Source: Butyrivibrio fibrisolvens
Lineage (GTDB): Bacteria; Bacillota; Clostridia; Lachnospirales; Lachnospiraceae
Direction of reading: 5' to 3'
Assembly (NCBI RefSeq): GCF_023206215.1
Contig: NZ_CP065800.1
Span: forward strand, 868,001-932,000
Length of the DNA stretch: 64,000 nt
Numbering within the stretch: position 1 is the first letter of the stretch; each line of letters starts with the position of its first letter. The notes beneath the pieces are model-generated. The model worked only from the letters and a program-made list of their open reading frames with translations, did no database searches and was not told where the DNA came from. Below are positions 1 to 64,000 of this stretch, piece by piece. The position numbers were made by a program, and so were the translations under genes.

Positions 1-2
1 CC

Positions 3-497
3 AATGGTATTGGATGCAGGACATCACTCTTTGTGTCAGGATGTACTCATCACTGCAAAGGGTGCTTCAATGAGATGACCTGGGATTTTGAATACGGGCT
101 TAAATTCACTAAGGATGTAGAAGATGACATCATAGAGTCTTTGAAGCCTGCATATATATCCGGTATCACGATCCTTGGCGGTGAACCTATGGAGATCAGG
201 AATCAGGAGGTTCTAAGGCCTTTCATAGAAAGGATCAAGAAGGAAGTTCCAAAAGCAACTGTGTGGATCTATTCAGGTTATGTCTGGGAAGAGCTTACGG
301 ATCCAGACAATAAGAGGTGTCACGGCGCTGATACGGATGCAATCTTGTCAATGACAGATATTCTGGTTGATGGGGAGTTTGTACTTGCCAAAAAAGATAT
401 GATGCTTAGATTCAGAGGCTCAAGTAATCAAAGGATTATAGATGTACCCGCCACCCTCAAGGAAGGACAGATAGTAATGTCGGAGTATAATCAGTAG
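3..497 (+). CDS. nrdG: Anaerobic ribonucleotide reductase activating protein NrdG, 5' end outside the window
   Basis: Radical-SAM activase that generates the glycyl radical on the class III (anaerobic) ribonucleotide reductase. The frame is open to the window edge: residues NGIGCRTSLFV precede the apparent GTG start at 33, and this is the usual NrdG run-up to the cluster, so the first 15-20 residues lie upstream. The [4Fe-4S]-binding CX3CX2C is seen as CTHHCKGC, then a GGEP motif (SAM binding) and the family C-terminus RFRGSSNQRIIDV. About 165 residues are visible, close to the full family length. nrdD would be expected just upstream. The call is firm; only the start is missing. Confidence 0.93.
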   Translation, partial: NGIGCRTSLFVSGCTHHCKGCFNEMTWDFEYGLKFTKDVEDDIIESLKPAYISGITILGGEPMEIRNQEVLRPFIERIKKEVPKATVWIYSGYVWEELTDPDNKRCHGADTDAILSMTDILVDGEFVLAKKDMMLRFRGSSNQRIIDVPATLKEGQIVMSEYNQ

Positions 498-953
498 ACT
501 GCTGCGCTGAGGATATTGCTACTGTTAGGGCAGAATATATAAAAGCATAGCTATAAGATTGTAAATATGTATGGTGCAATTAAAAGAGCATGTATGGTAT
601 GATAGTAACTGCTTACAGAAGCGAACGAGAATGCGCGTAAAATTGCGTAATGTAAGCGGTTACTTTTGCACGTTGACTAATCGAAATAATATATATATGT
701 TTTCTAAATAGAGCGCAGGGTGGCCAGACTTCCCATTTGCTTTGGGAAGGCCAAATGTGAACCGGCAGCCTTGGCAGATATAATCCTCGAGCGTAATCCG
801 GACGAGGAGTGTCCAGGGGCGTAGCCCCTACGACGAGAGACAAGGTAGATCGAGGATTATATCTGCTAAGGCTGTCTACGACAACATAGAACTTCCCAAA
901 GCAAATGGGAAGTCATCAACTAACAACTAACAACGAGCGGGGAGAGACTGATT
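498..953. other. Intergenic region between nrdG and GH105
   Basis: No supported gene. The first 200 bases are AT-rich with no clear promoter. The rest is dominated by the long palindrome at 727-914. A ribosome binding site (CGGGGAGAG, about 938-946) precedes the GH105 start. Short ORFs here lie within the palindrome and have no family features. Confidence 0.6.
727..914. repeat. Long imperfect palindrome (188 bp)
   Basis: The outer 23 bases (727-749) are an exact reverse complement of 892-914. Each arm can also fold alone (CTTCCCA...TGGGAAG). Inside, a second arm with GCAGCCTTGGCAGATATAAT pairs with 850-877 with one or two mismatches, and the tip holds AGGGGC-GTA-GCCCCT. It is a member of the long-palindrome family also seen at 12889-13184, 58246-58329 and 61782-61848, which share an end like ACTTCCCAYTTG. 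Confidence 0.85.
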
Positions 954-2093
954 ATGGATAGAACTGAGACGATCAGCATGTTAAATGAATACGTGGATAT
1001 GCTCATGGACAAGTCAGATGCAGAGCATCCTATGTGGAATATTGAGAAGATATTAAGCGGTAAGCCCAATAAATGGAACTATATAGATGGCTGCATGATC
1101 ACAAGTCTTCTTAATCTATATGACATTAGTGGTGATAAGAAGTATCTGGATTTTGCAGATCGTTTCCTTGGATGGTTTGTAGAGGAAGACGGATCTATCA
1201 AGACTTATGACGTAGCAGAATACAATCTTGATAATATCAATAGTGCCACATGTCTTTTTAAATTATATGATCTTACAGGTAAAGAGAAGTATAGAAAGGC
1301 TATGGATACTGTAAGAGCGCAGCTTGAGACTATGCCAAGGACCAAAGAAGGGAACTTCTGGCACAAGAAGATATATCCATATCAGGTATGGCTTGACGGA
1401 TTATATATGGCTCAGCCTTTTTATATAGAGTATGAGAGAAGATACGGATCTATTGAAGGCTGCAAGGATAGCTTCAAGCAGTTTCATAATGTAGAAAAAC
1501 ATATGAAGGATCCCAAAACGGGTCTTTATTATCACGGATACGATGAAAGCAGGCAGATGTACTGGGCAGACAAGGATACAGGCTGCAGTCCAAATTTCTG
1601 GCTTCGTGCGCTTGGATGGTTTGCAGCATCACTTGTTGATGTATGTGAGGCAGCGGGTGACGTACTACAAGAAGAGCAGGAATATCTACATGGGCTATTA
1701 AAGGATCTTGTAGAGGCTCTTACAAAATATCAGGATGAGAGCGGTCTGTTCTATGATATAGTGAATCTTCCGGATGATGAGAGGAACTATCTTGAGACTT
1801 CAGGAACAGCGCTTATATCATATGCGATACTTAAGGGTACAAGGCTTGGGTATATAGATGCCAGGTACAGAGAGTATGGTGTTAAGGCTTTTGACGGAAT
1901 TGCTGCAAAGTACCTTGGAAGAAATGAAGATGGAACTCCAAAGCTTGGAGGTATCTGCCTTGTATCAGGACTTGGAGGAGCAAACCATAGAGATGGATCT
2001 TTGGAGTACTACTTCTCAGAGCCTGTAGTTGAGAATGAAGCAAAGGGTGTAGGTCCTTTTATCTACGCTTATACGGAGCTTATAAGAGAGTAA
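954..2093 (+). CDS. Glycoside hydrolase family 105 (unsaturated rhamnogalacturonyl hydrolase)
   Basis: 379 residues, the usual length for GH105/YteR-type enzymes, which release the unsaturated galacturonyl residue left on pectin or rhamnogalacturonan fragments by lyases. The family pattern of repeated helical hairpins is visible: GNFWHKKIYPYQVWLDGLYMAQPF around residues 129-152, where the D of WLDG matches the proposed catalytic Asp, then FWLRALGWFAASLVD near 215 and the closing GGANHRDGSLEYYFSEP region. There is no signal peptide, so it is cytoplasmic and works on imported oligosaccharides. The start has a good GGGGAGAG site 7 bases upstream. It is a single-gene unit closed by the terminator at 2114-2147. 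Confidence 0.9.
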   Translation: MDRTETISMLNEYVDMLMDKSDAEHPMWNIEKILSGKPNKWNYIDGCMITSLLNLYDISGDKKYLDFADRFLGWFVEEDGSIKTYDVAEYNLDNINSATCLFKLYDLTGKEKYRKAMDTVRAQLETMPRTKEGNFWHKKIYPYQVWLDGLYMAQPFYIEYERRYGSIEGCKDSFKQFHNVEKHMKDPKTGLYYHGYDESRQMYWADKDTGCSPNFWLRALGWFAASLVDVCEAAGDVLQEEQEYLHGLLKDLVEALTKYQDESGLFYDIVNLPDDERNYLETSGTALISYAILKGTRLGYIDARYREYGVKAFDGIAAKYLGRNEDGTPKLGGICLVSGLGGANHRDGSLEYYFSEPVVENEAKGVGPFIYAYTELIRE

Positions 2094-2113
2094 GACTATA
2101 TATATTTGCGCAT

Positions 2114-2147
2114 AACAAAAGAGACGATTTACATCGTCTCTTTTGTT
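2114..2147 (+). terminator. Rho-independent terminator after GH105
   Basis: A perfect 15-bp stem (AACAAAAGAGACGAT / ATCGTCTCTTTTGTT) with a four-base loop, 20 bases after the GH105 stop. The right arm holds CTTTTGTT and supplies the T-rich end. Confidence 0.85.
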
Positions 2148-2364
2148 AATACTTAATATTCTCGAAAACGGTGATCACATTCTCCGGTTCCTTATCATTC
2201 GATCCAGCAGTCACACCACCTTTTCTTGAGTTTGAACCTGATTCCCAATCCGAATGAAGCGAAAGCCATTCTTCTATGAATCGAGAATACGATCTGACAT
2301 TTTGTGTGCAGGTCCAAGTGAAGCGTAAGCCACTTTTTCTCTGCTTATGTCGTTTCCGTTTGTA
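2146..2364 (-). pseudogene. Possible gene-end remnant without a start
   Basis: The minus strand is open for 73 codons and ends in SNDKEPENVITVFENIKY before a stop at 2148-2146, but has no ATG and no ribosome binding site. It contains two near-identical units, 2249-2275 and 2313-2340 (CCRARTGAAGCGWAAGCCA...), so it could equally be non-coding repeat debris. I do not recognise a family. It is listed because the stretch between 2094 and 3117 otherwise holds no gene. Confidence 0.2.
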
Positions 2365-2372
2365 TTAAGTAA

Positions 2373-2700
2373 CTTTAATATACCATGCAGATTTACAATT
2401 TTCAATCACTTTTTCAAAAAAAGTTATATTGTCTGTAAATTCAGACTTATTATGACAATATACTGTAAGTTCAAGAACTTTTAACTTTTATTTTCAATAA
2501 TTAGTGTTGATCAGATAGACACTGCACTATATATAGTATTTAAAATTGTCGGAAAATAGTAAAAACTGTCAGAAATTAAACCTGTATCTTCTTAATAAAT
2601 ACAAATATTAGGTTAGAAATCTCATGATGCTGATATGGGATGACTTCTTGAATATAAATTTCAGAAACGCGCATTTACTGCGTGTTTCGTAATTCGATGA
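2373..2700. other. AT-rich gene-free stretch
   Basis: Very AT-rich with no supported ORF. A short imperfect hairpin lies near 2668-2690 (AAACGCGCATTTACTGCGTGTTT), just before the two-hairpin repeat. No promoter can be assigned with confidence. Confidence 0.4.
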
Positions 2701-2708
2701 ATCGGTTG

Positions 2709-2787
2709 GCAATAGAGCCTTCGACGAAGTCGAACTCAATTGGCTCTATTGCTGCATTCTTGAACTTTATGTTCAAGAATGTATAGA
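2709..2787. repeat. Two-hairpin interspersed repeat, copy 1
   Basis: The first hairpin has an 11-bp perfect stem (GCAATAGAGCC, 2709-2719, with 2742-2752) and an inner mini-hairpin TTCGACGAAGTCGAA. A second 11-bp stem follows (CATTCTTGAAC / GTTCAAGAATG, 2755-2781), then GTATAG. The same architecture and consensus recur at 29760-29838, so this is a dispersed element, not a chance hairpin. Confidence 0.8.
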
Positions 2788-2818
2788 TTTTTATTCTGAG
2801 CTGTAAGAAGATCAAAGA

Positions 2819-2849
2819 AACCCCACCGTATGGCAAGTACGGTGGGGTT
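2819..2849. terminator. Strong GC hairpin
   Basis: A perfect 12-bp stem AACCCCACCGTA / TACGGTGGGGTT with a 7-base loop. It has no long T-run on the plus side, so it may be a terminator for an unseen transcript or another structural element. Confidence 0.45.
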
Positions 2850-3018
2850 CAGGTAGGAGATTTACAGACTATGTTTGTTGGCGATACGGATTGGCAAGAT
2901 CCATGCCCATAGGGGCTGTCGGCTAAGCTCTGAATGGTTAGCCATCGCTAACGATATTTATATTAGCATATGCTAACACGATATGCAAGCACTTTTTTAA
3001 TTTTTTTCAAACATGCAA

Positions 3019-3106
3019 GATGACCCCTTTGGACAGAGGTATGGGACCACTTTCGCCAAAATCCGGGTCACAAAATGGTCATTTACTTCTATCCAAAGGG
3101 GTCATC
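3019..3106 (-). terminator. Long inverted repeat just downstream of the Cys-rich peptide gene
   Basis: The arms GATGACCCCTTTGGACAGAGGT and its near reverse complement (3085-3106) face each other around a 40-base middle that is also partly complementary. It ends 11 bases after the stop of the minus-strand peptide gene and is followed, in that direction, by a T/A-rich run. It most likely ends that transcript. Confidence 0.6.
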
Positions 3107-3117
3107 CTGGAGAGGCG

Positions 3118-3321
3118 TCAGCCTTTTGCGTAGATTAGTGTGCCTTTGTGGCACTTGGGACACGTATCACCTTTGAGACATTTTAATCCGTTTTTGGAAG
3201 GTTCGAAATAGCAGCTGTTACATACAAGATCTTCCTGATCATAATAAGTGCTCTTTTTGTTAGCAGCGCCTGTGATACCTCCAACGATATTTTCCAGTTC
3301 TTTATCAGATAATGTATTCAT
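3118..3321 (-). CDS. Double-glycine-leader, cysteine-rich secreted peptide (bacteriocin-like)
   Basis: 67 residues. The N-terminus MNTLSDKELENIVGG is a classic double-glycine leader, cut after GG (residues 14-15) by C39-type ABC exporters in class II bacteriocins and peptide pheromones. The 52-residue remainder has five cysteines as CNSC, C and CPKC, a zinc-ribbon-like spacing. A strong AGGAGG site lies 10-15 bases upstream and a TATAAT box about 25 bases further. No C39 exporter or immunity gene is adjacent, so export would rely on a distant transporter. The leader call is firm; the role (bacteriocin, signal or metal-binding peptide) is open. Confidence 0.75.
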   Translation of the reverse strand: MNTLSDKELENIVGGITGAANKKSTYYDQEDLVCNSCYFEPSKNGLKCLKGDTCPKCHKGTLIYAKG

Positions 3322-3500
3322 AAGACCTTGCCTCCTTTTTGATTGTCATTATATCACATATTTATATATTTAAAATCACAACACCAATATCACGGTCATG
3401 CGTAAAATTAAAGAGATTATGGTTAAAGATAATATGATTGCTGCATAAACACAAGAGTTGATAGAATAGAGTCAGAGATTCTAACTTGGAGGGAGAAGGT

Positions 3501-5276
3501 ATGAAGGCAGGATTTAGAAGATCATTGTCAACAGGGTTATCTATAGCACTACTGTCTTGTCTTTTAACAGGATGTGATAAGGCGCATGGATCAGAGGCTT
3601 TATCAGATAGTGCCGGCAGCAAGGATTTAGAACAAGACACATATATTACGGCGGAGGATGTTACAAGTATGGAGATTTCCAAGACAGTTACACTGTCGCT
3701 TCAAAATTCTCAGAAATTTAATGATACCAACAAGGACGGCTATGGTGAATTCCAGGGATGGGGTACATCACTATGCTGGTGGGCCAACAGGGTAGGATAT
3801 AGTGAAGAGTTAACCTTGCTTACAGTCGAGGCTTTTTTTGACAAGGAAAAAGGACTTGGTATGAATATCGGAAGATATAATGTGGGTGGAGGAGACGATG
3901 TGTGTAAGGGAGCTGTATCCAAAGAGGCCAAGGAGGCTGATCCCTTCCTTCATCAGCAGCACATACAAAGGTCTGATTCTGCTGTTCCAGGTTACTGCAC
4001 AGATGTTACTAAGATAGATCTTGAGAGTAATCCTGAGTCATATTATAAGGACAATTTCGACAGGGCGGATTTTGAATGCGGATATGCCTGGAATTATGAC
4101 TGGGAGGCAGATGCTAACCAGATGAATGTATTAAAGGCGGCAGCAGATGCGGCAGGAGATGAGTTTATCGCAGAGGCTTTTTCCAATTCTCCGCCATATT
4201 TCATGACAGTCAGTGGATGTTCGTCAGGAGGAGTGGATCCGTCGGTGGACAATCTCAGAGAGGATTCCTACACAGCTTTTGCCGCGTACATGGCAGATGT
4301 CATAGAGCATTGGATGAAGGAAGGCGTAATTACCTTTCAGAGCGTCGATCCTATGAACGAGCCTGCTACAGATTATTGGAGCGCATACAGCCCCAAGCAG
4401 GAAGGGTGCCATTTCTCGCAAGGAGATTCTCAGTCCAGGATACTGACAGCGCTTAATGATGAGCTTAAGGCTAAAGGGATAGATATAATCATATGCGCAA
4501 GCGATGAGACAAGCATTGACGCAGCAGTTAATTCATATAATGCGCTTTCGGATGATGCCAAGTCTGTTGTCACCAGGATAGATACACATTCTTATCAGGG
4601 GACTCAGTATAGCCTGTTAAAAGAAACTGCGCTGGAAGCAGGAGTTAATCTGTGGATGAGCGAAGTGGACGGAACATATACAATTGGTAATGAAGATACC
4701 AAAATGCAGGCAGCGCTTGGTTTCTCCGGTCAGATAATCAAGGATATAAATGGCCTTATGCCTACTGCCTGGATCATGTGGGATGCAGTTGATATCCATG
4801 TGGATACTGACAATATATATGACACCTGCACGATCAAAGAGGCAGAGGATATCGTATCAAAAGGTGTCCCTTTCTGGGGGATAGCTATAGCTGATCATGA
4901 TAGTAAGGAGCTTTTACTTAGTAAAAAATACTATGCCTTTGGCCAGTTCACAAGGTATATAAGGCCCGGATACTGCATATTAGGAACTGATGATAAGGCA
5001 AATCAGGTAACAGCAGCATATAACCCCGAGGACGGAAGCATCGTTATAGTTGCTATGAATACAAGAGATGAGGATGTCAAATGGGAGATAGATCTATCTG
5101 AAATGAATATTAAAGATGATAATAGTATACAGATCATCAGAACAAGCGGTGATATGGAAAGTGGTGAGAACTGGGCTGATGTAACAGACAGTTCATATGC
5201 TCAGCTAAATGATGATAGAACTAAACTTACTATAGTTTTGAAAAACAGCAGTGTTACCACCTTTGTGATCGGATGA
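3501..5276 (+). CDS. Glycoside hydrolase family 30 lipoprotein (probable endo-beta-1,6-galactanase type)
   Basis: 591 residues from ATG 3501, chosen over the TTG at 3486 because GGAGGGAG sits just before 3501. A lipoprotein signal with lipobox LLTGC places it on the cell surface. The (beta/alpha)8 domain begins FQGWGTSLCWWA, as in GH30 subfamily 5 galactanases. The catalytic acid/base is probably Glu-287 in DPMNEP and the nucleophile Glu-388 in WMSEVDG, both present. A beta-sandwich of the usual GH30 C-terminal kind follows from about residue 480. It would cleave beta-1,6-galactan side chains (arabinogalactan) or a related glycan outside the cell; the substrate is inferred from the subfamily. 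Confidence 0.85.
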   Translation: MKAGFRRSLSTGLSIALLSCLLTGCDKAHGSEALSDSAGSKDLEQDTYITAEDVTSMEISKTVTLSLQNSQKFNDTNKDGYGEFQGWGTSLCWWANRVGYSEELTLLTVEAFFDKEKGLGMNIGRYNVGGGDDVCKGAVSKEAKEADPFLHQQHIQRSDSAVPGYCTDVTKIDLESNPESYYKDNFDRADFECGYAWNYDWEADANQMNVLKAAADAAGDEFIAEAFSNSPPYFMTVSGCSSGGVDPSVDNLREDSYTAFAAYMADVIEHWMKEGVITFQSVDPMNEPATDYWSAYSPKQEGCHFSQGDSQSRILTALNDELKAKGIDIIICASDETSIDAAVNSYNALSDDAKSVVTRIDTHSYQGTQYSLLKETALEAGVNLWMSEVDGTYTIGNEDTKMQAALGFSGQIIKDINGLMPTAWIMWDAVDIHVDTDNIYDTCTIKEAEDIVSKGVPFWGIAIADHDSKELLLSKKYYAFGQFTRYIRPGYCILGTDDKANQVTAAYNPEDGSIVIVAMNTRDEDVKWEIDLSEMNIKDDNSIQIIRTSGDMESGENWADVTDSSYAQLNDDRTKLTIVLKNSSVTTFVIG

Positions 5277-5293
5277 TAAAATGACGTTCAATA

Positions 5294-5337
5294 TTGTACG
5301 AAAAGATGTTGCGAAGGCGCATGCGGTAACGTACAAT
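5294..5337. terminator. Hairpin after GH30
   Basis: ATTGTACG and CGTACAAT (8-bp stem) enclose a smaller GC-rich hairpin (GCGAAGGCGC). It lies about 15 bases after the GH30 stop. A terminator role is plausible but there is no T-run. Confidence 0.4.
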
Positions 5338-5375
5338 AATATTAACGAAAATCCAATTACAGAGGGAGGTATCTT

Positions 5376-5579
5376 ATGAGTGAGGAAATGACTTATGTAA
5401 CAAGTAATAATCTTCAGGAAATGCAGGACTATTTAAAAGAACATGTAGACGACTACTCACTCAGAGATATGGCTGATCGCTTTGCCATGTCCCAGACCAA
5501 TCTCCAGACCCATTTTATGGATGAGTACGGTATGTCTATCTATAGCTATCTAAGGACTTTATCTGATGATGGTAAATGA
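5376..5579 (+). CDS. Small stand-alone AraC-type helix-turn-helix protein
   Basis: 67 residues. The segment YSLRDMADRFAMSQTNLQTHFMDEYGMSIYSYLR matches the first helix-turn-helix and linker of AraC/XylS DNA-binding domains, but the second helix-turn-helix and any ligand domain are missing. AGAGGGAGGT lies 8 bases before the start, so it looks expressed as is, not as a random fragment. A similar half-domain is normally found in about 100-residue AraC domains. It sits after the GH30 gene and could be a regulator of it or a truncated relic. Confidence 0.7.
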   Translation: MSEEMTYVTSNNLQEMQDYLKEHVDDYSLRDMADRFAMSQTNLQTHFMDEYGMSIYSYLRTLSDDGK

Positions 5580-5580
5580 T

Positions 5581-5606
5581 AATATGACGTAAGGGTCAAA
5601 AGTCAT
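5581..5606. repeat. 26-bp interspersed repeat, copy 1
   Basis: The sequence ATGACGTAAGGGTCAAAAG plus TCAT (5584-5606), with AAT before it, is identical over 26 bases to 40092-40117; a 19-base core recurs at 5783-5801. The ends ATGACT/AGTCAT are mutually complementary. It lies directly after a stop codon, as does the copy at 40092. Confidence 0.8.
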
Positions 5607-5740
5607 AATATGTATACTAAAACTATATTTAATTATTTGCTCTGATCACTTGAATGATCCAGTATTATATAATCTATGTGATAAGACCGGTTAAGCGAAT
5701 ATATTATTTAAATGTAACTTTGAAGTATAATGATATCAGC

Positions 5741-5768
5741 AGGAGCAGATTTGTATCTGCTCCTTTTC
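5741..5768 (+). terminator. Rho-independent terminator
   Basis: A perfect 10-bp stem AGGAGCAGAT / ATCTGCTCCT with a four-base loop, followed by TTTCTTT. It ends transcription from the small HTH gene or from the 150-base AT-rich interval after it. Confidence 0.75.
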
Positions 5769-5782
5769 TTTAAAAACAGTAT

Positions 5783-5812
5783 ATGACGTAAGGGTCAAAA
5801 GGAACTTTTGAC
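5783..5812. repeat. 26-bp interspersed repeat, partial copy 2, with hairpin
   Basis: The core ATGACGTAAGGGTCAAAAG (5783-5801) is identical to the copies at 5584 and 40095. Here the tail is extended so that GTCAAAAG pairs perfectly with CTTTTGAC (5794-5812). Confidence 0.75.
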
Positions 5813-5878
5813 ATCTGCCTCAGTATATATAAAAGATATAGGATTCATGTACGAAGGTATCAATAAGTAGGCATAGTA

Positions 5879-7771
5879 ATGAGAATCAGTAAAGAAGTAG
5901 AGATAAAAATATATCATGACAATAAGTCCGTGAAAGTACTTCATGCCCCAAGAGGCAAGAAGCTTTTGGATCTTCTAAGAGACAATGATATTCGTATAAG
6001 TTGTCCTTGTTCGGGATCCGGAACCTGTGGTAAATGCAAAGTACAGTTTCTTAATGATGGAGTTCGTATTACTACAGCTGATCTAAAGCATATACCAAAA
6101 GAAGACTTAGAAAGAGGATATCGTCTTGCCTGCATGAGCATTCTCACAGAAGATGCCAGGATAGCTATCCAAGACTATAACGAGGACAATATCGTATGTC
6201 CTGAAAGCACATCATCTGAAAATGAAGTGATCAAAGTCGCCAATCCTGATATCGCTGTATCACCGGATATTAGAGCATATTCGGAAGGCTTAGATAATAT
6301 CAGTAAGACGGACTTTTTCTATGGAATAGGTATAGATCTTGGAACTACAACTATAGCCGTATCACTTATAAAGCTTCCGGATTCTGAAATCGAAAGTAGA
6401 GGTGTTAATACAGATGTAAGTAAGCTGAACCCAAATCGGTGCCGCGAGCTTCACCAATTTGAACCATTAGCCACTTTCTTTGCCCGTGACATGAGGTTAA
6501 AAAATGGAAATTCATCAATATCTGCACCCGGATCAGGATTTACAGAAGATTCCTGGTCCCACAATATCGTACATGTTGTAACAGGAACCAATCATCAGAG
6601 AAGCTACGGAACAGACGTAATATCAAGGATCAAGGCATCTAAAGAAAAGGGTAAAAGACTAAAGGAGTTAGTGGTAAGCGATATAGAAGATCTCATACAA
6701 AAGCTTCTGACACAGACAGGATGCAGTTATTCCAGAATAAAAAGAATAGCAATTGCAGGAAATACTACAATGCTGCACCTTCTAAGAGGATATAATTGTG
6801 AGAGTCTTGGAGTATATCCCTATACACCTGTAAATCTTGATATAGAAGATCTGAAAGCAGGAGATATTTTTCCAAAACTGGAAGATAATATTTCCAATAT
6901 ACCTGTGACTATCCTTCCGGGTTTTAGCGCCTTTGTGGGAGCAGACATATTATCAGGTCTTTATGCTACAAGACCATGGAAGATGGATCATGAATATATT
7001 TTTCTGGATCTTGGTACCAACGGAGAGATGGCTGCAGGTTTTGGGGACAAGATATATGTAACATCTACGGCAGCAGGGCCTGTATTTGAAGGTAATGGCA
7101 TACGTTACGGAATACCGGGTATCCCAGGCGCTATAAAAGGGGCAGAGTTTGCAGGCGGGAAGCTCAAAGTCACAACAATAGAAGACGCACCTCCTATAGG
7201 AATCTGTGGAACGGGCGTACTTGAGATAATAAGTGCTCTTGTAAGAGAGGGACTCGTGGATGAGACTGGGCTTTTGTCTGAAGAGTATTTTGATAATGGC
7301 TACCCTGTCAGCAGGGATGAAGACGGAATAGGTATCGTCATAACCCAAAACGATATAAGACAGGTGCAGATGGCCAAGGCAGCAGTTAATGTAGGTCTTG
7401 ATCTTTTGTATGAAAAAATAAGATCTCTTGATGATCAATTCCCTTCTTCTAAAGAAAGATTAGCAAGGAATAAAGATAAAGCAGGTAAGCCTTATGTTAT
7501 AATATCAGGCGGATTTGGAGCAGGTATTTCTTTTGACAGGATCAAAGAACTTAAGATGTTCCCGGCAAGTATCACTGATAATGGTGATAACATATATATA
7601 GCCGGCAATACATCGCTTCTTGGCACAGCGAGGTACTTGTGCATAGCATCTTTATATGGTACAAAGATAGCTCGGGAAGAATTATGTATGATACAAAGGA
7701 TGGCAAAAGAGATAGAGCTGTCGCAAGATGACAGCTTTAGCGACAGATATTATGAAGCGATGAACTTTTAA
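5879..7771 (+). CDS. [2Fe-2S] ferredoxin / ASKHA-domain protein (RACo-like, DUF4445), with a repeat-derived insertion
   Basis: 630 residues. The N-terminal 90 residues are a plant-type [2Fe-2S] ferredoxin with CPCSGSGTCGKC and a fourth Cys in RLACMS. The rest is the DUF4445/ASKHA ATPase fold: GIGIDLGTTTIAVSLI near residue 147, IAIAGNTTMLHLL, IFLDLGTNGEM and the closing ISGGFGAG. Family members reductively reactivate corrinoid proteins or related metalloenzymes. Between the first ASKHA strands and RSYGTDVISRI there is an extra segment of about 55 residues; codons 185-209 are a translated copy of an interspersed repeat (6431-6506). No close ribosome binding site is seen. The domain call is firm; the partner corrinoid protein is not in the window. 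Confidence 0.85.
   Translation: MRISKEVEIKIYHDNKSVKVLHAPRGKKLLDLLRDNDIRISCPCSGSGTCGKCKVQFLNDGVRITTADLKHIPKEDLERGYRLACMSILTEDARIAIQDYNEDNIVCPESTSSENEVIKVANPDIAVSPDIRAYSEGLDNISKTDFFYGIGIDLGTTTIAVSLIKLPDSEIESRGVNTDVSKLNPNRCRELHQFEPLATFFARDMRLKNGNSSISAPGSGFTEDSWSHNIVHVVTGTNHQRSYGTDVISRIKASKEKGKRLKELVVSDIEDLIQKLLTQTGCSYSRIKRIAIAGNTTMLHLLRGYNCESLGVYPYTPVNLDIEDLKAGDIFPKLEDNISNIPVTILPGFSAFVGADILSGLYATRPWKMDHEYIFLDLGTNGEMAAGFGDKIYVTSTAAGPVFEGNGIRYGIPGIPGAIKGAEFAGGKLKVTTIEDAPPIGICGTGVLEIISALVREGLVDETGLLSEEYFDNGYPVSRDEDGIGIVITQNDIRQVQMAKAAVNVGLDLLYEKIRSLDDQFPSSKERLARNKDKAGKPYVIISGGFGAGISFDRIKELKMFPASITDNGDNIYIAGNTSLLGTARYLCIASLYGTKIAREELCMIQRMAKEIELSQDDSFSDRYYEAMNF
6431..6506 (+). repeat. 75-bp GAGGTTA-ATG repeat, copy A (inside a CDS)
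   Basis: Matches 23335-23409 almost base for base: CCAAATYGGTGYCGCGAGC, then TTCACCAATTTGAACCATTAGC, ending ACAYGAGGTTAAAAAATG. It is read in frame as part of the ASKHA protein (residues NPNRCRELHQFEPLATFFAR). Confidence 0.8.
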
Positions 7772-7913
7772 AAATGGAAGATCATATATAAGATATTTTA
7801 TTTGAGATTTTTTATTTGAGATATCTTATTTGAGCAGCATTCGATCATTGCGAAAAAGATGCAAAGTTTCCATGAATTGATGCGATAATTAACTTTTTGA
7901 CGGAGGTTAGACT

Positions 7914-8084
7914 ATGGACTGTGATACATGTGCATATTATGAATATGATGAAGAAGATGAATCCTACAGCTGCAGTGTGAACCTTGATGAGGACGAGATG
8001 TACCACTTCCTTACAAGGCGTACCAAGAAATGCCCATATTGGCGCAGCAACGATGAGTATGGCGTAGTAAGACACCAGATCTGA
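7914..8084 (+). CDS. DUF6472 small cysteine-containing protein
   Basis: 56 residues, too short for ordinary ORF filters. It starts MDCDTCAYYEYDEEDESYSC and ends with KKCPYWRSNDEYGVVRHQI, matching the DUF6472 pattern I know from Lachnospiraceae: CxxC, acidic middle, then CPYxR...DEY. Four cysteines suggest metal binding. CGGAGG lies 7-8 bases before the ATG. Function unknown. It stands alone between the ASKHA gene and ftsH. Confidence 0.8.
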   Translation: MDCDTCAYYEYDEEDESYSCSVNLDEDEMYHFLTRRTKKCPYWRSNDEYGVVRHQI

Positions 8085-8174
8085 TATTTGTTTTTTATAG
8101 TCTAGGGCTCGACGCACATTCTAATGATCAAAGCTTTTTTATCGAACTTTAAGAAATTGTCGATTGCAGTTTAA

Positions 8175-8203
8175 TTGCACTTAATCCAAATAACTTTTAT
8201 AAT
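8175..8203 (+). promoter_or_regulatory. ftsH promoter
   Basis: TTGCAC and TATAAT spaced by exactly 17 bases, about 40 bases before the ftsH start: a near-consensus SigA promoter. Confidence 0.7.
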
Positions 8204-8245
8204 TCAATATGGGGAAGATTTTAATAAAGCGAGGATATAACCTTA

Positions 8246-10828
8246 ATGGATAACGAAAACAATAACGAACGAAAAGATAAGGGCAGCGGTAACTCATCCG
8301 GCAACAGACAAAGCCTTCTGATGCTCCTTTTGGCAGCGCTTGTATGTATGTTTGTGGTGTCTTATCTGACCAATGCTCTTAGCAGCGCTTCAACTATCGA
8401 GATCAGATATGACCAGTTCATAGAGATGCTTGATAATAAGCAGATAGAATCTGTAGTCATTGAGTCTGACAAAATCACCATCACACCCAATGAAGATGGA
8501 ATCATAGCTTATAACAAGAATAACAAAAAAGAAGAGATAGCAACTCCCGATACCAAGTTCTATACCGGTATAGTAACGGACTTTGAACTTCAGCAGAAGC
8601 TTGAAGATGCAGGTATCGAGTATACATCCACAGTTCCGGATTCAAGGAGCTACATTATCTCACTTGTATTGTCATATGTACTACCTGTAGTGATCTTATG
8701 GATACTTCTTGGGTTCCTCTTTAGGCGTATGTCCAAGGGAGCAGGCGGTATCTTCAATGTAGGTAAGTCCAATGCCAAGGTATATGTTCAGAAAGAAACC
8801 GGTGTTACCTTCAAGGATGTAGCAGGTGAAGATGAAGCTAAAGAGTCACTTGTAGAAGTCGTAGACTTCCTTCATAACCCGGGCAAATATGTCAAGATCG
8901 GAGCTAAACTTCCTAAGGGAGCACTTCTTGTAGGACCTCCCGGAACAGGTAAGACACTTCTTGCCAAGGCTGTTGCAGGTGAAGCACATGTTCCTTTCTA
9001 TTCACTTGCTGGTTCTGACTTTATAGAGCTGTATGTCGGCGTTGGTGCAAGCCGTGTAAGAGACCTATTTGCAGAAGCTAATAAGAATGCACCTTGTATC
9101 ATCTTCATCGATGAGATCGATGCTATAGGTCGTAGCCGTGATTCCAAGTTTGGAGGCGGCAATGAAGAAAGAGAACAGACCCTCAACCAGCTCCTTTCCG
9201 AGATGGACGGTTTTGATTCAAGTAAAGGTGTTCTCATACTAGGTGCTACCAACAGACCTGAGATACTTGATAAGGCTCTCCTTCGTCCGGGACGTTTTGA
9301 CAGAAGGATCATCGTTGATAAGCCTGATCTTAAGGGCCGAGTAGAGATCCTCAAGGTTCACTCCAAGGATGTCAAGATGGATGAAACTGTAGATCTTGAA
9401 GAGGTTGCACTTGCAACAAGCGGCGCTGTCGGTTCTGACCTTGCCAATATGATCAATGAAGCAGCCATCAACGCTGTTAAAGGTAAGCGCGACTATGTAT
9501 CCCAGAAAGACCTCATGGAAGCTGTAGAACAGGTTCTTGTAGGTAAGGAGAAAAAAGACAGAATCCTCTCCAAGGAAGAGCGTAAGCTCGTATCTTATCA
9601 TGAAGTGGGACATGCACTTATCAGTGCTGTTCAGAAAAATACAGAGCCTGTACAGAAGATCACTATCGTGCCACGTACCATGGGTGCTCTTGGATATGTA
9701 ATGCAGGTTCCTGAAGAAGAGAAGTTCTTAAGTACAAAAGATGAAATGCACGATGATATAGTTGTGGCTCTGGGCGGACGTGCTGCAGAAGAGGTTATCT
9801 TCAACACAGTCACAACCGGTGCTCAGAACGATATAGAGAAGGCTACAGAGCTTGCAAGATCCATGATCACTATGTACGGAATGAGTGATAAGTTCGGACT
9901 TATGCAGCTTGAATCCATTCAGAACAGATATCTTGACGGCCGCAAAGAACTCAACTGCTCAGACCAGACAGCAGCTGACGTTGATAAGGAAGTTATGAAA
10001 GTTCTTGCTTCCTGCTACGAAGAAGCTAAGGAGATAATAAAGGCGCACCTGACAACTATGGACCGCCTGGCAGAGCATCTTATCAGCAAAGAAACCATTT
10101 CAGGTAAGGAGTTCATGAGAATCTACCGTGAGGTAGAAGGTCTCTCAGAACCTACCGAAGAAGAGAAGAATCAGTCAAGACTCAGAATATATGCAACAAG
10201 ACCGGAATCAGCAAGAGTTGGAGAAAGCAGCGCAGAAAGTGATAATGCTGCAAGCAATAGCTCTTCGATGCAGTCTTTAGGAGGACTTGGATCTGAAGCT
10301 TCTAATGAACCCAAGAAGCCAAGTGCTATAGATCTTCTTTCATCAAGAAAGACATCATCTGATATAGCCGCAGAAAAGCCTAAGACCAAGAGCTCATTTG
10401 ACGAAGCCATGAATGATGCTCATAACTGGATGAGCGGACAGTCATCTTATAGCAGTAATAATGACCAGACAAGCGAAAGTCAGGATACATCTAAAGATGC
10501 TGATACGTTACCTTCAAGTGATGGTCAGGCGATTGCAGATACAGACTATGTTCAAAGGCCAAGCACCCTTTACGGCAGTGATGCCAACAAAGGCAAGGAT
10601 GATAAGAAAAATGAGCCTGATCCTATGGATATCCTGACAAGGCAGGGAGGATTTGACTCAGCAAGAGACAGTAGATACATCTGGGCTAACCAGCCTGAGA
10701 ACCTGTGGTCTAATGAGAAGAAGGATGATAGTGAAGATTCTTCCAAGCAGTCAGGCGGAAGATTCTCACATGTTCCGGATGACTTTGATTCCAGATCAGA
10801 TAAGTCTGATGAAGGTTCTGACAACTAA
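8246..10828 (+). CDS. ftsH: ATP-dependent zinc metalloprotease FtsH with a long disordered tail
   Basis: Membrane-anchored AAA+ protease that degrades misfolded and regulatory membrane or cytosolic proteins. Two membrane helices (about residues 24-45 and 132-158) flank the extracytoplasmic domain. Walker A GPPGTGKT is at 230-237, Walker B FIDEID near 288, the zinc motif HEVGH at 452-456. At 860 residues it is about 200 longer than usual: from about residue 645 on there is a Ser/Asp/Lys-rich, low-complexity tail with no known domain, ending SDKSDEGSDN. It has its own promoter and a terminator-like hairpin downstream. Function is certain; the tail is the odd feature. Confidence 0.97.
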   Translation: MDNENNNERKDKGSGNSSGNRQSLLMLLLAALVCMFVVSYLTNALSSASTIEIRYDQFIEMLDNKQIESVVIESDKITITPNEDGIIAYNKNNKKEEIATPDTKFYTGIVTDFELQQKLEDAGIEYTSTVPDSRSYIISLVLSYVLPVVILWILLGFLFRRMSKGAGGIFNVGKSNAKVYVQKETGVTFKDVAGEDEAKESLVEVVDFLHNPGKYVKIGAKLPKGALLVGPPGTGKTLLAKAVAGEAHVPFYSLAGSDFIELYVGVGASRVRDLFAEANKNAPCIIFIDEIDAIGRSRDSKFGGGNEEREQTLNQLLSEMDGFDSSKGVLILGATNRPEILDKALLRPGRFDRRIIVDKPDLKGRVEILKVHSKDVKMDETVDLEEVALATSGAVGSDLANMINEAAINAVKGKRDYVSQKDLMEAVEQVLVGKEKKDRILSKEERKLVSYHEVGHALISAVQKNTEPVQKITIVPRTMGALGYVMQVPEEEKFLSTKDEMHDDIVVALGGRAAEEVIFNTVTTGAQNDIEKATELARSMITMYGMSDKFGLMQLESIQNRYLDGRKELNCSDQTAADVDKEVMKVLASCYEEAKEIIKAHLTTMDRLAEHLISKETISGKEFMRIYREVEGLSEPTEEEKNQSRLRIYATRPESARVGESSAESDNAASNSSSMQSLGGLGSEASNEPKKPSAIDLLSSRKTSSDIAAEKPKTKSSFDEAMNDAHNWMSGQSSYSSNNDQTSESQDTSKDADTLPSSDGQAIADTDYVQRPSTLYGSDANKGKDDKKNEPDPMDILTRQGGFDSARDSRYIWANQPENLWSNEKKDDSEDSSKQSGGRFSHVPDDFDSRSDKSDEGSDN

Positions 10829-10868
10829 AGTTATATTTTAAAATGAAATAAAAGCACCGAAGATAAAT

Positions 10869-10917
10869 AGTGCATCTGCATTACAGTTTGAAAGATAATT
10901 AGTGGTGTAGGTGCACT
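10869..10917 (+). terminator. Hairpin after ftsH
   Basis: A 16-bp stem with several G-U pairs (AGTGCATCTGCATTAC with GTGGTGTAGGTGCACT), followed by TATTGTATT. Probable terminator. Confidence 0.5.
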
Positions 10918-10991
10918 TATTGTATTAAGAAGTAAGCTTACGTGTTCATCAGCCTCTGCATATAGGTAATATGTGAGGCATGAGGTAGTAT

Positions 10992-12872
10992 ATGGAAGAA
11001 AACAGATTTGATGTAAAAGAAGAACTCAAAAAACTCCCCCACAGTCCGGGCGTATATATAATGCACGACGCAGATGATGTAATCATGTATGTGGGCAAGG
11101 CTATAGACCTTCACAAGCGTGTTCAGTCCTACTTTAGGAAAATAGTAGGCCGCGGCCCCCAGATAGATCAGATGGTCTCTAAGATTGCGAGATTTGAATA
11201 TATCGTTACGGATTCAGAACTTGAAGCTCTTGTCCTTGAGAACAATCTGATCAAAGAGAACAGACCCAGATACAATACGCTGCTCAAGGATGATAAGACT
11301 TATCCCTATATCAAGGTAACAGTACAGGAGGAGTATCCAAGGATTCTTTTTTCAAGACTTATGAGAAAAGATAAGGCCAGATACTTTGGCCCTTTTACCA
11401 GCGCTCAGGCTGTTAAGTCTACTATAGATCTTATTAACAAAATATACGGTCTTAGAACCTGCAACAGGTCTCTTCCCAAGGATATAGGCCAGCAAAGACC
11501 CTGTCTTAACTACTATATGGGAAGATGCTGCGGGCCATGTACAGGTAAGGTAAGTCAGGAAGAATACAGGCAGCATATAGATAAGGCTCTGGACTTTCTC
11601 TCCGGCAATTATAATGTCATCTTAAAAGACCTTGAAGATAAGATGTATAAGGCTTCGGAAGAGATGGACTTCGAGAAGGCAGCGCACTTTAGAGACCTTC
11701 TAAGTGATGTCAGAAGCGTTGCCCAGAAGCAGAAGATGACTGACTCTTCTATGGAGGATAAGGATATCATAGCTATAGCTTCTGATGAAAGCGATGCTGT
11801 TATTCAGGTATTCTTCGTAAGAGACGGACGTCTTATAGGACGTGAGCACTTCTACATGACGCATGTAGGAGGTAATCCGCAGGAAGAGATACTGCTTGAT
11901 TTTGTGAAGCAGTTCTATTCGGGTACTCCTTTTATTCCAAGAGAGCTCATGCTGCCTGTTGCTATAGAGGATCAGGAAGTGATAGAGAAGTGGCTATCCG
12001 GAAGGAAGGGAAGCCGCATGTATATCACTGTCCCTGAAAGAGGTCAGAAGGAAAAGCTCATGGAGCTTGCTGCAGAGAATGCATCTCTTATTTTATCCAA
12101 AGACAGGGAGAGGATAAAGCGCGAAGAAGGAAGGACTATAGGCGCTGTCAAAGAGATAGAGAAGATCCTGGGCATGAAGAATCTTGTCAGAATGGAAGCT
12201 TATGATATATCGAATATAAGCGGCTTTGCCAATGTTGGATCTATGGTCGTATTCGAAAAGGGTAAGCCCAAAAAGAGCGACTACAGAAAGTTCAGGATCA
12301 AGTCTGTAGAAGGTCCTAATGATTATGCCTGCATGCATGAAGTCCTTACAAGAAGGCTTCTTCACGGACTTGAAGAAAGGCAGGACATGGAGCTTAGAAA
12401 TATAGATGCCCAGTATGGAAGCTTCACCAGATTCCCTGATCTGATCCTCATGGATGGTGGACGAGGTCAGGTCAATATCTGCCTTCAGGTCCTTGATGAG
12501 CTTGGTATCAATATACCAGTATGCGGTATGGTCAAGGACGACAATCACAGAACAAGAGGCCTTTATTTTAACAATGTAGAGCTGCCTATAGACACTCGCA
12601 GCGAAGGCTTTAAGCTTATAACAAGGATCCAGGACGAAGCTCATAGATTCGCCATAGAATATCACAGATCCTTAAGAAGCAAAGCTCAGGTAAGATCTGT
12701 CCTTGACGACATACCCGGAATCGGAGCTGCCAGAAGGAAAGCTCTCATGAGAGACTTTGAGTCGATCAAGGATATTAAAGAGGCTTCTGTAGAGGAACTT
12801 ATGAAGGTCCCTGAACTTAGGGAAAAAGAAGCTTTGGCAGTCTACGAATTCTTTCATAAAGAAGAAAAGTAA
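10992..12872 (+). CDS. uvrC: Excinuclease ABC subunit C
   Basis: Nuclease of nucleotide excision repair that makes both incisions on damaged DNA handed over by UvrB. 626 residues, normal length. The GIY-YIG domain opens with [20 protein letters not shown] (3' incision), a UVR motif for UvrB contact lies near 205-235, the RNase H-like domain (5' incision) includes AYDISNISG and ILMDGGRGQ, and a helix-hairpin-helix pair with [13 protein letters not shown] ends the protein. Start ATG with a weak GAGGTAG site. Single gene, followed by the giant palindrome. Confidence 0.97.
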
Positions 12873-12888
12873 AATGTATTAGTTATTG

Positions 12889-13184
12889 AAACTTCGCACT
12901 TGCCAAACATATGTCACCCCTTGAGGCAGCGCCGCTGCGGACAGTTTATAATGTATTTTCGTATCTTGAAGGTGTTATAAATTCAGGGCACGATATCTGG
13001 AGCTTTATATTCTAGGGGCTGAAACTCGCTTCGCTCAAACATGCAGCCCCTATGCAGAATATAAAACTCCATCTATCATGCTCCTGAATTTTATAACACC
13101 TTCAAAAGATACGAAAATGCATTATAAATTGTCCACATCGGCACTGCCTCAAGGGGTGACATATGTTTGGCAAGTGCGAAGTTT
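12889..13184. repeat. Giant palindrome (296 bp)
   Basis: Two arms of about 140 bases, nearly 90% complementary by eye, starting AAACTTCGCACTTGCCAAAC and ending with its exact reverse complement. The outer 35 bases pair perfectly. The tip is AGGGGCTG-(22-base loop)-CAGCCCCT. Differences between the arms are scattered single substitutions, many of them transitions, plus one or two small indels. It has no ORF. It fills most of the 504-base gap between uvrC and the GH120 gene; the remaining 190 bases before GH120 are AT-rich and hold only the likely promoter region and ribosome binding site. Confidence 0.9.
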
Positions 13185-13376
13185 AATTTAGTTATTTAAA
13201 AAATGGTTTTGATATAAAAAGTATTGATGAGGTATTTTGCAAAATCAGCAATGAAATTTAGTTGATAATAAAAAATGATATATATTGAGTAAAAAATATA
13301 AGTACATATGCAATCCGGAAAGGATAAAATAGTATAGTAAATACCAATCATATAGACACAAGGAGAGAAGGTATAT

Positions 13377-15371
13377 ATGACATTATATGTTGATGTAAAT
13401 GCAAAGCATGATGGTAATGGCTCGAAAGAGCTTCCGTTTAGAAGGATAGGTGAGGCTGCTAAGGTTGCAATGCCTGGTGATGAAGTTCTTGTAGCTCCGG
13501 GAACATACAGAGAGTATGTTGATCCTGTAAATGCAGGAACAGAGGATAAGAGGATCGTGTATAAGAGCACTGAGCCTCTTGGAGCGATCATAACAGGAGC
13601 AGAGAGGGTTACAGGCTGGACCAGATATGAGGGAGATGTCTGGACAGCAAGAGTTCGTAACGGAATCTTCGGATCATACAATCCGTATACAACACTTGTA
13701 TACGGAGACTGGTACTTCGCAACTCCCAATAAGCATACAGGATGTGTATGGATGGGCGATGAAGCTCTCTATGAAGCTCTTAGCGTTGAAGAAGTTATAG
13801 AAGCCAAGGTATATGACTGCTCATGGGATCCTGAAAGATCTACAAGAAAGTGGTATGCCCAGCAGGATACAGAGACTGATGAAACAGTATTTTATGCAAA
13901 CTTTGGAGGAGCTGATCCTAATAAAGAGAATGTAGAGATCAATGTAAGACGTGAATGTTTCATGCCTAGTCAAGAAGGCATCAGTTATATCACAGTAAGC
14001 GGATTTAATATTAATAAAGCTGCTACAACATGGGCACCCCCTGCAGCATATCAGGACGGAATGATCGCTCCTCACTGGAGTAAGGGCTGGATCATAGAAG
14101 ACTGCGAGATCTGGGGCAGTAAATGTGCCGGAATCTGCGTAGGACGTTATTACGATCCGGAGAATAGTAACTTCTATACTACAAGGCATGTTAAGAGCCC
14201 TACTCAGATGGAGAGAGATTCTGTATGCCGTGGTCAGTATTATGGATGGCTTAAAGAGAAGATTGGCGGCCATATAATCAGGAGAAACAACATCCACCAC
14301 TGCGAACAGGGCGGAATCATAGGCCGTATGGGCGGCGTCTTCAGTATCATAGAGGACAATCATATCCATCATATCAATAACATGATGGAACTTGGAGGAG
14401 CAGAGATAGCCGGTATCAAGATGCATGCAGCTATCGATGTAGTCATGAGAAGGAATCACATACATCACTGTACTATGGGTATCTGGTGCGACTGGGAAGC
14501 TCAGGGTACCAGGATCACTCAGAACCTTCTTCATGATAATGAGAGACCATCTTTTGCCAAGCAGCTTGAGGGCGGTATGACTTGCCAGGATATATTTGTT
14601 GAAGTAAGCCATGGTCCTACACTTATAGATAACAATATCCTTCTGTCAGATGTATCACTTCGTATCGCGACTCAGGGCGTTGCTATGGTTCATAATCTGT
14701 GCGCAGGCTCTTTTACCATGGTAGGAGATGGTACATCATGGAGATATACTCCATATCACATGCCGCATAGAACAGAAGTCATGGGCTTTATGACTATACT
14801 CCACGGAGATGACCGTTTCTACAACAACATCTTCATACAGAAGTGGCCGTCAGAAGACCTGGTACTTCTAAGTGATTCTCAGCCTGATCAGAAGATTGTA
14901 GAGAACAGGAAAGTTGGCACATACTGTTTTGACGAGTATCCTGTATATGATGAGTGGCTCTCCAAATTCGATATGGAAGAAGAACATCCTAACATGATGA
15001 AGCATGACCCGTTCCACTTCGCTCATCTGCCTGTATGGATCGATGGAAATGCATACTTCGAAGGTGCAAAGCCTTGGAAGAACGAGAAGAACTTCTTCAC
15101 AGACGATTCCGGCAAGGTCTATGTAGATGTTGTAGAAAAAGACGGTGAGTACTATCTTGATACCAATATCTATGACGTACTTAAGGATTTCAAGGCAGGC
15201 ATGATCTCAACAGATACACTTGGCGAAGCCTTTGAGCCATCACAGAAGTTCGAGAACCCTGATGGAACTCCTATCACATTTAATGTGGATTATCTGGGTG
15301 GTCACCGCGGCGCAGATGTGATCCCGGGACCTTTTGCAACAAGTGATAGTGCGAAGGAAAGACTATATTGA
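13377..15371 (+). CDS. Glycoside hydrolase family 120 beta-xylosidase
   Basis: 664 residues with no signal peptide, so cytoplasmic, releasing xylose from imported xylo-oligosaccharides. It follows the family founder XylC of Thermoanaerobacterium as I remember it: N-terminal GDEVLVAPGTYREYV, WAPPAAYQDGMI, SKGWIIEDCEIW, then the parallel beta-helix core. The likely nucleophile is Asp-372 in WCDWEAQGTR and the acid/base Glu-409 in DIFVEVSHGP. A 14-residue insertion lies between these two compared with XylC. AGGAGAG lies about 10 bases before the ATG. Family assignment is confident; xylan as substrate fits a fibre degrader. Confidence 0.9.
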   Translation: MTLYVDVNAKHDGNGSKELPFRRIGEAAKVAMPGDEVLVAPGTYREYVDPVNAGTEDKRIVYKSTEPLGAIITGAERVTGWTRYEGDVWTARVRNGIFGSYNPYTTLVYGDWYFATPNKHTGCVWMGDEALYEALSVEEVIEAKVYDCSWDPERSTRKWYAQQDTETDETVFYANFGGADPNKENVEINVRRECFMPSQEGISYITVSGFNINKAATTWAPPAAYQDGMIAPHWSKGWIIEDCEIWGSKCAGICVGRYYDPENSNFYTTRHVKSPTQMERDSVCRGQYYGWLKEKIGGHIIRRNNIHHCEQGGIIGRMGGVFSIIEDNHIHHINNMMELGGAEIAGIKMHAAIDVVMRRNHIHHCTMGIWCDWEAQGTRITQNLLHDNERPSFAKQLEGGMTCQDIFVEVSHGPTLIDNNILLSDVSLRIATQGVAMVHNLCAGSFTMVGDGTSWRYTPYHMPHRTEVMGFMTILHGDDRFYNNIFIQKWPSEDLVLLSDSQPDQKIVENRKVGTYCFDEYPVYDEWLSKFDMEEEHPNMMKHDPFHFAHLPVWIDGNAYFEGAKPWKNEKNFFTDDSGKVYVDVVEKDGEYYLDTNIYDVLKDFKAGMISTDTLGEAFEPSQKFENPDGTPITFNVDYLGGHRGADVIPGPFATSDSAKERLY

Positions 15372-15391
15372 AGATAGAGTAAAAATATAAC

Positions 15392-15420
15392 GGTGACCGG
15401 TTCGATCCCGGTCGCCGGCA
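15392..15420 (+). other. tRNA 3'-end remnant / att site (left)
   Basis: GGTGACCGGTTCGATCCCGG followed by TCGCCGGCA forms a perfect T-arm (ACCGG-TTCGATC-CCGGT) plus a 3' acceptor strand CGCCGGC and discriminator A, as in a tRNA of the GCCGGCG... type. The 5' two thirds of the tRNA are absent. The 18 bases at 15400-15417 recur exactly at 19736-19753, so this is taken as the left attachment site of an integrative element. Confidence 0.75.
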
Positions 15421-15430
15421 GTAGTGTGTT

Positions 15431-15470
15431 GGTCGCAAGCTTAGACTTTATCTGAGTTTGCGACCTCTTT
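15431..15470 (+). terminator. Terminator next to the tRNA remnant
   Basis: A 15-bp stem (GGTCGCAAGCTTAGA / TCTGAGTTTGCGACC, with three wobble pairs) and loop CTTTA, then CTCTTTCATTTTTT. Its position right after the tRNA end fits a tRNA terminator. Confidence 0.7.
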
Positions 15471-15486
15471 CATTTTTTATACATTT

Positions 15487-15516
15487 GGTTCGAACTGGTT
15501 CAAATTTGGTCCAACT
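15487..15516. promoter_or_regulatory. Candidate integrase arm-binding repeats (left)
   Basis: Short direct repeats TTGGTTCGAAC, CTGGTTCAAA and TTTGGTCCAA are spaced by about 11 bases next to the left att site. The same TGGTTCAAA unit occurs twice near the right end (19660-19680), as expected for arm-type sites of a tyrosine recombinase. Inferred. Confidence 0.4.
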
Positions 15517-15583
15517 CAGTAAATATCAGCATCTAGACGATTTAAGTTGCACACAATGTTATGCATTAAATTTGCATAATCAC

Positions 15584-16465
15584 TCATGATACACCAAGTA
15601 TCAATCCGAGCTGTTCTTCCATATCCTTAGGATCCTCAACATCTTCATAGATATAGTGTTCTGTCATTCTTCTATTGGAGTGACCAAGATTTTTTTGTAA
15701 AAATGCAATATCTACACCGGATGATCGCATTATTGATGCTACAGTGAAGCGAAGTTTGTGACTTGAGAGATATGGAACACCTGCTTCACCACAATACTTT
15801 CTAAGGCGCTCATTAAACGTGTCGTTGTTGATTGGCCTGCCATGACACATAAAGAGATATTCCCCATCAGGGTTTATTTCTTTTGCCATATTTAGAATCT
15901 CGACAGCTTCAGAAATAAGAGTAATCTCTCTTACTGAGTAGTGGGCATTTCCCTTTGGAAGCTTTTCATTTACTCGTCTCGGAGCTTTGTCAACCTTAAG
16001 GTATTTGGTATTGACAGCATATTCAGATTCTTCTACAAGCTGATGGCGTATTGTCAGAGTATTACCTGAAAGGTCATCATAACGTATTGCCCTTAATTCT
16101 CCAATTCTAAAAGTAGAGTATAGTGCAAGTTGGATAGCAAGGGTATAACCGTCCTGCTTAAGCGTCCTGAGGTATTTTAAGAGCTTTTGGCGTTCATCTT
16201 TTCTGAATGCCTTATTCTGATGATTGGGTTCTTTGAATTTGAGCTCTGTAGTGACAATAGATGGGATGAAATTAACCGCAATATATTCATTTTCAGCTGC
16301 AAAGGTAAAGACTCCGTTAAGTGCAGATTTTCGGTTAACAAATGCCTTTCTTGTTATAAGACCCGGACCAGTCCAGCGCTCATACATATATTTGATATCT
16401 CTTTTCTTGATATCGCTTATCTGCATTTCAGCTATAGGCTCATTCTTGAAGACATTTTTTAACAT
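15584..16465 (-). CDS. Tyrosine recombinase (integrase), N-terminus lost
   Basis: Phage/ICE-type integrase, 293 residues against about 380-400 for complete relatives. The catalytic domain is intact: Arg in TFRIGELRAIR, H-x-x-R in HKLRFT, LGHSN and the tyrosine of TEHYIYED. What remains starts inside the core-binding domain (PIAEMQISDIKKRDIKYMYERW); the arm-binding domain and the first part of the core-binding domain are missing. The frame stays open upstream across the junction with the neighbouring gene fragment, and no ribosome binding site is seen. Likely inactive or impaired. It lies next to the left att site, pointing toward it. Confidence 0.85.
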   Translation of the reverse strand: MLKNVFKNEPIAEMQISDIKKRDIKYMYERWTGPGLITRKAFVNRKSALNGVFTFAAENEYIAVNFIPSIVTTELKFKEPNHQNKAFRKDERQKLLKYLRTLKQDGYTLAIQLALYSTFRIGELRAIRYDDLSGNTLTIRHQLVEESEYAVNTKYLKVDKAPRRVNEKLPKGNAHYSVREITLISEAVEILNMAKEINPDGEYLFMCHGRPINNDTFNERLRKYCGEAGVPYLSSHKLRFTVASIMRSSGVDIAFLQKNLGHSNRRMTEHYIYEDVEDPKDMEEQLGLILGVS

Positions 16466-16474
16466 GGACAGATC

Positions 16475-16853
16475 TTCTTGTATTGTCTTAGAGGGACTGC
16501 AAAGAAATGGTTCTCCCAGAGCAACGTTTGAAACAGATGAAGATAGGCGCGTGTTATGGGTGACGATACCAATTCAGCCGGACTACTTTGAAAGTTTAGA
16601 TAGTTTGGATAGTTTAGATAGTTCGGATACTAACCAAAATGATATATCTTCAAAACAAGATATCAACGACAAAGAAATACAATTGCTAGAGTTACTGGAA
16701 CAAGAACCAACAATTACCTTAGTTAAAGCTGCAGAAAAATTAGGTTGGAAAGAAACTCTTGTAAAATATTATGTTGCTTCTTTGAAGAAAAAGAAAATGC
16801 TTTCGAGAAATGGAACAAGTCACAATGGTGTTTGGGTAGTAAGTAAAGATTAA
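16475..16853 (+). pseudogene. C-terminal fragment of an ATP-binding transcriptional regulator (AlbA_2 / HATPase_c_4 type)
   Basis: The readable part is LEGLQRNGSPRATFETDEDR, then VTIPIQPDYF, a Ser/Leu/Asp repeat and a final winged-helix (EPTITLVKAAEKLGWKETLVKYYVASLKKKKM). This matches the end of RecG-like putative regulators as I know them. All the upstream domains are gone: upstream, the same frame runs antisense through the integrase, so the apparent longer ORF there is spurious. The break lies at about 16465-16490, the same point where the divergent integrase lost its N-terminus. Confidence 0.7.
16593..16628 (+). repeat. Four tandem 9-bp units
   Basis: AGTTTAGAT, AGTTTGGAT, AGTTTAGAT, AGTTCGGAT in tandem, coding SLDSLDSLDSSD in the linker of the regulator fragment. 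A slippage-prone microsatellite. Confidence 0.85.
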
Positions 16854-17196
16854 CCCTTATAGCTTCGCGTCTAACTATAAACTTGCGAATATGAAACATT
16901 AAACACGGAAGCGGTAGTTTTATAGTCACGGTCATGATTTATACATTACTGGACTATTTGCTGCCGCTATTTTTTGCCGTTTTCAAAGTCGTTGGTGGCG
17001 CTTGCTGAGCACAGCCGGAATATAGCAGAATCATTGTTGTGACAGTTATTAAGTTTATATTCGTGGTTATTATGTAATGCGAGATGCTGATTTGGCTATG
17101 CATTATATATATGAGTATACAGAGAGGGTTACGCGATTAACCCATTGCAAAACCGGCGCTTCTGTTGAATAATCAATTCAAAAGGAGCGCTTTTTT
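16854..17196. other. Intergenic region before the LacI gene
   Basis: No gene found in 343 bases. A short inverted pair (GCGGTAG...CTGCCGC, about 16910-16970) and the LacI ribosome binding site AAAAGGAGCG (17180-17189) are the only notable parts. An operator for the LacI protein is expected here but I cannot identify one. Confidence 0.4.
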
Positions 17197-18240
17197 ATGT
17201 GGGATGAGAATAAAGTCAGGATAATAGATATTGCAAATGAACTGGGACTTAGCACTGCAACTGTTTCCAATGTGCTTCACGGCAAAACAAAAAAGATTTC
17301 AGATGCAACAGTAAAAAGAGTTGAGAACAAGCTTGAGGAGATGGGATATATACCTAATATGGCGGCGACACTCCTTGCAAGGAATAGCTCCAGGATCATA
17401 GGTGTTGTCGTCAATGATCATGAGAAATATGAAGGACATGTATTTGAAGACTCGTTTATCAGCGCTTCTATCAACGCACTTTCTGATTCTATTGAAGCAT
17501 ATGGTTATTTTATGATGCTGAGAAAAACAAAGGATATCCGGGACATTATCCGTTTTTCAACTATGTGGAATATTGATGGCCTTGTGGTGATTGGGTTTTG
17601 TGCAGAGGATTATCACGATCTCAGAGAGCACATGAGAGTGCCTTTTGTTGTTTATGACGGATATATGGATCAGCATGCCGGAATAAGCAACATAAGTATC
17701 GATGATTTTGATGGAGGAAGGCAGGTTGGTCAGTATTTAAAAACTCTTGGCCACAAAAAGGTGCTGTGCATTGCAGACAATAATGTCTGTATGGATTTAG
17801 ATCGCTACAATGGCCTTTGTGATGGGCTGGGGCAAAAAGCAGACTTTCTTTTGATACCGATGGATAAGGATAAGCGAAAGATCTTTTATCAAAAGAAACT
17901 AAAGACGATTCTCAGGTATACGGCAATCTTTGCAGTGTCTGATTACTACGCAATAGATCTGATGAAGATTTTGTTTGAGAATGGGATCAGGGTTCCTTAC
18001 GATATTTCAGTGGTGGGATTTGATGGTGGCAGAGACAGTCTTATGACGGTGCCGGCGCTTACATCTGTCTATCAGAACAATGAAGCCAGATCTCAGATGG
18101 CGATGGAACTTCTTGTGAAAATGATCGCAGATCCGGGCTTTTTTGAGAGCGTTAGTGTTCCGGTTAAGCTGGTGATAAGAGACAGTACATGTAACTATTC
18201 AGTCAGTAGCCAGCACGTGCAAAATCTGACAGAAATATGA
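17197..18240 (+). CDS. LacI/GalR-family transcriptional regulator
   Basis: 347 residues. The N-terminal helix-turn-helix IIDIANELGLSTATVSNVLHG with hinge (NMAATLLARNSSRIIGVVV) is followed by a periplasmic-binding-protein-like effector domain containing ISNISIDDFDGGRQVGQYL, IFAVSDYYAIDLMKIL and ISVVGFDGG. AAAAGGAGCG precedes the ATG. It lies 21 bases before a MATE exporter gene and probably controls it in response to a sugar-like ligand. Both are inside the integrative element, so they are candidate cargo. Confidence 0.9.
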   Translation: MWDENKVRIIDIANELGLSTATVSNVLHGKTKKISDATVKRVENKLEEMGYIPNMAATLLARNSSRIIGVVVNDHEKYEGHVFEDSFISASINALSDSIEAYGYFMMLRKTKDIRDIIRFSTMWNIDGLVVIGFCAEDYHDLREHMRVPFVVYDGYMDQHAGISNISIDDFDGGRQVGQYLKTLGHKKVLCIADNNVCMDLDRYNGLCDGLGQKADFLLIPMDKDKRKIFYQKKLKTILRYTAIFAVSDYYAIDLMKILFENGIRVPYDISVVGFDGGRDSLMTVPALTSVYQNNEARSQMAMELLVKMIADPGFFESVSVPVKLVIRDSTCNYSVSSQHVQNLTEI

Positions 18241-18261
18241 GCATGAACGGAGGAGTTTTTA

Positions 18262-19581
18262 GTGGATAAGTCTTTTCAAAGTGAAGTTGCAAAAATAGCC
18301 ATACCTGTGGCGCTTCAATCCATGCTGCAGTCATCATTTTCAATGATTGATCAGATTATGGTGGGGCAGCTGGGAGAAAAGAGCATAGCAGCTGTGGAGA
18401 TAGCAGCTAAACCAAGCTTTATCTATGCATTTGTCATTGGCGCAGTTGGGACAATTGCCGGGATTATGATATCTCAGTACATTGGAAAAAAAGATATCCC
18501 GGCAGAAGAGAAATCAGTTTGTGTTAATACACTTATCATGCTTATCGTGGGCTTATTATTCATGGCAATATCAGGCCTTTTTGCCAGACCCTTTATCGCA
18601 CTTTTTACTGAGGATAGTCTTGTCATCACTGAAGGAACACATTATCTTCAGCTCATAGGACTCACCTATATCCCGTTGGGGATAAGTAACATTTGCGGTG
18701 TTGCAATAAGATGCAGGGGAAGATCTTCCTGGCCGTTATATGTGGGAGCATTGTCTGCAGGCATAAACACTCTTTTTAATTACTGCCTGATATTTGGCAA
18801 TTTTGGTATGCCCAAGCTGGGAGTGAGAGGAGCGGCCATCGCAAGCGTCATATCTCAGCTTGTGGGTGCTTTAATTTCGCTTTTGCTGCTTTTTAGGCTC
18901 TATAAAAACATGCACATATCAATAAGACTTGGAAGAGATGGGTATATTCAGTATTTTGCAATGCTCTTGCCGGTTGTTGTGAATGAGTTTTTATGGTCCG
19001 TGGGCCAGAGTATCAATACCTTTGTCTATGGACATATTGGGACAAAAGAACTGGCGGGTATGTCTCTGACAGGTTCTGTTCAGGGGCTGACTATCGGCGC
19101 CATGAGTGGTCTTGCTCAAGCGGCAGGGATTCTAATTGGAAAAAGACTTGGTGAGAGAGAATACAAAAAAGCCTATGAAGAGTCTAAGAAACTCTGCATT
19201 TATGGATTTATTGGTACTGTTTTCTTTTCTATGATGCTGGTAATACTACGCTATCATTATGTAGGTATCTTTAATGTGAGCGGTGACGTACGCCGTATTG
19301 GAGCTGAAATTCTGCTTGCTTTTGCAGTACTTATGCCTGTCAAGGTTCAGAACATGATACTTGGAGGCGGCATTATAAGAAGCGGTGGCAGGACCAAATA
19401 TATCATGATAATAGATATACTGGGAACATGGCTTGTCGGGGTGCCACTGGCTCTTTTCACAGGACTGTACTTAAGGCTTCCCATTGCGCTGGTGTACTTT
19501 ATTCTTTCTCAGGAAGAGTTGGTGAGATTTGTAATATCTGTATTTATGTTTCGAAGCAGAAAATGGATGAATACTATTTAA
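18262..19581 (+). CDS. MATE-family multidrug/metabolite exporter
   Basis: 439 residues, 12 predicted membrane helices, sodium- or proton-driven antiporter in the cytoplasmic membrane. The N-terminal family pattern IAIPVALQSMLQSSFSMIDQIMVGQLGEKSIAA and the second-half counterpart LLPVVVNEFLWSVGQSINTFVYGHIG are clear. It begins at GTG with GGAGG 8 bases upstream, 21 bases after the LacI gene, so the two form an operon. Substrate unknown. It is the last gene before the right att site. Confidence 0.9.
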   Translation: MDKSFQSEVAKIAIPVALQSMLQSSFSMIDQIMVGQLGEKSIAAVEIAAKPSFIYAFVIGAVGTIAGIMISQYIGKKDIPAEEKSVCVNTLIMLIVGLLFMAISGLFARPFIALFTEDSLVITEGTHYLQLIGLTYIPLGISNICGVAIRCRGRSSWPLYVGALSAGINTLFNYCLIFGNFGMPKLGVRGAAIASVISQLVGALISLLLLFRLYKNMHISIRLGRDGYIQYFAMLLPVVVNEFLWSVGQSINTFVYGHIGTKELAGMSLTGSVQGLTIGAMSGLAQAAGILIGKRLGEREYKKAYEESKKLCIYGFIGTVFFSMMLVILRYHYVGIFNVSGDVRRIGAEILLAFAVLMPVKVQNMILGGGIIRSGGRTKYIMIIDILGTWLVGVPLALFTGLYLRLPIALVYFILSQEELVRFVISVFMFRSRKWMNTI

Positions 19582-19656
19582 GTTTTGAGTCATTCCTGAG
19601 GTCGAAAGAATATAGAATATGATTATTCATTTTTTATGGCATTTGTCCATTTGACA

Positions 19657-19682
19657 AAGTGGTTCAAAAAGTGGTTCAAAAG
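19657..19682. promoter_or_regulatory. Candidate integrase arm-binding repeats (right)
   Basis: AAAGTGGTTCAAA and AAAGTGGTTCAAAAG in tandem, matching the TGGTTCAAA unit near the left att site. Inferred arm-type sites. Confidence 0.4.
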
Positions 19683-19735
19683 AAAATACGAGACCAGAAC
19701 TCCCCTTTCTTACTGGATTTGCCAGACGCCAGAAA

Positions 19736-19753
19736 GTTCGATCCCGGTCGCCG
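19736..19753 (+). other. att site (right), 18-bp exact repeat of the tRNA end
   Basis: GTTCGATCCCGGTCGCCG is identical to 15400-15417. Here the first half of the T-stem is replaced (AGAAA), so it is only a core. About 4.35 kb separates the two copies. Confidence 0.75.
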
Positions 19754-19776
19754 TTAGTAATAGTATATTTCGTGAT

Positions 19777-19822
19777 AAAAATTTCCAAATCTCATTTATA
19801 TATAGAGATTTGGAAATTTTTT
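19777..19822 (+). terminator. Terminator to the right of the att site
   Basis: A perfect 16-bp stem (AAAATTTCCAAATCTC / GAGATTTGGAAATTTT) followed by TTTTGTTTT. It probably terminated the tRNA transcript originally; it can also act on the MATE transcript. Confidence 0.75.
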
Positions 19823-19968
19823 GTTTTGCCAACGATTTAAGACGATATTTAATTATTGCGGAGATGTTCTCAGATGCAGCTATTTTATGGGAGAATCCCC
19901 ATGGTTATGCTAAGATATATAGGTGTTTTCTAATATTCAAAGCATAACTATATATGGGAGGATTGTAG

Positions 19969-20727
19969 ATGCGGGATTATAGTGAGCAGCATAAAAAAGC
20001 ATGGGAGTATGATGCCTATGACTTTTGGGTTAAGATAAGCGGAACACCACAAGAAAGAGCACAGAAGGATATAGCGGATCCTATAGGAATGCTCAAAAAA
20101 TATGCCGTATATTTTGATTCCTTTGAAGGTATAAAGATTGCAAATATCTGCGGATCTTGCGGAAAGAAAGCAATTCCGCTGGCACTTCTTGGGGCAGATG
20201 TCACTATTTTTGACATTTCTGAAGATAACAAAAAGTATGCGATGGAAGTAGCTGCTTCTGCGAATGTCGAGATTGCTTTTAAAGTTGGGGATGTGCTTGA
20301 CATAGACCTTGGTAGGTATGCTGAATACTTTGATGCTGTTTTTATGGAGGGAGGAATACTTCACTATTTTCACGATATAGATGAGTTTATGAAAATGATG
20401 AATGCTATTCTTAAGCCAGGCGGAAAGATAATCTGCAGTGATTTTCATCCTTTTACAAAAATCTATGATAGTTTAAAGCTGGAACAGCCCACGGGGAGCT
20501 ATTTTTCTACTGATATATTTGAGGGTGAAATGGCACATGCCAGATTTTACGATGAAGAAATAAGAAAAAGCATGCCCAAATGCAGTTATAGAAAATACAC
20601 GGTAAGCGAAATCATAAACTCTATTCTAAGAAATGGATTTTCATTAAAACAGTTTGATGAGCACCCTTCCTGGGAAGATGAAAGGCTGCCTGGGGAGTTT
20701 ACTGCGATAGGAATTAAGTACTGCTAA
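19969..20727 (+). CDS. Class I SAM-dependent methyltransferase
   Basis: 252 residues. The Rossmann-type core shows KIANICGSCGKKAIPLALLGADVTIFDIS (SAM-binding loop I and acidic II), GDVLDID and DAVFMEGGILHYF, and the LKPGGKIICSDFHPF strand. GGGAGGATTG precedes the ATG by 6 bases. The substrate cannot be told; close relatives act on small molecules. It lies just outside the right att site, so it belongs to the old chromosome side. Confidence 0.85.
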   Translation: MRDYSEQHKKAWEYDAYDFWVKISGTPQERAQKDIADPIGMLKKYAVYFDSFEGIKIANICGSCGKKAIPLALLGADVTIFDISEDNKKYAMEVAASANVEIAFKVGDVLDIDLGRYAEYFDAVFMEGGILHYFHDIDEFMKMMNAILKPGGKIICSDFHPFTKIYDSLKLEQPTGSYFSTDIFEGEMAHARFYDEEIRKSMPKCSYRKYTVSEIINSILRNGFSLKQFDEHPSWEDERLPGEFTAIGIKYC

Positions 20728-20855
20728 GAAGTGATTGTCTGATATATAAGAATTAAATAGACAAGGCTGTCTAATCGAGAAATCGGCATTTTCTCGCTTT
20801 ATGTCGTGTACTGATCAGGCAACTTTTTATATTCTGTGAGTGAGAGGAGGAACAC

Positions 20856-21524
20856 ATGGATTCACAGAAGATAGGAACATTCTTACGCGAACTTCGTAAG
20901 GAAAAAAACTTAACACAGGAGCAACTTGCTGAAATATTAGGAGTGTCAGGGAGAACTGTATCAAGATGGGAGACAGGATCAAATATGCCTGATCTTGCTA
21001 TCATGATAGAACTCGCTGATTACTATGATATTGACATTAAAGAGCTCATTAATGGAGAAAGGAAAAGCGAGATGGATAAAGAATTAAAAGAAACATTGAA
21101 AACGGTAGCTGATTACACTGATATTCAGAAACAGGAAGCGGTAAAAGCAAGCAGTTATGGTTTTATTACAGTTTTTATGGTATGTGCAGCTGCAATTTTG
21201 GCTCAATTGGTAACGTATGCTGACATGAGACTGGTAATTGGAGAAACTGCAGCTATATTAGCCGGAGGCATTATATATCTGACGCTTGTTGTCAGAGCAG
21301 GTGCGTGGAATGGCTCAAAGAAGGAGTCGGAGGCCATAAGCAGGGATCTTCTTGTCAGCGCAGTTACTTCATTGGTGTTTACAGTACCCTTTTTCTTTAT
21401 AGCGCTTAGATATTCTGTAAGAAATGAATTTCAGCTCTCCATTGCTTTCTTTGGTATCATCTTCATCATATCATTTGTTGTACTAAGGGTTTTAGCGGCT
21501 ATTTCATCCAGACACAGAAAATGA
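20856..21524 (+). CDS. XRE-family regulator with C-terminal membrane domain
   Basis: 222 residues. The N-terminal helix-turn-helix FLRELRKEKNLTQEQLAEILGVSGRTVSRWETG is followed by a linker (to residue 100) and four hydrophobic segments at about 104-122, 128-147, 168-187 and 194-213. This layout is common in Firmicutes membrane-tethered XRE proteins. GAGAGGAGGAACAC gives a strong start. It stands 30 bases before the DUF6483 gene; target unknown. Confidence 0.85.
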   Translation: MDSQKIGTFLRELRKEKNLTQEQLAEILGVSGRTVSRWETGSNMPDLAIMIELADYYDIDIKELINGERKSEMDKELKETLKTVADYTDIQKQEAVKASSYGFITVFMVCAAAILAQLVTYADMRLVIGETAAILAGGIIYLTLVVRAGAWNGSKKESEAISRDLLVSAVTSLVFTVPFFFIALRYSVRNEFQLSIAFFGIIFIISFVVLRVLAAISSRHRK

Positions 21525-21554
21525 TGTATTGTCGTATGAGAGCGGAGGTGCATT

Positions 21555-21986
21555 ATGACATTTGAGGATGAAAAAGATTATATCATGCGTATCATTAAGG
21601 AAATGGTAAGGGTACTTTTTTCATTGATGCTAGGTAAAAAGTATGTTGCAGTAGAGATGGAGCGTGATAATGGCTATGAGGTTTCCGGGAGAAAACTTGC
21701 TGAGCTTCTTGAAATGATAGATCGCGGAGAGATAAATAAAGCTGAAAATCTCCTTTTGGAATCTCTTGATTATTCTGATAAGAATAGCATTGCTGCTGCG
21801 GCAATGTTCTATCAATATTTATCTGAGAAGGAGGAAAAGTTCCTTATAGAGCATGAGTTCTCCAGGGAAGAAGTGCTTGATGGAATAAGCCGCTTAATGC
21901 GACAGGCAGGCTATGCTGATGTTATCGATATTGTAGAAGGTACTGTTATAGGAATAGACACATATTCAGAATATAATAAGATTTAA
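21555..21986 (+). CDS. DUF6483 family protein
   Basis: 143 residues, mostly alpha-helical. The opening DYIMRIIKEMVRVLFSLMLGKKY and the middle LAELLEMIDRGEINKAENLLLESLD match the DUF6483 family, which I know only from Firmicutes genomes without function. GAGCGGAGGTGCATT precedes the ATG. It is probably co-transcribed with the XRE gene (30-base gap). Confidence 0.75.
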   Translation: MTFEDEKDYIMRIIKEMVRVLFSLMLGKKYVAVEMERDNGYEVSGRKLAELLEMIDRGEINKAENLLLESLDYSDKNSIAAAAMFYQYLSEKEEKFLIEHEFSREEVLDGISRLMRQAGYADVIDIVEGTVIGIDTYSEYNKI

Positions 21987-22111
21987 AGTTCAAAAATGTA
22001 TTGACCTTGCCCTTGGGGCAGCCCTTAACATTAAACAGCACAGGATAAGAAGGTTTAATGTCATGTGTTTTGCTTAATGGTTATGGAGTTTTTTTAATGG
22101 AGGGCAGCAGT

Positions 22112-23293
22112 ATGAAAGAAAAAATTACATCCGGAGAAATCGCAAAGCAGGCAGGAGTATCAACAAAGGCGCTTCGTGTTTATGACGAAAAGGGGCTTCT
22201 TAAGCCTATTGGGCTTTCTGAAGGAAATTACAAACTCTATGATAAAAGCTCACTAATTATTCTTGAAAAGATCATAGCTCTTAAGCACATTGGATTTAGT
22301 CTTGAAGAGATTAAGAGCAGTCTTGAAAATGATGATCAGAGTTCTATAAGAGAAATCCTTGAAAAGCAGCTTGAAATGATGAATCAGAAAATATATGAGC
22401 TTCAAAAATCTGCAAATTGCATTAAATCTGCACTTGCAAGATTTGATGAGAATCCGGACTGGGATGATATTGCTGACATCATCAGGAAGATGGAGATGAG
22501 TCAGGGGGCGGATGAGCGCAGATGGTATGCTGAAGAACATGCAGCTGACGGAATCGAGTGGTATGAAAAGATTTTTAATTCGCTATCATTTAAGGAAAAA
22601 GATACTGTTCTTGACCTTGGTTGTAGCTATGGTCTTTTGTGGAGAAAGAACTGGGAACGTATTCCCAAGGATTTCAACGTGGAAGGCGTAGACATACACG
22701 GAAACTGGGCTGATGATCTATATAATTATCTTGAAGACAACCGCAAGACGCTTCCGGAAGGCTCTGATATACAGGTCATTTTCAGTAATCTAGAAAAAGA
22801 TGAAACTTGGGAAAAGATAAGAGAGAAGAAGTATTCAAAGATCATAGCACATTATCTTTTATCATACCTGCATGATGATGCATATTTTATCCAAAACGTG
22901 GTACAGGTGCTTGCGCCTGGTGGAATGTTTTCAGTTAATCACTATGGTGAAGCGGTTAAGGAATATGATTTTTGGGAAAATTGTTTAACAGAAGCGGGAC
23001 TTGATATTTCTTTTGCTCATAAAAAGAGAGATGAGAGAAGGCAGGCAGACGTAGAGTTTGAAGCGCTTTTATCAGAGAATTTTGACAGAGTAGAAAAGAT
23101 AGCGCTTCCGGGACCACTTGTATTTGATAATTCAGATGCTCTTTTTGACAGAGTGCTGAAAAAGTATCCAGAAGGCGGAAAATACCTTGAGGATAACAGG
23201 AATCTATTAGAGAATTATTTAGAAACTGTGCTACTTAAAGACGGACCTGTAACTATAGATATGGACACGGTGTTCTATCACTGTTTTAGGTGA
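22112..23293 (+). CDS. MerR-type regulator fused to a SAM methyltransferase
   Basis: 393 residues from ATG 22112, chosen because GGAGGGCAG lies just upstream; the longer frame from 22058 lacks a site. Residues 1-75 are a MerR domain (ITSGEIAKQAGVSTKALRVYDEKGLLKP), a coiled coil follows to about residue 120, then a class I methyltransferase (KDTVLDLGCSYGLLWRKNW, VEGVDIHG, LAPGGMFSVNHYGE). In this fusion type the methyltransferase takes the place of the ligand domain. Target operator and substrate unknown. Confidence 0.85.
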   Translation: MKEKITSGEIAKQAGVSTKALRVYDEKGLLKPIGLSEGNYKLYDKSSLIILEKIIALKHIGFSLEEIKSSLENDDQSSIREILEKQLEMMNQKIYELQKSANCIKSALARFDENPDWDDIADIIRKMEMSQGADERRWYAEEHAADGIEWYEKIFNSLSFKEKDTVLDLGCSYGLLWRKNWERIPKDFNVEGVDIHGNWADDLYNYLEDNRKTLPEGSDIQVIFSNLEKDETWEKIREKKYSKIIAHYLLSYLHDDAYFIQNVVQVLAPGGMFSVNHYGEAVKEYDFWENCLTEAGLDISFAHKKRDERRQADVEFEALLSENFDRVEKIALPGPLVFDNSDALFDRVLKKYPEGGKYLEDNRNLLENYLETVLLKDGPVTIDMDTVFYHCFR

Positions 23294-23624
23294 CAAGTGA
23301 TATGAGAAAGTTTGAAAGTGTTCCACTTTCAAACCCAAATTGGTGTCGCGAGCGTCACCAATTTGAACCATTAGCTGCTCGCTTTGCTCGCGACACGAGG
23401 TTAAAAATGAACCTGAGGGACGGAGGCAATGTCATTTAGATAAGCCCGTCCCTAGGGATCATCATATATAGGAAAACGCAGAAAATGTATGTGGCTTCAA
23501 ACTTAGAAATCATCAAAGTTTGAAGCTGTTTTGTTTGTATGAAAAAAATATTTTTAGTATTGCCCGCACATTCTGTATTATTAATTCGTTATACATTACA
23601 GAGGGAGGTGCAAGACAACAATCC
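23294..23624. other. Repeat-bearing intergenic region
   Basis: This 331-base gap holds repeat copy B (23310-23409), an 8-bp hairpin AGGGACGG / CCGTCCCT (23416-23453) and the sigma-gene leader. A tiny ORF MNLRDGGNVI starts at the repeat's terminal ATG (23407) but has no support as a gene. Confidence 0.5.
23310..23409 (+). repeat. 75-bp GAGGTTA-ATG repeat, copy B, with leading hairpin
   Basis: Leading hairpin GTTTGAAAGT / ACTTTCAAAC (23310-23334), then the core. GTGTCGCGAGC (from 23343) can pair either with the perfect reverse complement GCTCGCGACAC (about 23386-23396) or, as AATTGGTG, with CACCAATT next to it: two mutually exclusive folds. The element ends CGAGGTTAAAAATG. Confidence 0.8.
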
Positions 23625-24080
23625 ATGGATATAGAAGAACAGTACGACAAAATATTTCGCTTCTGCTATTACAGAGTTCACAACACAGATATTGCGCAGG
23701 ATCTGACCCAGGAGACATTTCTTCGTTTCATGAGTAGTAATTATAAAGAGCGCGGGCAGCAGATTCGCTATCTATATACGATTGCCAGAAACCTCTGCAT
23801 CGACGAGAGTAGGAAAGCTAAGTCGGAGGAACTTCCGGAAGATTATTCAGATGAAGGTGATGGAGCTGACAAGCTGATAAGAAAGATTGAGGTGAATCAA
23901 GCACTTGATAAATTGCCGGAAGAGGACAGAGAGCTTTTGATACTGCGGTACATGAATGATGTGCCGCTTGCAGATATCTGCAAGATCATGGACATTTCAA
24001 GATTTGCCCTGTATAGGAGACTTAAATCTGTGAAAAGAGAGTTTATAAAGCTGATGGAAGGAGGTAATCTCCATGAGTAA
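23625..24080 (+). CDS. ECF-like sigma-70 family RNA polymerase sigma factor
   Basis: 151 residues. Region 2 is seen in IFRFCYYRVHNTDIAQDLTQETFLRFM and region 4 in LPEEDRELLILRYMNDVPLADICKIMDISRFALYRRLKSVKREF. ATG 23625 is the only plausible start; the GAGGGAGG site is about 16 bases away, longer than normal. It overlaps the next gene by 8 bases. The operon order (sigma, membrane protein, ABC ATPase, permease) suggests it senses an envelope stress or peptide and drives its own operon. Confidence 0.85.
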   Translation: MDIEEQYDKIFRFCYYRVHNTDIAQDLTQETFLRFMSSNYKERGQQIRYLYTIARNLCIDESRKAKSEELPEDYSDEGDGADKLIRKIEVNQALDKLPEEDRELLILRYMNDVPLADICKIMDISRFALYRRLKSVKREFIKLMEGGNLHE

Positions 24081-24786
24081 AAACATAAGAAAGATGATGC
24101 AAGGTGCAGCGCCAAAGCCGGATGCTGCAGTAAAGGATGTGTTCATAAGAGAGTATCGTAAAAAGAGTGAGTGTGTAGAGCTTGGCCTTTTTGACCTGTT
24201 ACAAAGTCAGATTACCTATATCAGAATGCCGGTGTGGATCTTCTCTATTGCAGCTCTTATTGTTGCAATCTTTGGGACCTATCAAAACCGTGAGACAGTT
24301 TTTTATGTGGCTGCGATAATGCCATTTGTATCAGCAATTGCAGTTTTTGACTCCATGCGATCAAGGATGTATGGAATGGACGAGCTGGAAGGAGCGACAA
24401 GGATCTCCGGAAGGGGAATACTCTTTGCAAGACTTATCTGCATTGGGACCGTTCACTTAGCTTTACTACTGGCATTATCAGTAGTTGTGGGCAGGGGCAG
24501 CGGGTACGGATATGCCATGACAGGCGCCATCATAACCATACCATATCTTATATCTTCCACAGCCTGCATGATCCTGGAGAGGACGGAAGTTGGAAGAAGG
24601 AATGCTTTTGGATGTGTTTTGGTTTCTGCGGTTACGGCATTTATTATATTTGCGATCAAGGATGAAAAAGCTCTCTTTGCCCGTAATTACAGATGGATAT
24701 GGTTTGTACTGTTTACTTTTTTTGCAGCTCTTGAATGCATTGAGATTAGAAAGACATTTCGTTTGGAGGAGTATGAATGGAACTGA
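24073..24786 (+). CDS. Membrane protein of the sigma/ABC operon
   Basis: 237 residues with an N-terminal cytosolic stretch of about 50 residues, then six hydrophobic segments. Its position between a sigma factor and an ABC transporter suggests an anti-sigma factor, but I recognise no anti-sigma motif. AAGGAGGT gives a strong start. It overlaps the sigma stop and the ATPase start (10 bases), so the operon is translationally coupled. Confidence 0.7.
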   Translation: MSKNIRKMMQGAAPKPDAAVKDVFIREYRKKSECVELGLFDLLQSQITYIRMPVWIFSIAALIVAIFGTYQNRETVFYVAAIMPFVSAIAVFDSMRSRMYGMDELEGATRISGRGILFARLICIGTVHLALLLALSVVVGRGSGYGYAMTGAIITIPYLISSTACMILERTEVGRRNAFGCVLVSAVTAFIIFAIKDEKALFARNYRWIWFVLFTFFAALECIEIRKTFRLEEYEWN

Positions 24787-25475
24787 AAATTGATAGACTT
24801 ACCAAGCAATATAAGAATAAGATCGCGGTAGACAGGCTCTCTTTTTCCTTGGAAAAAGGTGTTACGGGTCTGCTTGGTGCTAACGGCGCAGGGAAGACTA
24901 CGCTTATGCGTATGATCTGCGGGATCCTAATGCCAACAAGCGGGGACATTACTTACAATGGAACTGCTGTATCTGAGGAGAGCTACCGCGACGTTTTGGG
25001 GTATCTGCCTCAGGACTTTGGCTACTATCCGGAGTTTAGCGGAAGGGATTTCCTTATGTATTTCTCAGCTCTTAAAGGACTTGATAAAAAAGCTGCCAAG
25101 GCAAGGTGCGATGAACTTCTTGAAATAGTGAGCCTGTCCGACGTTGCCAAAAAGAAGATAAAGACCTACTCAGGCGGTATGAAGCAGCGCCTTGGAATTG
25201 CACAGGCGCTTATTAATAGGCCTCAAGTGCTGATACTGGATGAGCCTACAGCAGGTCTTGATCCCAAGGAGAGGGTCAGGTTTCGTAACCTCATCGAAGA
25301 GATTGGGAAGCATAGCATAGTTCTTCTATCCACACACATTGTATCCGATATTGAGCATATCGCAGACAGAGTCATCATGATGAGATCCGGCCAGATTATC
25401 TGGCAGGGACCATGGAGAGATGAAGATGGAAGCCTTGAAGACTTCTATTTGAAGGAATTTGAAGAGGAGGATTGA
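24777..25475 (+). CDS. ABC transporter ATP-binding protein
   Basis: 232 residues. Walker A is in GLLGANGAGKTTLMRMI, Q-loop LPQDFG, signature SGGMKQRLGIAQAL, Walker B VLILDEPTAGLDP and H-loop STHIVSDIEH. The YtrB/CcmA-like short form typical of bacteriocin-resistance or antimicrobial-sensing exporters. GGAGG lies 8 bases before the start. It works with the permease just downstream. Confidence 0.92.
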   Translation: MELKIDRLTKQYKNKIAVDRLSFSLEKGVTGLLGANGAGKTTLMRMICGILMPTSGDITYNGTAVSEESYRDVLGYLPQDFGYYPEFSGRDFLMYFSALKGLDKKAAKARCDELLEIVSLSDVAKKKIKTYSGGMKQRLGIAQALINRPQVLILDEPTAGLDPKERVRFRNLIEEIGKHSIVLLSTHIVSDIEHIADRVIMMRSGQIIWQGPWRDEDGSLEDFYLKEFEEED

Positions 25476-25478
25476 TTG

Positions 25479-26630
25479 ATGGGGAAGAAGAGCTTATTTG
25501 GCACACTTTTCTTATTTGAGATCAAAAAGATATTAAAGAACAGGTTCACTGTTATACTGCTGATTGTCATTGCTGCATATTCCCTCCTGCAAGGAGTGTT
25601 CCAGGCGGAGCAGATGGGAGATTACGAAAGTAGGACCGTAGACCTTGAAAGGGCAATCGATGACCGCGAGATAGACAACACGCTTTTTTCAGAGCTTGTG
25701 GAGGCGGCAGATGAATATGGAACCTGGTGGAATGAGTCTAATTGCACATATAATGCGCTATGCGACTGGGTGAGGAAGATAGTGGATTATGGTAAGCCCA
25801 TTGCTGACTACGATGCTGATTCTATCTATCAGATCAGGCAGGATACCATAAAGGACGGCATGGAGATGTGCGCCCTTACAGAAGGCGAAGAGAGATACTG
25901 GGAAGAAAAGGAAGCTCTGATTGATAAGCCGCTAGTGTGGCATTCTTTTGATGAGATGCTGGGGCTATATGATATCGTACAGTCGATACCGCTCATTATG
26001 CTCTTTGTGATTACTTTATTGCTAAGCCAGATCTTTGCAGGAGAGGTAAAAGACAAAACGGATCCTCTTCTTCGCTGTACTAGGGGCGGATGGGGTATCA
26101 CCTATGTTGCCAAGATAGCGGCAGCAGTGGTAAGTACCTTTTTGCTGACAGTTTTATTTGGCGGAATATCTGTTACGACAAGTCTGCTCCTGTGGGGCAG
26201 TAATGGCTGGAATGGGGTGGTGCAGAACCTTATGCCCCTGACTTCCGAGCCTCTTACCATGGGTGCGTTCTTTGGAAGACAGATACTGGTTGCTTTTGCT
26301 GCATGTCTCCTTTTGACCGCTGCAACCTGCTTTTTATCAGAGTGCTTTAATAACCCGGTTGTGGTCATGGGCGCAGTCTTTGGAGGATTCCTACTGATAT
26401 TGGCCGGCTCCAGAGAGATACCGATGGTTATCAGGCCTTTGTCCCAATTTTTGTATCTATTATCACCAGTCGATATGACATCTCCTAATGTGCTTTACGA
26501 ATTCAGGCTTGTGGGCTTTGGTGGCCACTACCTGACAGCGCTGCAGTTCGCACCGATACTGTACGCATTTATATCAGTTTTAGCCGTATTCGCCGGATAC
26601 TTTGTTTATTTGAGAAAAAATAGGGCATGA
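25479..26630 (+). CDS. ABC-2 type permease
   Basis: 383 residues. One hydrophobic helix near residues 20-38, a large extracellular loop (about 40-160), then five or six helices starting at IPLIMLFVITLLLSQIFAG, as in ABC-2 permeases. ATG 25479 is preferred to the TTG at 25476, with GAAGAGGAGG upstream and only three bases after the ATPase stop. Together with the ATPase it forms an exporter; substrate unknown. Confidence 0.85.
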   Translation: MGKKSLFGTLFLFEIKKILKNRFTVILLIVIAAYSLLQGVFQAEQMGDYESRTVDLERAIDDREIDNTLFSELVEAADEYGTWWNESNCTYNALCDWVRKIVDYGKPIADYDADSIYQIRQDTIKDGMEMCALTEGEERYWEEKEALIDKPLVWHSFDEMLGLYDIVQSIPLIMLFVITLLLSQIFAGEVKDKTDPLLRCTRGGWGITYVAKIAAAVVSTFLLTVLFGGISVTTSLLLWGSNGWNGVVQNLMPLTSEPLTMGAFFGRQILVAFAACLLLTAATCFLSECFNNPVVVMGAVFGGFLLILAGSREIPMVIRPLSQFLYLLSPVDMTSPNVLYEFRLVGFGGHYLTALQFAPILYAFISVLAVFAGYFVYLRKNRA

Positions 26631-26782
26631 TAAATAATTCCGTCAGGGTTTGACTCTTTTGTTTACTATAATATTAAAACAGGCTCACCTCTACGATGCT
26701 CATCCATAGTATACGATTCTTGCTATTATGTTGAAACGCTTAAGCCTGTATGATAAACTGAAACTGATTTAATGGGGACTTT

Positions 26783-26818
26783 AATTGCCTTGTCTTTTAT
26801 ACAAAAGTCAGGGCAATT
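26783..26818 (+). promoter_or_regulatory. Hairpin in the hprK leader
   Basis: AATTGCC and GGCAATT close an inner stem CTTTT-ATAC-AAAAG. It lies 38 bases before the hprK start and might end upstream transcription or affect hprK expression. Tentative. Confidence 0.35.
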
Positions 26819-26855
26819 GTATCTAAACTTCCTAAATATATGGAGGGATCTTATT

Positions 26856-27797
26856 ATGGCTAGCGTTAAACTTAAAACTATCATCGAATGGATCAAACTT
26901 GATAACCTGACACCTGATATACCGATAGAGAAGATCAGGATCACACAGCCGGATATCAACAGACCTGCGCTGCAGCTTGCCGGATATTTTGAACACTTCG
27001 AGGCAACAAGACTTCAGATTGTAGGATTCGTTGAGTATACCTACATGGAGTCACTTCCACAGGAGCAGAAAGAAAAGGCTTACAGAGATTTTCTTTCATT
27101 TGATATACCTGCTGTTATTTTCTGCAGAGAGCTGGTACCTGACAATCTGTTCCTTAAGATTGCCAATGAAGAGCAGGTTCCTGTTCTTATGACCAGAAAG
27201 CCTACATCTGCTGTTATGGCTGAGATCATCAGATATCTTAATGAGAAGCTTGCACCTTGCATCTCTATCCACGGAGTACTTGTCGATGTATACGGTGAAG
27301 GCGTTCTTATCACAGGTGACAGCGGTATCGGTAAGTCAGAGGCTGCACTTGAGCTTATTAAGCGTGGACACAGACTTGTATCCGATGATGTAGTAGAACT
27401 TAGGAAAATAAGTGACGAGCTTCTTCTTGGAAGTGCACCTGATATCACAAGGCACTTCATCGAGCTTAGAGGTATCGGAATCATAGATGTCAAGACACTT
27501 TATGGTGTATCAAGTGTTCGTGACAGTAAGGCTATAGACCTTGTCATCAAGCTTGAGGACTGGGACAAGGACAAGGAGTATGACAGACTGGGACTTGAGG
27601 AGCAGTATACAGAATATCTTGGCAACAGGATAGTATGTCACAGAATCCCTATAAGACCCGGTAGAAACCTGGCGGTTATATGCGAATCTGCCGCTGTTAA
27701 CCACCGTCAGAAGAAGATGGGTTATAATGCTGCTCAGGAGCTTTATAATAGAGTGCAGAATTCACTCCAGCATCATGGAGATGAGGACGCTGACTAA
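26856..27797 (+). CDS. hprK: HPr kinase/phosphorylase
   Basis: Phosphorylates HPr at Ser-46 in response to fructose-1,6-bisphosphate and ATP, and dephosphorylates it with phosphate: the sensor of Gram-positive carbon catabolite control. 313 residues, normal. The P-loop GDSGIGKSEAALELIKRGH, then LVSDDVV and the HprK signature region IELRGIGIIDV. ATG 26856 has GGAGGG 8 bases upstream; the frame extending to 26772 has none. First gene of a cluster with glucokinase, murB, rapZ, whiA and a HPr paralogue, which may be its substrate. Confidence 0.95.
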   Translation: MASVKLKTIIEWIKLDNLTPDIPIEKIRITQPDINRPALQLAGYFEHFEATRLQIVGFVEYTYMESLPQEQKEKAYRDFLSFDIPAVIFCRELVPDNLFLKIANEEQVPVLMTRKPTSAVMAEIIRYLNEKLAPCISIHGVLVDVYGEGVLITGDSGIGKSEAALELIKRGHRLVSDDVVELRKISDELLLGSAPDITRHFIELRGIGIIDVKTLYGVSSVRDSKAIDLVIKLEDWDKDKEYDRLGLEEQYTEYLGNRIVCHRIPIRPGRNLAVICESAAVNHRQKKMGYNAAQELYNRVQNSLQHHGDEDAD

Positions 27798-27827
27798 ATT
27801 TTATAGGAAGGTTATGGGATTACATTA

Positions 27828-28763
27828 ATGAAGTATGCATTTGGAGTTGATATAGGCGGAACGACTGTAAAGATGGGTCTTCTGGACTATGAGGGCAACA
27901 TTGAAGAGAGCTGGGAGATACCCACAAGAACAGAAGATAACGGAGAGAACATTCTGCCGGATATCGCTTCTTCAATCAAGGCTAAGATCGAAGAAAAGGG
28001 ACTTAACAAAGAGGATATTGCAGGTGTCGGAGTAGGAGCTCCCGGCGCTGTAGACAGTAACGGAGTTATATTCCAGGCAGTTAATATCGGATGGGGCAGA
28101 AAGAATCTTCAGGAAGAACTTGAAAAGCTTGTCGAGCTTCCTGTCAAAGCCGGCAATGATGCCAACGTAGCAGCTCTTGGTGAAGCCTGGAGAGGCGGCG
28201 GACGCGGACATAGCGATATGCTCATGGTAACTCTTGGAACAGGTGTTGGTGGTGGTATCATCATCGGCGGCAAGATTGTTAACGGTGTTGCAGGTTCCGG
28301 CGGAGAGATCGGACACATCCATATAGAAGACAATGAGACTAAAAAGTGCGGATGCGGTAATAAGGGCTGTTTCGAACAGTATGCATCTGCTACAGGTATA
28401 GTACTTCTTGCATCACGTATACTGGGAGCAACAGACAAGGATTCTGTACTTAGACGTGGCCAGCTTTCAAGTAAAGGAATCTTCGATGCTGCCAAGGCAG
28501 GAGATGAGCTTGCTGTAGAGATAACCAAGAAGTATGGTTACTATCTGGGAAAAGGACTTGCTATATGTGCTACAATCCTTAATCCTGAAGTTATAGTAAT
28601 AGGCGGCGGAGTATCAAAGTGCGGAGAAATTATTTTTGATCTTTTAAAGCCATCATTTGAAGAGTATGTATTTGAAGGCTGCCAAGAGACAGCTTTTGCT
28701 CTGGCAGAGCTTGGAAACAACGCAGGTATCTGCGGCGCAGCGAAGATGGTCATAGGAGATTAA
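27828..28763 (+). CDS. glcK: ROK-family glucokinase
   Basis: 311 residues. ATP site GVDIGGTTVKMGLLD, sugar loop with GNDANVAALGEAW, and the ROK zinc motif CGCGNKGCFEQYAS. It phosphorylates free glucose released by the cellobiose- or xylan-type glycosidases of the organism. It follows hprK by 30 bases, likely in one operon, which fits joint carbon control. The ribosome binding site (AGGAAGG) is about 16 bases away. Confidence 0.92.
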   Translation: MKYAFGVDIGGTTVKMGLLDYEGNIEESWEIPTRTEDNGENILPDIASSIKAKIEEKGLNKEDIAGVGVGAPGAVDSNGVIFQAVNIGWGRKNLQEELEKLVELPVKAGNDANVAALGEAWRGGGRGHSDMLMVTLGTGVGGGIIIGGKIVNGVAGSGGEIGHIHIEDNETKKCGCGNKGCFEQYASATGIVLLASRILGATDKDSVLRRGQLSSKGIFDAAKAGDELAVEITKKYGYYLGKGLAICATILNPEVIVIGGGVSKCGEIIFDLLKPSFEEYVFEGCQETAFALAELGNNAGICGAAKMVIGD

Positions 28764-28827
28764 ATTTTCTTTGAAAATTTAACTCTTGATAACGAACCAA
28801 TCATCTTCGTCAATCGGAGGAAGTATA

Positions 28828-29739
28828 TTGAATCAGGAAATACTTGATCAGATTAATGCAATCATCCCCAAGGAGAATATCCTTGGGGATGAACCTATGA
28901 GCAGGCACACTACATTCAGAACAGGTGGGTCTGCTGACTATTTTATTAGAATAAGTTCTAAGGATGAGCTTTCTAAGCTTATTACGGTTCTCAAAAAAGA
29001 GAATATAGATTTTTTTGTCACAGGTAATGGAAGTAATCTTCTGGTATCCGATAATGGATATCACGGAGTTATCATATCTATGAGCGGGCTTGACACACTT
29101 CAAGTGGATGGAAACCGTATCTTGGCAGGTGCCGGAGTCCTTAATTCCAAGGTAGCGCAGGAAGCTTTGAAACATTCGCTTACAGGAATGGAAGCTCTTG
29201 CAGGTATTCCGGGATCTGTAGGCGGATGTCTTCGTATGAACGCAGGCGCTTACGGGTCTGAGATGAAGGATGTCGTAGAGTCAGCTGATATTATGTTTGA
29301 GGACGGACATGTAGAGACTATGTCTGTTGATGACATGAAGCTTCGGTACAGAGGCAGCAGGATAGGCGATGAGAAGCTTTATGTTCTTGGAGTTACTTTT
29401 TCTCTTTTTAATGGAGAGAAAAAGGCCATAGAAGAAGCAATGGCTGATTATGCTGCAAGAAGAAGAGACAAGCAGCCGCTTGAATTCCCAAGTGCAGGAT
29501 CTACCTTCAAAAGGCCTGAAGGATACTTTGCAGGTAAGCTGATACAAGATGCAGGTCTGCGGGGATTTGCCATAGGCGGAGCACAGGTATCGGACAAGCA
29601 TTGCGGATTTGTAGTTAATAAAGGCGGAGCAACTTCCAGGGATGTTATAGATGTAATAAGACATGTCCAGAAAACAGTGCTTGAAACCAGCGGCGTAGAA
29701 CTGGATACAGAAGTGATCCTTCTTGGAGATTTTGAGTAA
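28828..29739 (+). CDS. murB: UDP-N-acetylenolpyruvoylglucosamine reductase
   Basis: FAD enzyme that reduces UDP-GlcNAc-enolpyruvate to UDP-MurNAc in peptidoglycan synthesis. 303 residues from a TTG start at 28828, which is chosen because CGGAGG lies 7 bases upstream; the ATG-like codons before it have no site. The FAD-binding run TFRTGGSADYF, VTGNGSNLLV, AGIPGSVGGCLRMNAGAYG and the catalytic Ser region SAGSTFKRP are present (type II MurB). Confidence 0.95.
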   Translation: MNQEILDQINAIIPKENILGDEPMSRHTTFRTGGSADYFIRISSKDELSKLITVLKKENIDFFVTGNGSNLLVSDNGYHGVIISMSGLDTLQVDGNRILAGAGVLNSKVAQEALKHSLTGMEALAGIPGSVGGCLRMNAGAYGSEMKDVVESADIMFEDGHVETMSVDDMKLRYRGSRIGDEKLYVLGVTFSLFNGEKKAIEEAMADYAARRRDKQPLEFPSAGSTFKRPEGYFAGKLIQDAGLRGFAIGGAQVSDKHCGFVVNKGGATSRDVIDVIRHVQKTVLETSGVELDTEVILLGDFE

Positions 29740-29759
29740 AGAATAAGGTGTAAAGGGTA

Positions 29760-29838
29760 GTAATAGAGCTTTCACCGAAGGTGAACTCAACCTACTCTAT
29801 TACGGCATTTTTGAATCTTTGATTCAAAAATGTATAGC
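29760..29838. repeat. Two-hairpin interspersed repeat, copy 2
   Basis: GTAATAGAG / CTCTATTAC with inner TTCACCGAAGGTGAA, then CATTTTTGAATC / GATTCAAAAATG and GTATAG. Same layout and consensus as 2709-2787, with compensating base changes in the stems. It lies between murB and rapZ, inside what otherwise looks like one operon. Confidence 0.8.
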
Positions 29839-29858
29839 GATTTAGAAAGGAGATTTAT

Positions 29859-30746
29859 ATGCGCTTTGTTATAGTTACAGGTATGAGCGGCGGCGGCAAG
29901 TCAACCGCGATTCACATGCTTGAGGATTCGGGATATTATTGCGTAGACAATCTCCCCATATCTCTAATAGAGAAATTTGTAGAACTGATCCTGGTACCGG
30001 AGAGCGATATCACCAAGGTGGCTCTTGGTATGGACGTAAGAGGCGGCGAAGCCTTCCGCGAAGTTCCGGCCATGATAGATTCCTTAAGGCAAAAGGGAGT
30101 CCCGGTAGAAGTCCTCTTCATGGAGACTAGCGATCAGGTCCTTGTCAAAAGGTACAAAGAGTCAAGACGTCTTCACCCACTGGCTGCAGGCGGCAGGATA
30201 GAAGATGGAATTAAAAGAGAAAGAGAGATTCTCTCAGGACTTAAGGAGAAGGCGGATTATATAATCGATACATCCAAACTTCTTACAAGAGAGCTAAGGA
30301 TAGAACTTAATCGTATTTTCGTAGAGAATGCCTCTTATAATAATCTTATAGTCACGATCCTTTCTTTTGGCTTCAAATATGGAATACCTGATGATGCGGA
30401 TCTTGTATTCGATGTAAGATTCCTTCCAAATCCGTATTATGTAGAGGAGCTTAGTCCTCAGACGGGTAATGACAAGCCGGTTCAGGACTATGTCAAGAGC
30501 TTCCCGGAATGCGGACAGTTTGTAGACAAGCTTGAAGATATGCTTACATTCCTGATCCCGGGATATATCAAGGAAGGTAAGTATCAGCTTGTAATAGCTA
30601 TAGGCTGTACCGGAGGCCAACACAGAAGCGTTACGATAGCCAATGAACTTTTTGCCAGAATGTATGGCAAGGGCAATTATGGACTTAAGATTTTCCACCG
30701 AGATGTGGACAAGGCCAGAAAGAGCTTTGTTCCGCCCCAAGCCTGA
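29859..30746 (+). CDS. rapZ: RNase adapter RapZ (YvcJ)
   Basis: 295 residues. Walker A GMSGGGKSTAIHMLED, the DNLP run (YYCVDNLPISL) and the C-terminal IAIGCTGGQHRSV region are diagnostic. In E. coli RapZ controls GlcN6P synthase mRNA; in Bacillus the homologue YvcJ binds nucleotides and sits in the yvcI-J-K-L-crh operon. Here rapZ is directly followed by whiA and HPr, the same order minus yvcK. AGAAAGGAG precedes the ATG. Confidence 0.93.
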   Translation: MRFVIVTGMSGGGKSTAIHMLEDSGYYCVDNLPISLIEKFVELILVPESDITKVALGMDVRGGEAFREVPAMIDSLRQKGVPVEVLFMETSDQVLVKRYKESRRLHPLAAGGRIEDGIKREREILSGLKEKADYIIDTSKLLTRELRIELNRIFVENASYNNLIVTILSFGFKYGIPDDADLVFDVRFLPNPYYVEELSPQTGNDKPVQDYVKSFPECGQFVDKLEDMLTFLIPGYIKEGKYQLVIAIGCTGGQHRSVTIANELFARMYGKGNYGLKIFHRDVDKARKSFVPPQA

Positions 30747-30767
30747 CAGAAATGAGGAAGGACTGAT

Positions 30768-31714
30768 ATGTCTTTTTCTACAGATGTAAAAGAAGAGCTT
30801 ATAAACCATACAGGAAAAGCAAGGCATTGCCAGCTGGCCGGACTTTCGGTTATATTTCGTATGGAGTGCATATTGGAAAAAGATCCGCAAAGCCAGGAAT
30901 TATCGCTCTTCATGCAAACAGATAACGTTTTTTCGGTTAGAAAATGCTTTACAATATTAAAAAAGCATTTAATATAGATACTGATATTCTGGAGACGGAA
31001 CGAGAGATACACGTAAATGGGCGCTATTACAAGAAGGTAGATCTTGATAGCGGCATTTTGAAGACGATACTCATGGCGCTTAAGGAAATCGATGGGGACG
31101 GGACACTTCGGGTTCCAAACGGAGTAGTGAGTCCTCTTTTGTTGCGCAGTCAGTGCTGCAAGAGAGCTTTCCTTAGAGACCTGTTTATCTGCTCCGGTTC
31201 TATATCAGATCCTACTAAGTCCTATCATATGGAATTTGTATGTGATAATGAAGATCAGGCACATCAGCTCCTTGATGTTCTTGAGGATTTTAGTATTAAG
31301 GGCCGATTGATACTTCGGAAGAAGTATTACGTAGTATATCTCAAAGAAGGTGAGGAGATCGTAGATCTTCTTAATATAATGGAAGCCCACGTAGGTCTTA
31401 TGAATCTTGAAAATCTCAGGATTCTTAAAGATATGCGCAATTCCGTTAACCGCCGCGTTAACTGTGAGACTGCCAATATTGCCAAGACTGCAACAGCAGC
31501 TTCAAGGCAGATGGATGACATCATGTATATCGAGCAGCATTACGGTATCGCAAAACTCTCAGAAGGCCTTAGGGCCATAGCAGAGGCTAGACTCGAACAT
31601 CCGGAAGCAACATTGTCCGAGCTTGGAGGATATTTAAGTCCACCTGTCGGTAAATCCGGAGTCAATCACAGACTTCGTAAACTCAGCGAACTTGCAGATA
31701 AGCTGCGAGGCTGA
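30768..31714 (+). CDS. whiA: DNA-binding protein WhiA, split by a -1 frameshift
   Basis: Sporulation/division-associated regulator WhiA with LAGLIDADG-like and helix-turn-helix domains. The start MSFSTDVKEELINH runs to a stop at 30977; the rest (from KKAFNIDTDILE, readable 30944-31714) continues in the -1 frame to RLRKLSELADKLRG. Together they give about 316 residues, the full WhiA length. The two frames meet at A AAA AAG (30959-30965), in the correct phase for a -1 slip, which yields LKKAFNID. The cause is a real or programmed frameshift, or a lost A in the sequence. GAGGAAGG precedes the start. Flanked by rapZ and HPr as in Bacillus. Confidence 0.9.
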
Positions 31715-31763
31715 TAGAAGTAAGGTTTTAGTACGCTTAAAAAGCGCAGAGGAAAGAGGAGTT

Positions 31764-32030
31764 ATGATTAAAAAATCTATCGAAATCAAACTGCCACACG
31801 GACTTGAAGCACGTCCTGTCGCTGAACTTGTACAGGTTGCAAGCAAGTATGACAGCACTATTCACATCGAAGTACAGGAAAGAAAAGTTAACGCCAAGAG
31901 CATAATGGGTATGATGACTCTTAATCTTAAGAGTGGTGAAATGATAGACGTTATCGCTGAAGGCAGTGACGAAGCTGCTGCTGTAGCAGATATGGCCAAC
32001 TATCTTGAGGGTGCTACTTCACTGGCCTGA
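31764..32030 (+). CDS. HPr-family protein with Glu-15 (Crh-like)
   Basis: 88 residues from ATG 31764 (GGAAAGAGGAG upstream). It keeps the HprK-target Ser-46 in VNAKSIMGMM, but the PTS phosphorylation site His-15 is replaced by Glu in HGLEARPV. It therefore cannot carry PTS phosphate like normal HPr and resembles Bacillus Crh (Gln-15), also encoded after whiA. Likely a dedicated regulator for CcpA-type control or for central metabolism, phosphorylated by the HprK five genes upstream. A catalytic HPr should exist elsewhere. Confidence 0.9.
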   Translation: MIKKSIEIKLPHGLEARPVAELVQVASKYDSTIHIEVQERKVNAKSIMGMMTLNLKSGEMIDVIAEGSDEAAAVADMANYLEGATSLA

Positions 32031-32061
32031 AAAATATTATAAAAGGGCAGACTATTAATAT

Positions 32062-32958
32062 ATGAATGCTCAAAAAATGTTATTTGTCTATAATCCTCAT
32101 GCCGGGAAGGCTACTATAAGAGGACATCTCCTTGATCTGATAGATATTTTTACCAAAGCAGGATATGAAGTTACTGCATATCCTACTCAGAGTCAGGGAG
32201 ATGGCGAAAGACGTGTCCGTGAACGTGATGATGGCTATGATATAGTTGTGTGCTGCGGCGGAGACGGTACTTTGGATGAAGTGGTTTCCGGCATGATGAA
32301 TTCTAATGTCAAAGTGCCGATAGGTTATGTCCCGGCCGGTTCTACCAATGATTTTGCAAAGAGTCTTGGTATCCCTTCGTCTATGACAAAGGCTGCTGAG
32401 ATAGTAGTGAAAAGTAGTGAGTTTATGTGCGATGTCGGTACGATGAACGATAAGAATTTCGTTTATTGTGCTGCTTTTGGCATATTTACAGATATATCGT
32501 ATTCTACGGACCAGACACTAAAAAATGCTCTGGGGCATGCCGCTTATATCCTTCAAAGTGTCAAAGAACTTCAGGATATAAGGTCTTATCATATGAAGAT
32601 AACCTACGGTAATGGTACTGTGATAGAAGATGAGTTCATCTATGGTATGGTTACTAATTCTATACAGGTTGGCGGCATTCAGAATATAACCGGCAAGAAC
32701 GTAAGGCTTGATGATGGCGAGTACGAGGTTACACTTGTAAGAAGACCTCAGAGTCTTATAGAGCTGCCTAATCTTGTAGGAGCACTTCTTGGTAACAGCA
32801 AGTTTAGTAGTAATGATCTTATAAGCTTTAAATTAAGCCATATCACTTTCGAATCAGATATTCCCGTTGCATGGACAAGAGACGGTGAATACGGCGGTGA
32901 GCATACGAAAGTAGAGATTAGCAATATACCGCGTGCTGTTGCAATTAAAGTTCCGTGA
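32062..32958 (+). CDS. YegS/DagK-type lipid kinase
   Basis: 298 residues. The diacylglycerol kinase catalytic domain begins FVYNPHAGK, with the ATP loop CCGGDGTLDEVVSGM and the substrate loop PAGSTNDFAKSLG. Such enzymes phosphorylate diacylglycerol or related lipids to recycle membrane and lipoteichoic-acid turnover products. It follows HPr by 31 bases and is probably in the same operon. Confidence 0.9.
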   Translation: MNAQKMLFVYNPHAGKATIRGHLLDLIDIFTKAGYEVTAYPTQSQGDGERRVRERDDGYDIVVCCGGDGTLDEVVSGMMNSNVKVPIGYVPAGSTNDFAKSLGIPSSMTKAAEIVVKSSEFMCDVGTMNDKNFVYCAAFGIFTDISYSTDQTLKNALGHAAYILQSVKELQDIRSYHMKITYGNGTVIEDEFIYGMVTNSIQVGGIQNITGKNVRLDDGEYEVTLVRRPQSLIELPNLVGALLGNSKFSSNDLISFKLSHITFESDIPVAWTRDGEYGGEHTKVEISNIPRAVAIKVP

Positions 32959-32995
32959 TATGAAAATAATAATATAAAGAGGAAGGAATTATAAA

Positions 32996-33529
32996 ATGTC
33001 TAATCAAAATCCTATAGTTACAATCACAATGGAGAGCGGAGATGTTATTAAAGCAGAGCTTTATCCGGAGATTGCTCCTAACACAGTTAATAACTTCATC
33101 TCTCTTATAAATAAGGGATTCTACAACGGAGTTATATTCCACAGAGTAATCAAAGGTTTCATGCTTCAGGGCGGAGATCCTGAAGGAACAGGTATGGGCG
33201 GCCCTGGATACTCAATTAAGGGTGAGTTCTCACATAACGGATTTAAGAACGACCTTAAGCACACACCAGGAGTACTGTCTATGGCACGTACTATGATCCC
33301 TGATTCTGCAGGTTCTCAGTTCTTCATCATGCACAAAGATGCTCCCCATCTTGACGGTGAGTATGCAGCATTCGGTAAGGTTACTGAGGGTATGGACGTT
33401 GTTAACACCATCGCTGAGACTCAGACAGACTGGAACGACAGACCTGTTAATGAGCAGAAGATGAAGAGTGTTACAGTTGATACTTTCGGCGTAACATATC
33501 CGGAACCGGAGAAGTTTCCTGAAAGATAA
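32996..33529 (+). CDS. Cyclophilin-type peptidyl-prolyl isomerase
   Basis: 177 residues without a signal peptide, so cytosolic. FHRVIKGFMLQGGDPEGTGMGGPGY, SMAR and AGSQFFIMHKDAPHLDGEYAAFGKV are the cyclophilin core, including the catalytic Arg in FHR. It speeds proline isomerisation in folding. GAGGAAGG lies before the ATG. Followed by a terminator. Confidence 0.95.
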   Translation: MSNQNPIVTITMESGDVIKAELYPEIAPNTVNNFISLINKGFYNGVIFHRVIKGFMLQGGDPEGTGMGGPGYSIKGEFSHNGFKNDLKHTPGVLSMARTMIPDSAGSQFFIMHKDAPHLDGEYAAFGKVTEGMDVVNTIAETQTDWNDRPVNEQKMKSVTVDTFGVTYPEPEKFPER

Positions 33530-33553
33530 GAATTAATATAATGAGACAAAGGG

Positions 33554-33608
33554 CGGCTGTATTGACTTATTATTTGAGCTGAATAAGTCTATAGAGCCGT
33601 CATTTCTT
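33554..33608 (+). terminator. Terminator after the cyclophilin gene
   Basis: An 18-bp stem with two mismatches (CGGCTGTATTGACTTATT and AATAAGTCTATAGAGCCG), followed by TCATTTCTTT. Confidence 0.65.
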
Positions 33609-33632
33609 TATCCCGACCAATATAGGGAGTAA

Positions 33633-33733
33633 GTTTGAAAATGCTTTATTTTCAAACACGAATTGGTGTCGCGAGCTCCACCAATATCGGACTATCAGTC
33701 ACTCGTCTTACTCGCGACATGAGATTATTTATG
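33633..33733 (+). repeat. 75-bp GAGGTTA-ATG repeat, copy C, at the Rgg start
   Basis: Leading hairpin GTTTGAAAAT / ATTTTCAAAC (33633-33657), then AATTGGTGTCGCGAGC and CTCGCGACATGAGATTATTT ending in ATG 33731, the start of the Rgg-type gene. The 32 extra codons upstream of that ATG are repeat sequence, not protein. Confidence 0.75.
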
Positions 33734-34558
33734 GATATAGGTGAGAAATTTAAAAAAATACGCAAACAAAGAAAATTAACTATACAGCAGCTAAGCGAAA
33801 TAGCGGGTTCAAAAGCAAGTATATCAGCCTTTGAGAATGGTAAATCTTCATTATCTACCGATGTTTTATTATCGTTGGCTTCTGAAATGTGTTTGAATTA
33901 TGACGAAATTCTTGATATGCAAGAGAATAATATAAAAATAATTGCTCTTGATCATAAGATTCAGAAGGCATTAGCCACAAAAGATGAAGAACAGTTTCGT
34001 GAGTGCATCGCCTCAATATGGGAAAAGTATCATAAATCAGGCAATTATCAATATTGGATGTTAGCAACCAGTTGTGAAGTCTTAGGAGAAGATGTCTTTG
34101 GCTGGACGGCTTCGGAAAATCTTGTCGAATCGCTTAGAGATTACTTTTTTTCAATTGAAGTATGGACTATGTTTGATATTGCTCAATTAGGTTTAATAGT
34201 TAATAAATTGAATAATGAAAGCATTTATCTATTGGCCAAAGAAATACATAAACAGCTACATTCTCCCCTTCGTAATGGTTATGATAGAGTCGGAGTCGAT
34301 ACCATATTAGAAATGATAACTATTTTATTAAAACGTAAAGATAAGAATGATTCTAACAAGCTTATAGAATTATTAGAGAAAAGCGCTATGCCATTTTATT
34401 TTGCATATCAAACAGCAAGATTAAAGTATCTAAGAAGTATCTGGAACTGTCTTTTTACTAATGATGACTTGGCTATATCTAAAAAGGAAGCAATATTATC
34501 AGCGGTTGAAGTTATTTTATCCTCCGAAATAGCAGAAAAATGGCAATCAGATTTCTAA
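33731..34558 (+). CDS. Rgg/GadR/MutR-family transcriptional regulator
   Basis: 275 residues from ATG 33731. The upstream 32 codons of the open frame are repeat copy C. An N-terminal XRE helix-turn-helix (FKKIRKQRKLTIQQLSEIAGSKASISAFENGKSSLS) is followed by an all-helical C-terminal region like the Rgg peptide-binding domain. Rgg proteins sense imported short peptides in quorum sensing. It faces the ABC exporter gene and the 25-residue CGFGC peptide (tail to tail), so these three may form one signalling or peptide-production unit. The Rgg call rests on layout and sequence style. Confidence 0.75.
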   Translation: MDIGEKFKKIRKQRKLTIQQLSEIAGSKASISAFENGKSSLSTDVLLSLASEMCLNYDEILDMQENNIKIIALDHKIQKALATKDEEQFRECIASIWEKYHKSGNYQYWMLATSCEVLGEDVFGWTASENLVESLRDYFFSIEVWTMFDIAQLGLIVNKLNNESIYLLAKEIHKQLHSPLRNGYDRVGVDTILEMITILLKRKDKNDSNKLIELLEKSAMPFYFAYQTARLKYLRSIWNCLFTNDDLAISKKEAILSAVEVILSSEIAEKWQSDF

Positions 34559-34602
34559 TTGCCATTTCTTTCGCCAATACCCCAATTACCAACATTACCT
34601 AT

Positions 34603-36285
34603 CTACGATACGTTATAAAGAGAATAGAAATATTCTTTCTTACTCATCAGTTCATCAAAGGTTCCTTGCTCAAATATGGAACCATTCTTAATGACAAGGA
34701 TATGATCAAACTTAGTTAGCAACTTCTCATCCAATTTATGCGTTATAATTAGTTTTGTTGAATCCTTTATATTAAGAATTGCGGTCATTACATCATGAGA
34801 TGTTTGATTGTCAAGTGCTGCAGTGGCTTCATCAGCAACAAAGAGCTTACTTTGCTTTAATATACTCCGGGCAATTGATATACGCTGACGCTCTCCACCT
34901 GAAAGGTTACACCCGCAAGCTCCACAATGATAATTAATTCCTTTTTCATTTACAATTGATCTTAATCCGGACTGGTCTATTGCCCAATCTATTAAATCCT
35001 TATCGAATTTTTTAAAAAGAGTGATATTATCAAGGATGGTTCCATCAAAGATAAATACATTTTGTTGAATGATGGAAACTTGTTCAGAAATAGAATCTAA
35101 ATTATAATTCTTTAGGTCTGTGTCGTCATATAGTATTTCACCACTATAATTATCCATCATCCCGGCAATCAAACTAACCAAAGTGGTTTTTCCACTTCCT
35201 GATTCACCAACTATAGCGTATGATTCGCCATTATTGAGTTTAAGATTGATATTATTCAAAATGGTATTGTCTTCATATCCAAAAGATACATTATTTAGGC
35301 TAATGGCATCAGGGAACTCCTTTAATACTTCTCCAGAAGCAAGTAAATTATTTTGAAGTTCTTTTTCCATTTTATCAATTAGTGAAGAGGCTGCTTTACG
35401 TGTAGACAAAAGCTGTGGAACACTCATTATAGGTTTCATAAAATTACCAAGTAAACTTGTAAAACTAACAAGAATACCTACAGTTAAATTGTTTCCACGT
35501 AAGATAAAATATGCACCAAATATAAGAACCCCCAATTGTGGAAGAGTACCTCCTAATGAAAGAACCGTCTGAATTCTACCAATCTCACAATTCTTATTAA
35601 ATTTAATTCTCTCTAATTTACGATCCCTATCGCAAAATAAACCTGTAACTTCGTGTTCTGCCTGAAAGCTTTTAATGACACTAAATCCATTTAACAGATC
35701 CTGAATAAAAGCCATGAAGTTTGAGTTTTCTAAAGACACGGCTTTTTCTTGTTCTGATAATCTGTTTCCTAAGATAGACGATAGTAATAAAGGAATAGCA
35801 AGAAATACAATAGTAACGATTGATAATAATGGACTGTAATATAACATGAGCCCCAACGCTCCGAAGAAGAGTACTATATTAGCAACTAATGAAGCAGTCC
35901 CTTTTATGTAATTGTTCTCGATTACAGCAACATCGTTAGTCATTCCGGATAGATATGTGCTGGTTTTTTCGTTATAAAAAGTTCTGGGAGCTTTTTTTAT
36001 TAGTTCTTTATAAAGAGTATCTTTGTAAGTTGTTAAAGATCTTTTAACAACCAAAGCCTCAAAATAATACAAAGAAATAGATATAAGACCTATAAATGCT
36101 ATAAGCAATGAGCATCTAAATACAACTAATTTAAAAGATGATAAACTACTAGATGATGCTACATCAATAATATTCTTTAAAAGTGCAGCTATTACGAGTG
36201 ATAATAGACTATCTATCACTACTAATAATACATATATGCTGTATGTGATTCTATTATTCTTATATAAACACTTTTTTAAATTCAT
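34603..36285 (-). CDS. ABC exporter, fused membrane and ATPase domains
   Basis: 560 residues: six membrane helices (residues 15-300) fused to an ATPase with Walker A GESGSGKTTLVSLI, signature NLSGGERQRISIAR, Walker B LFVADEATAALD and H-loop ITHKLDE. It has no C39 protease domain. GGAGGT lies 8 bases before the ATG. It is 70 bases downstream of the 25-residue CGFGC peptide gene with a hairpin between them, so it most likely exports that peptide or a processed form. The region just before the signature contains CGACGC, unusual in this family. Confidence 0.88.
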   Translation of the reverse strand: MNLKKCLYKNNRITYSIYVLLVVIDSLLSLVIAALLKNIIDVASSSSLSSFKLVVFRCSLLIAFIGLISISLYYFEALVVKRSLTTYKDTLYKELIKKAPRTFYNEKTSTYLSGMTNDVAVIENNYIKGTASLVANIVLFFGALGLMLYYSPLLSIVTIVFLAIPLLLSSILGNRLSEQEKAVSLENSNFMAFIQDLLNGFSVIKSFQAEHEVTGLFCDRDRKLERIKFNKNCEIGRIQTVLSLGGTLPQLGVLIFGAYFILRGNNLTVGILVSFTSLLGNFMKPIMSVPQLLSTRKAASSLIDKMEKELQNNLLASGEVLKEFPDAISLNNVSFGYEDNTILNNINLKLNNGESYAIVGESGSGKTTLVSLIAGMMDNYSGEILYDDTDLKNYNLDSISEQVSIIQQNVFIFDGTILDNITLFKKFDKDLIDWAIDQSGLRSIVNEKGINYHCGACGCNLSGGERQRISIARSILKQSKLFVADEATAALDNQTSHDVMTAILNIKDSTKLIITHKLDEKLLTKFDHILVIKNGSIFEQGTFDELMSKKEYFYSLYNVS

Positions 36286-36307
36286 AGTATACCTCCATCA
36301 AGAAATA

Positions 36308-36345
36308 GCAAGTTCAATAACCGTAATATTAGCTATTGAACTTGC
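36308..36345 (-). terminator. Attenuator hairpin between peptide and exporter genes
   Basis: A perfect 12-bp stem (GCAAGTTCAATA / TATTGAACTTGC) with a 14-base loop, lying between the CGFGC peptide stop and the exporter start. No T-run, so probably partial termination or mRNA processing that favours high peptide output. Confidence 0.6.
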
Positions 36346-36355
36346 AACTTTCCAT

Positions 36356-36433
36356 TTAGCAACCAAAACCACAAATGATGTTCTTGAGAGCTTCAAATGA
36401 TCTTATAACAGAAGAATTTGTTTTCACTTTCAT
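36356..36433 (-). CDS. Short 25-residue peptide ending CGFGC (candidate RiPP or signal precursor)
   Basis: MKVKTNSSVIRSFEALKNII then CGFGC, 25 residues. A GGGGG ribosome binding site lies 8 bases before the ATG. Directly downstream are a hairpin and a gene for a fused ABC exporter, and the Rgg-type regulator faces the exporter. The two C-terminal cysteines spaced by GFG could form a ring (disulfide or thioether). I do not recognise the family. No modification enzyme is visible next to it. Real as a gene by context; role inferred. Confidence 0.6.
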   Translation of the reverse strand: MKVKTNSSVIRSFEALKNIICGFGC

Positions 36434-36499
36434 TAAGTTTTCCCCCTTTCGTTTGGCATATATAGAATATACAACTAATCAGCTTAAACTTTATGAAAG

Positions 36500-36513
36500 T
36501 TCGGAAATCCGAA
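36500..36513. promoter_or_regulatory. Palindromic candidate operator
   Basis: TTCGGA-AA-TCCGAA, a 14-bp palindrome about 65 bases upstream of the peptide ATG (minus strand), beyond a TATATT-like -10 region. A candidate Rgg binding site; inferred. Confidence 0.3.
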
Positions 36514-36676
36514 AAAAGACACAGGGAAAAAGAAAAAACGCTTATAATTGGAGATTTTTGTTTTTGGAAGATGATGTATTGCAGGACAAACAGGAATAAT
36601 ACTTAATAGGAAGAAAAAAGCTGAAAGATATAAGCAGTGCATATACTTATTCGCTCCTTGCTAAAATCCATAACTA

Positions 36677-36696
36677 GTGCTACACTACAGTAGCAC
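36677..36696. terminator. Hairpin between peptide promoter and thi leader
   Basis: GTGCTAC-ACTACA-GTAGCAC, 7-bp perfect stem, followed by GTTAAAAAATT. It sits between two oppositely oriented transcripts. Confidence 0.4.
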
Positions 36697-36717
36697 GTTA
36701 AAAAATTATGTATAAAA

Positions 36718-36723
36718 TATAAT
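36718..36723 (+). promoter_or_regulatory. -10 box of the thi operon
   Basis: TATAAT, about 5-7 bases before the riboswitch begins. A -35 match is poor, so only the -10 is listed. Confidence 0.45.
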
Positions 36724-36727
36724 ACAT

Positions 36728-36816
36728 GACAAGGGGAGCTGGTTACCGGCTGAGAGGTGTGAAGAACACGACCCTGTACCTGATTTGGATAATGCCAACG
36801 TAGGAATCGTCGACAA
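36728..36816 (+). ncRNA. TPP riboswitch (THI element)
   Basis: Shows the conserved THI-box parts in order: GGGGAGC, CTGAGAG, then ACCCTGTACCTGATTTGGAT and AATGCCAACGTAGGAA. It binds thiamin pyrophosphate and, with the terminator at 36849, turns off the downstream thi operon when TPP is high. A 20-base perfect palindrome (ACAAGTAGCA / TGCTACTTGT, 36813-36832) follows and could be the switching helix. Confidence 0.95.
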
Positions 36817-36848
36817 GTAGCATGCTACTTGTAACTATAGCAATACTT

Positions 36849-36877
36849 AGCGCCATCCAATTAGATGGCGCTTTTTT
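36849..36877 (+). terminator. Riboswitch-controlled terminator
   Basis: AGCGCCATC / GATGGCGCT, 9-bp stem, then TTTTTT. Located between the TPP aptamer and the first thi gene. Confidence 0.85.
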
Positions 36878-36915
36878 ATTCGATAAGATTTCTTTATTGA
36901 ATAAAGAGTATCTCT

Positions 36916-38634
36916 ATGGATGAAGCAGTACTAAATGTTGTATGTAAGCTAAAACAGCGAGCATCTATAGTACAAAGCTTTCCTTCTATCCTCAGGTATG
37001 AGGAATCTAGCACATATTCAGCCAGCCACGATATGAATATGAAAAGTCTTATACGAAAACACAATCCTCAGATTCACATTATCACTAATAATATAACTGC
37101 TGAGATATCCGTTAATGCAGTACTTGCATTAGGTGCTGCTGCAATAGGCGCGGATAGCCTTCTTGAAGTGTCCGAAATCACTTCATCTTCTGATGCTCTT
37201 GTACTTAATACAGGAACTCCATCTATAGACAGATACGAAGCTTTTCGCCTTGCGGGGTTAAGCGCCAATACTAAAAACATACCTGTTGTTCTGGATCCTG
37301 TTGGAGTTGGAGCATCCACTTTTAGAAAAGAAAATATCTTACGTCTTCTTAATGATATCAATGTTACCTGCATAAGGGGTAATGCCACTGAGATTATGAA
37401 TCTATGTGATTTGATCGTTGATAAAAGCTGTGATGAAAGACTTGATCAAACAGATGGAAGATTAGAACAACCTGATAATATAATGCCCTTTAAACTCCAA
37501 TCTGATAAAGTAATCTCACGCGGCGTTGAAGATGCCGGCCTTGGATTTAGTAAGGATGCAGTTATCTCTTTATCCAAAAAGCTTGACGCTATCATTGTAA
37601 TCTCCGGAGAAACAGTAACTGTAGTATCTGCAAGAGACGATTTCTATAAAGAATATCCGGGCGGATCTATTTTCCAAAAGCAGTTTACAGGTGCAGGCTG
37701 TATGATGTCTGCCCTTGTTGGTACTTACCTTGCTGCAGGAAGAAAAGGAAACATAACTGATATAGACAGCGTAGAAAGCTGCATTAGGGATTATGAAAGC
37801 TGTGCAAGGAAAGCTGAACGCAGAGTATATGGAAGCAGGAATATAGGCACGATGAATTATCGTAATACTCTCATTGATGAACTCAGCCTTCTTGATAAAC
37901 CCTGGAGATACCGATTCGATAAAAGTGATCTTAATCTATATGCCATTACAGATAGAAGCTGGATTTTAAATGACAACGATTCTTGCAGTGAATCCTCCTT
38001 AGAAGATAACTCTTGTAATAGTAATAAAGCTTCAAAAGAATCATTATATTGCAAATCTTTGGAAGAAGCCGTAGAAAAGGCAATCCTTGGAGGCGCCACA
38101 ATAATCCAGCTTCGTGAAAAGAATATATCAGATGATGAGTATATTAAAAGAGCAGAATCTATAAAATCAGTATGTGATAAATACAATATCCCTCTTATCA
38201 TCAATGACAATGTTGACGTTGCCCTTAAAGTAAAGGCTGCAGGAGTTCATGTCGGACAGGGCGACACTTCTGTAAGCAAGGCAAGGAGCATCCTTGGAAA
38301 AGATTACATAATAGGTGCAACAGCCCATAACCTTGAGGAAGCAAAGATAGCTCAAACATGTGGTGCGGACTATCTGGGAGTGGGAGCTGCCTTTGGCTCT
38401 TCAACCAAGAAGGATGCCAAACCGCTTACAAGTCTTGAAACCTATAAAGAGATCACCTCTAACATTTCGATTCCGATTGTAGCCATAGGCGGTATCAATG
38501 AGTCCAATATGGATCTTCTTACAGGAAGCGGGATAGCGGGAGTAGCTATAATATCAGGCATTTTCAGTGCTTTAGATATAGAGAAACAGGCTAATATTTT
38601 AAGCCGGAAGGCAAAGGAGGATTTTTTATCATGA
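36916..38634 (+). CDS. thiM-thiE: Fused hydroxyethylthiazole kinase / thiamin-phosphate synthase
   Basis: 572 residues, two enzymes in one chain. Residues 45-330: ThiM, phosphorylating salvaged hydroxyethylthiazole (ITNNITAEISVNAVLALGA, PVVLDPVGVGAS, TGAGCMMSALVG). Residues 335-572: ThiE, joining HMP-PP and thiazole phosphate (LYAITD, IQLREKN, PLIINDNVDVALKVKAAGVHVGQGD, VAIGGI). An Asn/Ser-rich linker of about 30 residues separates parts of the ThiE N-terminus. The ThiM part has about 45 extra residues at its start, so a later start at an internal ATG is possible. First gene under the TPP riboswitch. Confidence 0.95.
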   Translation: MDEAVLNVVCKLKQRASIVQSFPSILRYEESSTYSASHDMNMKSLIRKHNPQIHIITNNITAEISVNAVLALGAAAIGADSLLEVSEITSSSDALVLNTGTPSIDRYEAFRLAGLSANTKNIPVVLDPVGVGASTFRKENILRLLNDINVTCIRGNATEIMNLCDLIVDKSCDERLDQTDGRLEQPDNIMPFKLQSDKVISRGVEDAGLGFSKDAVISLSKKLDAIIVISGETVTVVSARDDFYKEYPGGSIFQKQFTGAGCMMSALVGTYLAAGRKGNITDIDSVESCIRDYESCARKAERRVYGSRNIGTMNYRNTLIDELSLLDKPWRYRFDKSDLNLYAITDRSWILNDNDSCSESSLEDNSCNSNKASKESLYCKSLEEAVEKAILGGATIIQLREKNISDDEYIKRAESIKSVCDKYNIPLIINDNVDVALKVKAAGVHVGQGDTSVSKARSILGKDYIIGATAHNLEEAKIAQTCGADYLGVGAAFGSSTKKDAKPLTSLETYKEITSNISIPIVAIGGINESNMDLLTGSGIAGVAIISGIFSALDIEKQANILSRKAKEDFLS

Positions 38635-39164
38635 AAAAAGCTGAAGTTAAAAAACTTGTTGTTGCTGCAATGTTTGTAGCTCTTGCAGTATCACTGTCTA
38701 CATTTTCTTTTCCCATAGGAGCATCCAAGTGCTTCCCCATACAGCATATGGTAAACGTACTGAGCGCTGTGTTCCTTGGACCATGGTACGGGGTACTGGT
38801 AGCGTTTTGTACATCTCTTATCAGGAACCTTCTTGGAACAGGAACACTTCTTGCATTCCCCGGAAGTATGGTAGGTGCCCTTTGCTGCGGTCTTGTATAC
38901 AAGATATCCAGAAAGTTTATTCCTACTTATATAGCTGAAGTTGTAGGAACAGGTATACTTGGAGGCATCATTGCATTCCCTGTTGCAAGCCTTGTTATGG
39001 GAAAAGAAGCTGCTCTATTTACCTATGTCGTTCCATTCCTTGTAAGTACTGTAGGAGGAACTGTTATAGCAGCGCTCCTTATCACATTCCTTTACAAGAC
39101 CCATGCCATCAATACACTTACAGCTCTACTTGATGATGCAGATTCTATCAGGTCCAAGGCATAA
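38631..39164 (+). CDS. thiW: ThiW, thiamin-precursor ECF transporter S component
   Basis: 177 residues, five to six membrane helices. The ThiW pattern is clear in [33 protein letters not shown] and [22 protein letters not shown]. Predicted to bring in hydroxyethylthiazole with the shared ECF energising module encoded elsewhere. It overlaps the thiM-thiE stop by four bases (ATGA), a coupled start. It fits the salvage kinase in the preceding gene. Confidence 0.92.
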
Positions 39165-39237
39165 TATCTCTTCCATTTCTTTTACATAAAAAATCACTCT
39201 GGATATAAAACATAGAGTTAAAAACATGAGGTTAAAT

Positions 39238-40092
39238 ATGATAAAACACACAGCACTTACAATTGCAGGAAGCGATTCATCGGGCGGCGCGGGAATCCAG
39301 GCTGATCTTAAGGCAATGCTGGCCTGCGGCGTATTCGGTATGAGCGCTATAACAGCGATAACTGCCCAGAATACAACAGGTGTTAAGAGCATCATGCAGG
39401 TCACACCTGATATCCTCTCTGATCAGCTCGATATGGTATTTACAGATATATACCCGGAAGCTGTCAAGGTCGGAATGACATTTAACTGCGAGCTTATCAA
39501 GGTTATCTCTGGTAAACTTTCTGAATATAATGCCCGGAATATCGTAGTAGACCCTGTCATGGTCGCTACAAGCGGAGCAAGACTTATCGATGAAAAAGCC
39601 ATCGATAGTCTATGCAAGCTCTTACTTCCAAAGGCTGATCTTATCACCCCGAATATCCCTGAAGCAATGATACTATCAGGACTATCCAGCATATCTAACG
39701 AAGAAGATATGCTAGCAGCAGCAAGGATAATGGGTGAAACATTTGGCTGCTGCGTCCTTGTAAAAGGCGGTCATATGAGCGGTGATGAGTCATCTGCTGA
39801 TGTATTGTATAAGACTGATAATTCATACTTCTGGTATACATCGCCAAGGATTGATAATCCCAATACTCATGGAACAGGGTGCACCCTTTCAAGCGCGATT
39901 GCATCATACCTTGCCAAGGGAGATCCTATGGAAATAGCGATTTCAAAAGCTAAGAATTATCTGAGCAAAGCAATCGCTGCAGGTCTAAATCTAGGCAAGG
40001 GGTCAGGTCCTTTGTGGCATATGACAGCTAATGTATCAGAACGCTCATATTCAGAAGATAGCAATAGTTCACATAATATTTCAATTTCATAA
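39238..40092 (+). CDS. thiD: Hydroxymethylpyrimidine/phosphomethylpyrimidine kinase
   Basis: 284 residues. [22 protein letters not shown] at the start, then [23 protein letters not shown] and the [17 protein letters not shown] anion hole are the ThiD signature. It phosphorylates HMP twice for ThiE. Start ATG 39238 is preferred because GAGGTTA lies 7 bases upstream; the earlier ATG at 39226 would include that site in the coding region. Part of the thi operon. Confidence 0.93.
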
Positions 40093-40117
40093 ATATGACG
40101 TAAGGGTCAAAAGTCAT
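40092..40117. repeat. 26-bp interspersed repeat, copy 3, with adjoining hairpin
   Basis: Identical over 26 bases to 5581-5606. It begins at the thiD stop and is followed by a hairpin TTCGATTCGAG-CTTG-CTCGAAATCGAA (40118-40145). Lies between thiD and thiC. Confidence 0.8.
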
Positions 40118-40189
40118 TTCGATTCGAGCTTGCTCGAAATCGAATATGTATTTCTGTAACATATAACACATAATAGATTAGGAGAATTC

Positions 40190-41503
40190 ATGAACAGACA
40201 GTATCACACACAAATGGAAGCAGCACGCATGGGAATCATAACTCCCGAAATGAAGATCGTTGCAAAAGATGAGGGAAGGACAGAAGAATATATCAGGGAT
40301 CTGGTTGCCAAAGGCCAGGTAGCAATCCCTGCAAACCCCGCCCACAAAGTCCTTAAGCCAAGCGGAATCGGTAGTATGCTTAAGACCAAGATCAACGTCA
40401 ACCTTGGTGTAAGCCGCGACTGTAAGGACTATGATATCGAGATGGAGAAGGTTATGAGTGCTGTAGATCTTGGCGCAGAAGCCATCATGGACCTTTCAAG
40501 CCATGGTAATACACAGCCTTTCAGACAGCTTCTGTGCAGTAAGTGCCCTGCCATGATCGGAACTGTTCCGATATATGACAGCGTGATTCACTATCAAAGA
40601 GACCTTGCTGAGCTTACTGCCCAGGATTTCATTGATGTTGTAAGACTTCATGCCGAGGACGGCGTAGACTTTGTAACTCTTCACTGCGGAATCACACGTA
40701 AGACCATCAGCCAGATAAGAGACGGCGGTCGTAAGATGAACATCGTAAGTAGAGGCGGAAGCCTTGTATTTGCCTGGATGGCTATGACAGGACATGAGAA
40801 TCCTTTCTATGAATATTATGATGAGATTCTCGATATCTGCAGAGAACATGACGTAACTGTAAGCCTTGGTGATGCCTGCAGACCGGGATGCCTTGCAGAT
40901 GCCACAGACGGATGCCAGATTGAAGAGCTTCTAAGACTTGGAGAACTGACTCAGAGAGCCTGGGATAAGGATGTACAGGTTATGGTAGAAGGCCCCGGAC
41001 ATGTTCCTATGGATCAGATTGCAGCCAACATGAAAGTCCAGCAGACAATCTGTAAGGGAGCTCCATTCTATGTCCTTGGACCTCTTGTAACAGACATCGC
41101 TCCTGGTTATGATCACATTACTGCTGCTATTGGCGGAGCTATCGCTGCAGCATCAGGAGCAGCTTTCCTGTGCTACGTAACTCCTGCTGAGCACCTTGCT
41201 CTTCCTAATGTTGATGATGTACGTCAGGGTATAATTGCAAGTAAGATCGCTGCTCACGCTGCGGATATTGCAAAGGGACTTCCTGGTGCAAGAGACCAGG
41301 ATGACAGGATGGCTGATGCAAGGCGTAAGCTCGACTGGGATGCTCAGTTCTTAGAAGCTCTTGACCCGGAAACTGCCAAAGCTATAAGAGACAGCCGCGC
41401 TCCTGAAGATGATCACAGTGATACCTGCAGTATGTGCGGTAAGTTCTGCGCAGTACGCAGCATGAACAAGGCGCTGGCTGGAGAATATATAGATATTTTA
41501 TAA
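40190..41503 (+). CDS. thiC: Phosphomethylpyrimidine synthase ThiC
   Basis: Radical-SAM enzyme that rearranges aminoimidazole ribotide to HMP phosphate, the de novo pyrimidine half of thiamin. 437 residues, the clostridial short form. INVNLGVSRDC, MDLSSHGNT, TLHCGI, VMVEGPGHVPMDQI, TDIAPGYDHI and the C-terminal [4Fe-4S] site CSMCGKFC are present. TAGGAGAATTC precedes the ATG. Last gene of the TPP-regulated operon; terminator at 41551. Confidence 0.97.
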   Translation: MNRQYHTQMEAARMGIITPEMKIVAKDEGRTEEYIRDLVAKGQVAIPANPAHKVLKPSGIGSMLKTKINVNLGVSRDCKDYDIEMEKVMSAVDLGAEAIMDLSSHGNTQPFRQLLCSKCPAMIGTVPIYDSVIHYQRDLAELTAQDFIDVVRLHAEDGVDFVTLHCGITRKTISQIRDGGRKMNIVSRGGSLVFAWMAMTGHENPFYEYYDEILDICREHDVTVSLGDACRPGCLADATDGCQIEELLRLGELTQRAWDKDVQVMVEGPGHVPMDQIAANMKVQQTICKGAPFYVLGPLVTDIAPGYDHITAAIGGAIAAASGAAFLCYVTPAEHLALPNVDDVRQGIIASKIAAHAADIAKGLPGARDQDDRMADARRKLDWDAQFLEALDPETAKAIRDSRAPEDDHSDTCSMCGKFCAVRSMNKALAGEYIDIL

Positions 41504-41516
41504 GCAAGTATTTGAT

Positions 41517-41535
41517 TTTTGACACCTTGTCAAAA
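41517..41535 (+). terminator. Small hairpin after thiC
   Basis: TTTTGACA-CCT-TGTCAAAA, perfect 8-bp stem, 14 bases after the thiC stop. Confidence 0.4.
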
Positions 41536-41550
41536 TGATAAATGTTAACC

Positions 41551-41597
41551 AAAAAGGGTATTATTCAATGATAAGATTGAAAAAATACCCTTTTTTG
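41551..41597 (+). terminator. Terminator of the thi operon
   Basis: AAAAAGGGTAT / ATACCCTTTTTT enclosing TTCAAT-GATAAG-ATTGAA, with the T-run in the right arm. Confidence 0.8.
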
Positions 41598-41702
41598 ATT
41601 TATATATGAACTTTATTGTTTGTCAGGCCTTGCGAAGGCAGAAGTTTTCAGAAAACATTGAAATGCCAGCATAATCAGGCTGCCACTCGTAGCTGCCTTA
41701 TG

Positions 41703-42569
41703 CTACAATTTAAACCATTGCAAATCTATTTTATCATTAGAAAGAACAGATTCTTTCCAGGATAGGTAATCATTTATATCTTTATATAGTAAGCAATCAT
41801 TTTGATTAACTAAATATAATATCTTATCACTGTCATGGTCATATTCAAAAGGAAATACCCCCTCATATTCTGGACAAGTGTTAATATCTAGTTCTTCTAC
41901 GCTTGCTATTTCAACATATTTTCCTTCCTTAAGATCAAACTCATATAATTCATAAGGCCAAAAATCATCATTATACATATATTGTGAATGTGGCACGTTT
42001 GCATAAATTATTCCATTGGAATAGAACTCTAATCCAATGTAGTAGTCAAATAATAGCTCAAAACCGCTTTGTTGGTCATAAACAAATATATAATCAGCAG
42101 AATCACTGTTATTAGTTCCACCTATTCGTATAAGTAGTTCGTTTTTGGAATCACCATTAATATCATATATGGAGATATAGTCTTCATAAGCTCGTTTCTT
42201 TTGCGTTTTGAAATCTGATTCATTATTGGAATAACAATATTGTCCATTGGGAAGATAGCCGGTAGCTTCAAGAATTACAATACATTCGTAATACTTGCGA
42301 TTTATAGTAGGATCATCTGAAAAAATTGGCAAATCGCTTTCTGTAAATGAAACAGATTTTTCTAAGTCATGGATGTCTATGTCCTCATTTGTAGAAGGCT
42401 GTATACTAGCATTGGTTGTATATGCGGCTGATGAACTATCGGAATATGAAATGGCACTATACTCATAAGAACTGTTTTCGTTACTCGTCGTTGGTGAGTC
42501 TGTTTTTGTACATGCATCTAAAGTTATTATAATTAGTAAAAGTATACTGATAATAAATAACTTTTTCAT
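41703..42569 (-). CDS. Hypothetical lipoprotein
   Basis: 288 residues from ATG 42569 (GGAGGT site 6 bases upstream). A lipoprotein signal with lipobox TLDAC, then a Ser/Thr/Tyr-rich linker of about 55 residues. The remainder contains SIYDINGDSKNELLIRI, a calcium-binding-like repeat of the kind seen in VCBS/FG-GAP proteins. I recognise no family. It stands alone in the minus direction between the thiamin operon and a sigma-factor pseudogene pair. Confidence 0.75.
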   Translation of the reverse strand: MKKLFIISILLLIIITLDACTKTDSPTTSNENSSYEYSAISYSDSSSAAYTTNASIQPSTNEDIDIHDLEKSVSFTESDLPIFSDDPTINRKYYECIVILEATGYLPNGQYCYSNNESDFKTQKKRAYEDYISIYDINGDSKNELLIRIGGTNNSDSADYIFVYDQQSGFELLFDYYIGLEFYSNGIIYANVPHSQYMYNDDFWPYELYEFDLKEGKYVEIASVEELDINTCPEYEGVFPFEYDHDSDKILYLVNQNDCLLYKDINDYLSWKESVLSNDKIDLQWFKL

Positions 42570-43071
42570 CAAGCACCTCCAAAGTTGTTATTTTACATAG
42601 TATAGCATATGTTTGGGTTTACATTTTTGGGAAATGAAGATGCAGACAGTACGAATACAACATAGGCTCCTTCTAGATTAGAGTTTTTATGAAAAGATCC
42701 CTAAAAAGGGAGGATGCCAGGTAAGTCCCCACTTACCTGGCATTATTATGAAAAAGTTTTTATTAGTATTGCTTCATCTGACAATATTAGTGTATCGCAT
42801 CAGTGTGACCAATAAATGATTTGGCGTAAAGAAACGTAAAACAAATTGTTAACAAAATATTAAGGTAATCAGTAGAAGACATTTTCCATCATCGTTAGTT
42901 GATATACTTTGAAAAGAATACAATTAACTATTTGGACTAAAATAAAAAAGTTTTTTGATACGATGTGTAAGATTTAATATGCTTTCCTGTCTATATAAGT
43001 GTAAGCTTACAAAAAATATGACTTTTTAATGGAATCTAACAAGTATTTCTATGTAAGAATAAGGAGAAAGT
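42570..43071. other. Intergenic region
   Basis: A 502-base region with no supported gene. It holds the minus-strand promoter of the lipoprotein gene near 42590-42625, a strong hairpin at 42714-42743, and the leader of the frameshifted sigma gene. Otherwise AT-rich. Confidence 0.5.
42714..42743. terminator. Isolated strong hairpin
   Basis: A perfect 13-bp stem ATGCCAGGTAAGT / ACTTACCTGGCAT with CCCC loop, followed by TATTATG and later T-rich sequence. No gene directly upstream on the plus strand, so it might end a small RNA or read-through from the left. Confidence 0.55.
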
Positions 43072-43634
43072 ATGAGAGACGAAGAGATTGTGGAGTTGTT
43101 TTTCTCCGGGATGAAAAGGCCATAAATGAAACGAGCAGGAAATACGGAAATTATTGTCAGGCAATTGCTAATAATATATTAGGAAATATGCAGGATGTTG
43201 ATGAATGTATTGACGATACTTATTTCAAATTATGGAACAGTATACCGCCTGTAAGGCCTCGTATTTTTAAAGTTTATCTTGCTAAGATCACTCGTAATAT
43301 AGCGTTTAATATGTTTGAAAAACGCTGTACACGAAAACGGGGAGGAGGAACCATTATGGAGGTTCTTGATGAACTATATGAATGCATTCCGGATGAAAAT
43401 AGTGTCGAGCACAGGGTTCTTGAAAAAGAACTATGCGCGATTATTAGGGATTACGTAAGAAATCTTTCAGATAGAGATGCAGATATTTTTACCTGCAGAT
43501 ATTTCTATACTGAAAGTATTGATGAGATAGCAGCTAAATTTGGATTAAAGAAGAATAATGTATCGGTAATACTTAAAAGGCTTCGCGATAAGTTGGCTAA
43601 TAGACTTATGAAGGAGGAATATCTGATATCATGA
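43072..43634 (+). pseudogene. Sigma-70 family sigma factor with a frameshifted N-terminus
   Basis: AAGGAGAAAG precedes ATG 43072, which codes MRDEEIVELFFS, the normal opening of this sigma family, but that frame stops at 43125. The rest of the protein continues in the -1 frame from RDEKAINETSRKYG through region 2 (MQDVDECIDDTYFKLWNSIPP) and region 4 (DEIAAKFGLKKNNVSVILKRLRDKL). One T missing from the T-run at about 43098-43102 explains it. The alternative start at 43029 gives an unrelated N-terminus. An intact paralogue lies at 56758. Confidence 0.8.
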
Positions 43635-44597
43635 AAAGAGAAACATTATATAAGGCAATTGATGCAATTGATGATGAGATAATTTATAGAAATGGTAAAG
43701 TAGAAAGAATTGGAGTCGCCAAGATCAGGAACAGAAAAAAAATTTTTAGACTTGTTGCGTCTATAGTTGCAGTAGTAATTCTTTTTATTGGAATCGATTT
43801 ATACAGGTCTATAGATGTTTTTTTTGCCCCAAAAAGATGTGGAAGATAGCTCAATTATAGATACTTCCAATGATGAAACATATATATCTTCTGTTCAAAA
43901 TACTAGTAACATGTTCGTTATAACTGCTAAAGCAATGGAACTAGACGCAGATGCTGGAGATAGTACAATCTCTTCAGGTGACGTAATGGGGCTAAGAGAC
44001 GTGTCGGCTCTATATGGTAGTTCTGCATACCTTACGCAGAGATTTACCATTTCAGGAAAAAATATAAAAAAAGTAGAGGTGACTACAGATAAATGCTATA
44101 TATATTCATCAGTTCCTGTTTATGAAGGAGATCCTGATTTCGAGAGAGCCATAAGTGGTGAAACCAAAGATAACGAAGAATATGAAATGATAGCAGATGT
44201 GGATTTCGATTATGATGAAGATAATGCATCAGAGCCAACACCATACCATTATGAACATATAGTCATAGAAGGGAATACATATGATGGTATTTATAATAGC
44301 GAGATGTCATTTGGTATGTCTGTCCCAGAGGAATTATGGAGTTCAAATGAAGATATGCAAGAGAGCTTCCATGAAGATGTTGATCAGGTTAATGGAGCGA
44401 TTCTTACAATATCTGTAACTTATATGGATGAAACCGTAGAAGAACACCATTATAAAATAAGCACTGGAAAGATTTTTGTTCCGACTAATGAAGATGGTTT
44501 TTGTCAATGGGATAATCTTACCAGATTTTTAACAGCAGAGGAGGAAGCGGCCGGAGAAGCTTACACTTATGGATATCTTATGGAAAAAATAGATTAA
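43631..44597 (+). pseudogene. Anti-sigma/membrane protein partner, frameshifted
   Basis: Starts MKRETLYKAIDAIDDEIIYR with one membrane helix (about 38-56), overlapping the sigma stop by four bases. The first frame stops at 43849; the remainder, an extracytoplasmic acidic domain, runs 43815-44597 in the +1 frame. The shift lies in a run of eight T (43818-43825); one T fewer would restore SIDVFLPQKDVED. It has the same layout as the intact partner at 57324 (sigma, short cytosolic start, one helix, acidic outer domain). Confidence 0.75.
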
Positions 44598-44618
44598 TAC
44601 AATAGAAAAAGAATTTTA

Positions 44619-44656
44619 GGTCGCAATTTCGGAATGTACTGAAATTGCGACTTTTA
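44619..44656 (+). terminator. Terminator after the sigma/anti-sigma pair
   Basis: GTCGCAATTTC / GAAATTGCGAC, perfect 11-bp stem, then TTTTATAG. The following 240 bases up to 44903 hold nothing else that I can support. Confidence 0.8.
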
Positions 44657-44903
44657 TAGTGCGTTACTTTAAAATATCTTAGAAATATTGCCTTAAAGTT
44701 CTTGTTTATGATTGGGACATGTACAATAAGTATATATGATGCGAATTATTATATTTTTGTTATAATATCGCAGTTGCGATACCATTTACAGATACTTTTT
44801 TGATAGAATAGTATATAGAAGTTTTGTCCTTACAACTTACCAGGTTACAAATGAATCAGTACACCAGATGTGGTAAAATAGTTTCCAGAAGAGAGTAGCA
44901 TGT

Positions 44904-45863
44904 ATGCTAAAAACAGTAGTTTATATTTTTCATGATAATGCAGATTCATCATTTAAAGAGCTGGAAGAAGAGAAAGCTTATCTTGCAGATTATGGGATCT
45001 TGCTTGAGACAATATCATCTCAAAGAATCCAGGATATATGGGCTTTGTACGTAGGAAGTACAAAGGCGGCCCTGGAATCTGACAAGCTTCCCCAAAGCGT
45101 TAGAGAAGTTCTTTTCCTATGTGATGATCCGGATGACTTTGCATATATAAAAAGTAAAGGTGCTTATGCCTGCGGAATGATAACTCCTGTGTCTAAGCAG
45201 GGTATATCATTTGAAGGAGCTCAGTATATCTTCAGCGAGATAGATGATGTAGACGCAGATTCTTTTATCAAAGCGTATCAAAGACAGGCAGGGGAGCCTT
45301 GGGACATACTGGAGACGGATAGGCTCCTTGTAAGGGAGACCACAGTCCAGGATGTGGATGCTCTATATGAGATATATGCAGAGCCGTCCATGACAAGGTA
45401 CATGGAAGGACTCTTCGAAGATCCTGCTGATGAAAAAAGGTACATGAAGGATTATATAGAAAAGGTATACTCTCTCATGGGCTTTGGTGTATGGAGTCTT
45501 GTAAGTAAAGAAGATGGAAAGCTTATCGGCCGCGCGGGATTTAGCGTAAGAGGCGGATTTGATGAGCCTGAACTGGGATTTTTTATAGGCGTGCCATGGC
45601 AAAGAAAGGGCTTTGCCACAGAAGCCTGCGAAGCCATCATGGAATATGGCAGACAGGTACTTATGTTTGATAAAGTCCAGACACTTGTAAAAAAAGAAAA
45701 TGAAGTATCGATTCATCTATGCAAAAAGCTTGGATTCAAAGTGGTAGATGAAGTAGAAATAGAAGAAGATATATACGGCGGAACATATATTACGGATGGA
45801 CGCGTGTCACTTGGGCCGGATAAACGGGGGCGTTATGTAAGGCTTAAGTGGACAGCTTCATAA
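44904..45863 (+). CDS. GNAT acetyltransferase with an N-terminal extra domain
   Basis: 319 residues. The second half (from ILETDRLLVRETTVQDVDALYEIYAEP) is a RimJ/RimL-type GNAT fold with ELGFFIGVPWQRKGFATEACEAIMEYG as the acetyl-CoA loop. The first 135 residues look like a HAD-like or receiver-like alpha/beta fold (VLFLCDDPDDFAYIKSKGAYACG), whose job is unknown. The start ATG has a moderate AGAGAG site. Substrate unknown. Confidence 0.8.
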   Translation: MLKTVVYIFHDNADSSFKELEEEKAYLADYGILLETISSQRIQDIWALYVGSTKAALESDKLPQSVREVLFLCDDPDDFAYIKSKGAYACGMITPVSKQGISFEGAQYIFSEIDDVDADSFIKAYQRQAGEPWDILETDRLLVRETTVQDVDALYEIYAEPSMTRYMEGLFEDPADEKRYMKDYIEKVYSLMGFGVWSLVSKEDGKLIGRAGFSVRGGFDEPELGFFIGVPWQRKGFATEACEAIMEYGRQVLMFDKVQTLVKKENEVSIHLCKKLGFKVVDEVEIEEDIYGGTYITDGRVSLGPDKRGRYVRLKWTAS

Positions 45864-45887
45864 TAAAGAGGTAAAGGGGAAAAAACT

Positions 45888-47393
45888 ATGTCACAGGAAA
45901 GTTACATCTTAGCCCTTGATCAGGGCACTACATCTTCTCGTTGCATCTTGTTTGACAGATCAGGCAAGATCGCATCTATGGCGCAGAAAGAATTTCAGCA
46001 GTACTATCCGCAGCCCGGCTGGGTTGAACATAACCCAAGAGAGATATGGTCATCACAGCTTGCTGTTGCAATAGAAGCTATGGCCAATGTAGGTGCTACT
46101 GCCAAGGATATAGAAGCTATCGGCATCACCAATCAGCGTGAGACAACTATAGTATGGGACAAGGAGACCGGTGATCCTGTCTACAATGCAATAGTATGGC
46201 AGTGCAGGCGTACAGCCGATATTATAGAGAATATCAAAAAGCAGGGACTGTCCGATAAGATAAGGGATAAGACAGGACTTGTTCCTGATGCATACTTCTC
46301 TGCAACCAAGATCCAGTGGATACTTGAAAACGTACCGGGAGCAAGAAGGAAGGCTGAGGAAGGGAGACTTTGTTTTGGTAATGTGGATAGCTGGCTTATC
46401 TATAACCTTACTAAAGGCAAGGTCCATGTAACAGACTATACCAATGCATCAAGAACTATGCTTTTTAATATACATACATGTCAGTGGGATGAAGAGCTTT
46501 TGAAGCTTTTTGATATCCCTATGTCTATGATGCCTGAAGTTAAGCCTTCAAGTTGTATCTATGGCGAGTCTGATCCTTCTGTTCTTGGAGGACCTATAAG
46601 GATAGCAGGAGCAGCAGGAGATCAGCAGGCTGCACTTTTTGGACAGAACTGTTTCGAACCGGGACAGGTCAAGAACACCTACGGAACAGGCGGATTCCTT
46701 CTTATGAACACAGGAAGGGATGCTATTAAGTCAGAACATGGTCTTATCACTACCATAGCAGCAAGTATTGGAGGTGAAGTCGAATACGCCCTTGAAGGCA
46801 GCGTATTCGTAGCAGGAGCTTCCATTCAGTGGTTAAGGGATGAGATGCGCATGCTCAAGTCATCAGCCCAGTCTGAAGAGTATGCCGACAATGTCATGGA
46901 CACATCAGGAGTGTATGTGGTCCCGGCATTTACAGGTATGGGAGCTCCATACTGGGATCCGTATGCAAGAGGTACTATAGTAGGTATCACCAGAGGCTGC
47001 AAGAAAGAGCACTTCATAAGAGCAACACTTGAGTCCATATGTTATCAGTCAGCAGATGTTATTAAAGCTATGCAGGAAGATGCTGCATGTCCTTTAAAAG
47101 AGCTCAGAGTTGATGGAGGTGCCAGCGCCAACAACTTCCTCATGCAGTTCCAGTCAGATATCTGCGGAGTTACAAGCTACAGACCTAAATGCATTGAGAC
47201 TACAGCTCTTGGAGCAGCATATCTTGCCGGTATAGCAGTTGGCTATTGGAAAGACAAGGAAGATGTCACAAGGAACTGGCAGCTTGGCAGGAAGTTCGAA
47301 TGCAAGATGGAAGATGAAAAGCGTATAGAGCTTCTCAAAGGATGGCACAGAGCTGTAAGATGTGCCATTGCATGGAGTAAGGACGATGAATAG
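45888..47393 (+). CDS. glpK: Glycerol kinase
   Basis: 501 residues. [17 protein letters not shown] at the start, [35 protein letters not shown] and the FGGY signature region [22 protein letters not shown] are typical. It phosphorylates glycerol to glycerol-3-phosphate for glycolysis or lipid synthesis. It overlaps the following protease-like gene by 8 bases. Confidence 0.96.
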
Positions 47394-48111
47394 CCTTGTT
47401 AGAAGAGCAGTAAGACCTTTTTTTAACTTATTTAGTGCTATAGGAAAAACGGGACTGTGGTTCACAGTCCCAATGAAGGGCAAGTACAGGCTCCGTTTCT
47501 ATTCAAGGAAGAAATGCATTGATAGAAACTTTGACAAGAACCTGTCTGCTTTTGAAAACCATATATCTAGGATAGATAGAGATAGAGGCTTCATAGAGGA
47601 TCAGAATCTATATAAAGATATGTACTACGGCGCCTCAACCATGGCAGAATCCGGGTGCGGAGTAATTGCAGTATACAATGCGCTTAAGGCTCTTTCAATT
47701 AATGAAGCGGGAAGTGAAGGATCTCCTTCACTTCCCAATCTCATATCCATATTTGAAAACAGCGGGATCACCATGGCGGGGCAATTCGGTACAGGCCCTA
47801 AGTCTATAGCGGATTTTTTTAGAAAAAGGGGTTTTGATATAAAAACGGCTACTGATCAGAGAAGGTACGCCCAGATAGCAAGAAGGTGCAACGTATGCAT
47901 CATTACTATATTTAATAATAAGGACCGTCTTCACGATTTCCTTCATACCATGTGTATCACCAAGCAGGGCGATTTTCTGGTACTTCATAATACAAACGGT
48001 CGCAAAGCTCTATACAGATCTATGAAGGACTTATTGCAAAACTGTGGCATAAAAGGTAAGGCTCAGGGGGTTATGATAATAGGAATAGAGGACAAAATTA
48101 ACAAAATTTAG
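47386..48111 (+). CDS. C39-like papain-fold cysteine protease
   Basis: 241 residues from ATG 47386, inside the end of glpK (8-base overlap), with GGAGTAAGG upstream. [15 protein letters not shown] puts a catalytic-like Cys at residue 91, and His-187 (FLHTMCI) followed by HNTNG around 201 is the His/Asx pair of C39-like folds. No ABC domain and no clear signal peptide; the first 30 residues are hydrophobic-basic. The role is unknown; coupling to glpK is the odd part. Confidence 0.65.
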
Positions 48112-48252
48112 TAAAATATAATTGAATATCTGTTTAAGATTTTGATCGTCATTTTATTGTAATTTTTAGTTTCATCGAATATGATAAATGTGTAAATTAG
48201 GCGAAGGGATTAAATAATTGGTGGTCAAAGATAAGACCACAACGGAGATCAA

Positions 48253-50262
48253 ATGAATACAACAGAAATTTTTGAACTGATCGCCGGCATTATCGGCGGA
48301 CTTGCGATGTTCCTTTATGGAATGAATATTATGAGCGGAGGCCTTACCAAGGCAGCAGGAGGTAAGCTTGAGAGCGCCCTTGCCAAGGTGACTTCCAGAA
48401 GATGGATTGCCTATTTTTTTGGTATAGGTATCACAGCTCTTGTTCAGTCATCTTCAGCTTCAACCGTTATGGTTGTAGGCCTTGTTAACTCAGGAATCAT
48501 GCAGCTGACACAAGCTGTTAATGTTATACTTGGTGCCAATCTTGGTACTACTGTAACTGCCTGGATTCTGTCTCTTAACGGAATCGAAGGTGGTAACTTC
48601 TTTACTAATCTTTTAAAACCTACTTCTTTTACACCTTTCCTTGCACTTGTCGGCATTGTCTTCCTAATGTTCTCTAAATCTGAGAAAAAGAAAAATATCG
48701 GAACAGTCCTTCTTGGATTTTCAGTTCTTATGTTCGGTATGAGCATGATGTCTGAAGCAGTTGCACCTCTTAAGGAAAGTGTAGAGTTCCAGAACTTCCT
48801 CAGAAGTTTCTCTAATCCTATAATCGGCTTCATCATCGGTATGGCATTTACTATGATAATCCAGTCATCCGCCGGTACTATCGGTGTAGTACAGACCTTT
48901 GCCGGTGAAGGCATGATGACCTATGGAATGTGTATCCCTGTAGTCATGGGAGCTGAAGTTGGTACCTGTATCACAGCTATCCTTTCTTCTGTAGGAGCTG
49001 GCAAGAACGGTAAGCGTACTGCTCTTATGCATCTGTATTTCAATGTTATCAAGGCGGGCATTTTCATGGTGGGATTCTATCTCATCAATGCATTCGTTCA
49101 CTTTACTTTCCTTGACGATATGGCAAGTTACTCAGGCCCTGCTATCATACATACTCTTGTAAACCTTGTGGCATCACCTCTTATGGTTCCTGTTTCAGGT
49201 ATACTTGTTGCTATGGCACTTCGTACTATCCCTATTGATGAGAGGGAACAAAAAGAACTGGAAGAAAGCCGCGGCATCACTACTCTGGACGATCGCTTCC
49301 TTTCCAATCCTCCATTTGCATTGGAGCAGGCAAGGAATGCTACAGTTACTATGGAGAATCTTGCACAGAAGTCACTGTTCCTTGCAATGGATCTTATCGA
49401 TGAGTTCGATGGCGAGAAGTGCGCAGAAGTAGAGCACCTTGAGAAAGAGATCGACAGATATGAAGATCAGCTCGATACCTATCTCATGAAAGTCAGCCAG
49501 CATCATCTTGCACCTGAAGATAACCATACATTGTCAGTGCTCCTTCATACTATAAGCGACTTTGAGCGTATATCAGATCATGCTCTTAACATAGCACAGG
49601 TAACTCAGAGGATGCGTGAGAACGAAAGACAGTTCTCCAGCAAGGCTCAGGAAGAAGTTAAGATCTTCGCAGAAGCTGTCAAAGAGATCGTATCTACTAC
49701 TTTCAAATCATTTGAGAACAATGATGTAAGGCTTGCCAAGACCGTTGAGCCTTTGGAAGAAGTTATAGATGGACTTCATATGGAAGTTAAGCGCCGTCAC
49801 GTAAGAAGACTTCGTAAGGGTAAGTGTACTGTAGAACTTGGATTCGACCTTTCTGATATCGGTACCGATTTTGAAAGGATCGCAGATCACTGTTCCAATA
49901 TCGCAGCAGCCATCATTCAGGTAAGTGAGGACGGTTTCGATACTCACGGATACCTTGAAATGGTAAGAGCCGAGAAGAATCAGGAATTCGAGCAGGCTGT
50001 ATTCTATTTTGAAAGCAAGTATTCTCTTCCTAAGATGAAGAAGTCAGACGCGATGGAAGAAGACCGCATAGATACAAGCTTCAAGGAAGAACATCCTGTA
50101 CTTGTAGATCTTAATGTACTTGATGATGAAGGCGATAATAGAATCATCAGAGTACCTGCCGAGGGCGCAGAAGATTTCGATATGGCTCTTGATGAGCTCT
50201 TTAAGGACAAAGGGAAGAAGAAAGACAAGAAAAAGAAAAAAGACAAGAAAAAGAAAAAATAA
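48253..50262 (+). CDS. Na+/phosphate cotransporter family protein with PhoU domain
   Basis: 669 residues. The N-terminal membrane part has the two inverted NptA repeats (GMNIMSGGLTKAAGG, LVQSSSASTVMVVGLVNSG, GANLGTTVTAW; then IQSSAGTIGVVQTFAGEGM and MGAEVGTCITAIL). The C-terminal half (about 360-580) is a PhoU-like four-helix domain. It ends with a run of Lys and Asp (KKKDKKKKKDKKKKK). It takes up or senses phosphate in symport with sodium. Confidence 0.92.
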   Translation: MNTTEIFELIAGIIGGLAMFLYGMNIMSGGLTKAAGGKLESALAKVTSRRWIAYFFGIGITALVQSSSASTVMVVGLVNSGIMQLTQAVNVILGANLGTTVTAWILSLNGIEGGNFFTNLLKPTSFTPFLALVGIVFLMFSKSEKKKNIGTVLLGFSVLMFGMSMMSEAVAPLKESVEFQNFLRSFSNPIIGFIIGMAFTMIIQSSAGTIGVVQTFAGEGMMTYGMCIPVVMGAEVGTCITAILSSVGAGKNGKRTALMHLYFNVIKAGIFMVGFYLINAFVHFTFLDDMASYSGPAIIHTLVNLVASPLMVPVSGILVAMALRTIPIDEREQKELEESRGITTLDDRFLSNPPFALEQARNATVTMENLAQKSLFLAMDLIDEFDGEKCAEVEHLEKEIDRYEDQLDTYLMKVSQHHLAPEDNHTLSVLLHTISDFERISDHALNIAQVTQRMRENERQFSSKAQEEVKIFAEAVKEIVSTTFKSFENNDVRLAKTVEPLEEVIDGLHMEVKRRHVRRLRKGKCTVELGFDLSDIGTDFERIADHCSNIAAAIIQVSEDGFDTHGYLEMVRAEKNQEFEQAVFYFESKYSLPKMKKSDAMEEDRIDTSFKEEHPVLVDLNVLDDEGDNRIIRVPAEGAEDFDMALDELFKDKGKKKDKKKKKDKKKKK

Positions 50263-50322
50263 TCCCTGACAAAGAGCAAAAAATAGCAAGAAAAAAGAAA
50301 ATAGAAATAATATAATCATAAG

Positions 50323-50356
50323 ACAGATAGCAATAGTATGGTTGCTATCTGTTTTG
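50323..50356 (+). terminator. Terminator after the Na/Pi transporter
   Basis: ACAGATAGCAA / TTGCTATCTGT, perfect 11-bp stem, then TTTGG. Confidence 0.75.
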
Positions 50357-50536
50357 GTTTATAAAAACAGATAGGCCACTACATATTTGTGAAGTTTTTA
50401 GAGTAATAAACAGGTAGAATCTTTTGGGATTGTCCTTGCTGGCAGGGTTGTAATATAATTTTTCATGAGAATCTTGAAAAGATCAATGATCATGAAATTG
50501 AAATTAATGACCAATAGTTTCGGAGGAATTATTTAA

Positions 50537-51679
50537 ATGAACATTAGAAAGCTTACAAGGCTTGATGATTATATGCAAAAGCGCGCCGCCAGCATACCCG
50601 GTGCGACAATTATAATAGAGCACAATGGCAAAAGAGTCTATGAGAACAATTTTGGAATGGACAGAAAAGACAGTATCTATCGTATTATGTCTATGACCAA
50701 ACCTATTACAGCTCTGGCGGCAATGATCCTGTATGAAAGAGGAATGCTGGATCTAATGGAGAATGTCAGCACCTATATTCCTTCATTTGCTGATGTGAAA
50801 GTCGCATCTGTAGGCGGATTCAAGAATCCTGACAGGCAGATCATAGTAAGGGACCTTCTCAATATGACTTCCGGAATAGTCCTGCCCGGAGATTATGGTC
50901 AGGCAGGACAGTCTATGAGCAAAGCTTACCGCGAAGCCCGTGTTCAGAAGAGGTCAGGGATACTGAAAAGTAATATAGATATAACTTCCAAGTTTGCAGA
51001 ATCTGTCCTTATGTTTGATCCCGGAACATCTGTTCATTACGGTCTTAGTGCAGATATTCTGGCAGCTATAATTGAGATAGTATCAGGGATGAAGTTCTCA
51101 GATTTTCTTACAAAAGAGATCTTCACACCCCTTAACATGTCAGAGACAGATTTTAAGATTGATGGTGATAAGGCATTCAGACAGGCAGTAATGATGGGAA
51201 GACCCGATGCTAATGGCAAGGTTACAAGAGCAGACGCAAGCACGCTTCAAAGATTCGAAATGGAAGCTCCCTTCGATGAGCCATGGTATGAGTCAGGCGG
51301 AATCGGACTATATTCTACAGTAGAAGACTATGAGCACTTCTGCCAGATGCTGCTTAATAAGGGATCCTTCCATGGCAAAGAGCTTATAGGAAGAAGAACC
51401 TATCAGTTCATGACATCCAATCATCTTACAGACGATCAGCTAAGGGAATTTGGAAGAGATGGTTATGGATATGGCTGCTATTATAATGTACTCATAGATC
51501 CTATTAAAGCGGCATCCAATGGATCTGCTGGTGCTATAGAAGTTACAGGAGAAGCCGGAACATATTTCTGCGTAGATCCTGAAGAAGATCTTATAATTAT
51601 GTATATGTCACAGATGGACGGCGGCGCAGATCCTGCTTTTATCAGAGGAATTCGCCAGATAGTATATGGGGCTATGTAA
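50537..51679 (+). CDS. Beta-lactamase-family serine hydrolase
   Basis: 380 residues, no signal peptide. The nucleophile motif S-M-T-K (IMSMTKPITALAAMILYE) and the HYGLSADILAAIIE tyrosine motif are those of class C beta-lactamase-like esterases and peptidases. GGAGG precedes the ATG. It could be an esterase active on sugar esters or small peptides in the cytosol; the substrate cannot be told from the sequence. Not a resistance enzyme by these data. Confidence 0.85.
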   Translation: MNIRKLTRLDDYMQKRAASIPGATIIIEHNGKRVYENNFGMDRKDSIYRIMSMTKPITALAAMILYERGMLDLMENVSTYIPSFADVKVASVGGFKNPDRQIIVRDLLNMTSGIVLPGDYGQAGQSMSKAYREARVQKRSGILKSNIDITSKFAESVLMFDPGTSVHYGLSADILAAIIEIVSGMKFSDFLTKEIFTPLNMSETDFKIDGDKAFRQAVMMGRPDANGKVTRADASTLQRFEMEAPFDEPWYESGGIGLYSTVEDYEHFCQMLLNKGSFHGKELIGRRTYQFMTSNHLTDDQLREFGRDGYGYGCYYNVLIDPIKAASNGSAGAIEVTGEAGTYFCVDPEEDLIIMYMSQMDGGADPAFIRGIRQIVYGAM

Positions 51680-51738
51680 TTTTATTATATAAATAGCCTT
51701 ATGTTGTGAGTGAAACGAGATTAAAGGAAGCATGCAAG

Positions 51739-52299
51739 ATGCAATATAAATCAATAAAGAAGCTCGAACAGGGCAAATTCATCACACGCTATGATGTAGA
51801 ATACGAAACCATAGATCATGAGAAGAAGATATATGAGATTATAAGTCGAAATCCTGATATCAAAGATGAAGATGATCTTCATAACAATGATCCGGATGCT
51901 GTTGTGCTAATAATACAGGACGAGGCTCATGAAAGACTTCTTATAAATAAGGAATTCAGGCTGGCAGTTGATGACTGGATATACAACTTTCCGGCAGGTC
52001 TAATAGATCCCGGCGAAACTGCTGATCAGGCTGCAAAGCGTGAGCTGTGGGAAGAAACAGGACTAGAGCTCATATCCATAGATGATCATATTGGTAGATC
52101 CTACAGCGCAGTCGGCTTCTCTAACGAAGTCAACGTATGCGTGGTAGGCACAGCAAGAGGCGAGTTCAGGAAGAGCACGTCAAGTGTTGAGGAGATAGAA
52201 CCCGGCTGGTATACCAAGGCTCAGGTAAGAGAGCTGTTAAAGACACAGCCTTTTGCTGCAAGAACACAGGCATATGCGTATCTTTGGTCTAAGGAATGA
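51739..52299 (+). CDS. NUDIX hydrolase (ADP-ribose pyrophosphatase-like)
   Basis: 186 residues from ATG 51739, with AAAGGAAG upstream; the open frame extends to a GTG at 51706 without better support. The NUDIX box is complete: GLIDPGETADQAAKRELWEETGL. ADP-ribose and similar sugar nucleotides are the usual substrates of this subgroup. It follows the serine hydrolase gene by 59 bases. Confidence 0.9.
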   Translation: MQYKSIKKLEQGKFITRYDVEYETIDHEKKIYEIISRNPDIKDEDDLHNNDPDAVVLIIQDEAHERLLINKEFRLAVDDWIYNFPAGLIDPGETADQAAKRELWEETGLELISIDDHIGRSYSAVGFSNEVNVCVVGTARGEFRKSTSSVEEIEPGWYTKAQVRELLKTQPFAARTQAYAYLWSKE

Positions 52300-52362
52300 A
52301 ATAAGGAATATAGAAAGCTATTTATATGACGTTGAATCTAAGTAAAGAGGAGGATTTTATAT

Positions 52363-52641
52363 ATGACATTTATATATCCATCAGTAATTAAAGAAGAAAA
52401 CGGAAAGTTTGAGGGATATTTTCCGGATCTTGATAAGGTGACATTTGAAGGTGGGGATATCAATACAGCAATAGACGATGCTCAGGCAGTGTTATATGAC
52501 TATATCAGAGTCGAGCTTACAGAAGAAGATTCACCGCATCTTCCATCAGTATCAGATGAATCTGAGCTCAAGCTTTCAGATGGAGAATTTGTAAGAAACA
52601 TATGTGTTCATTTCAGATATACAGAGGGCTGGGACGAGTGA
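52363..52641 (+). CDS. HicB-like small protein (no HicA partner)
   Basis: 92 residues. YPSVIKEENGKFEGYFPDLDKVTFEGGDINTAIDDAQAVLYDYI is the partial RNase-H fold of HicB antitoxins. There is no HicA toxin nearby and no C-terminal helix-turn-helix, so it is an orphan HicB-like protein. AGAGGAGG precedes the ATG. Its job is unclear. Confidence 0.8.
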   Translation: MTFIYPSVIKEENGKFEGYFPDLDKVTFEGGDINTAIDDAQAVLYDYIRVELTEEDSPHLPSVSDESELKLSDGEFVRNICVHFRYTEGWDE

Positions 52642-52691
52642 TTGACACTTTGTCGCAGTAGCTCGTTATATAAATATTATGGAGGCGTTAC

Positions 52692-55196
52692 ATGAATAAG
52701 TGGAGTAGAATCAACTACCTTCCAAATCTTCCTCTTTATGAGGGCAAAGAGAGGGTTACAGAGAGCAAGGCTCATATAGAGCTTTCCAAGAATGCGGCCA
52801 AAGAGGGTATGGTCCTTCTTAAAAATGAGGAGTCTGTACTTCCATTAAAGCAGGGAAGCAAGGTTGCTCTTTTTGGTAAAGGAACTTTCGATTTCGTAAA
52901 AGGCGGCGGAGGATCAGGAGATGTAACAGTATCCTTCGTTCACAATATTTATGACGGATTTAAAGCACTTCCTGAATACGTATCTGTATACGAAGAAACA
53001 GCTTCTTTTTACAGAGATAATGTAGAGAAGCAGTACAAAGAAGGTAAAGTCCCGGGAATGCTGGAAGAACCTAAACTTCCTAAGGATCTTCTTGCAAAGG
53101 CAGCAAAAGAAGCTGACGTAGCAGTTATATCCATAAGCCGCTTTTCAGGTGAGGGCTGGGATCGTAAGATAGCTGGAACCAAGGCAACTGAAGGTCGCAA
53201 GGAAGATTGGGTATCACCGCTTGTAGAAGAGTCTGAGCAGCTCTTTGAAAGAGGCGACTTCTACCTTACCAAGGCTGAAGAAGACATGGTCAAAAAAGTT
53301 ATCAAGGCTTTCTCTAAGGTTGTTGTAGTATTGAATGTAGGCGGAGTTGTAGATACCAAGTGGTTTGCAGATGAGAAGAAGATCCAGAGCGTCCTTCTTG
53401 CATACCAGGGAGGTATGGAAGGCGGCGCTGCAGAAGCTGAGCTTTTATGCGGCATAGGAACACCTTCAGGTAAGCTGTCAGATACTTTTGCCATGGATCT
53501 TACAGACTATCCGTCTACAGAAGGATTCCATGAATCCAATGATTATGTTAACTATACAGAAGATATATATGTAGGTTACAGATACTTTGAGACCATTCCG
53601 GGAGCAGCTGATAAGGTTGTATATCCTTTTGGTTACGGTCTGTCATACACTTCGTTCCAGATCGTAGATCCGGCAGCAAGAGTAGAAGATAAGAGTAAGG
53701 TATGCGAACAGGATGCAGAATTTACTTTCACATTCGAAGATGATCCTGACAATGTAGAGCTTAAGCCATCTGATGTCAAGAAGGCATATATCACAGCTAC
53801 TGCACGTGTTAGAAACACAGGTTCATATCCGGGACGTGAAGTTGTCCAGGTGTATTTCTGTCCTCCTCAGGGCCAGCTTGGCAAGCCTTCCAAGGTTCTT
53901 GCAGGCTATAAGAAGACAAGGGTTCTTGAGCCCGGAGAGTCAGAACTTGTCAGCATCTCATTCCCTGTAAGCCAGATGGCATCATATGATGATGAAGGCA
54001 AGGTTTGTAAGTCTGCATATGTTCTTGAAAAGGGTGAATACGGTATTTTCCTTGGCACATCTTCAAGAAATCTTATCTGCGTAAATGTAGTAACACTTTC
54101 TAAGGATACTGTTACGCAGCAGCTTACAGAGCGTCTTGCGCCTGTATCACTTCCTAAGAGACTTCGTGCAGACGGAAGTTTCGAGAAGCTCAAGACTTTC
54201 AAGGAAAGAGATATTAATGCTACAAATCTTCCTGCAAATCCTGAGAAGAACATGGGATTTAAACCTCAGGTAAGGCGAGTAGATGCGCTTCCTATGTGGG
54301 GTGAAGCTCCAAAACACCAGCTTATTGAGGTTGCAGAAGGTAAGATATCACTTGATGAGTTCATAGCTCAGTTTACTGACGAGGATCTTGCAGATCTTCT
54401 TGGAGGTCAGCCTAATACAGGCGTTGCCAATACATTTGGTTTTGGTAACTTCCCTGACTTTGGCGTTCCTAATGCTATGACAGCTGATGGTCCTGCTGGC
54501 CTTAGAATACAGCCTGAAGCCATGGTTCATACTACAGCATTCCCTTGCTCTACACTTCTTGCATGCAGCTGGGATCCTGAGATTGTATATGAAGTTGGTA
54601 AGGCAGCAGGTGAAGAGGTCAAAGAGAACAATATCGCAGTATGGCTTACTCCCGCTATCAACATCCACAGAAGTCCTCTGTGCGGAAGAAACTTCGAGTA
54701 CTACTCAGAAGATCCTCTTCTTGCAGGTAAGCAGGCAGCAGCAATGGTAAGAGGCGTGCAGTCCAACCGCATAGCTGTATCTGTCAAGCATTTTGCACTT
54801 AATAACAAGGAGACCAATAGAAACGAGAGCGACTCACGTGCATCCGAAAGAGCTATCCGCGAAATCTACTTAAAGCCTTTTGAGATCGTGGTAAAAGAGT
54901 CTGATCCATGGACTGTAATGTCTTCCTACAATGCGATCAATGGCGTGCGTGCATCAGAAAGCCACGAGCTTCTTACAGACATCCTTCGTGATGAGTGGGG
55001 CTTCAAAGGTATGGTTACAACAGACTGGTGGGGACACGGCGAGCACTACAAGGAAGTAGCAGCAGGCAATGATGTCAAGATGGCCAACGGATTCCCTAAA
55101 CGCCTACTTGAAGCCAAGAAGAAAAAGCTCCTGACAAGAGAAGAGATGGAAATCTGTGGCAAGCGTATCCTTGAGCTTATCTTAAAACTCGATTGA
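52692..55196 (+). CDS. Glycoside hydrolase family 3 beta-glucosidase, domain order reversed
   Basis: 834 residues. The (alpha/beta)6 sandwich domain and fibronectin-like domain come first (VLLKNEESVLPLKQGSKVALFG, GGVVDTKWFADEKK, YPFGYGLSYTSF, EVVQVYFCPP), and the (beta/alpha)8 barrel comes last, with the nucleophile Asp-778 in TTDWWGHGE. This is the permuted arrangement known from Butyrivibrio fibrisolvens BglA and Ruminococcus albus. No signal peptide, so it acts on imported beta-glucosides such as cellobiose. GGAGGCGTTAC precedes the ATG; terminator at 55242. Confidence 0.93.
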   Translation: MNKWSRINYLPNLPLYEGKERVTESKAHIELSKNAAKEGMVLLKNEESVLPLKQGSKVALFGKGTFDFVKGGGGSGDVTVSFVHNIYDGFKALPEYVSVYEETASFYRDNVEKQYKEGKVPGMLEEPKLPKDLLAKAAKEADVAVISISRFSGEGWDRKIAGTKATEGRKEDWVSPLVEESEQLFERGDFYLTKAEEDMVKKVIKAFSKVVVVLNVGGVVDTKWFADEKKIQSVLLAYQGGMEGGAAEAELLCGIGTPSGKLSDTFAMDLTDYPSTEGFHESNDYVNYTEDIYVGYRYFETIPGAADKVVYPFGYGLSYTSFQIVDPAARVEDKSKVCEQDAEFTFTFEDDPDNVELKPSDVKKAYITATARVRNTGSYPGREVVQVYFCPPQGQLGKPSKVLAGYKKTRVLEPGESELVSISFPVSQMASYDDEGKVCKSAYVLEKGEYGIFLGTSSRNLICVNVVTLSKDTVTQQLTERLAPVSLPKRLRADGSFEKLKTFKERDINATNLPANPEKNMGFKPQVRRVDALPMWGEAPKHQLIEVAEGKISLDEFIAQFTDEDLADLLGGQPNTGVANTFGFGNFPDFGVPNAMTADGPAGLRIQPEAMVHTTAFPCSTLLACSWDPEIVYEVGKAAGEEVKENNIAVWLTPAINIHRSPLCGRNFEYYSEDPLLAGKQAAAMVRGVQSNRIAVSVKHFALNNKETNRNESDSRASERAIREIYLKPFEIVVKESDPWTVMSSYNAINGVRASESHELLTDILRDEWGFKGMVTTDWWGHGEHYKEVAAGNDVKMANGFPKRLLEAKKKKLLTREEMEICGKRILELILKLD

Positions 55197-55241
55197 TTAT
55201 TCAGACCAAAATGCATTAAAATCAAATAATGAAGTTTATGG

Positions 55242-55276
55242 AGCACCGGTTGGAAACTTCCGGTGCTTTTGTTTTT
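55242..55276 (+). terminator. Terminator after GH3
   Basis: AGCACCGG / CCGGTGCT, 8-bp perfect stem, then TTTGTTTTT. Confidence 0.8.
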
Positions 55277-55357
55277 AAGTGATAAGGCATCAAATATATG
55301 GCTAAATAAAAGAAACATAAATGAAGTTGGGATTCTGAAGGAAAAAGAGATTCAAAA

Positions 55358-56134
55358 ATGATAATAGACAGAGAGAAAGTTAAAAATGTATTTGCAGATT
55401 ATGTGGCAGATTATGATATTACAGATACTAAGGTAAGGCTCAAGGTTGAGCACACATACAGGGTAGCGGACCTTTGCGATATGATCGCAAAAAGTCTTAA
55501 GTTAAGCCGGGAAGATGTTGATCTTGCATGGCTTCTTGGTATGTTCCATGATGTTGGAAGATTCGAACAGTTAAGGCGCTTTAATACTTTCGAAGATTCT
55601 ATCTCCGTCAATCACGCAGCTTTAAGCGCAGATATTCTTTTTATAGATGGTCACGTCCGTGATTATATAGATGATGCGAGCGAAGATAAGCTTATGGAGA
55701 AAGCTATAAGGCTCCACAATGTGTACGAACTTCCCAAGGCACTTACAGACAGAGAGCTTATGTATTCACAGATATTAAGGGATGCGGACAAGATTGATAT
55801 CCTAAAAGTCAATTGCGACTTCCCTATGGATGAGATCTACAATACCACGATGGAAGCTTTTTATACAGATGATATAAGCCCTAAGGTTCTAGAAGATTCT
55901 CTTGCTCACCTTAATGTCAACAGATGCCATACTGTAACATCTATTGATCATCTCGTAGGACATATATCACTTGTATATGGACTTGTATATCCTGCCAGCG
56001 TAGCAGAAGCAATGAGGCAGGGATACATCGAGCAGATGCTTTCTTTTGAAAGTCATAATGAGAAAACTCGGGAAGCTATGCAGAAGATCAGAGACTGCGT
56101 TCATAAGTATATGGATGAAAGAATTAGTGAATGA
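55358..56134 (+). CDS. HD-domain phosphohydrolase
   Basis: 258 residues. HTYRVADLCDMIA, then the HD motif in MFHDVGRFEQLRRF and DADKIDILKVN are the metal-binding H...HD...D set. Substrate unknown; members cleave nucleotides or sugar phosphates. The ribosome binding site is weak (AAGGAAAAAG). Confidence 0.85.
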   Translation: MIIDREKVKNVFADYVADYDITDTKVRLKVEHTYRVADLCDMIAKSLKLSREDVDLAWLLGMFHDVGRFEQLRRFNTFEDSISVNHAALSADILFIDGHVRDYIDDASEDKLMEKAIRLHNVYELPKALTDRELMYSQILRDADKIDILKVNCDFPMDEIYNTTMEAFYTDDISPKVLEDSLAHLNVNRCHTVTSIDHLVGHISLVYGLVYPASVAEAMRQGYIEQMLSFESHNEKTREAMQKIRDCVHKYMDERISE

Positions 56135-56211
56135 GTATTTGGCAGGGCATATAATCATGTATTTTTAGATGTTTATATGATATATAGATATTATCGAAAG
56201 GGGCTATCATA

Positions 56212-56685
56212 ATAGATTACTATAAATTATTTAATGAATATTTCATTTTGCATTTAGTTGCTTTTTTATTTGTTACTATATGTACAGTTTTGGTATGTCT
56301 CAACGTTTTCTCGATTAAAATTAAAACTGGAAGAAAAGAAGCTGAGATTGACAATGAAACAAGAACAATATACAAAGTGTTTTTAATCGTATGCGTTGTT
56401 ATTGTGTTTGTGGGCATGATGTTACCTATAGCTAAAGATTCAAAGTATATATATAACAAAGAATACAAGGTTGATCATGGGATAGTATATAGAGAAGCGA
56501 TGCGAAAAGGTTCGTTGGGATTATTTAAATCAATAATAGTTACCGTAGACGGACAGGAATATGTATATAGAGTTTTATATAATGATGATAATATTAAAAA
56601 AGGCGATTCGGTGAGAATTACATATCTGCCGAATACAACATGGTCAGTGGTGGAGAAAGAAGAGTCTATACCAAAAGTAGATTGA
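56212..56685 (+). CDS. Small membrane protein, DUF3592-like
   Basis: The frame is open from before 56212; the AAAGGGG site at 56197-56203 points to a start at ATA 56212 (IDYYKLFNEYF...), giving 157 residues. No ATG exists near; a TTG at 56248 lacks a site. Two membrane helices (HLVAFLFVTICTVLVCLNVF and VFLIVCVVIVFVGMML) and a beta-rich tail (VTVDGQEYVYRVLYNDDNIKKGDSVRITYLPN) resemble DUF3592. Start codon uncertain. Confidence 0.55.
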   Translation: MDYYKLFNEYFILHLVAFLFVTICTVLVCLNVFSIKIKTGRKEAEIDNETRTIYKVFLIVCVVIVFVGMMLPIAKDSKYIYNKEYKVDHGIVYREAMRKGSLGLFKSIIVTVDGQEYVYRVLYNDDNIKKGDSVRITYLPNTTWSVVEKEESIPKVD

Positions 56686-56757
56686 GCCTAGTATATTATT
56701 GTAGTGTGACCTGATTCGTTTATTATCCGTCATTATAGTAAGAGGGGACAAATTTTT

Positions 56758-57327
56758 ATGGGAAATCTTATGGAAGACAGTGCGATCATCGAACTGTACT
56801 TTGCAAGGAACGAGGATGCCTTGGTGCAGACCAAAAATAAATACGGAAGGCTCTTAAAGAGTATATCCATGCGCATCCTTCATAGTATTGAGGATGCGGA
56901 TGAGTGTGAGAATGATACCTATCTTAAGACTTGGAATGCAATACCTCCTCAAAAGCCTGATGTATTCTCTGCCTTTTTGTCCAAAATCGTAAGGAACTTG
57001 TCCCTTGACAGGTACGATATGATGCACGCAGATAAGAGAGGTAATGCGCAGGTGGGAGTATTACTTGATGAGCTTGCGGAAGTGATAGCTGATGACAAAG
57101 TAGGTAGTAGCCAGGAAGCCAGAGAACTTAGCGAGATTTTGAATAAATTCTTGTATGAACAAAAAGAGCTTACGCGCAAGATCTTCGTAAGAAGGTATTA
57201 TTTTGGGTATAACATCACCGAGATTGCAGATAAGTACAGCCTTTCAGAAAGCAAAGTCAAGATGACGCTATTAAGAACCCGTAATAAATTAAAGGATTAT
57301 CTTGAGAAAGAAGGTGTCACGATATGA
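56758..57327 (+). CDS. ECF-like sigma-70 family sigma factor (intact)
   Basis: 189 residues. Region 2 SIEDADECENDTYLKTWNAIPPQKPDVFSAFLSKIVRNLSLDRYD and region 4 NITEIADKYSLSESKVKMTLLRTRNKLKDYL. AGAGGGG lies about 9 bases before the ATG. It overlaps the following membrane partner by four bases. It is the intact counterpart of the frameshifted pair at 43072-44597. Confidence 0.9.
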   Translation: MGNLMEDSAIIELYFARNEDALVQTKNKYGRLLKSISMRILHSIEDADECENDTYLKTWNAIPPQKPDVFSAFLSKIVRNLSLDRYDMMHADKRGNAQVGVLLDELAEVIADDKVGSSQEARELSEILNKFLYEQKELTRKIFVRRYYFGYNITEIADKYSLSESKVKMTLLRTRNKLKDYLEKEGVTI

Positions 57328-58226
57328 AAAAATCCAAAGAAGACCTTTTAAGGGCCATGAGTGACATAGATGATAAGTATATACAGGAAATCCTTGATGA
57401 AGATGAATCAAAGGTTACAGATATAAGATCATCAAAAAGGCGAAGCTATAGCAAGAAGATAATAAGCTATGTGGCTGTTGCAGCGGCGGTGTGCCTTGGT
57501 TTTGCAGTTATTAATGTGGTCTGGATCAGTGTTAAGCCGTCCTATCAATCAGCTGACGGTAGCTACGAAGATGTTGCAAGTTCATCTTACGAGGAAGCAC
57601 AAGAGAGTGAAGATGTATATAGCGATGCAGAGGAGTATGAGTCAGAAGATTCTGACGAGGGTGAAGGAGCTATGGAAGGAGCAGCAAGTAGCTATGACGA
57701 GGAAGACAGTGATGGATCTGATACTATAGCACTGGAACCAAAGACCATGGAAGGTTCGGAGAACTCTTTGGATGATGAACAAGCTGGTGGCATGGATTTT
57801 GATTCTTCGAAAGAATCCGGTCAGGCAGATGTAATGAATGAAGAAGCAGCTGTATTATTTGAAGGTAATATAGATGATCTGGGTCTTACTCTTGAAGTAC
57901 AAGATGTATCTTCCAAAGGAGCAACTGTAGTATTTACCCAGAGTGGCGGCAGTGCTACAGGAAGCCTTGAATATTCCAAGTCTTATAAGATTGAAAAGCT
58001 TGAAGACTCCGGATGGGTTGAAGCTAATATGATGGATAATGTCATATTTGAAGACATCGCTATGACCATAGCATCAGATGATACTACTGAGTACAAGATC
58101 AACTGGGCGAATGTATATGGCAAGTTACCTTCCGGAACATACAGAGTAGTACTTACAGTTACAGATTACAGAGGCGCCGGAGACTACGATACATATACAG
58201 TAGCAGCAAGCTTCGAGATAGACTAA
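57324..58226 (+). CDS. Membrane-anchored anti-sigma-like partner
   Basis: 300 residues: a cytosolic start (KKSKEDLLRAMSDIDDKYIQEIL), one membrane helix (about 48-70) and a large extracytoplasmic domain opening with a very acidic Ser/Asp/Glu stretch (about 75-170). The last 120 residues look like an immunoglobulin-type fold. It starts at ATGA overlap with the sigma gene, so a sigma/anti-sigma pair is the simplest reading. The signal is unknown. Confidence 0.75.
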   Translation: MKKSKEDLLRAMSDIDDKYIQEILDEDESKVTDIRSSKRRSYSKKIISYVAVAAAVCLGFAVINVVWISVKPSYQSADGSYEDVASSSYEEAQESEDVYSDAEEYESEDSDEGEGAMEGAASSYDEEDSDGSDTIALEPKTMEGSENSLDDEQAGGMDFDSSKESGQADVMNEEAAVLFEGNIDDLGLTLEVQDVSSKGATVVFTQSGGSATGSLEYSKSYKIEKLEDSGWVEANMMDNVIFEDIAMTIASDDTTEYKINWANVYGKLPSGTYRVVLTVTDYRGAGDYDTYTVAASFEID

Positions 58227-58245
58227 ATGAGAGAATCTTAGTGAA

Positions 58246-58329
58246 ACTTCGTACTTGCCAAACATATAACATTAAAGGACTTCTATGATGCCAATGTGTA
58301 TCATAGAAGTCCTTTAATGTTATATGTTT
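58246..58329. repeat. Long palindrome with 30-bp perfect stem
   Basis: Begins ACTTCGTACTTGCCA, matching the left end of the 12889 palindrome; the 30 bases at 58260-58289 are exactly complementary to 58300-58329 (10-base loop). The right-hand copy of the terminal segment is degenerate. It lies between convergent genes and can act as a bidirectional terminator. Confidence 0.85.
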
Positions 58330-58376
58330 TTGATAGAAATGTAATTCAGTCTTCGCGCTTACAAAAAATGTGTCGG

Positions 58377-59438
58377 TTACTTCATAAGTACCAGTGCATT
58401 ATGAGAGAAAGGCGTAAAGTCTGCCATTCTGAAGAAGTACATGCACAGATCCACAAGATCATCTTTACTTGAAATATGCTCTGCATTTGAATACAGTAAC
58501 ATCTGTAAAAAACGTACCTCGCATTCAAATAAAGTACCTGCCTGTGTCATAGACATCTCCTCACCGATATAAGGGAACTGCGTATAGAAGATATCATTTA
58601 CAAACATCTTACAGATCCACATGTCAAGATCAGGGAACAGGGAATGAAGCTTGTCGCAGCCTGCCCCTAATGCAGCTGATGGATCATCACTTTGTGCAGC
58701 CTTAAGGAATGCATCGCAGTAATCTGACATTGTGTAGTACTGATCTTTGACGAATTCTGCGATCTTTTTTAGTTTTATAATATCAATGGATTTCGCATGA
58801 TCGTTTTCTTGACTTCTTAAGCCGGATATTTCTTTTGACTTATTACTTTCAAGAAAGTCTTTAATATCCGTAATCTTGGTATCTAAAGATAGCTCTTTAT
58901 TTTGTAGAATGTCAAAGAGGCAGTTCTGTATTTTTTCAAGTTCATCTTTGGTATAGGCTTCCGACGTCTTCTCCTCACCAGCGAGGTCAAAAGAATATAA
59001 GCCTGATGTAGTCTTGATTCTATCTTCAGATTCCATCAGCATCTCGATGGTCTTCTCGCATCCGCAGGAGCAGGACACTCTTGGCGCAATGTTAAGACGA
59101 GGGCTTCTTGGAAAATATCTGCAGGCATAGGTCATAACATCTTCGCCGCATTCATACTGGAGGCGGCACCATCCATTGTCCATAAGCATACGGCAGTTAC
59201 CAAAAAAGTCATGGCACAGCTCGGCATATTTGTATGGATCAGGATTTGAAAGAGGTTTAATCGCAAGATCCAGTCCCTGTCTTAGCTCATCAGAGCATGA
59301 CAAACCAACCAGCTTGAAATATTCCTGCTGGGACATGTTGATGGTAAGACCATTACAACAAGTATGACGGCACTCCGGGCCTTTACATGAGAAACTGGGA
59401 TAGTAATCCGGACTTAGAAATGTGTCTTTAATTGTCAT
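58377..59438 (-). CDS. FliB-family protein (flagellin lysine N-methylase-like)
   Basis: 353 residues from ATG 59438. The Cys-rich N-terminal part (SCKGPECRHTCCNGLTI, LCHDFFGNC, CRLQYECG, ACRYFPRSP, CSCGC) is typical of FliB, which methylates flagellin lysines, and suggests an iron-sulfur or zinc site. The ATG lies inside the end of a tiny lipoprotein gene (11-base overlap), so translation is probably coupled. The TTG at 59462 has no support. No flagellar genes are in the window, so the true substrate may differ. Confidence 0.8.
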   Translation of the reverse strand: MTIKDTFLSPDYYPSFSCKGPECRHTCCNGLTINMSQQEYFKLVGLSCSDELRQGLDLAIKPLSNPDPYKYAELCHDFFGNCRMLMDNGWCRLQYECGEDVMTYACRYFPRSPRLNIAPRVSCSCGCEKTIEMLMESEDRIKTTSGLYSFDLAGEEKTSEAYTKDELEKIQNCLFDILQNKELSLDTKITDIKDFLESNKSKEISGLRSQENDHAKSIDIIKLKKIAEFVKDQYYTMSDYCDAFLKAAQSDDPSAALGAGCDKLHSLFPDLDMWICKMFVNDIFYTQFPYIGEEMSMTQAGTLFECEVRFLQMLLYSNAEHISSKDDLVDLCMYFFRMADFTPFSHNALVLMK

Positions 59439-59607
59439 AATATGAACCGGATTCTGAGGCAACGGATTCAGATATTACAAAAGTCGCACTGTCACTCTGT
59501 GCAGCCTTGGTGGTTGACATACCATTACTGCAACCTGTCGCAAGCAGTGAAAGCGCTGCTGTTAGTACAACTGTGGCTATTATACTTACAAATTTAAAGC
59601 TTGACAT
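59428..59607 (-). CDS. Tiny lipoprotein overlapping the FliB-like gene
   Basis: 59 residues: a signal MSSFKFVSIIATVVLTAAL, lipobox LLATGC, then a Ser/Thr/Ala-rich 33-residue tail ending SGSYYDN. A GAGG element lies about 13 bases before the ATG. The stop overlaps the start of the FliB-like gene by 11 bases, a strong sign that it is real and co-expressed. No family recognised. Short enough to escape standard ORF searches. Confidence 0.65.
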   Translation of the reverse strand: MSSFKFVSIIATVVLTAALSLLATGCSNGMSTTKAAQSDSATFVISESVASESGSYYDN

Positions 59608-59940
59608 AAAAACCGGGACCTCAAAGAACTATTACAAAATATTACAAAATTGTTTACAGGTGATTCTATTATAATCCTCTATCCATAATTTGCAACAAAA
59701 AAATAAAAGAAAATTTGTACAAATTTTAAGCCTTTAACCCACCCTTTTTAACGCATATTTCGCTAATATACTGAGGCGTTGAAATGATTATTTTTTCTGA
59801 TATTATAGATTGGCATTTAATAAGAACATAAAAAAGCTAAAAACGATTAATCGATAATTGTTTTGGCTGTAACATAAGGTGGTAATAGATAACAGTTGCA
59901 GTATGACATAAAACACCTAAGGTAGATGGAGGTAATAAAG
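59608..59940. other. Divergent intergenic region before aspS
   Basis: A 333-base AT-rich region with the aspS promoter (59779-59806), a palindrome CGATTAATCG near 59846 and a 130-base aspS leader. I looked for a T-box (AGGGTGGNACCGCG) and found none. Confidence 0.5.
59779..59806 (+). promoter_or_regulatory. aspS promoter
   Basis: TTGAAA and TATTAT spaced by 16 bases, about 130 bases before the aspS start. Confidence 0.5.
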
Positions 59941-61716
59941 ATGCAGTCCCGTACACATACATGCGGAGAATTAAGGCTGTCAGACGCAGGCAAGAAAGTT
60001 AAGCTGTGCGGATGGCTTGAGAATTTCAGAGAAGTCGGAGCAGAACTTGGATTCGTAGTAATCCGTGACTTCTATGGTACAACACAGGTTGTAGCAGAAA
60101 ATGCTGATATGATGAAGCAGTTCAAGGCTATAACCAAGGAATCAACAATATCAGTTGAAGGTGTTGTAAGAGAGAGAAGCTCCAAGAACCCTAAGCAGGA
60201 GACAGGTGAGATTGAAGTTGTCCCTGAGAAGGTAGAAGTTCTTGGACGTTGCCGCTACAATGAGCTTCCTTTTGAGATCAATCACAGCCGTGAAGCAGAT
60301 GAGACAGCAAGACTTAAATATAGATATCTTGATCTTAGAAATCCTGAAGTTAAGAAGAATATCATCTTAAGATCACAGATCATTGCAGCTCTTAGAAGCT
60401 CTATGATAGATCACGGTTTTATGGAGATCACAACTCCTATACTTACAGCATCATCACCTGAAGGAGCCAGAGACTATCTTGTTCCTGCTCGTAAGCACCC
60501 TGGTAAGTTCTATGCACTTCCTCAGGCACCTCAGCAGTTCAAGCAGCTCCTTATGGTTTCAGGTATTGACCGTTACTTCCAGATAGCACCTTGCTTCCGC
60601 GATGAGGATGCAAGAGGTGACAGATCACCGGGAGAATTCTACCAGCTTGATATGGAGATGGCATTTGCTTCTCAGGAAGATGTATTTGCAATAATCGAAG
60701 ATGTACTTCCTCCAATCTTTGCCAAGTATGGAACATATGACAGAGCATCAAGTGCTCCTTTTGTAAGAATTCCTTATCTTGAAGCTTTGGAGAAATATGG
60801 AACAGATAAGCCTGACCTTCGTATTGACCTTACAGTTACAGATGTTACAGAGCTTCTTCGTACACCTGACTTTGCTCCATTTGCTGACGGTGTTATCAAG
60901 GCAGTTGTAGTTTCTAACTTCCATGAGAGCCGTAAGTTCATCGACAAGACAATGGAAGCTGTAGAAGTTCAGTCAGGTAATAAGGGCTACTGGTTCAGAG
61001 TAGATGAAAATGGCGAACTTGTAGGTGGTATCTCCAAGTTTGTAGCACCTAAGAAAGATGAAGTTGTTAAGGCACTTTCACTTGAGCCTAACACACTTGT
61101 AGTTCTTTCTGCTGGTGAAAAGGGTGCTGCAGTTAAGACAGCAGGTGTACTTGTTAAGACATTTGGTGCAGCTGTTCCCGGACACATGGACAAAGAGCAG
61201 TATGCATTCTGCTGGATAGTAGACTTCCCTATGTATGAGATAGGCGAGGAGTCAGGAGAGCTTGAGTTCTGCCACAATCCTTTCTCAATGCCTTCAGGTG
61301 GTCTTGATATCCTTCTTAAGGCAGAAAAAGGTGAGGTTGATCCTCTTACTATCATGGCAGATCAGTACGACCTTGTTGTTAACGGCGTAGAGCTTTCATC
61401 AGGTGCTGTTCGTAACCACGATCCTGAGATCATGATCAAGGCATTCGAACTTGTAAAGCTTGGTGAAGAGGACGTTAAGAAGAAGTTCCCTGCTATGTAC
61501 AACGCATTCTGCTATGGTGCACCGCCACATGCTGGTATCGCTCCCGGAGTAGACCGTATGGTAATGCTCCTTGCAGCAGAAGATTCAATCCGTGAGATCA
61601 TTCCGTTCCCTATGAACAAGAATGCTCAGGACGTAATGATGGGAGCTCCGAGCTTTGTAACAGACAAGCAGCTTGAAGAGCTTCACATCAAGACTACAGC
61701 TACAGAAGAAGAGTAA
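59941..61716 (+). CDS. aspS: Aspartyl-tRNA synthetase
   Basis: 591 residues from ATG 59941, chosen because GGAGG (59928-59932) lies 8 bases upstream. The OB-fold opens with VKLCGWLENFREVG; class II motif 2 is FRDEDARGDRSPGEFYQLDMEMAF; the bacterial GAD insertion is residues 290-400; motif 3 is GIAPGVDRMVMLL. It charges tRNA-Asp (bacterial type). Own promoter and terminator. Confidence 0.97.
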   Translation: MQSRTHTCGELRLSDAGKKVKLCGWLENFREVGAELGFVVIRDFYGTTQVVAENADMMKQFKAITKESTISVEGVVRERSSKNPKQETGEIEVVPEKVEVLGRCRYNELPFEINHSREADETARLKYRYLDLRNPEVKKNIILRSQIIAALRSSMIDHGFMEITTPILTASSPEGARDYLVPARKHPGKFYALPQAPQQFKQLLMVSGIDRYFQIAPCFRDEDARGDRSPGEFYQLDMEMAFASQEDVFAIIEDVLPPIFAKYGTYDRASSAPFVRIPYLEALEKYGTDKPDLRIDLTVTDVTELLRTPDFAPFADGVIKAVVVSNFHESRKFIDKTMEAVEVQSGNKGYWFRVDENGELVGGISKFVAPKKDEVVKALSLEPNTLVVLSAGEKGAAVKTAGVLVKTFGAAVPGHMDKEQYAFCWIVDFPMYEIGEESGELEFCHNPFSMPSGGLDILLKAEKGEVDPLTIMADQYDLVVNGVELSSGAVRNHDPEIMIKAFELVKLGEEDVKKKFPAMYNAFCYGAPPHAGIAPGVDRMVMLLAAEDSIREIIPFPMNKNAQDVMMGAPSFVTDKQLEELHIKTTATEEE

Positions 61717-61733
61717 ATCATGTATAAATAACG

Positions 61734-61770
61734 AAAAGCCATCCTAGGTAAGTTGGGATGGCTTTTTTAT
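61734..61770 (+). terminator. Terminator after aspS
   Basis: AAAAGCCATCC / GGATGGCTTTT, 11-bp stem with the T-run in the right arm. Confidence 0.85.
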
Positions 61771-61781
61771 TTAAAATAAAA

Positions 61782-61848
61782 ACTTCCCACTTGGACGGGC
61801 CTGCCCCTGTAAAGACTTCGGGGATGCCGGCCCGTCCAAGTGGGAAGT
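61782..61848. repeat. Long palindrome with 20-bp outer stem
   Basis: ACTTCCCACTTGGACGGGCC pairs exactly with 61829-61848, enclosing a second stem GCCCC...GGGG. The terminal bases match the other long palindromes (AACTTCCCACTTGG). Confidence 0.85.
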
Positions 61849-61887
61849 GCGACTGCTTGAACACAGACTGTCGTTTTTGTGACAGCC

Positions 61888-61917
61888 TTGCACATAAATT
61901 AACCACTATGTTAAAAT
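61888..61917 (+). promoter_or_regulatory. atp operon promoter
   Basis: TTGCAC and TAAAAT spaced by 18 bases, 46 bases before atpZ. Confidence 0.5.
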
Positions 61918-61963
61918 ATTGGTGAACATGCGTGTTTTTATATTTTTATTATGAAAGGTATAT

Positions 61964-62236
61964 ATGCGAGATTGGTCTAATGCATTTAAATATCTTGTAT
62001 ATGTTGGCCAGCTGGGGCTTGATCTGATCATGCCTGTGCTGCTTTGTCTTGCAGGATGCTGGTACCTTGATACACATTTCGGATTTGGAATGTGGATTTA
62101 TTTTGTTGGGCTTTTTTTCGGTCTTGGCGCAGGTTTTATGACTTTCTGGAAGTTTTACACCAAGATAGTCATGAAAGGTCAGAAACGCCCTGACAAGAAC
62201 AAACCAAAAAGTCATTCTTTTTCCAAACATTACTAA
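61964..62236 (+). CDS. AtpZ/AtpI family protein
   Basis: 90 residues, two membrane helices (VGQLGLDLIMPVLLCLAGCWYLD and YFVGLFFGLGAGFMTFWKFY) and a basic tail. This is the small protein usually found at the head of clostridial F1Fo operons, thought to help c-ring assembly or Mg/Na handling. GAAAGG precedes the ATG. First gene of the ATP synthase operon. Confidence 0.85.
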   Translation: MRDWSNAFKYLVYVGQLGLDLIMPVLLCLAGCWYLDTHFGFGMWIYFVGLFFGLGAGFMTFWKFYTKIVMKGQKRPDKNKPKSHSFSKHY

Positions 62237-62319
62237 AAAGGCTTTTTAGCCGAAATATAATAATGTGGACACTTACTTATGACAGATTCAAGAGGACATT
62301 TTAAGGGGAGGGAAGTTTC

Positions 62320-62772
62320 ATGCATTTAGATGATGATATCAAAGGACTCGTTAAAGGAGTTTTTGCCTGTTGCGGGATTTTGTGTGTCATTGAGATCGTG
62401 GTCGGTTTTTTGATTTCATTTACCGGCTTATACGCGTTTGATGTGACTATTGTTATCGGTGCAGTTGGCGGTACTCTTATTGGAATGATCTGCTTTATCT
62501 GGATGGCAGTTTCTCTCCAGAGATCGCTCAACGCGGCACAGAATGGAGGTGCAGAAGTAAGAAGAGGCGTTCAGAAAGGCTACACTCAGAGAATGGGGCT
62601 TCAGGGCTTATGGATTGTAGCTTCTGTTTTTGTACCCTTTATCAATGTTATAAGCGCTCTGATACCGCTTCTCTTCCCGAAACTAGCTATTTATATACTA
62701 CAAATAACCGGCAAACTGAACCTGACCGGCAAGGTTGGTTCAGAGCCCGGAGTAAAAGGAGGTGAATCCTGA
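62320..62772 (+). CDS. ATP synthase subunit I-like membrane protein
   Basis: 150 residues, four membrane helices (residues 10-33, 39-62, 92-110, 113-130), in the position of AtpI between the atpZ-like gene and atpB. The sequence is compatible with the ATP synthase I family but I see no diagnostic motif. AAGGGGAGGGA precedes the ATG. Likely c-ring assembly factor by context. Confidence 0.7.
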   Translation: MHLDDDIKGLVKGVFACCGILCVIEIVVGFLISFTGLYAFDVTIVIGAVGGTLIGMICFIWMAVSLQRSLNAAQNGGAEVRRGVQKGYTQRMGLQGLWIVASVFVPFINVISALIPLLFPKLAIYILQITGKLNLTGKVGSEPGVKGGES

Positions 62773-62775
62773 TTT

Positions 62776-63528
62776 ATGGACATTGATCTTCATGGCGCGA
62801 GGATCTATACGATAGTAGAAAACTCGCCGATTGGGGAGATCCACATCACTCAGACCATGATCATGGGCTGGATAGTTCTGATCGTATTGTCTTTTATCTG
62901 CTGGATCCTTGGAAGAAATCTTAAGGTAACCGGCATCAGTAAGAGGCAGGCCATTGCAGAGTGGATAGTAGAGCTTCTTAATAACTTTGTAAGAGGCAAT
63001 ATGGGCGATAAGTTCGACTACTATATTCCATTCATTGGCGCTTTGTTCGGGACTGCTATTTTCAGCAACATGATAAGTCTTGTAGGAGGATGTTGGAGTC
63101 CGACTGCTGACCTGGCAACAGAGGCCGGATGGGCGATCATTGTATTGATACTCATAACCAAGCACAAAATCAAGGCTAATGGATTCGGCGGATATCTCAA
63201 AGGATATCTTGATCCTATGCCGGTAATGCTACCTATGAATATCATCAGTGAATTCTCCACGCCTATATCTATGGCTTGCCGTCACTTCGGCAACATACTT
63301 TCGGGTATGGTTATCGGAACCCTGATCTATTCTTCACTGGGGCTTGCCAGTGCTGCGCTGCTGGGACTTATCCCTGTAGTTGGAGGATGGCTTGCAGCTA
63401 ATATTCCGATCCTTGAGATTGGTTTACCGGCTGTGACATCACTTTACTTTGACTGGTTCAGCGGACTGATCCAGCCGTTTATCTTCTGTACACTTACGTG
63501 TATATTCATTAAACAGGCATCAGAATAA
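62776..63528 (+). CDS. atpB: ATP synthase F0 subunit a
   Basis: 250 residues, five to six membrane helices. The essential arginine is in ACRHFGNILSG, and the fifth-helix pattern LEIGLPAVTSLYFDWFSGLIQPFIFCTLTCIFI is normal. It forms the ion half-channels facing the c ring. GGAGGTGAATCC precedes the ATG; three bases after the preceding stop. Confidence 0.95.
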   Translation: MDIDLHGARIYTIVENSPIGEIHITQTMIMGWIVLIVLSFICWILGRNLKVTGISKRQAIAEWIVELLNNFVRGNMGDKFDYYIPFIGALFGTAIFSNMISLVGGCWSPTADLATEAGWAIIVLILITKHKIKANGFGGYLKGYLDPMPVMLPMNIISEFSTPISMACRHFGNILSGMVIGTLIYSSLGLASAALLGLIPVVGGWLAANIPILEIGLPAVTSLYFDWFSGLIQPFIFCTLTCIFIKQASE

Positions 63529-63574
63529 GTTACTTACAGGCAATAAACCTATTACAGTAACGAATAATTCTTAG

Positions 63575-63862
<288 letters not shown>

Positions 63863-63907
63863 TAAGGTCAGGAACAAGGACACTTAAACCAAGAAAAGGA
63901 GAATACC

Positions 63908-64000
63908 ATGGAAGCAACATACAATTTATTGGTTTCGCTGGACTGGCAGACAATTGTTGTTCAGCTGATCAACCTGGGTATTCAGATTCTTTTGTTCAAA
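63908..64000 (+). CDS. atpF: ATP synthase F0 subunit b, 3' end outside the window
   Basis: The first 31 residues (MEATYNLLVSLDWQTIVVQL and on to ILLFK) are visible before the window ends. AAAAGGAGAATACC precedes the ATG. The position after atpE and the hydrophobic N-terminal helix fit the b subunit. Confidence 0.85.
   Translation, partial: MEATYNLLVSLDWQTIVVQLINLGIQILLFK

Follow-up and report, generated by a model that had tools for sequence, protein, structure and literature searches.

A RaS-RiPP-type precursor unit is present in Lachnospiraceae in two forms, one of which has a radical SAM enzyme next to the precursor gene and the other of which lacks it. The form without the enzyme lies in the window, by which we denote the whole stretch of 64,000 nt that was analyzed (positions 868,001 to 932,000 of contig NZ_CP065800.1, assembly GCF_023206215.1, Butyrivibrio fibrisolvens). 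The form with the enzyme lies in G258, a genome of another genus of the same family. These are the only two members from which the locus type is known. We assigned the locus to the RaS-RiPP type because the homologue of its 25-residue peptide in G258 adjoins a radical SAM/SPASM enzyme and because N-x-x-C is found in both peptides. The genome of the window is 99.94% complete in two contigs. The features of the locus are given below.

36356..36433, minus strand: 25-residue precursor-like peptide MKVKTNSSVIRSFEALKNIICGFGC; ATG open reading frame (ORF) with a Shine-Dalgarno site and a homologue in G258.
36308..36345, minus strand: terminator-like hairpin directly 3' of the peptide; 15 pairs, 8-nt loop.
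34603..36285, minus strand: ABC exporter of 560 residues; membrane and ATPase domains fused in one chain, peptidase domain lacking.
33731..34558, plus strand: Rgg-family regulator of 275 residues including Met; assigned by curated models.
34558..34602, minus strand: possible radical SAM vestige of 15 codons IGNVGNWGIGERNGN; weak profile match.
36500..36513, no strand: inverted repeat TTCGGA-AA-TCCGAA; possible regulator site, 67 bp upstream of the peptide start.

The regulator was originally predicted to face the exporter, and the two genes are indeed convergent, lying tail to tail at 33731-34558 (+) and 36285-34603 (-). GC content is 32.0% for the regulator gene and 31.8% for the exporter gene versus 40.6% for the window. 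On one side, the block is flanked by a cyclophilin-like gene, as judged by reading its translation. On the other side lies a TPP riboswitch (36722-36824) heading what read as thiamine genes.

The peptide gene and its homologue in G258

The original prediction of a 25-codon ORF with a ribosome binding site and a CGFGC end was confirmed at 36433-36356 on the minus strand. The ORF starts with ATG and is preceded by the G-rich Shine-Dalgarno site AAAGGGGGAAAACTTA, and its product carries the motif N18-I-I-C21 with C25 as the last residue. Among the 232 ATG ORFs of 20-35 residues in the window, this is the sole one with a CxxxC ending. In G258, the Rgg homologue lies beside a second 25-residue ORF MKIKENTSISTLGVEIKNLFCGLIC, which has a TTG start, the ribosome-binding site AAAGGAGG and N18-L-F-C21 within its 25 residues. 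The two peptides align without gaps and are identical at 10 of 25 positions (M1, K2, K4, N6, S8, K17, N18, C21, G22 and C25). In order to place this similarity, scores were compared within a set of 7346 short ORFs from the loci collected in the analysis. The window peptide scored 55 against the G258 peptide read from its TTG start and 52 against the longer frame, the next best score being 18. In the opposite direction the score was 55 and the next best 23. Shuffling the G258 peptide 200,000 times never gave a score as high as that observed. A chance ORF was rejected on the score gap among the 7346 ORFs and on the shuffles. Judged by its sequence, the 25-residue ORF is a genuine, conserved gene for a peptide, with a second copy in G258.

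Conservation of the ORF beside homologous exporters, on which the original prediction had staked its case, was found in one relative, G258; no such ORF was seen with the other exporter homologues inspected (13 further loci, two of them partly in view, and another 7). Within the genus, the peptide has one true match in 79 genomes, which is the window's own. Matches at E 1 or better occurred in 7 of the 79, all but the window's own peptide being weak (E 0.231-0.91), and the one weak match that was opened, in G009, fell by chance within a long gene. At the level of the order, a peptide profile that included the G258 sequence (G258 itself being outside the 392-genome sample) matched 16 of 392 genomes, the window's own included; 7 of the 15 others were opened and none is a member. 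A protein search with the peptide frame returned no candidate, short ORFs being often left unpredicted, and a degenerate peptide pattern had 0 matches in viral contigs. Unlike AgrD-type cyclic lactone autoinducers, the peptide matched no curated AgrD model, nor any other NCBIfam model, at E 1, in a search for which the filters of HMMER have little power at a length of 25 residues.

The order of genes in G258 is peptide, hairpin, radical SAM/SPASM enzyme and then the related exporter, so that the first three lie between the Rgg and exporter homologues. The arrangement differs from that of the window in that the Rgg and peptide genes of G258 diverge, whereas Rgg converges with the exporter in the window. 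The enzyme is of the SPASM type (TIGR04085, 39.0 bits versus a cut-off of 27) and reached no equivalog cut-off among the 25 NCBIfam matches listed. An identical record bears the name Acetatifactor sp. (a MAG record; a genus of Lachnospiraceae). Among the 120 of 2082 proteins listed, the named relatives in Streptococcus equi subsp. zooepidemicus (49%) and S. thermophilus (46%) were accompanied by others in Lactovum and Lactococcus (41%), S. suis (40-41%) and S. marmotae (38%). The peptide had been thought to end like no described family. This view finds no support, as its homologue precedes a radical SAM/SPASM enzyme with streptococcal relatives and N-x-x-C, the motif of the described NxxC subfamily of RaS-RiPPs, occurs in both peptides.

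Regulator, exporter and the sequences around the peptide

The regulator was recognized as Rgg-type from the outset, and it passes the cut-offs of Pfam Rgg_C (PF21259, 45.4 bits versus 27) and TIGR01716 (51.0 versus 36.9) as well as HTH_19 (38.8 versus 30.2). Its start is the ATG at 33731; the analyses used the residues from 33734 on, without Met. The sequence match in the PDB was 5w4m, Rgg2 of Streptococcus dysgalactiae (E 1.6e-11). The fold match was 4yv6, also Rgg2 (E 1.8e-7, TM 0.57), on a middling model built from two sequences (mean pLDDT 67, pTM 0.50). By sequence criteria the regulator is a true Rgg. The G258 regulator is 31% identical to it and scores 56.6 bits with TIGR01716 (cut-off 36.9). 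At E 1e-15 or better, the Rgg was found in 2 of 397 family genomes, namely that of the window and G258. A second sampling of the family, made with the Rgg profile, gave 1 of 135, again G258, the rows shown being genomes already searched. In the genus, the Rgg profile matched 4 of 79 genomes, with one strong match in the 79. Four other matches in the genus (E 1e-11 to 1e-12), one of them in the genome of the window, had no such peptide or exporter in view. This second Rgg-like gene of the window's genome was rejected as a partner.

The exporter had been described as fused and free of a protease, and the Pfam search agrees: ABC_membrane and ABC_tran were matched and no peptidase domain was. The exporter thereby differs from peptidase-containing exporters of double-glycine peptides, which have such a domain at the N-terminus. 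Aligned over 567 columns, it shares 39% identity with its counterpart in G258. In a tree of 56 rows both fall in a 4-row clade with support 99/97, where the long branch of the G258 exporter (1.89) makes its placement unsure. The closest relative among proteins, P0124, is 58% identical and comes from metagenomic contigs. The search of genome contigs gave 5 loci, all distant (24-35% identity), and none of more than 5000 plasmid records was close.

A hairpin after the peptide is present as predicted. It is larger than the 12 bp first described, having 15 pairs and an 8-nt loop at 36345-36308 (-23.8 kcal/mol, z -7.7). A different hairpin occupies the same place after the peptide in G258 (z -6.7). 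We rejected a mere end-of-operon terminator because the exporter comes after the hairpin with its own ribosome-binding site. The hairpin is likely an attenuator between peptide and exporter. The palindrome TTCGGA-AA-TCCGAA was likewise recovered upstream of the peptide, at 36500-36513. It is the sole exact copy in the genome. The window contains 26 inverted repeats of the same 6-2-6 shape, and therefore the repeat alone is weak evidence. Near-copies in the genome number 5 versus 7 for a reversed-pattern control, giving no excess and no regulon. It is possible that an activator could bind at this repeat. A promoter scan upstream of the peptide found no sigma-70-like site.

The missing maturase

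With the G258 enzyme as query and a threshold of E 1e-5, the genome of the window yielded two radical SAM matches. The first and best (G000:C1:957489-958685, about 53 kb from the peptide) is 30% identical with E 4.9e-34, and its neighbors are a precursor-like ORF of its own MQILEMGFTDEEILSQVGAIADNNGTCGNNGICG directly upstream, regulators and an exporter seemingly split into two ORFs. The second is the SCIFF maturase according to its curated model (745.8 bits versus a cut-off of 425). The peptide is thus without a cognate maturase. At the locus in the window, only short matches of 10-23 residues were obtained (E 0.03 or worse). The genome has no close relative of the G258 enzyme. The peptide might still be modified in trans, for instance by the enzyme about 53 kb away, since this is the best match to the G258 enzyme that the genome offers. 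However, the precursor-like ORF of that enzyme has no evident likeness to the window peptide and the exporter beside it appears broken in two, and we regard modification in trans as improbable.

Viral contigs were searched with P0001 and with the A2 profile, made of 18 radical SAM enzymes of the G258 type. No radical SAM gene was confirmed with P0001. The A2 profile gave 44 viral loci, the best 38% identical over 187 residues. Screening of the short ORFs upstream in these loci for C-terminal Cys pairs left 2 rows, neither similar to the peptide. Radical SAM matches in plasmids (17 records) and phages (10) included none that was streptococcal and none closer than 35%. The radical SAM profile matched 1 of 398 genomes of the phylum, a GC-rich one with no similar precursor seen.

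In the six frames of the window, the best match of the A2 profile is IGNVGNWGIGERNGN (10.1 bits, E 0.042; next 5.4), a stretch of 15 codons in frame directly after the exporter stop, where the enzymes read NVGDWGxGxR. Shuffling the locus 300 times gave no such score (best 7.5). Across 908 kb of real DNA, the score was equaled or exceeded by 11 other rows below 25 bits. Most of them come from viral loci chosen for radical SAM genes, but L048, L044 and L028 (the latter two from one genome) were not so chosen. The stretch is a weak hint, from sequence, that an enzyme gene may once have been there and since been lost. If so, the locus could be decaying, its maturase deleted and the peptide, exporter and Rgg being leftovers without present function. 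The restriction of the peptide to 1 of 79 genus genomes would fit such decay, which has a precedent in the ryptide operon, of which 264 of 265 S. thermophilus strains keep only the transporter according to the available text of PMC12445099. However, all three frames are open. The peptide gene still has a ribosome-binding site and the hairpin, and its conservation relative to G258 (40% identity) is on a par with that of the exporter (39%) and of Rgg (31%). The vestige, besides being weak, comes after the exporter, whereas the enzyme gene in G258 precedes it. We consider decay a serious but rather unlikely explanation.

Relationship to known systems and proposed explanation

In the available text of PMC13361665, RaS-RiPPs are short precursors that are linked to an Rgg and undergo modification by radical SAM enzymes, with sixteen subfamilies named by motif, NxxC and CGx among them. 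The same text describes NxxcB as linking the sulfur of Cys to the beta carbon of an Asn that lies upstream, and the part of PMC8326336 available gives the thioether of NxxcA as Cys23 to Asn20. The NxxC system of Streptococcus orisratti (NxxcA/NxxcB) resembles the window locus in having N-x-x-C near the C-terminus (Asn20-Cys23 versus Asn18-Cys21 here), an Rgg-type regulator and an exporter, and its SPASM radical SAM enzyme has a counterpart in G258. The window differs in its Lachnospiraceae host, in having no maturase in the genome and in that no SHP was seen with one pattern. The streptococcal CGx subfamily is alike in its C-G core and in having rgg without an identified shp, as far as its available description goes, while the window lacks the maturase. 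Since both peptides contain C-G, CGx is as possible as NxxC. We place the peptide among RaS-RiPP precursors of the NxxC or CGx type, the choice of subfamily being a lead from printed motif and enzyme kinship. The streptosactin (GGG) locus with its exporter GggC shares an Rgg-linked small precursor and a protease-less exporter. The window differs from it by the lack of a GGG motif and of a maturase, and its exporter scores 180.8 bits with NF050039, where the cut-off is 750.

Rgg proteins are sensors of short peptides. The window regulator is like Rgg2 and Rgg3 of Rgg/SHP quorum sensing by two curated models, by sequence and by fold. The locus departs from those systems in that one simple sequence pattern found no SHP-like ORF among the short ORFs of the window, the RiPP-like peptide being the sole well-supported small ORF. 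This would suit the proposal first made for the locus, a new class of quorum-sensing peptides unrelated to RiPPs in which the peptide is the Rgg ligand only. It is also in favor of this proposal that the CGx, CGG and VSA subfamilies have rgg and no identified shp in the available text of PMC13361665. However, the G258 homologue is positioned as a radical SAM substrate, and N18, C21 and G22 as well as leader residues are common to both peptides, which makes a class unrelated to RiPPs very improbable.

The explanation that we favor, and consider moderately probable, is a laterally acquired RaS-RiPP-type unit that is without its radical SAM maturase and whose unmodified peptide is still used. In its favor are the homologous peptide and similar neighbors in G258, the low GC content of the regulator and exporter genes, and the occurrence of the Rgg in 2 of 397 family genomes. 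Against it stand the sample of two members, the different gene order, and the negative results of the SHP pattern and the promoter scan. The Rgg, together with a peptide ligand, would activate transcription from a promoter that precedes 36433. The hairpin would lower read-through into the exporter, and because it lies between the two genes the peptide would be made in excess over the exporter. The ABC exporter would then release the peptide, either whole or as a C-terminal fragment. In G258, the peptide would first meet the radical SAM/SPASM enzyme, with a Cys21-Asn18 link as the expected product. In the window this crosslinking step is absent, which would leave a linear product or one whose sole closure is a Cys21-Cys25 disulfide. 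In a more specific version, the RiPP precursor has turned into a bare pheromone: the enzyme was dropped, the other three genes stayed, and the exporter releases a peptide, unmodified or closed by a disulfide, that the Rgg then senses. We offer this version tentatively and think it unlikely.

The literature on RaS-RiPPs, Rgg and ranthipeptides in Lachnospiraceae and Butyrivibrio contains no such locus in its available parts (among them PMC10885120, PMC13289728 and PMC11002830). A rule-based count in the Hungate1000 paper arrived at 2 RaS-RiPPs, their hosts unnamed in the text available (PMC13289728), and non-streptococcal members may therefore already be counted there. Its rule combines radical SAM and Rgg (PF04055 and TIGR01716), as given in that text; since a radical SAM gene is required, enzyme-less loci like that of the window would escape it. 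A 2024 review, in the part available, describes SHP/Rgg operons as conserved only in Streptococcus (PMC11002830). Here we find an Rgg with a precursor-like peptide in Lachnospiraceae, together with a radical SAM enzyme in a relative. A bare pheromone, if true, would be a maturase-free offshoot of RaS-RiPPs and would mean that there is signal content in the precursor itself. Comparison of the two loci, one with the enzyme and one lacking it, would allow a direct test of whether a RaS-RiPP precursor needs its crosslink for export or sensing.

Features upstream of the peptide and elsewhere in the window

The following features were found in addition to the 25-residue CGFGC peptide, its exporter and the Rgg-family regulator gene (rgg).

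36484-36642, minus strand: ORF of 52 aa that has an AAGGAG site; it lies upstream of the peptide and overlaps the inverted repeat TTCGGA-AA-TCCGAA
36722-36832, plus strand: TPP riboswitch, then a perfect 20-bp palindrome at 36813-36832
41703-42572, minus strand: further AT-rich gene (GC 30.8%), on the strand opposite most of its neighbours

The 52-aa ORF may have arisen by chance. The gene downstream of the riboswitch looks like one for fused thiamine enzymes, and the product of the AT-rich gene looks like a lipoprotein.

Dispersed repeat preceding rgg

The segment at 33600-33733, which precedes rgg, belongs to a repeat, roughly 100 bp long, that occurs in dispersed copies. Other copies, with identities of 74-77%, can be seen in the window at 23304-23403 and 6428-6499, and two more in L059, the locus around a radical SAM gene of the same genome. 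The repeat stops just short of the rgg start, for which no ribosome-binding site is evident.

Second RiPP-like locus and exporter homologues

Another RiPP-like locus lies in the window's genome, at a distance of about 53 kb from the peptide.

G000:C1:957489-958685 (L059:7335-10339): regulators of the XRE type together with an ORF of 34 aa, MQILEMGFTDEEILSQVGAIADNNGTCGNNGICG, as well as a radical SAM gene and an exporter

The exporter of this locus is apparently divided into two ORFs (386 and 94 aa). In other genomes, translations were read around homologues of the window exporter: radical SAM genes adjoin them in the same genus (L003, L005), and in the same family (L040-L044, L047) they lie directly 3' of XRE regulators of about 360 aa.
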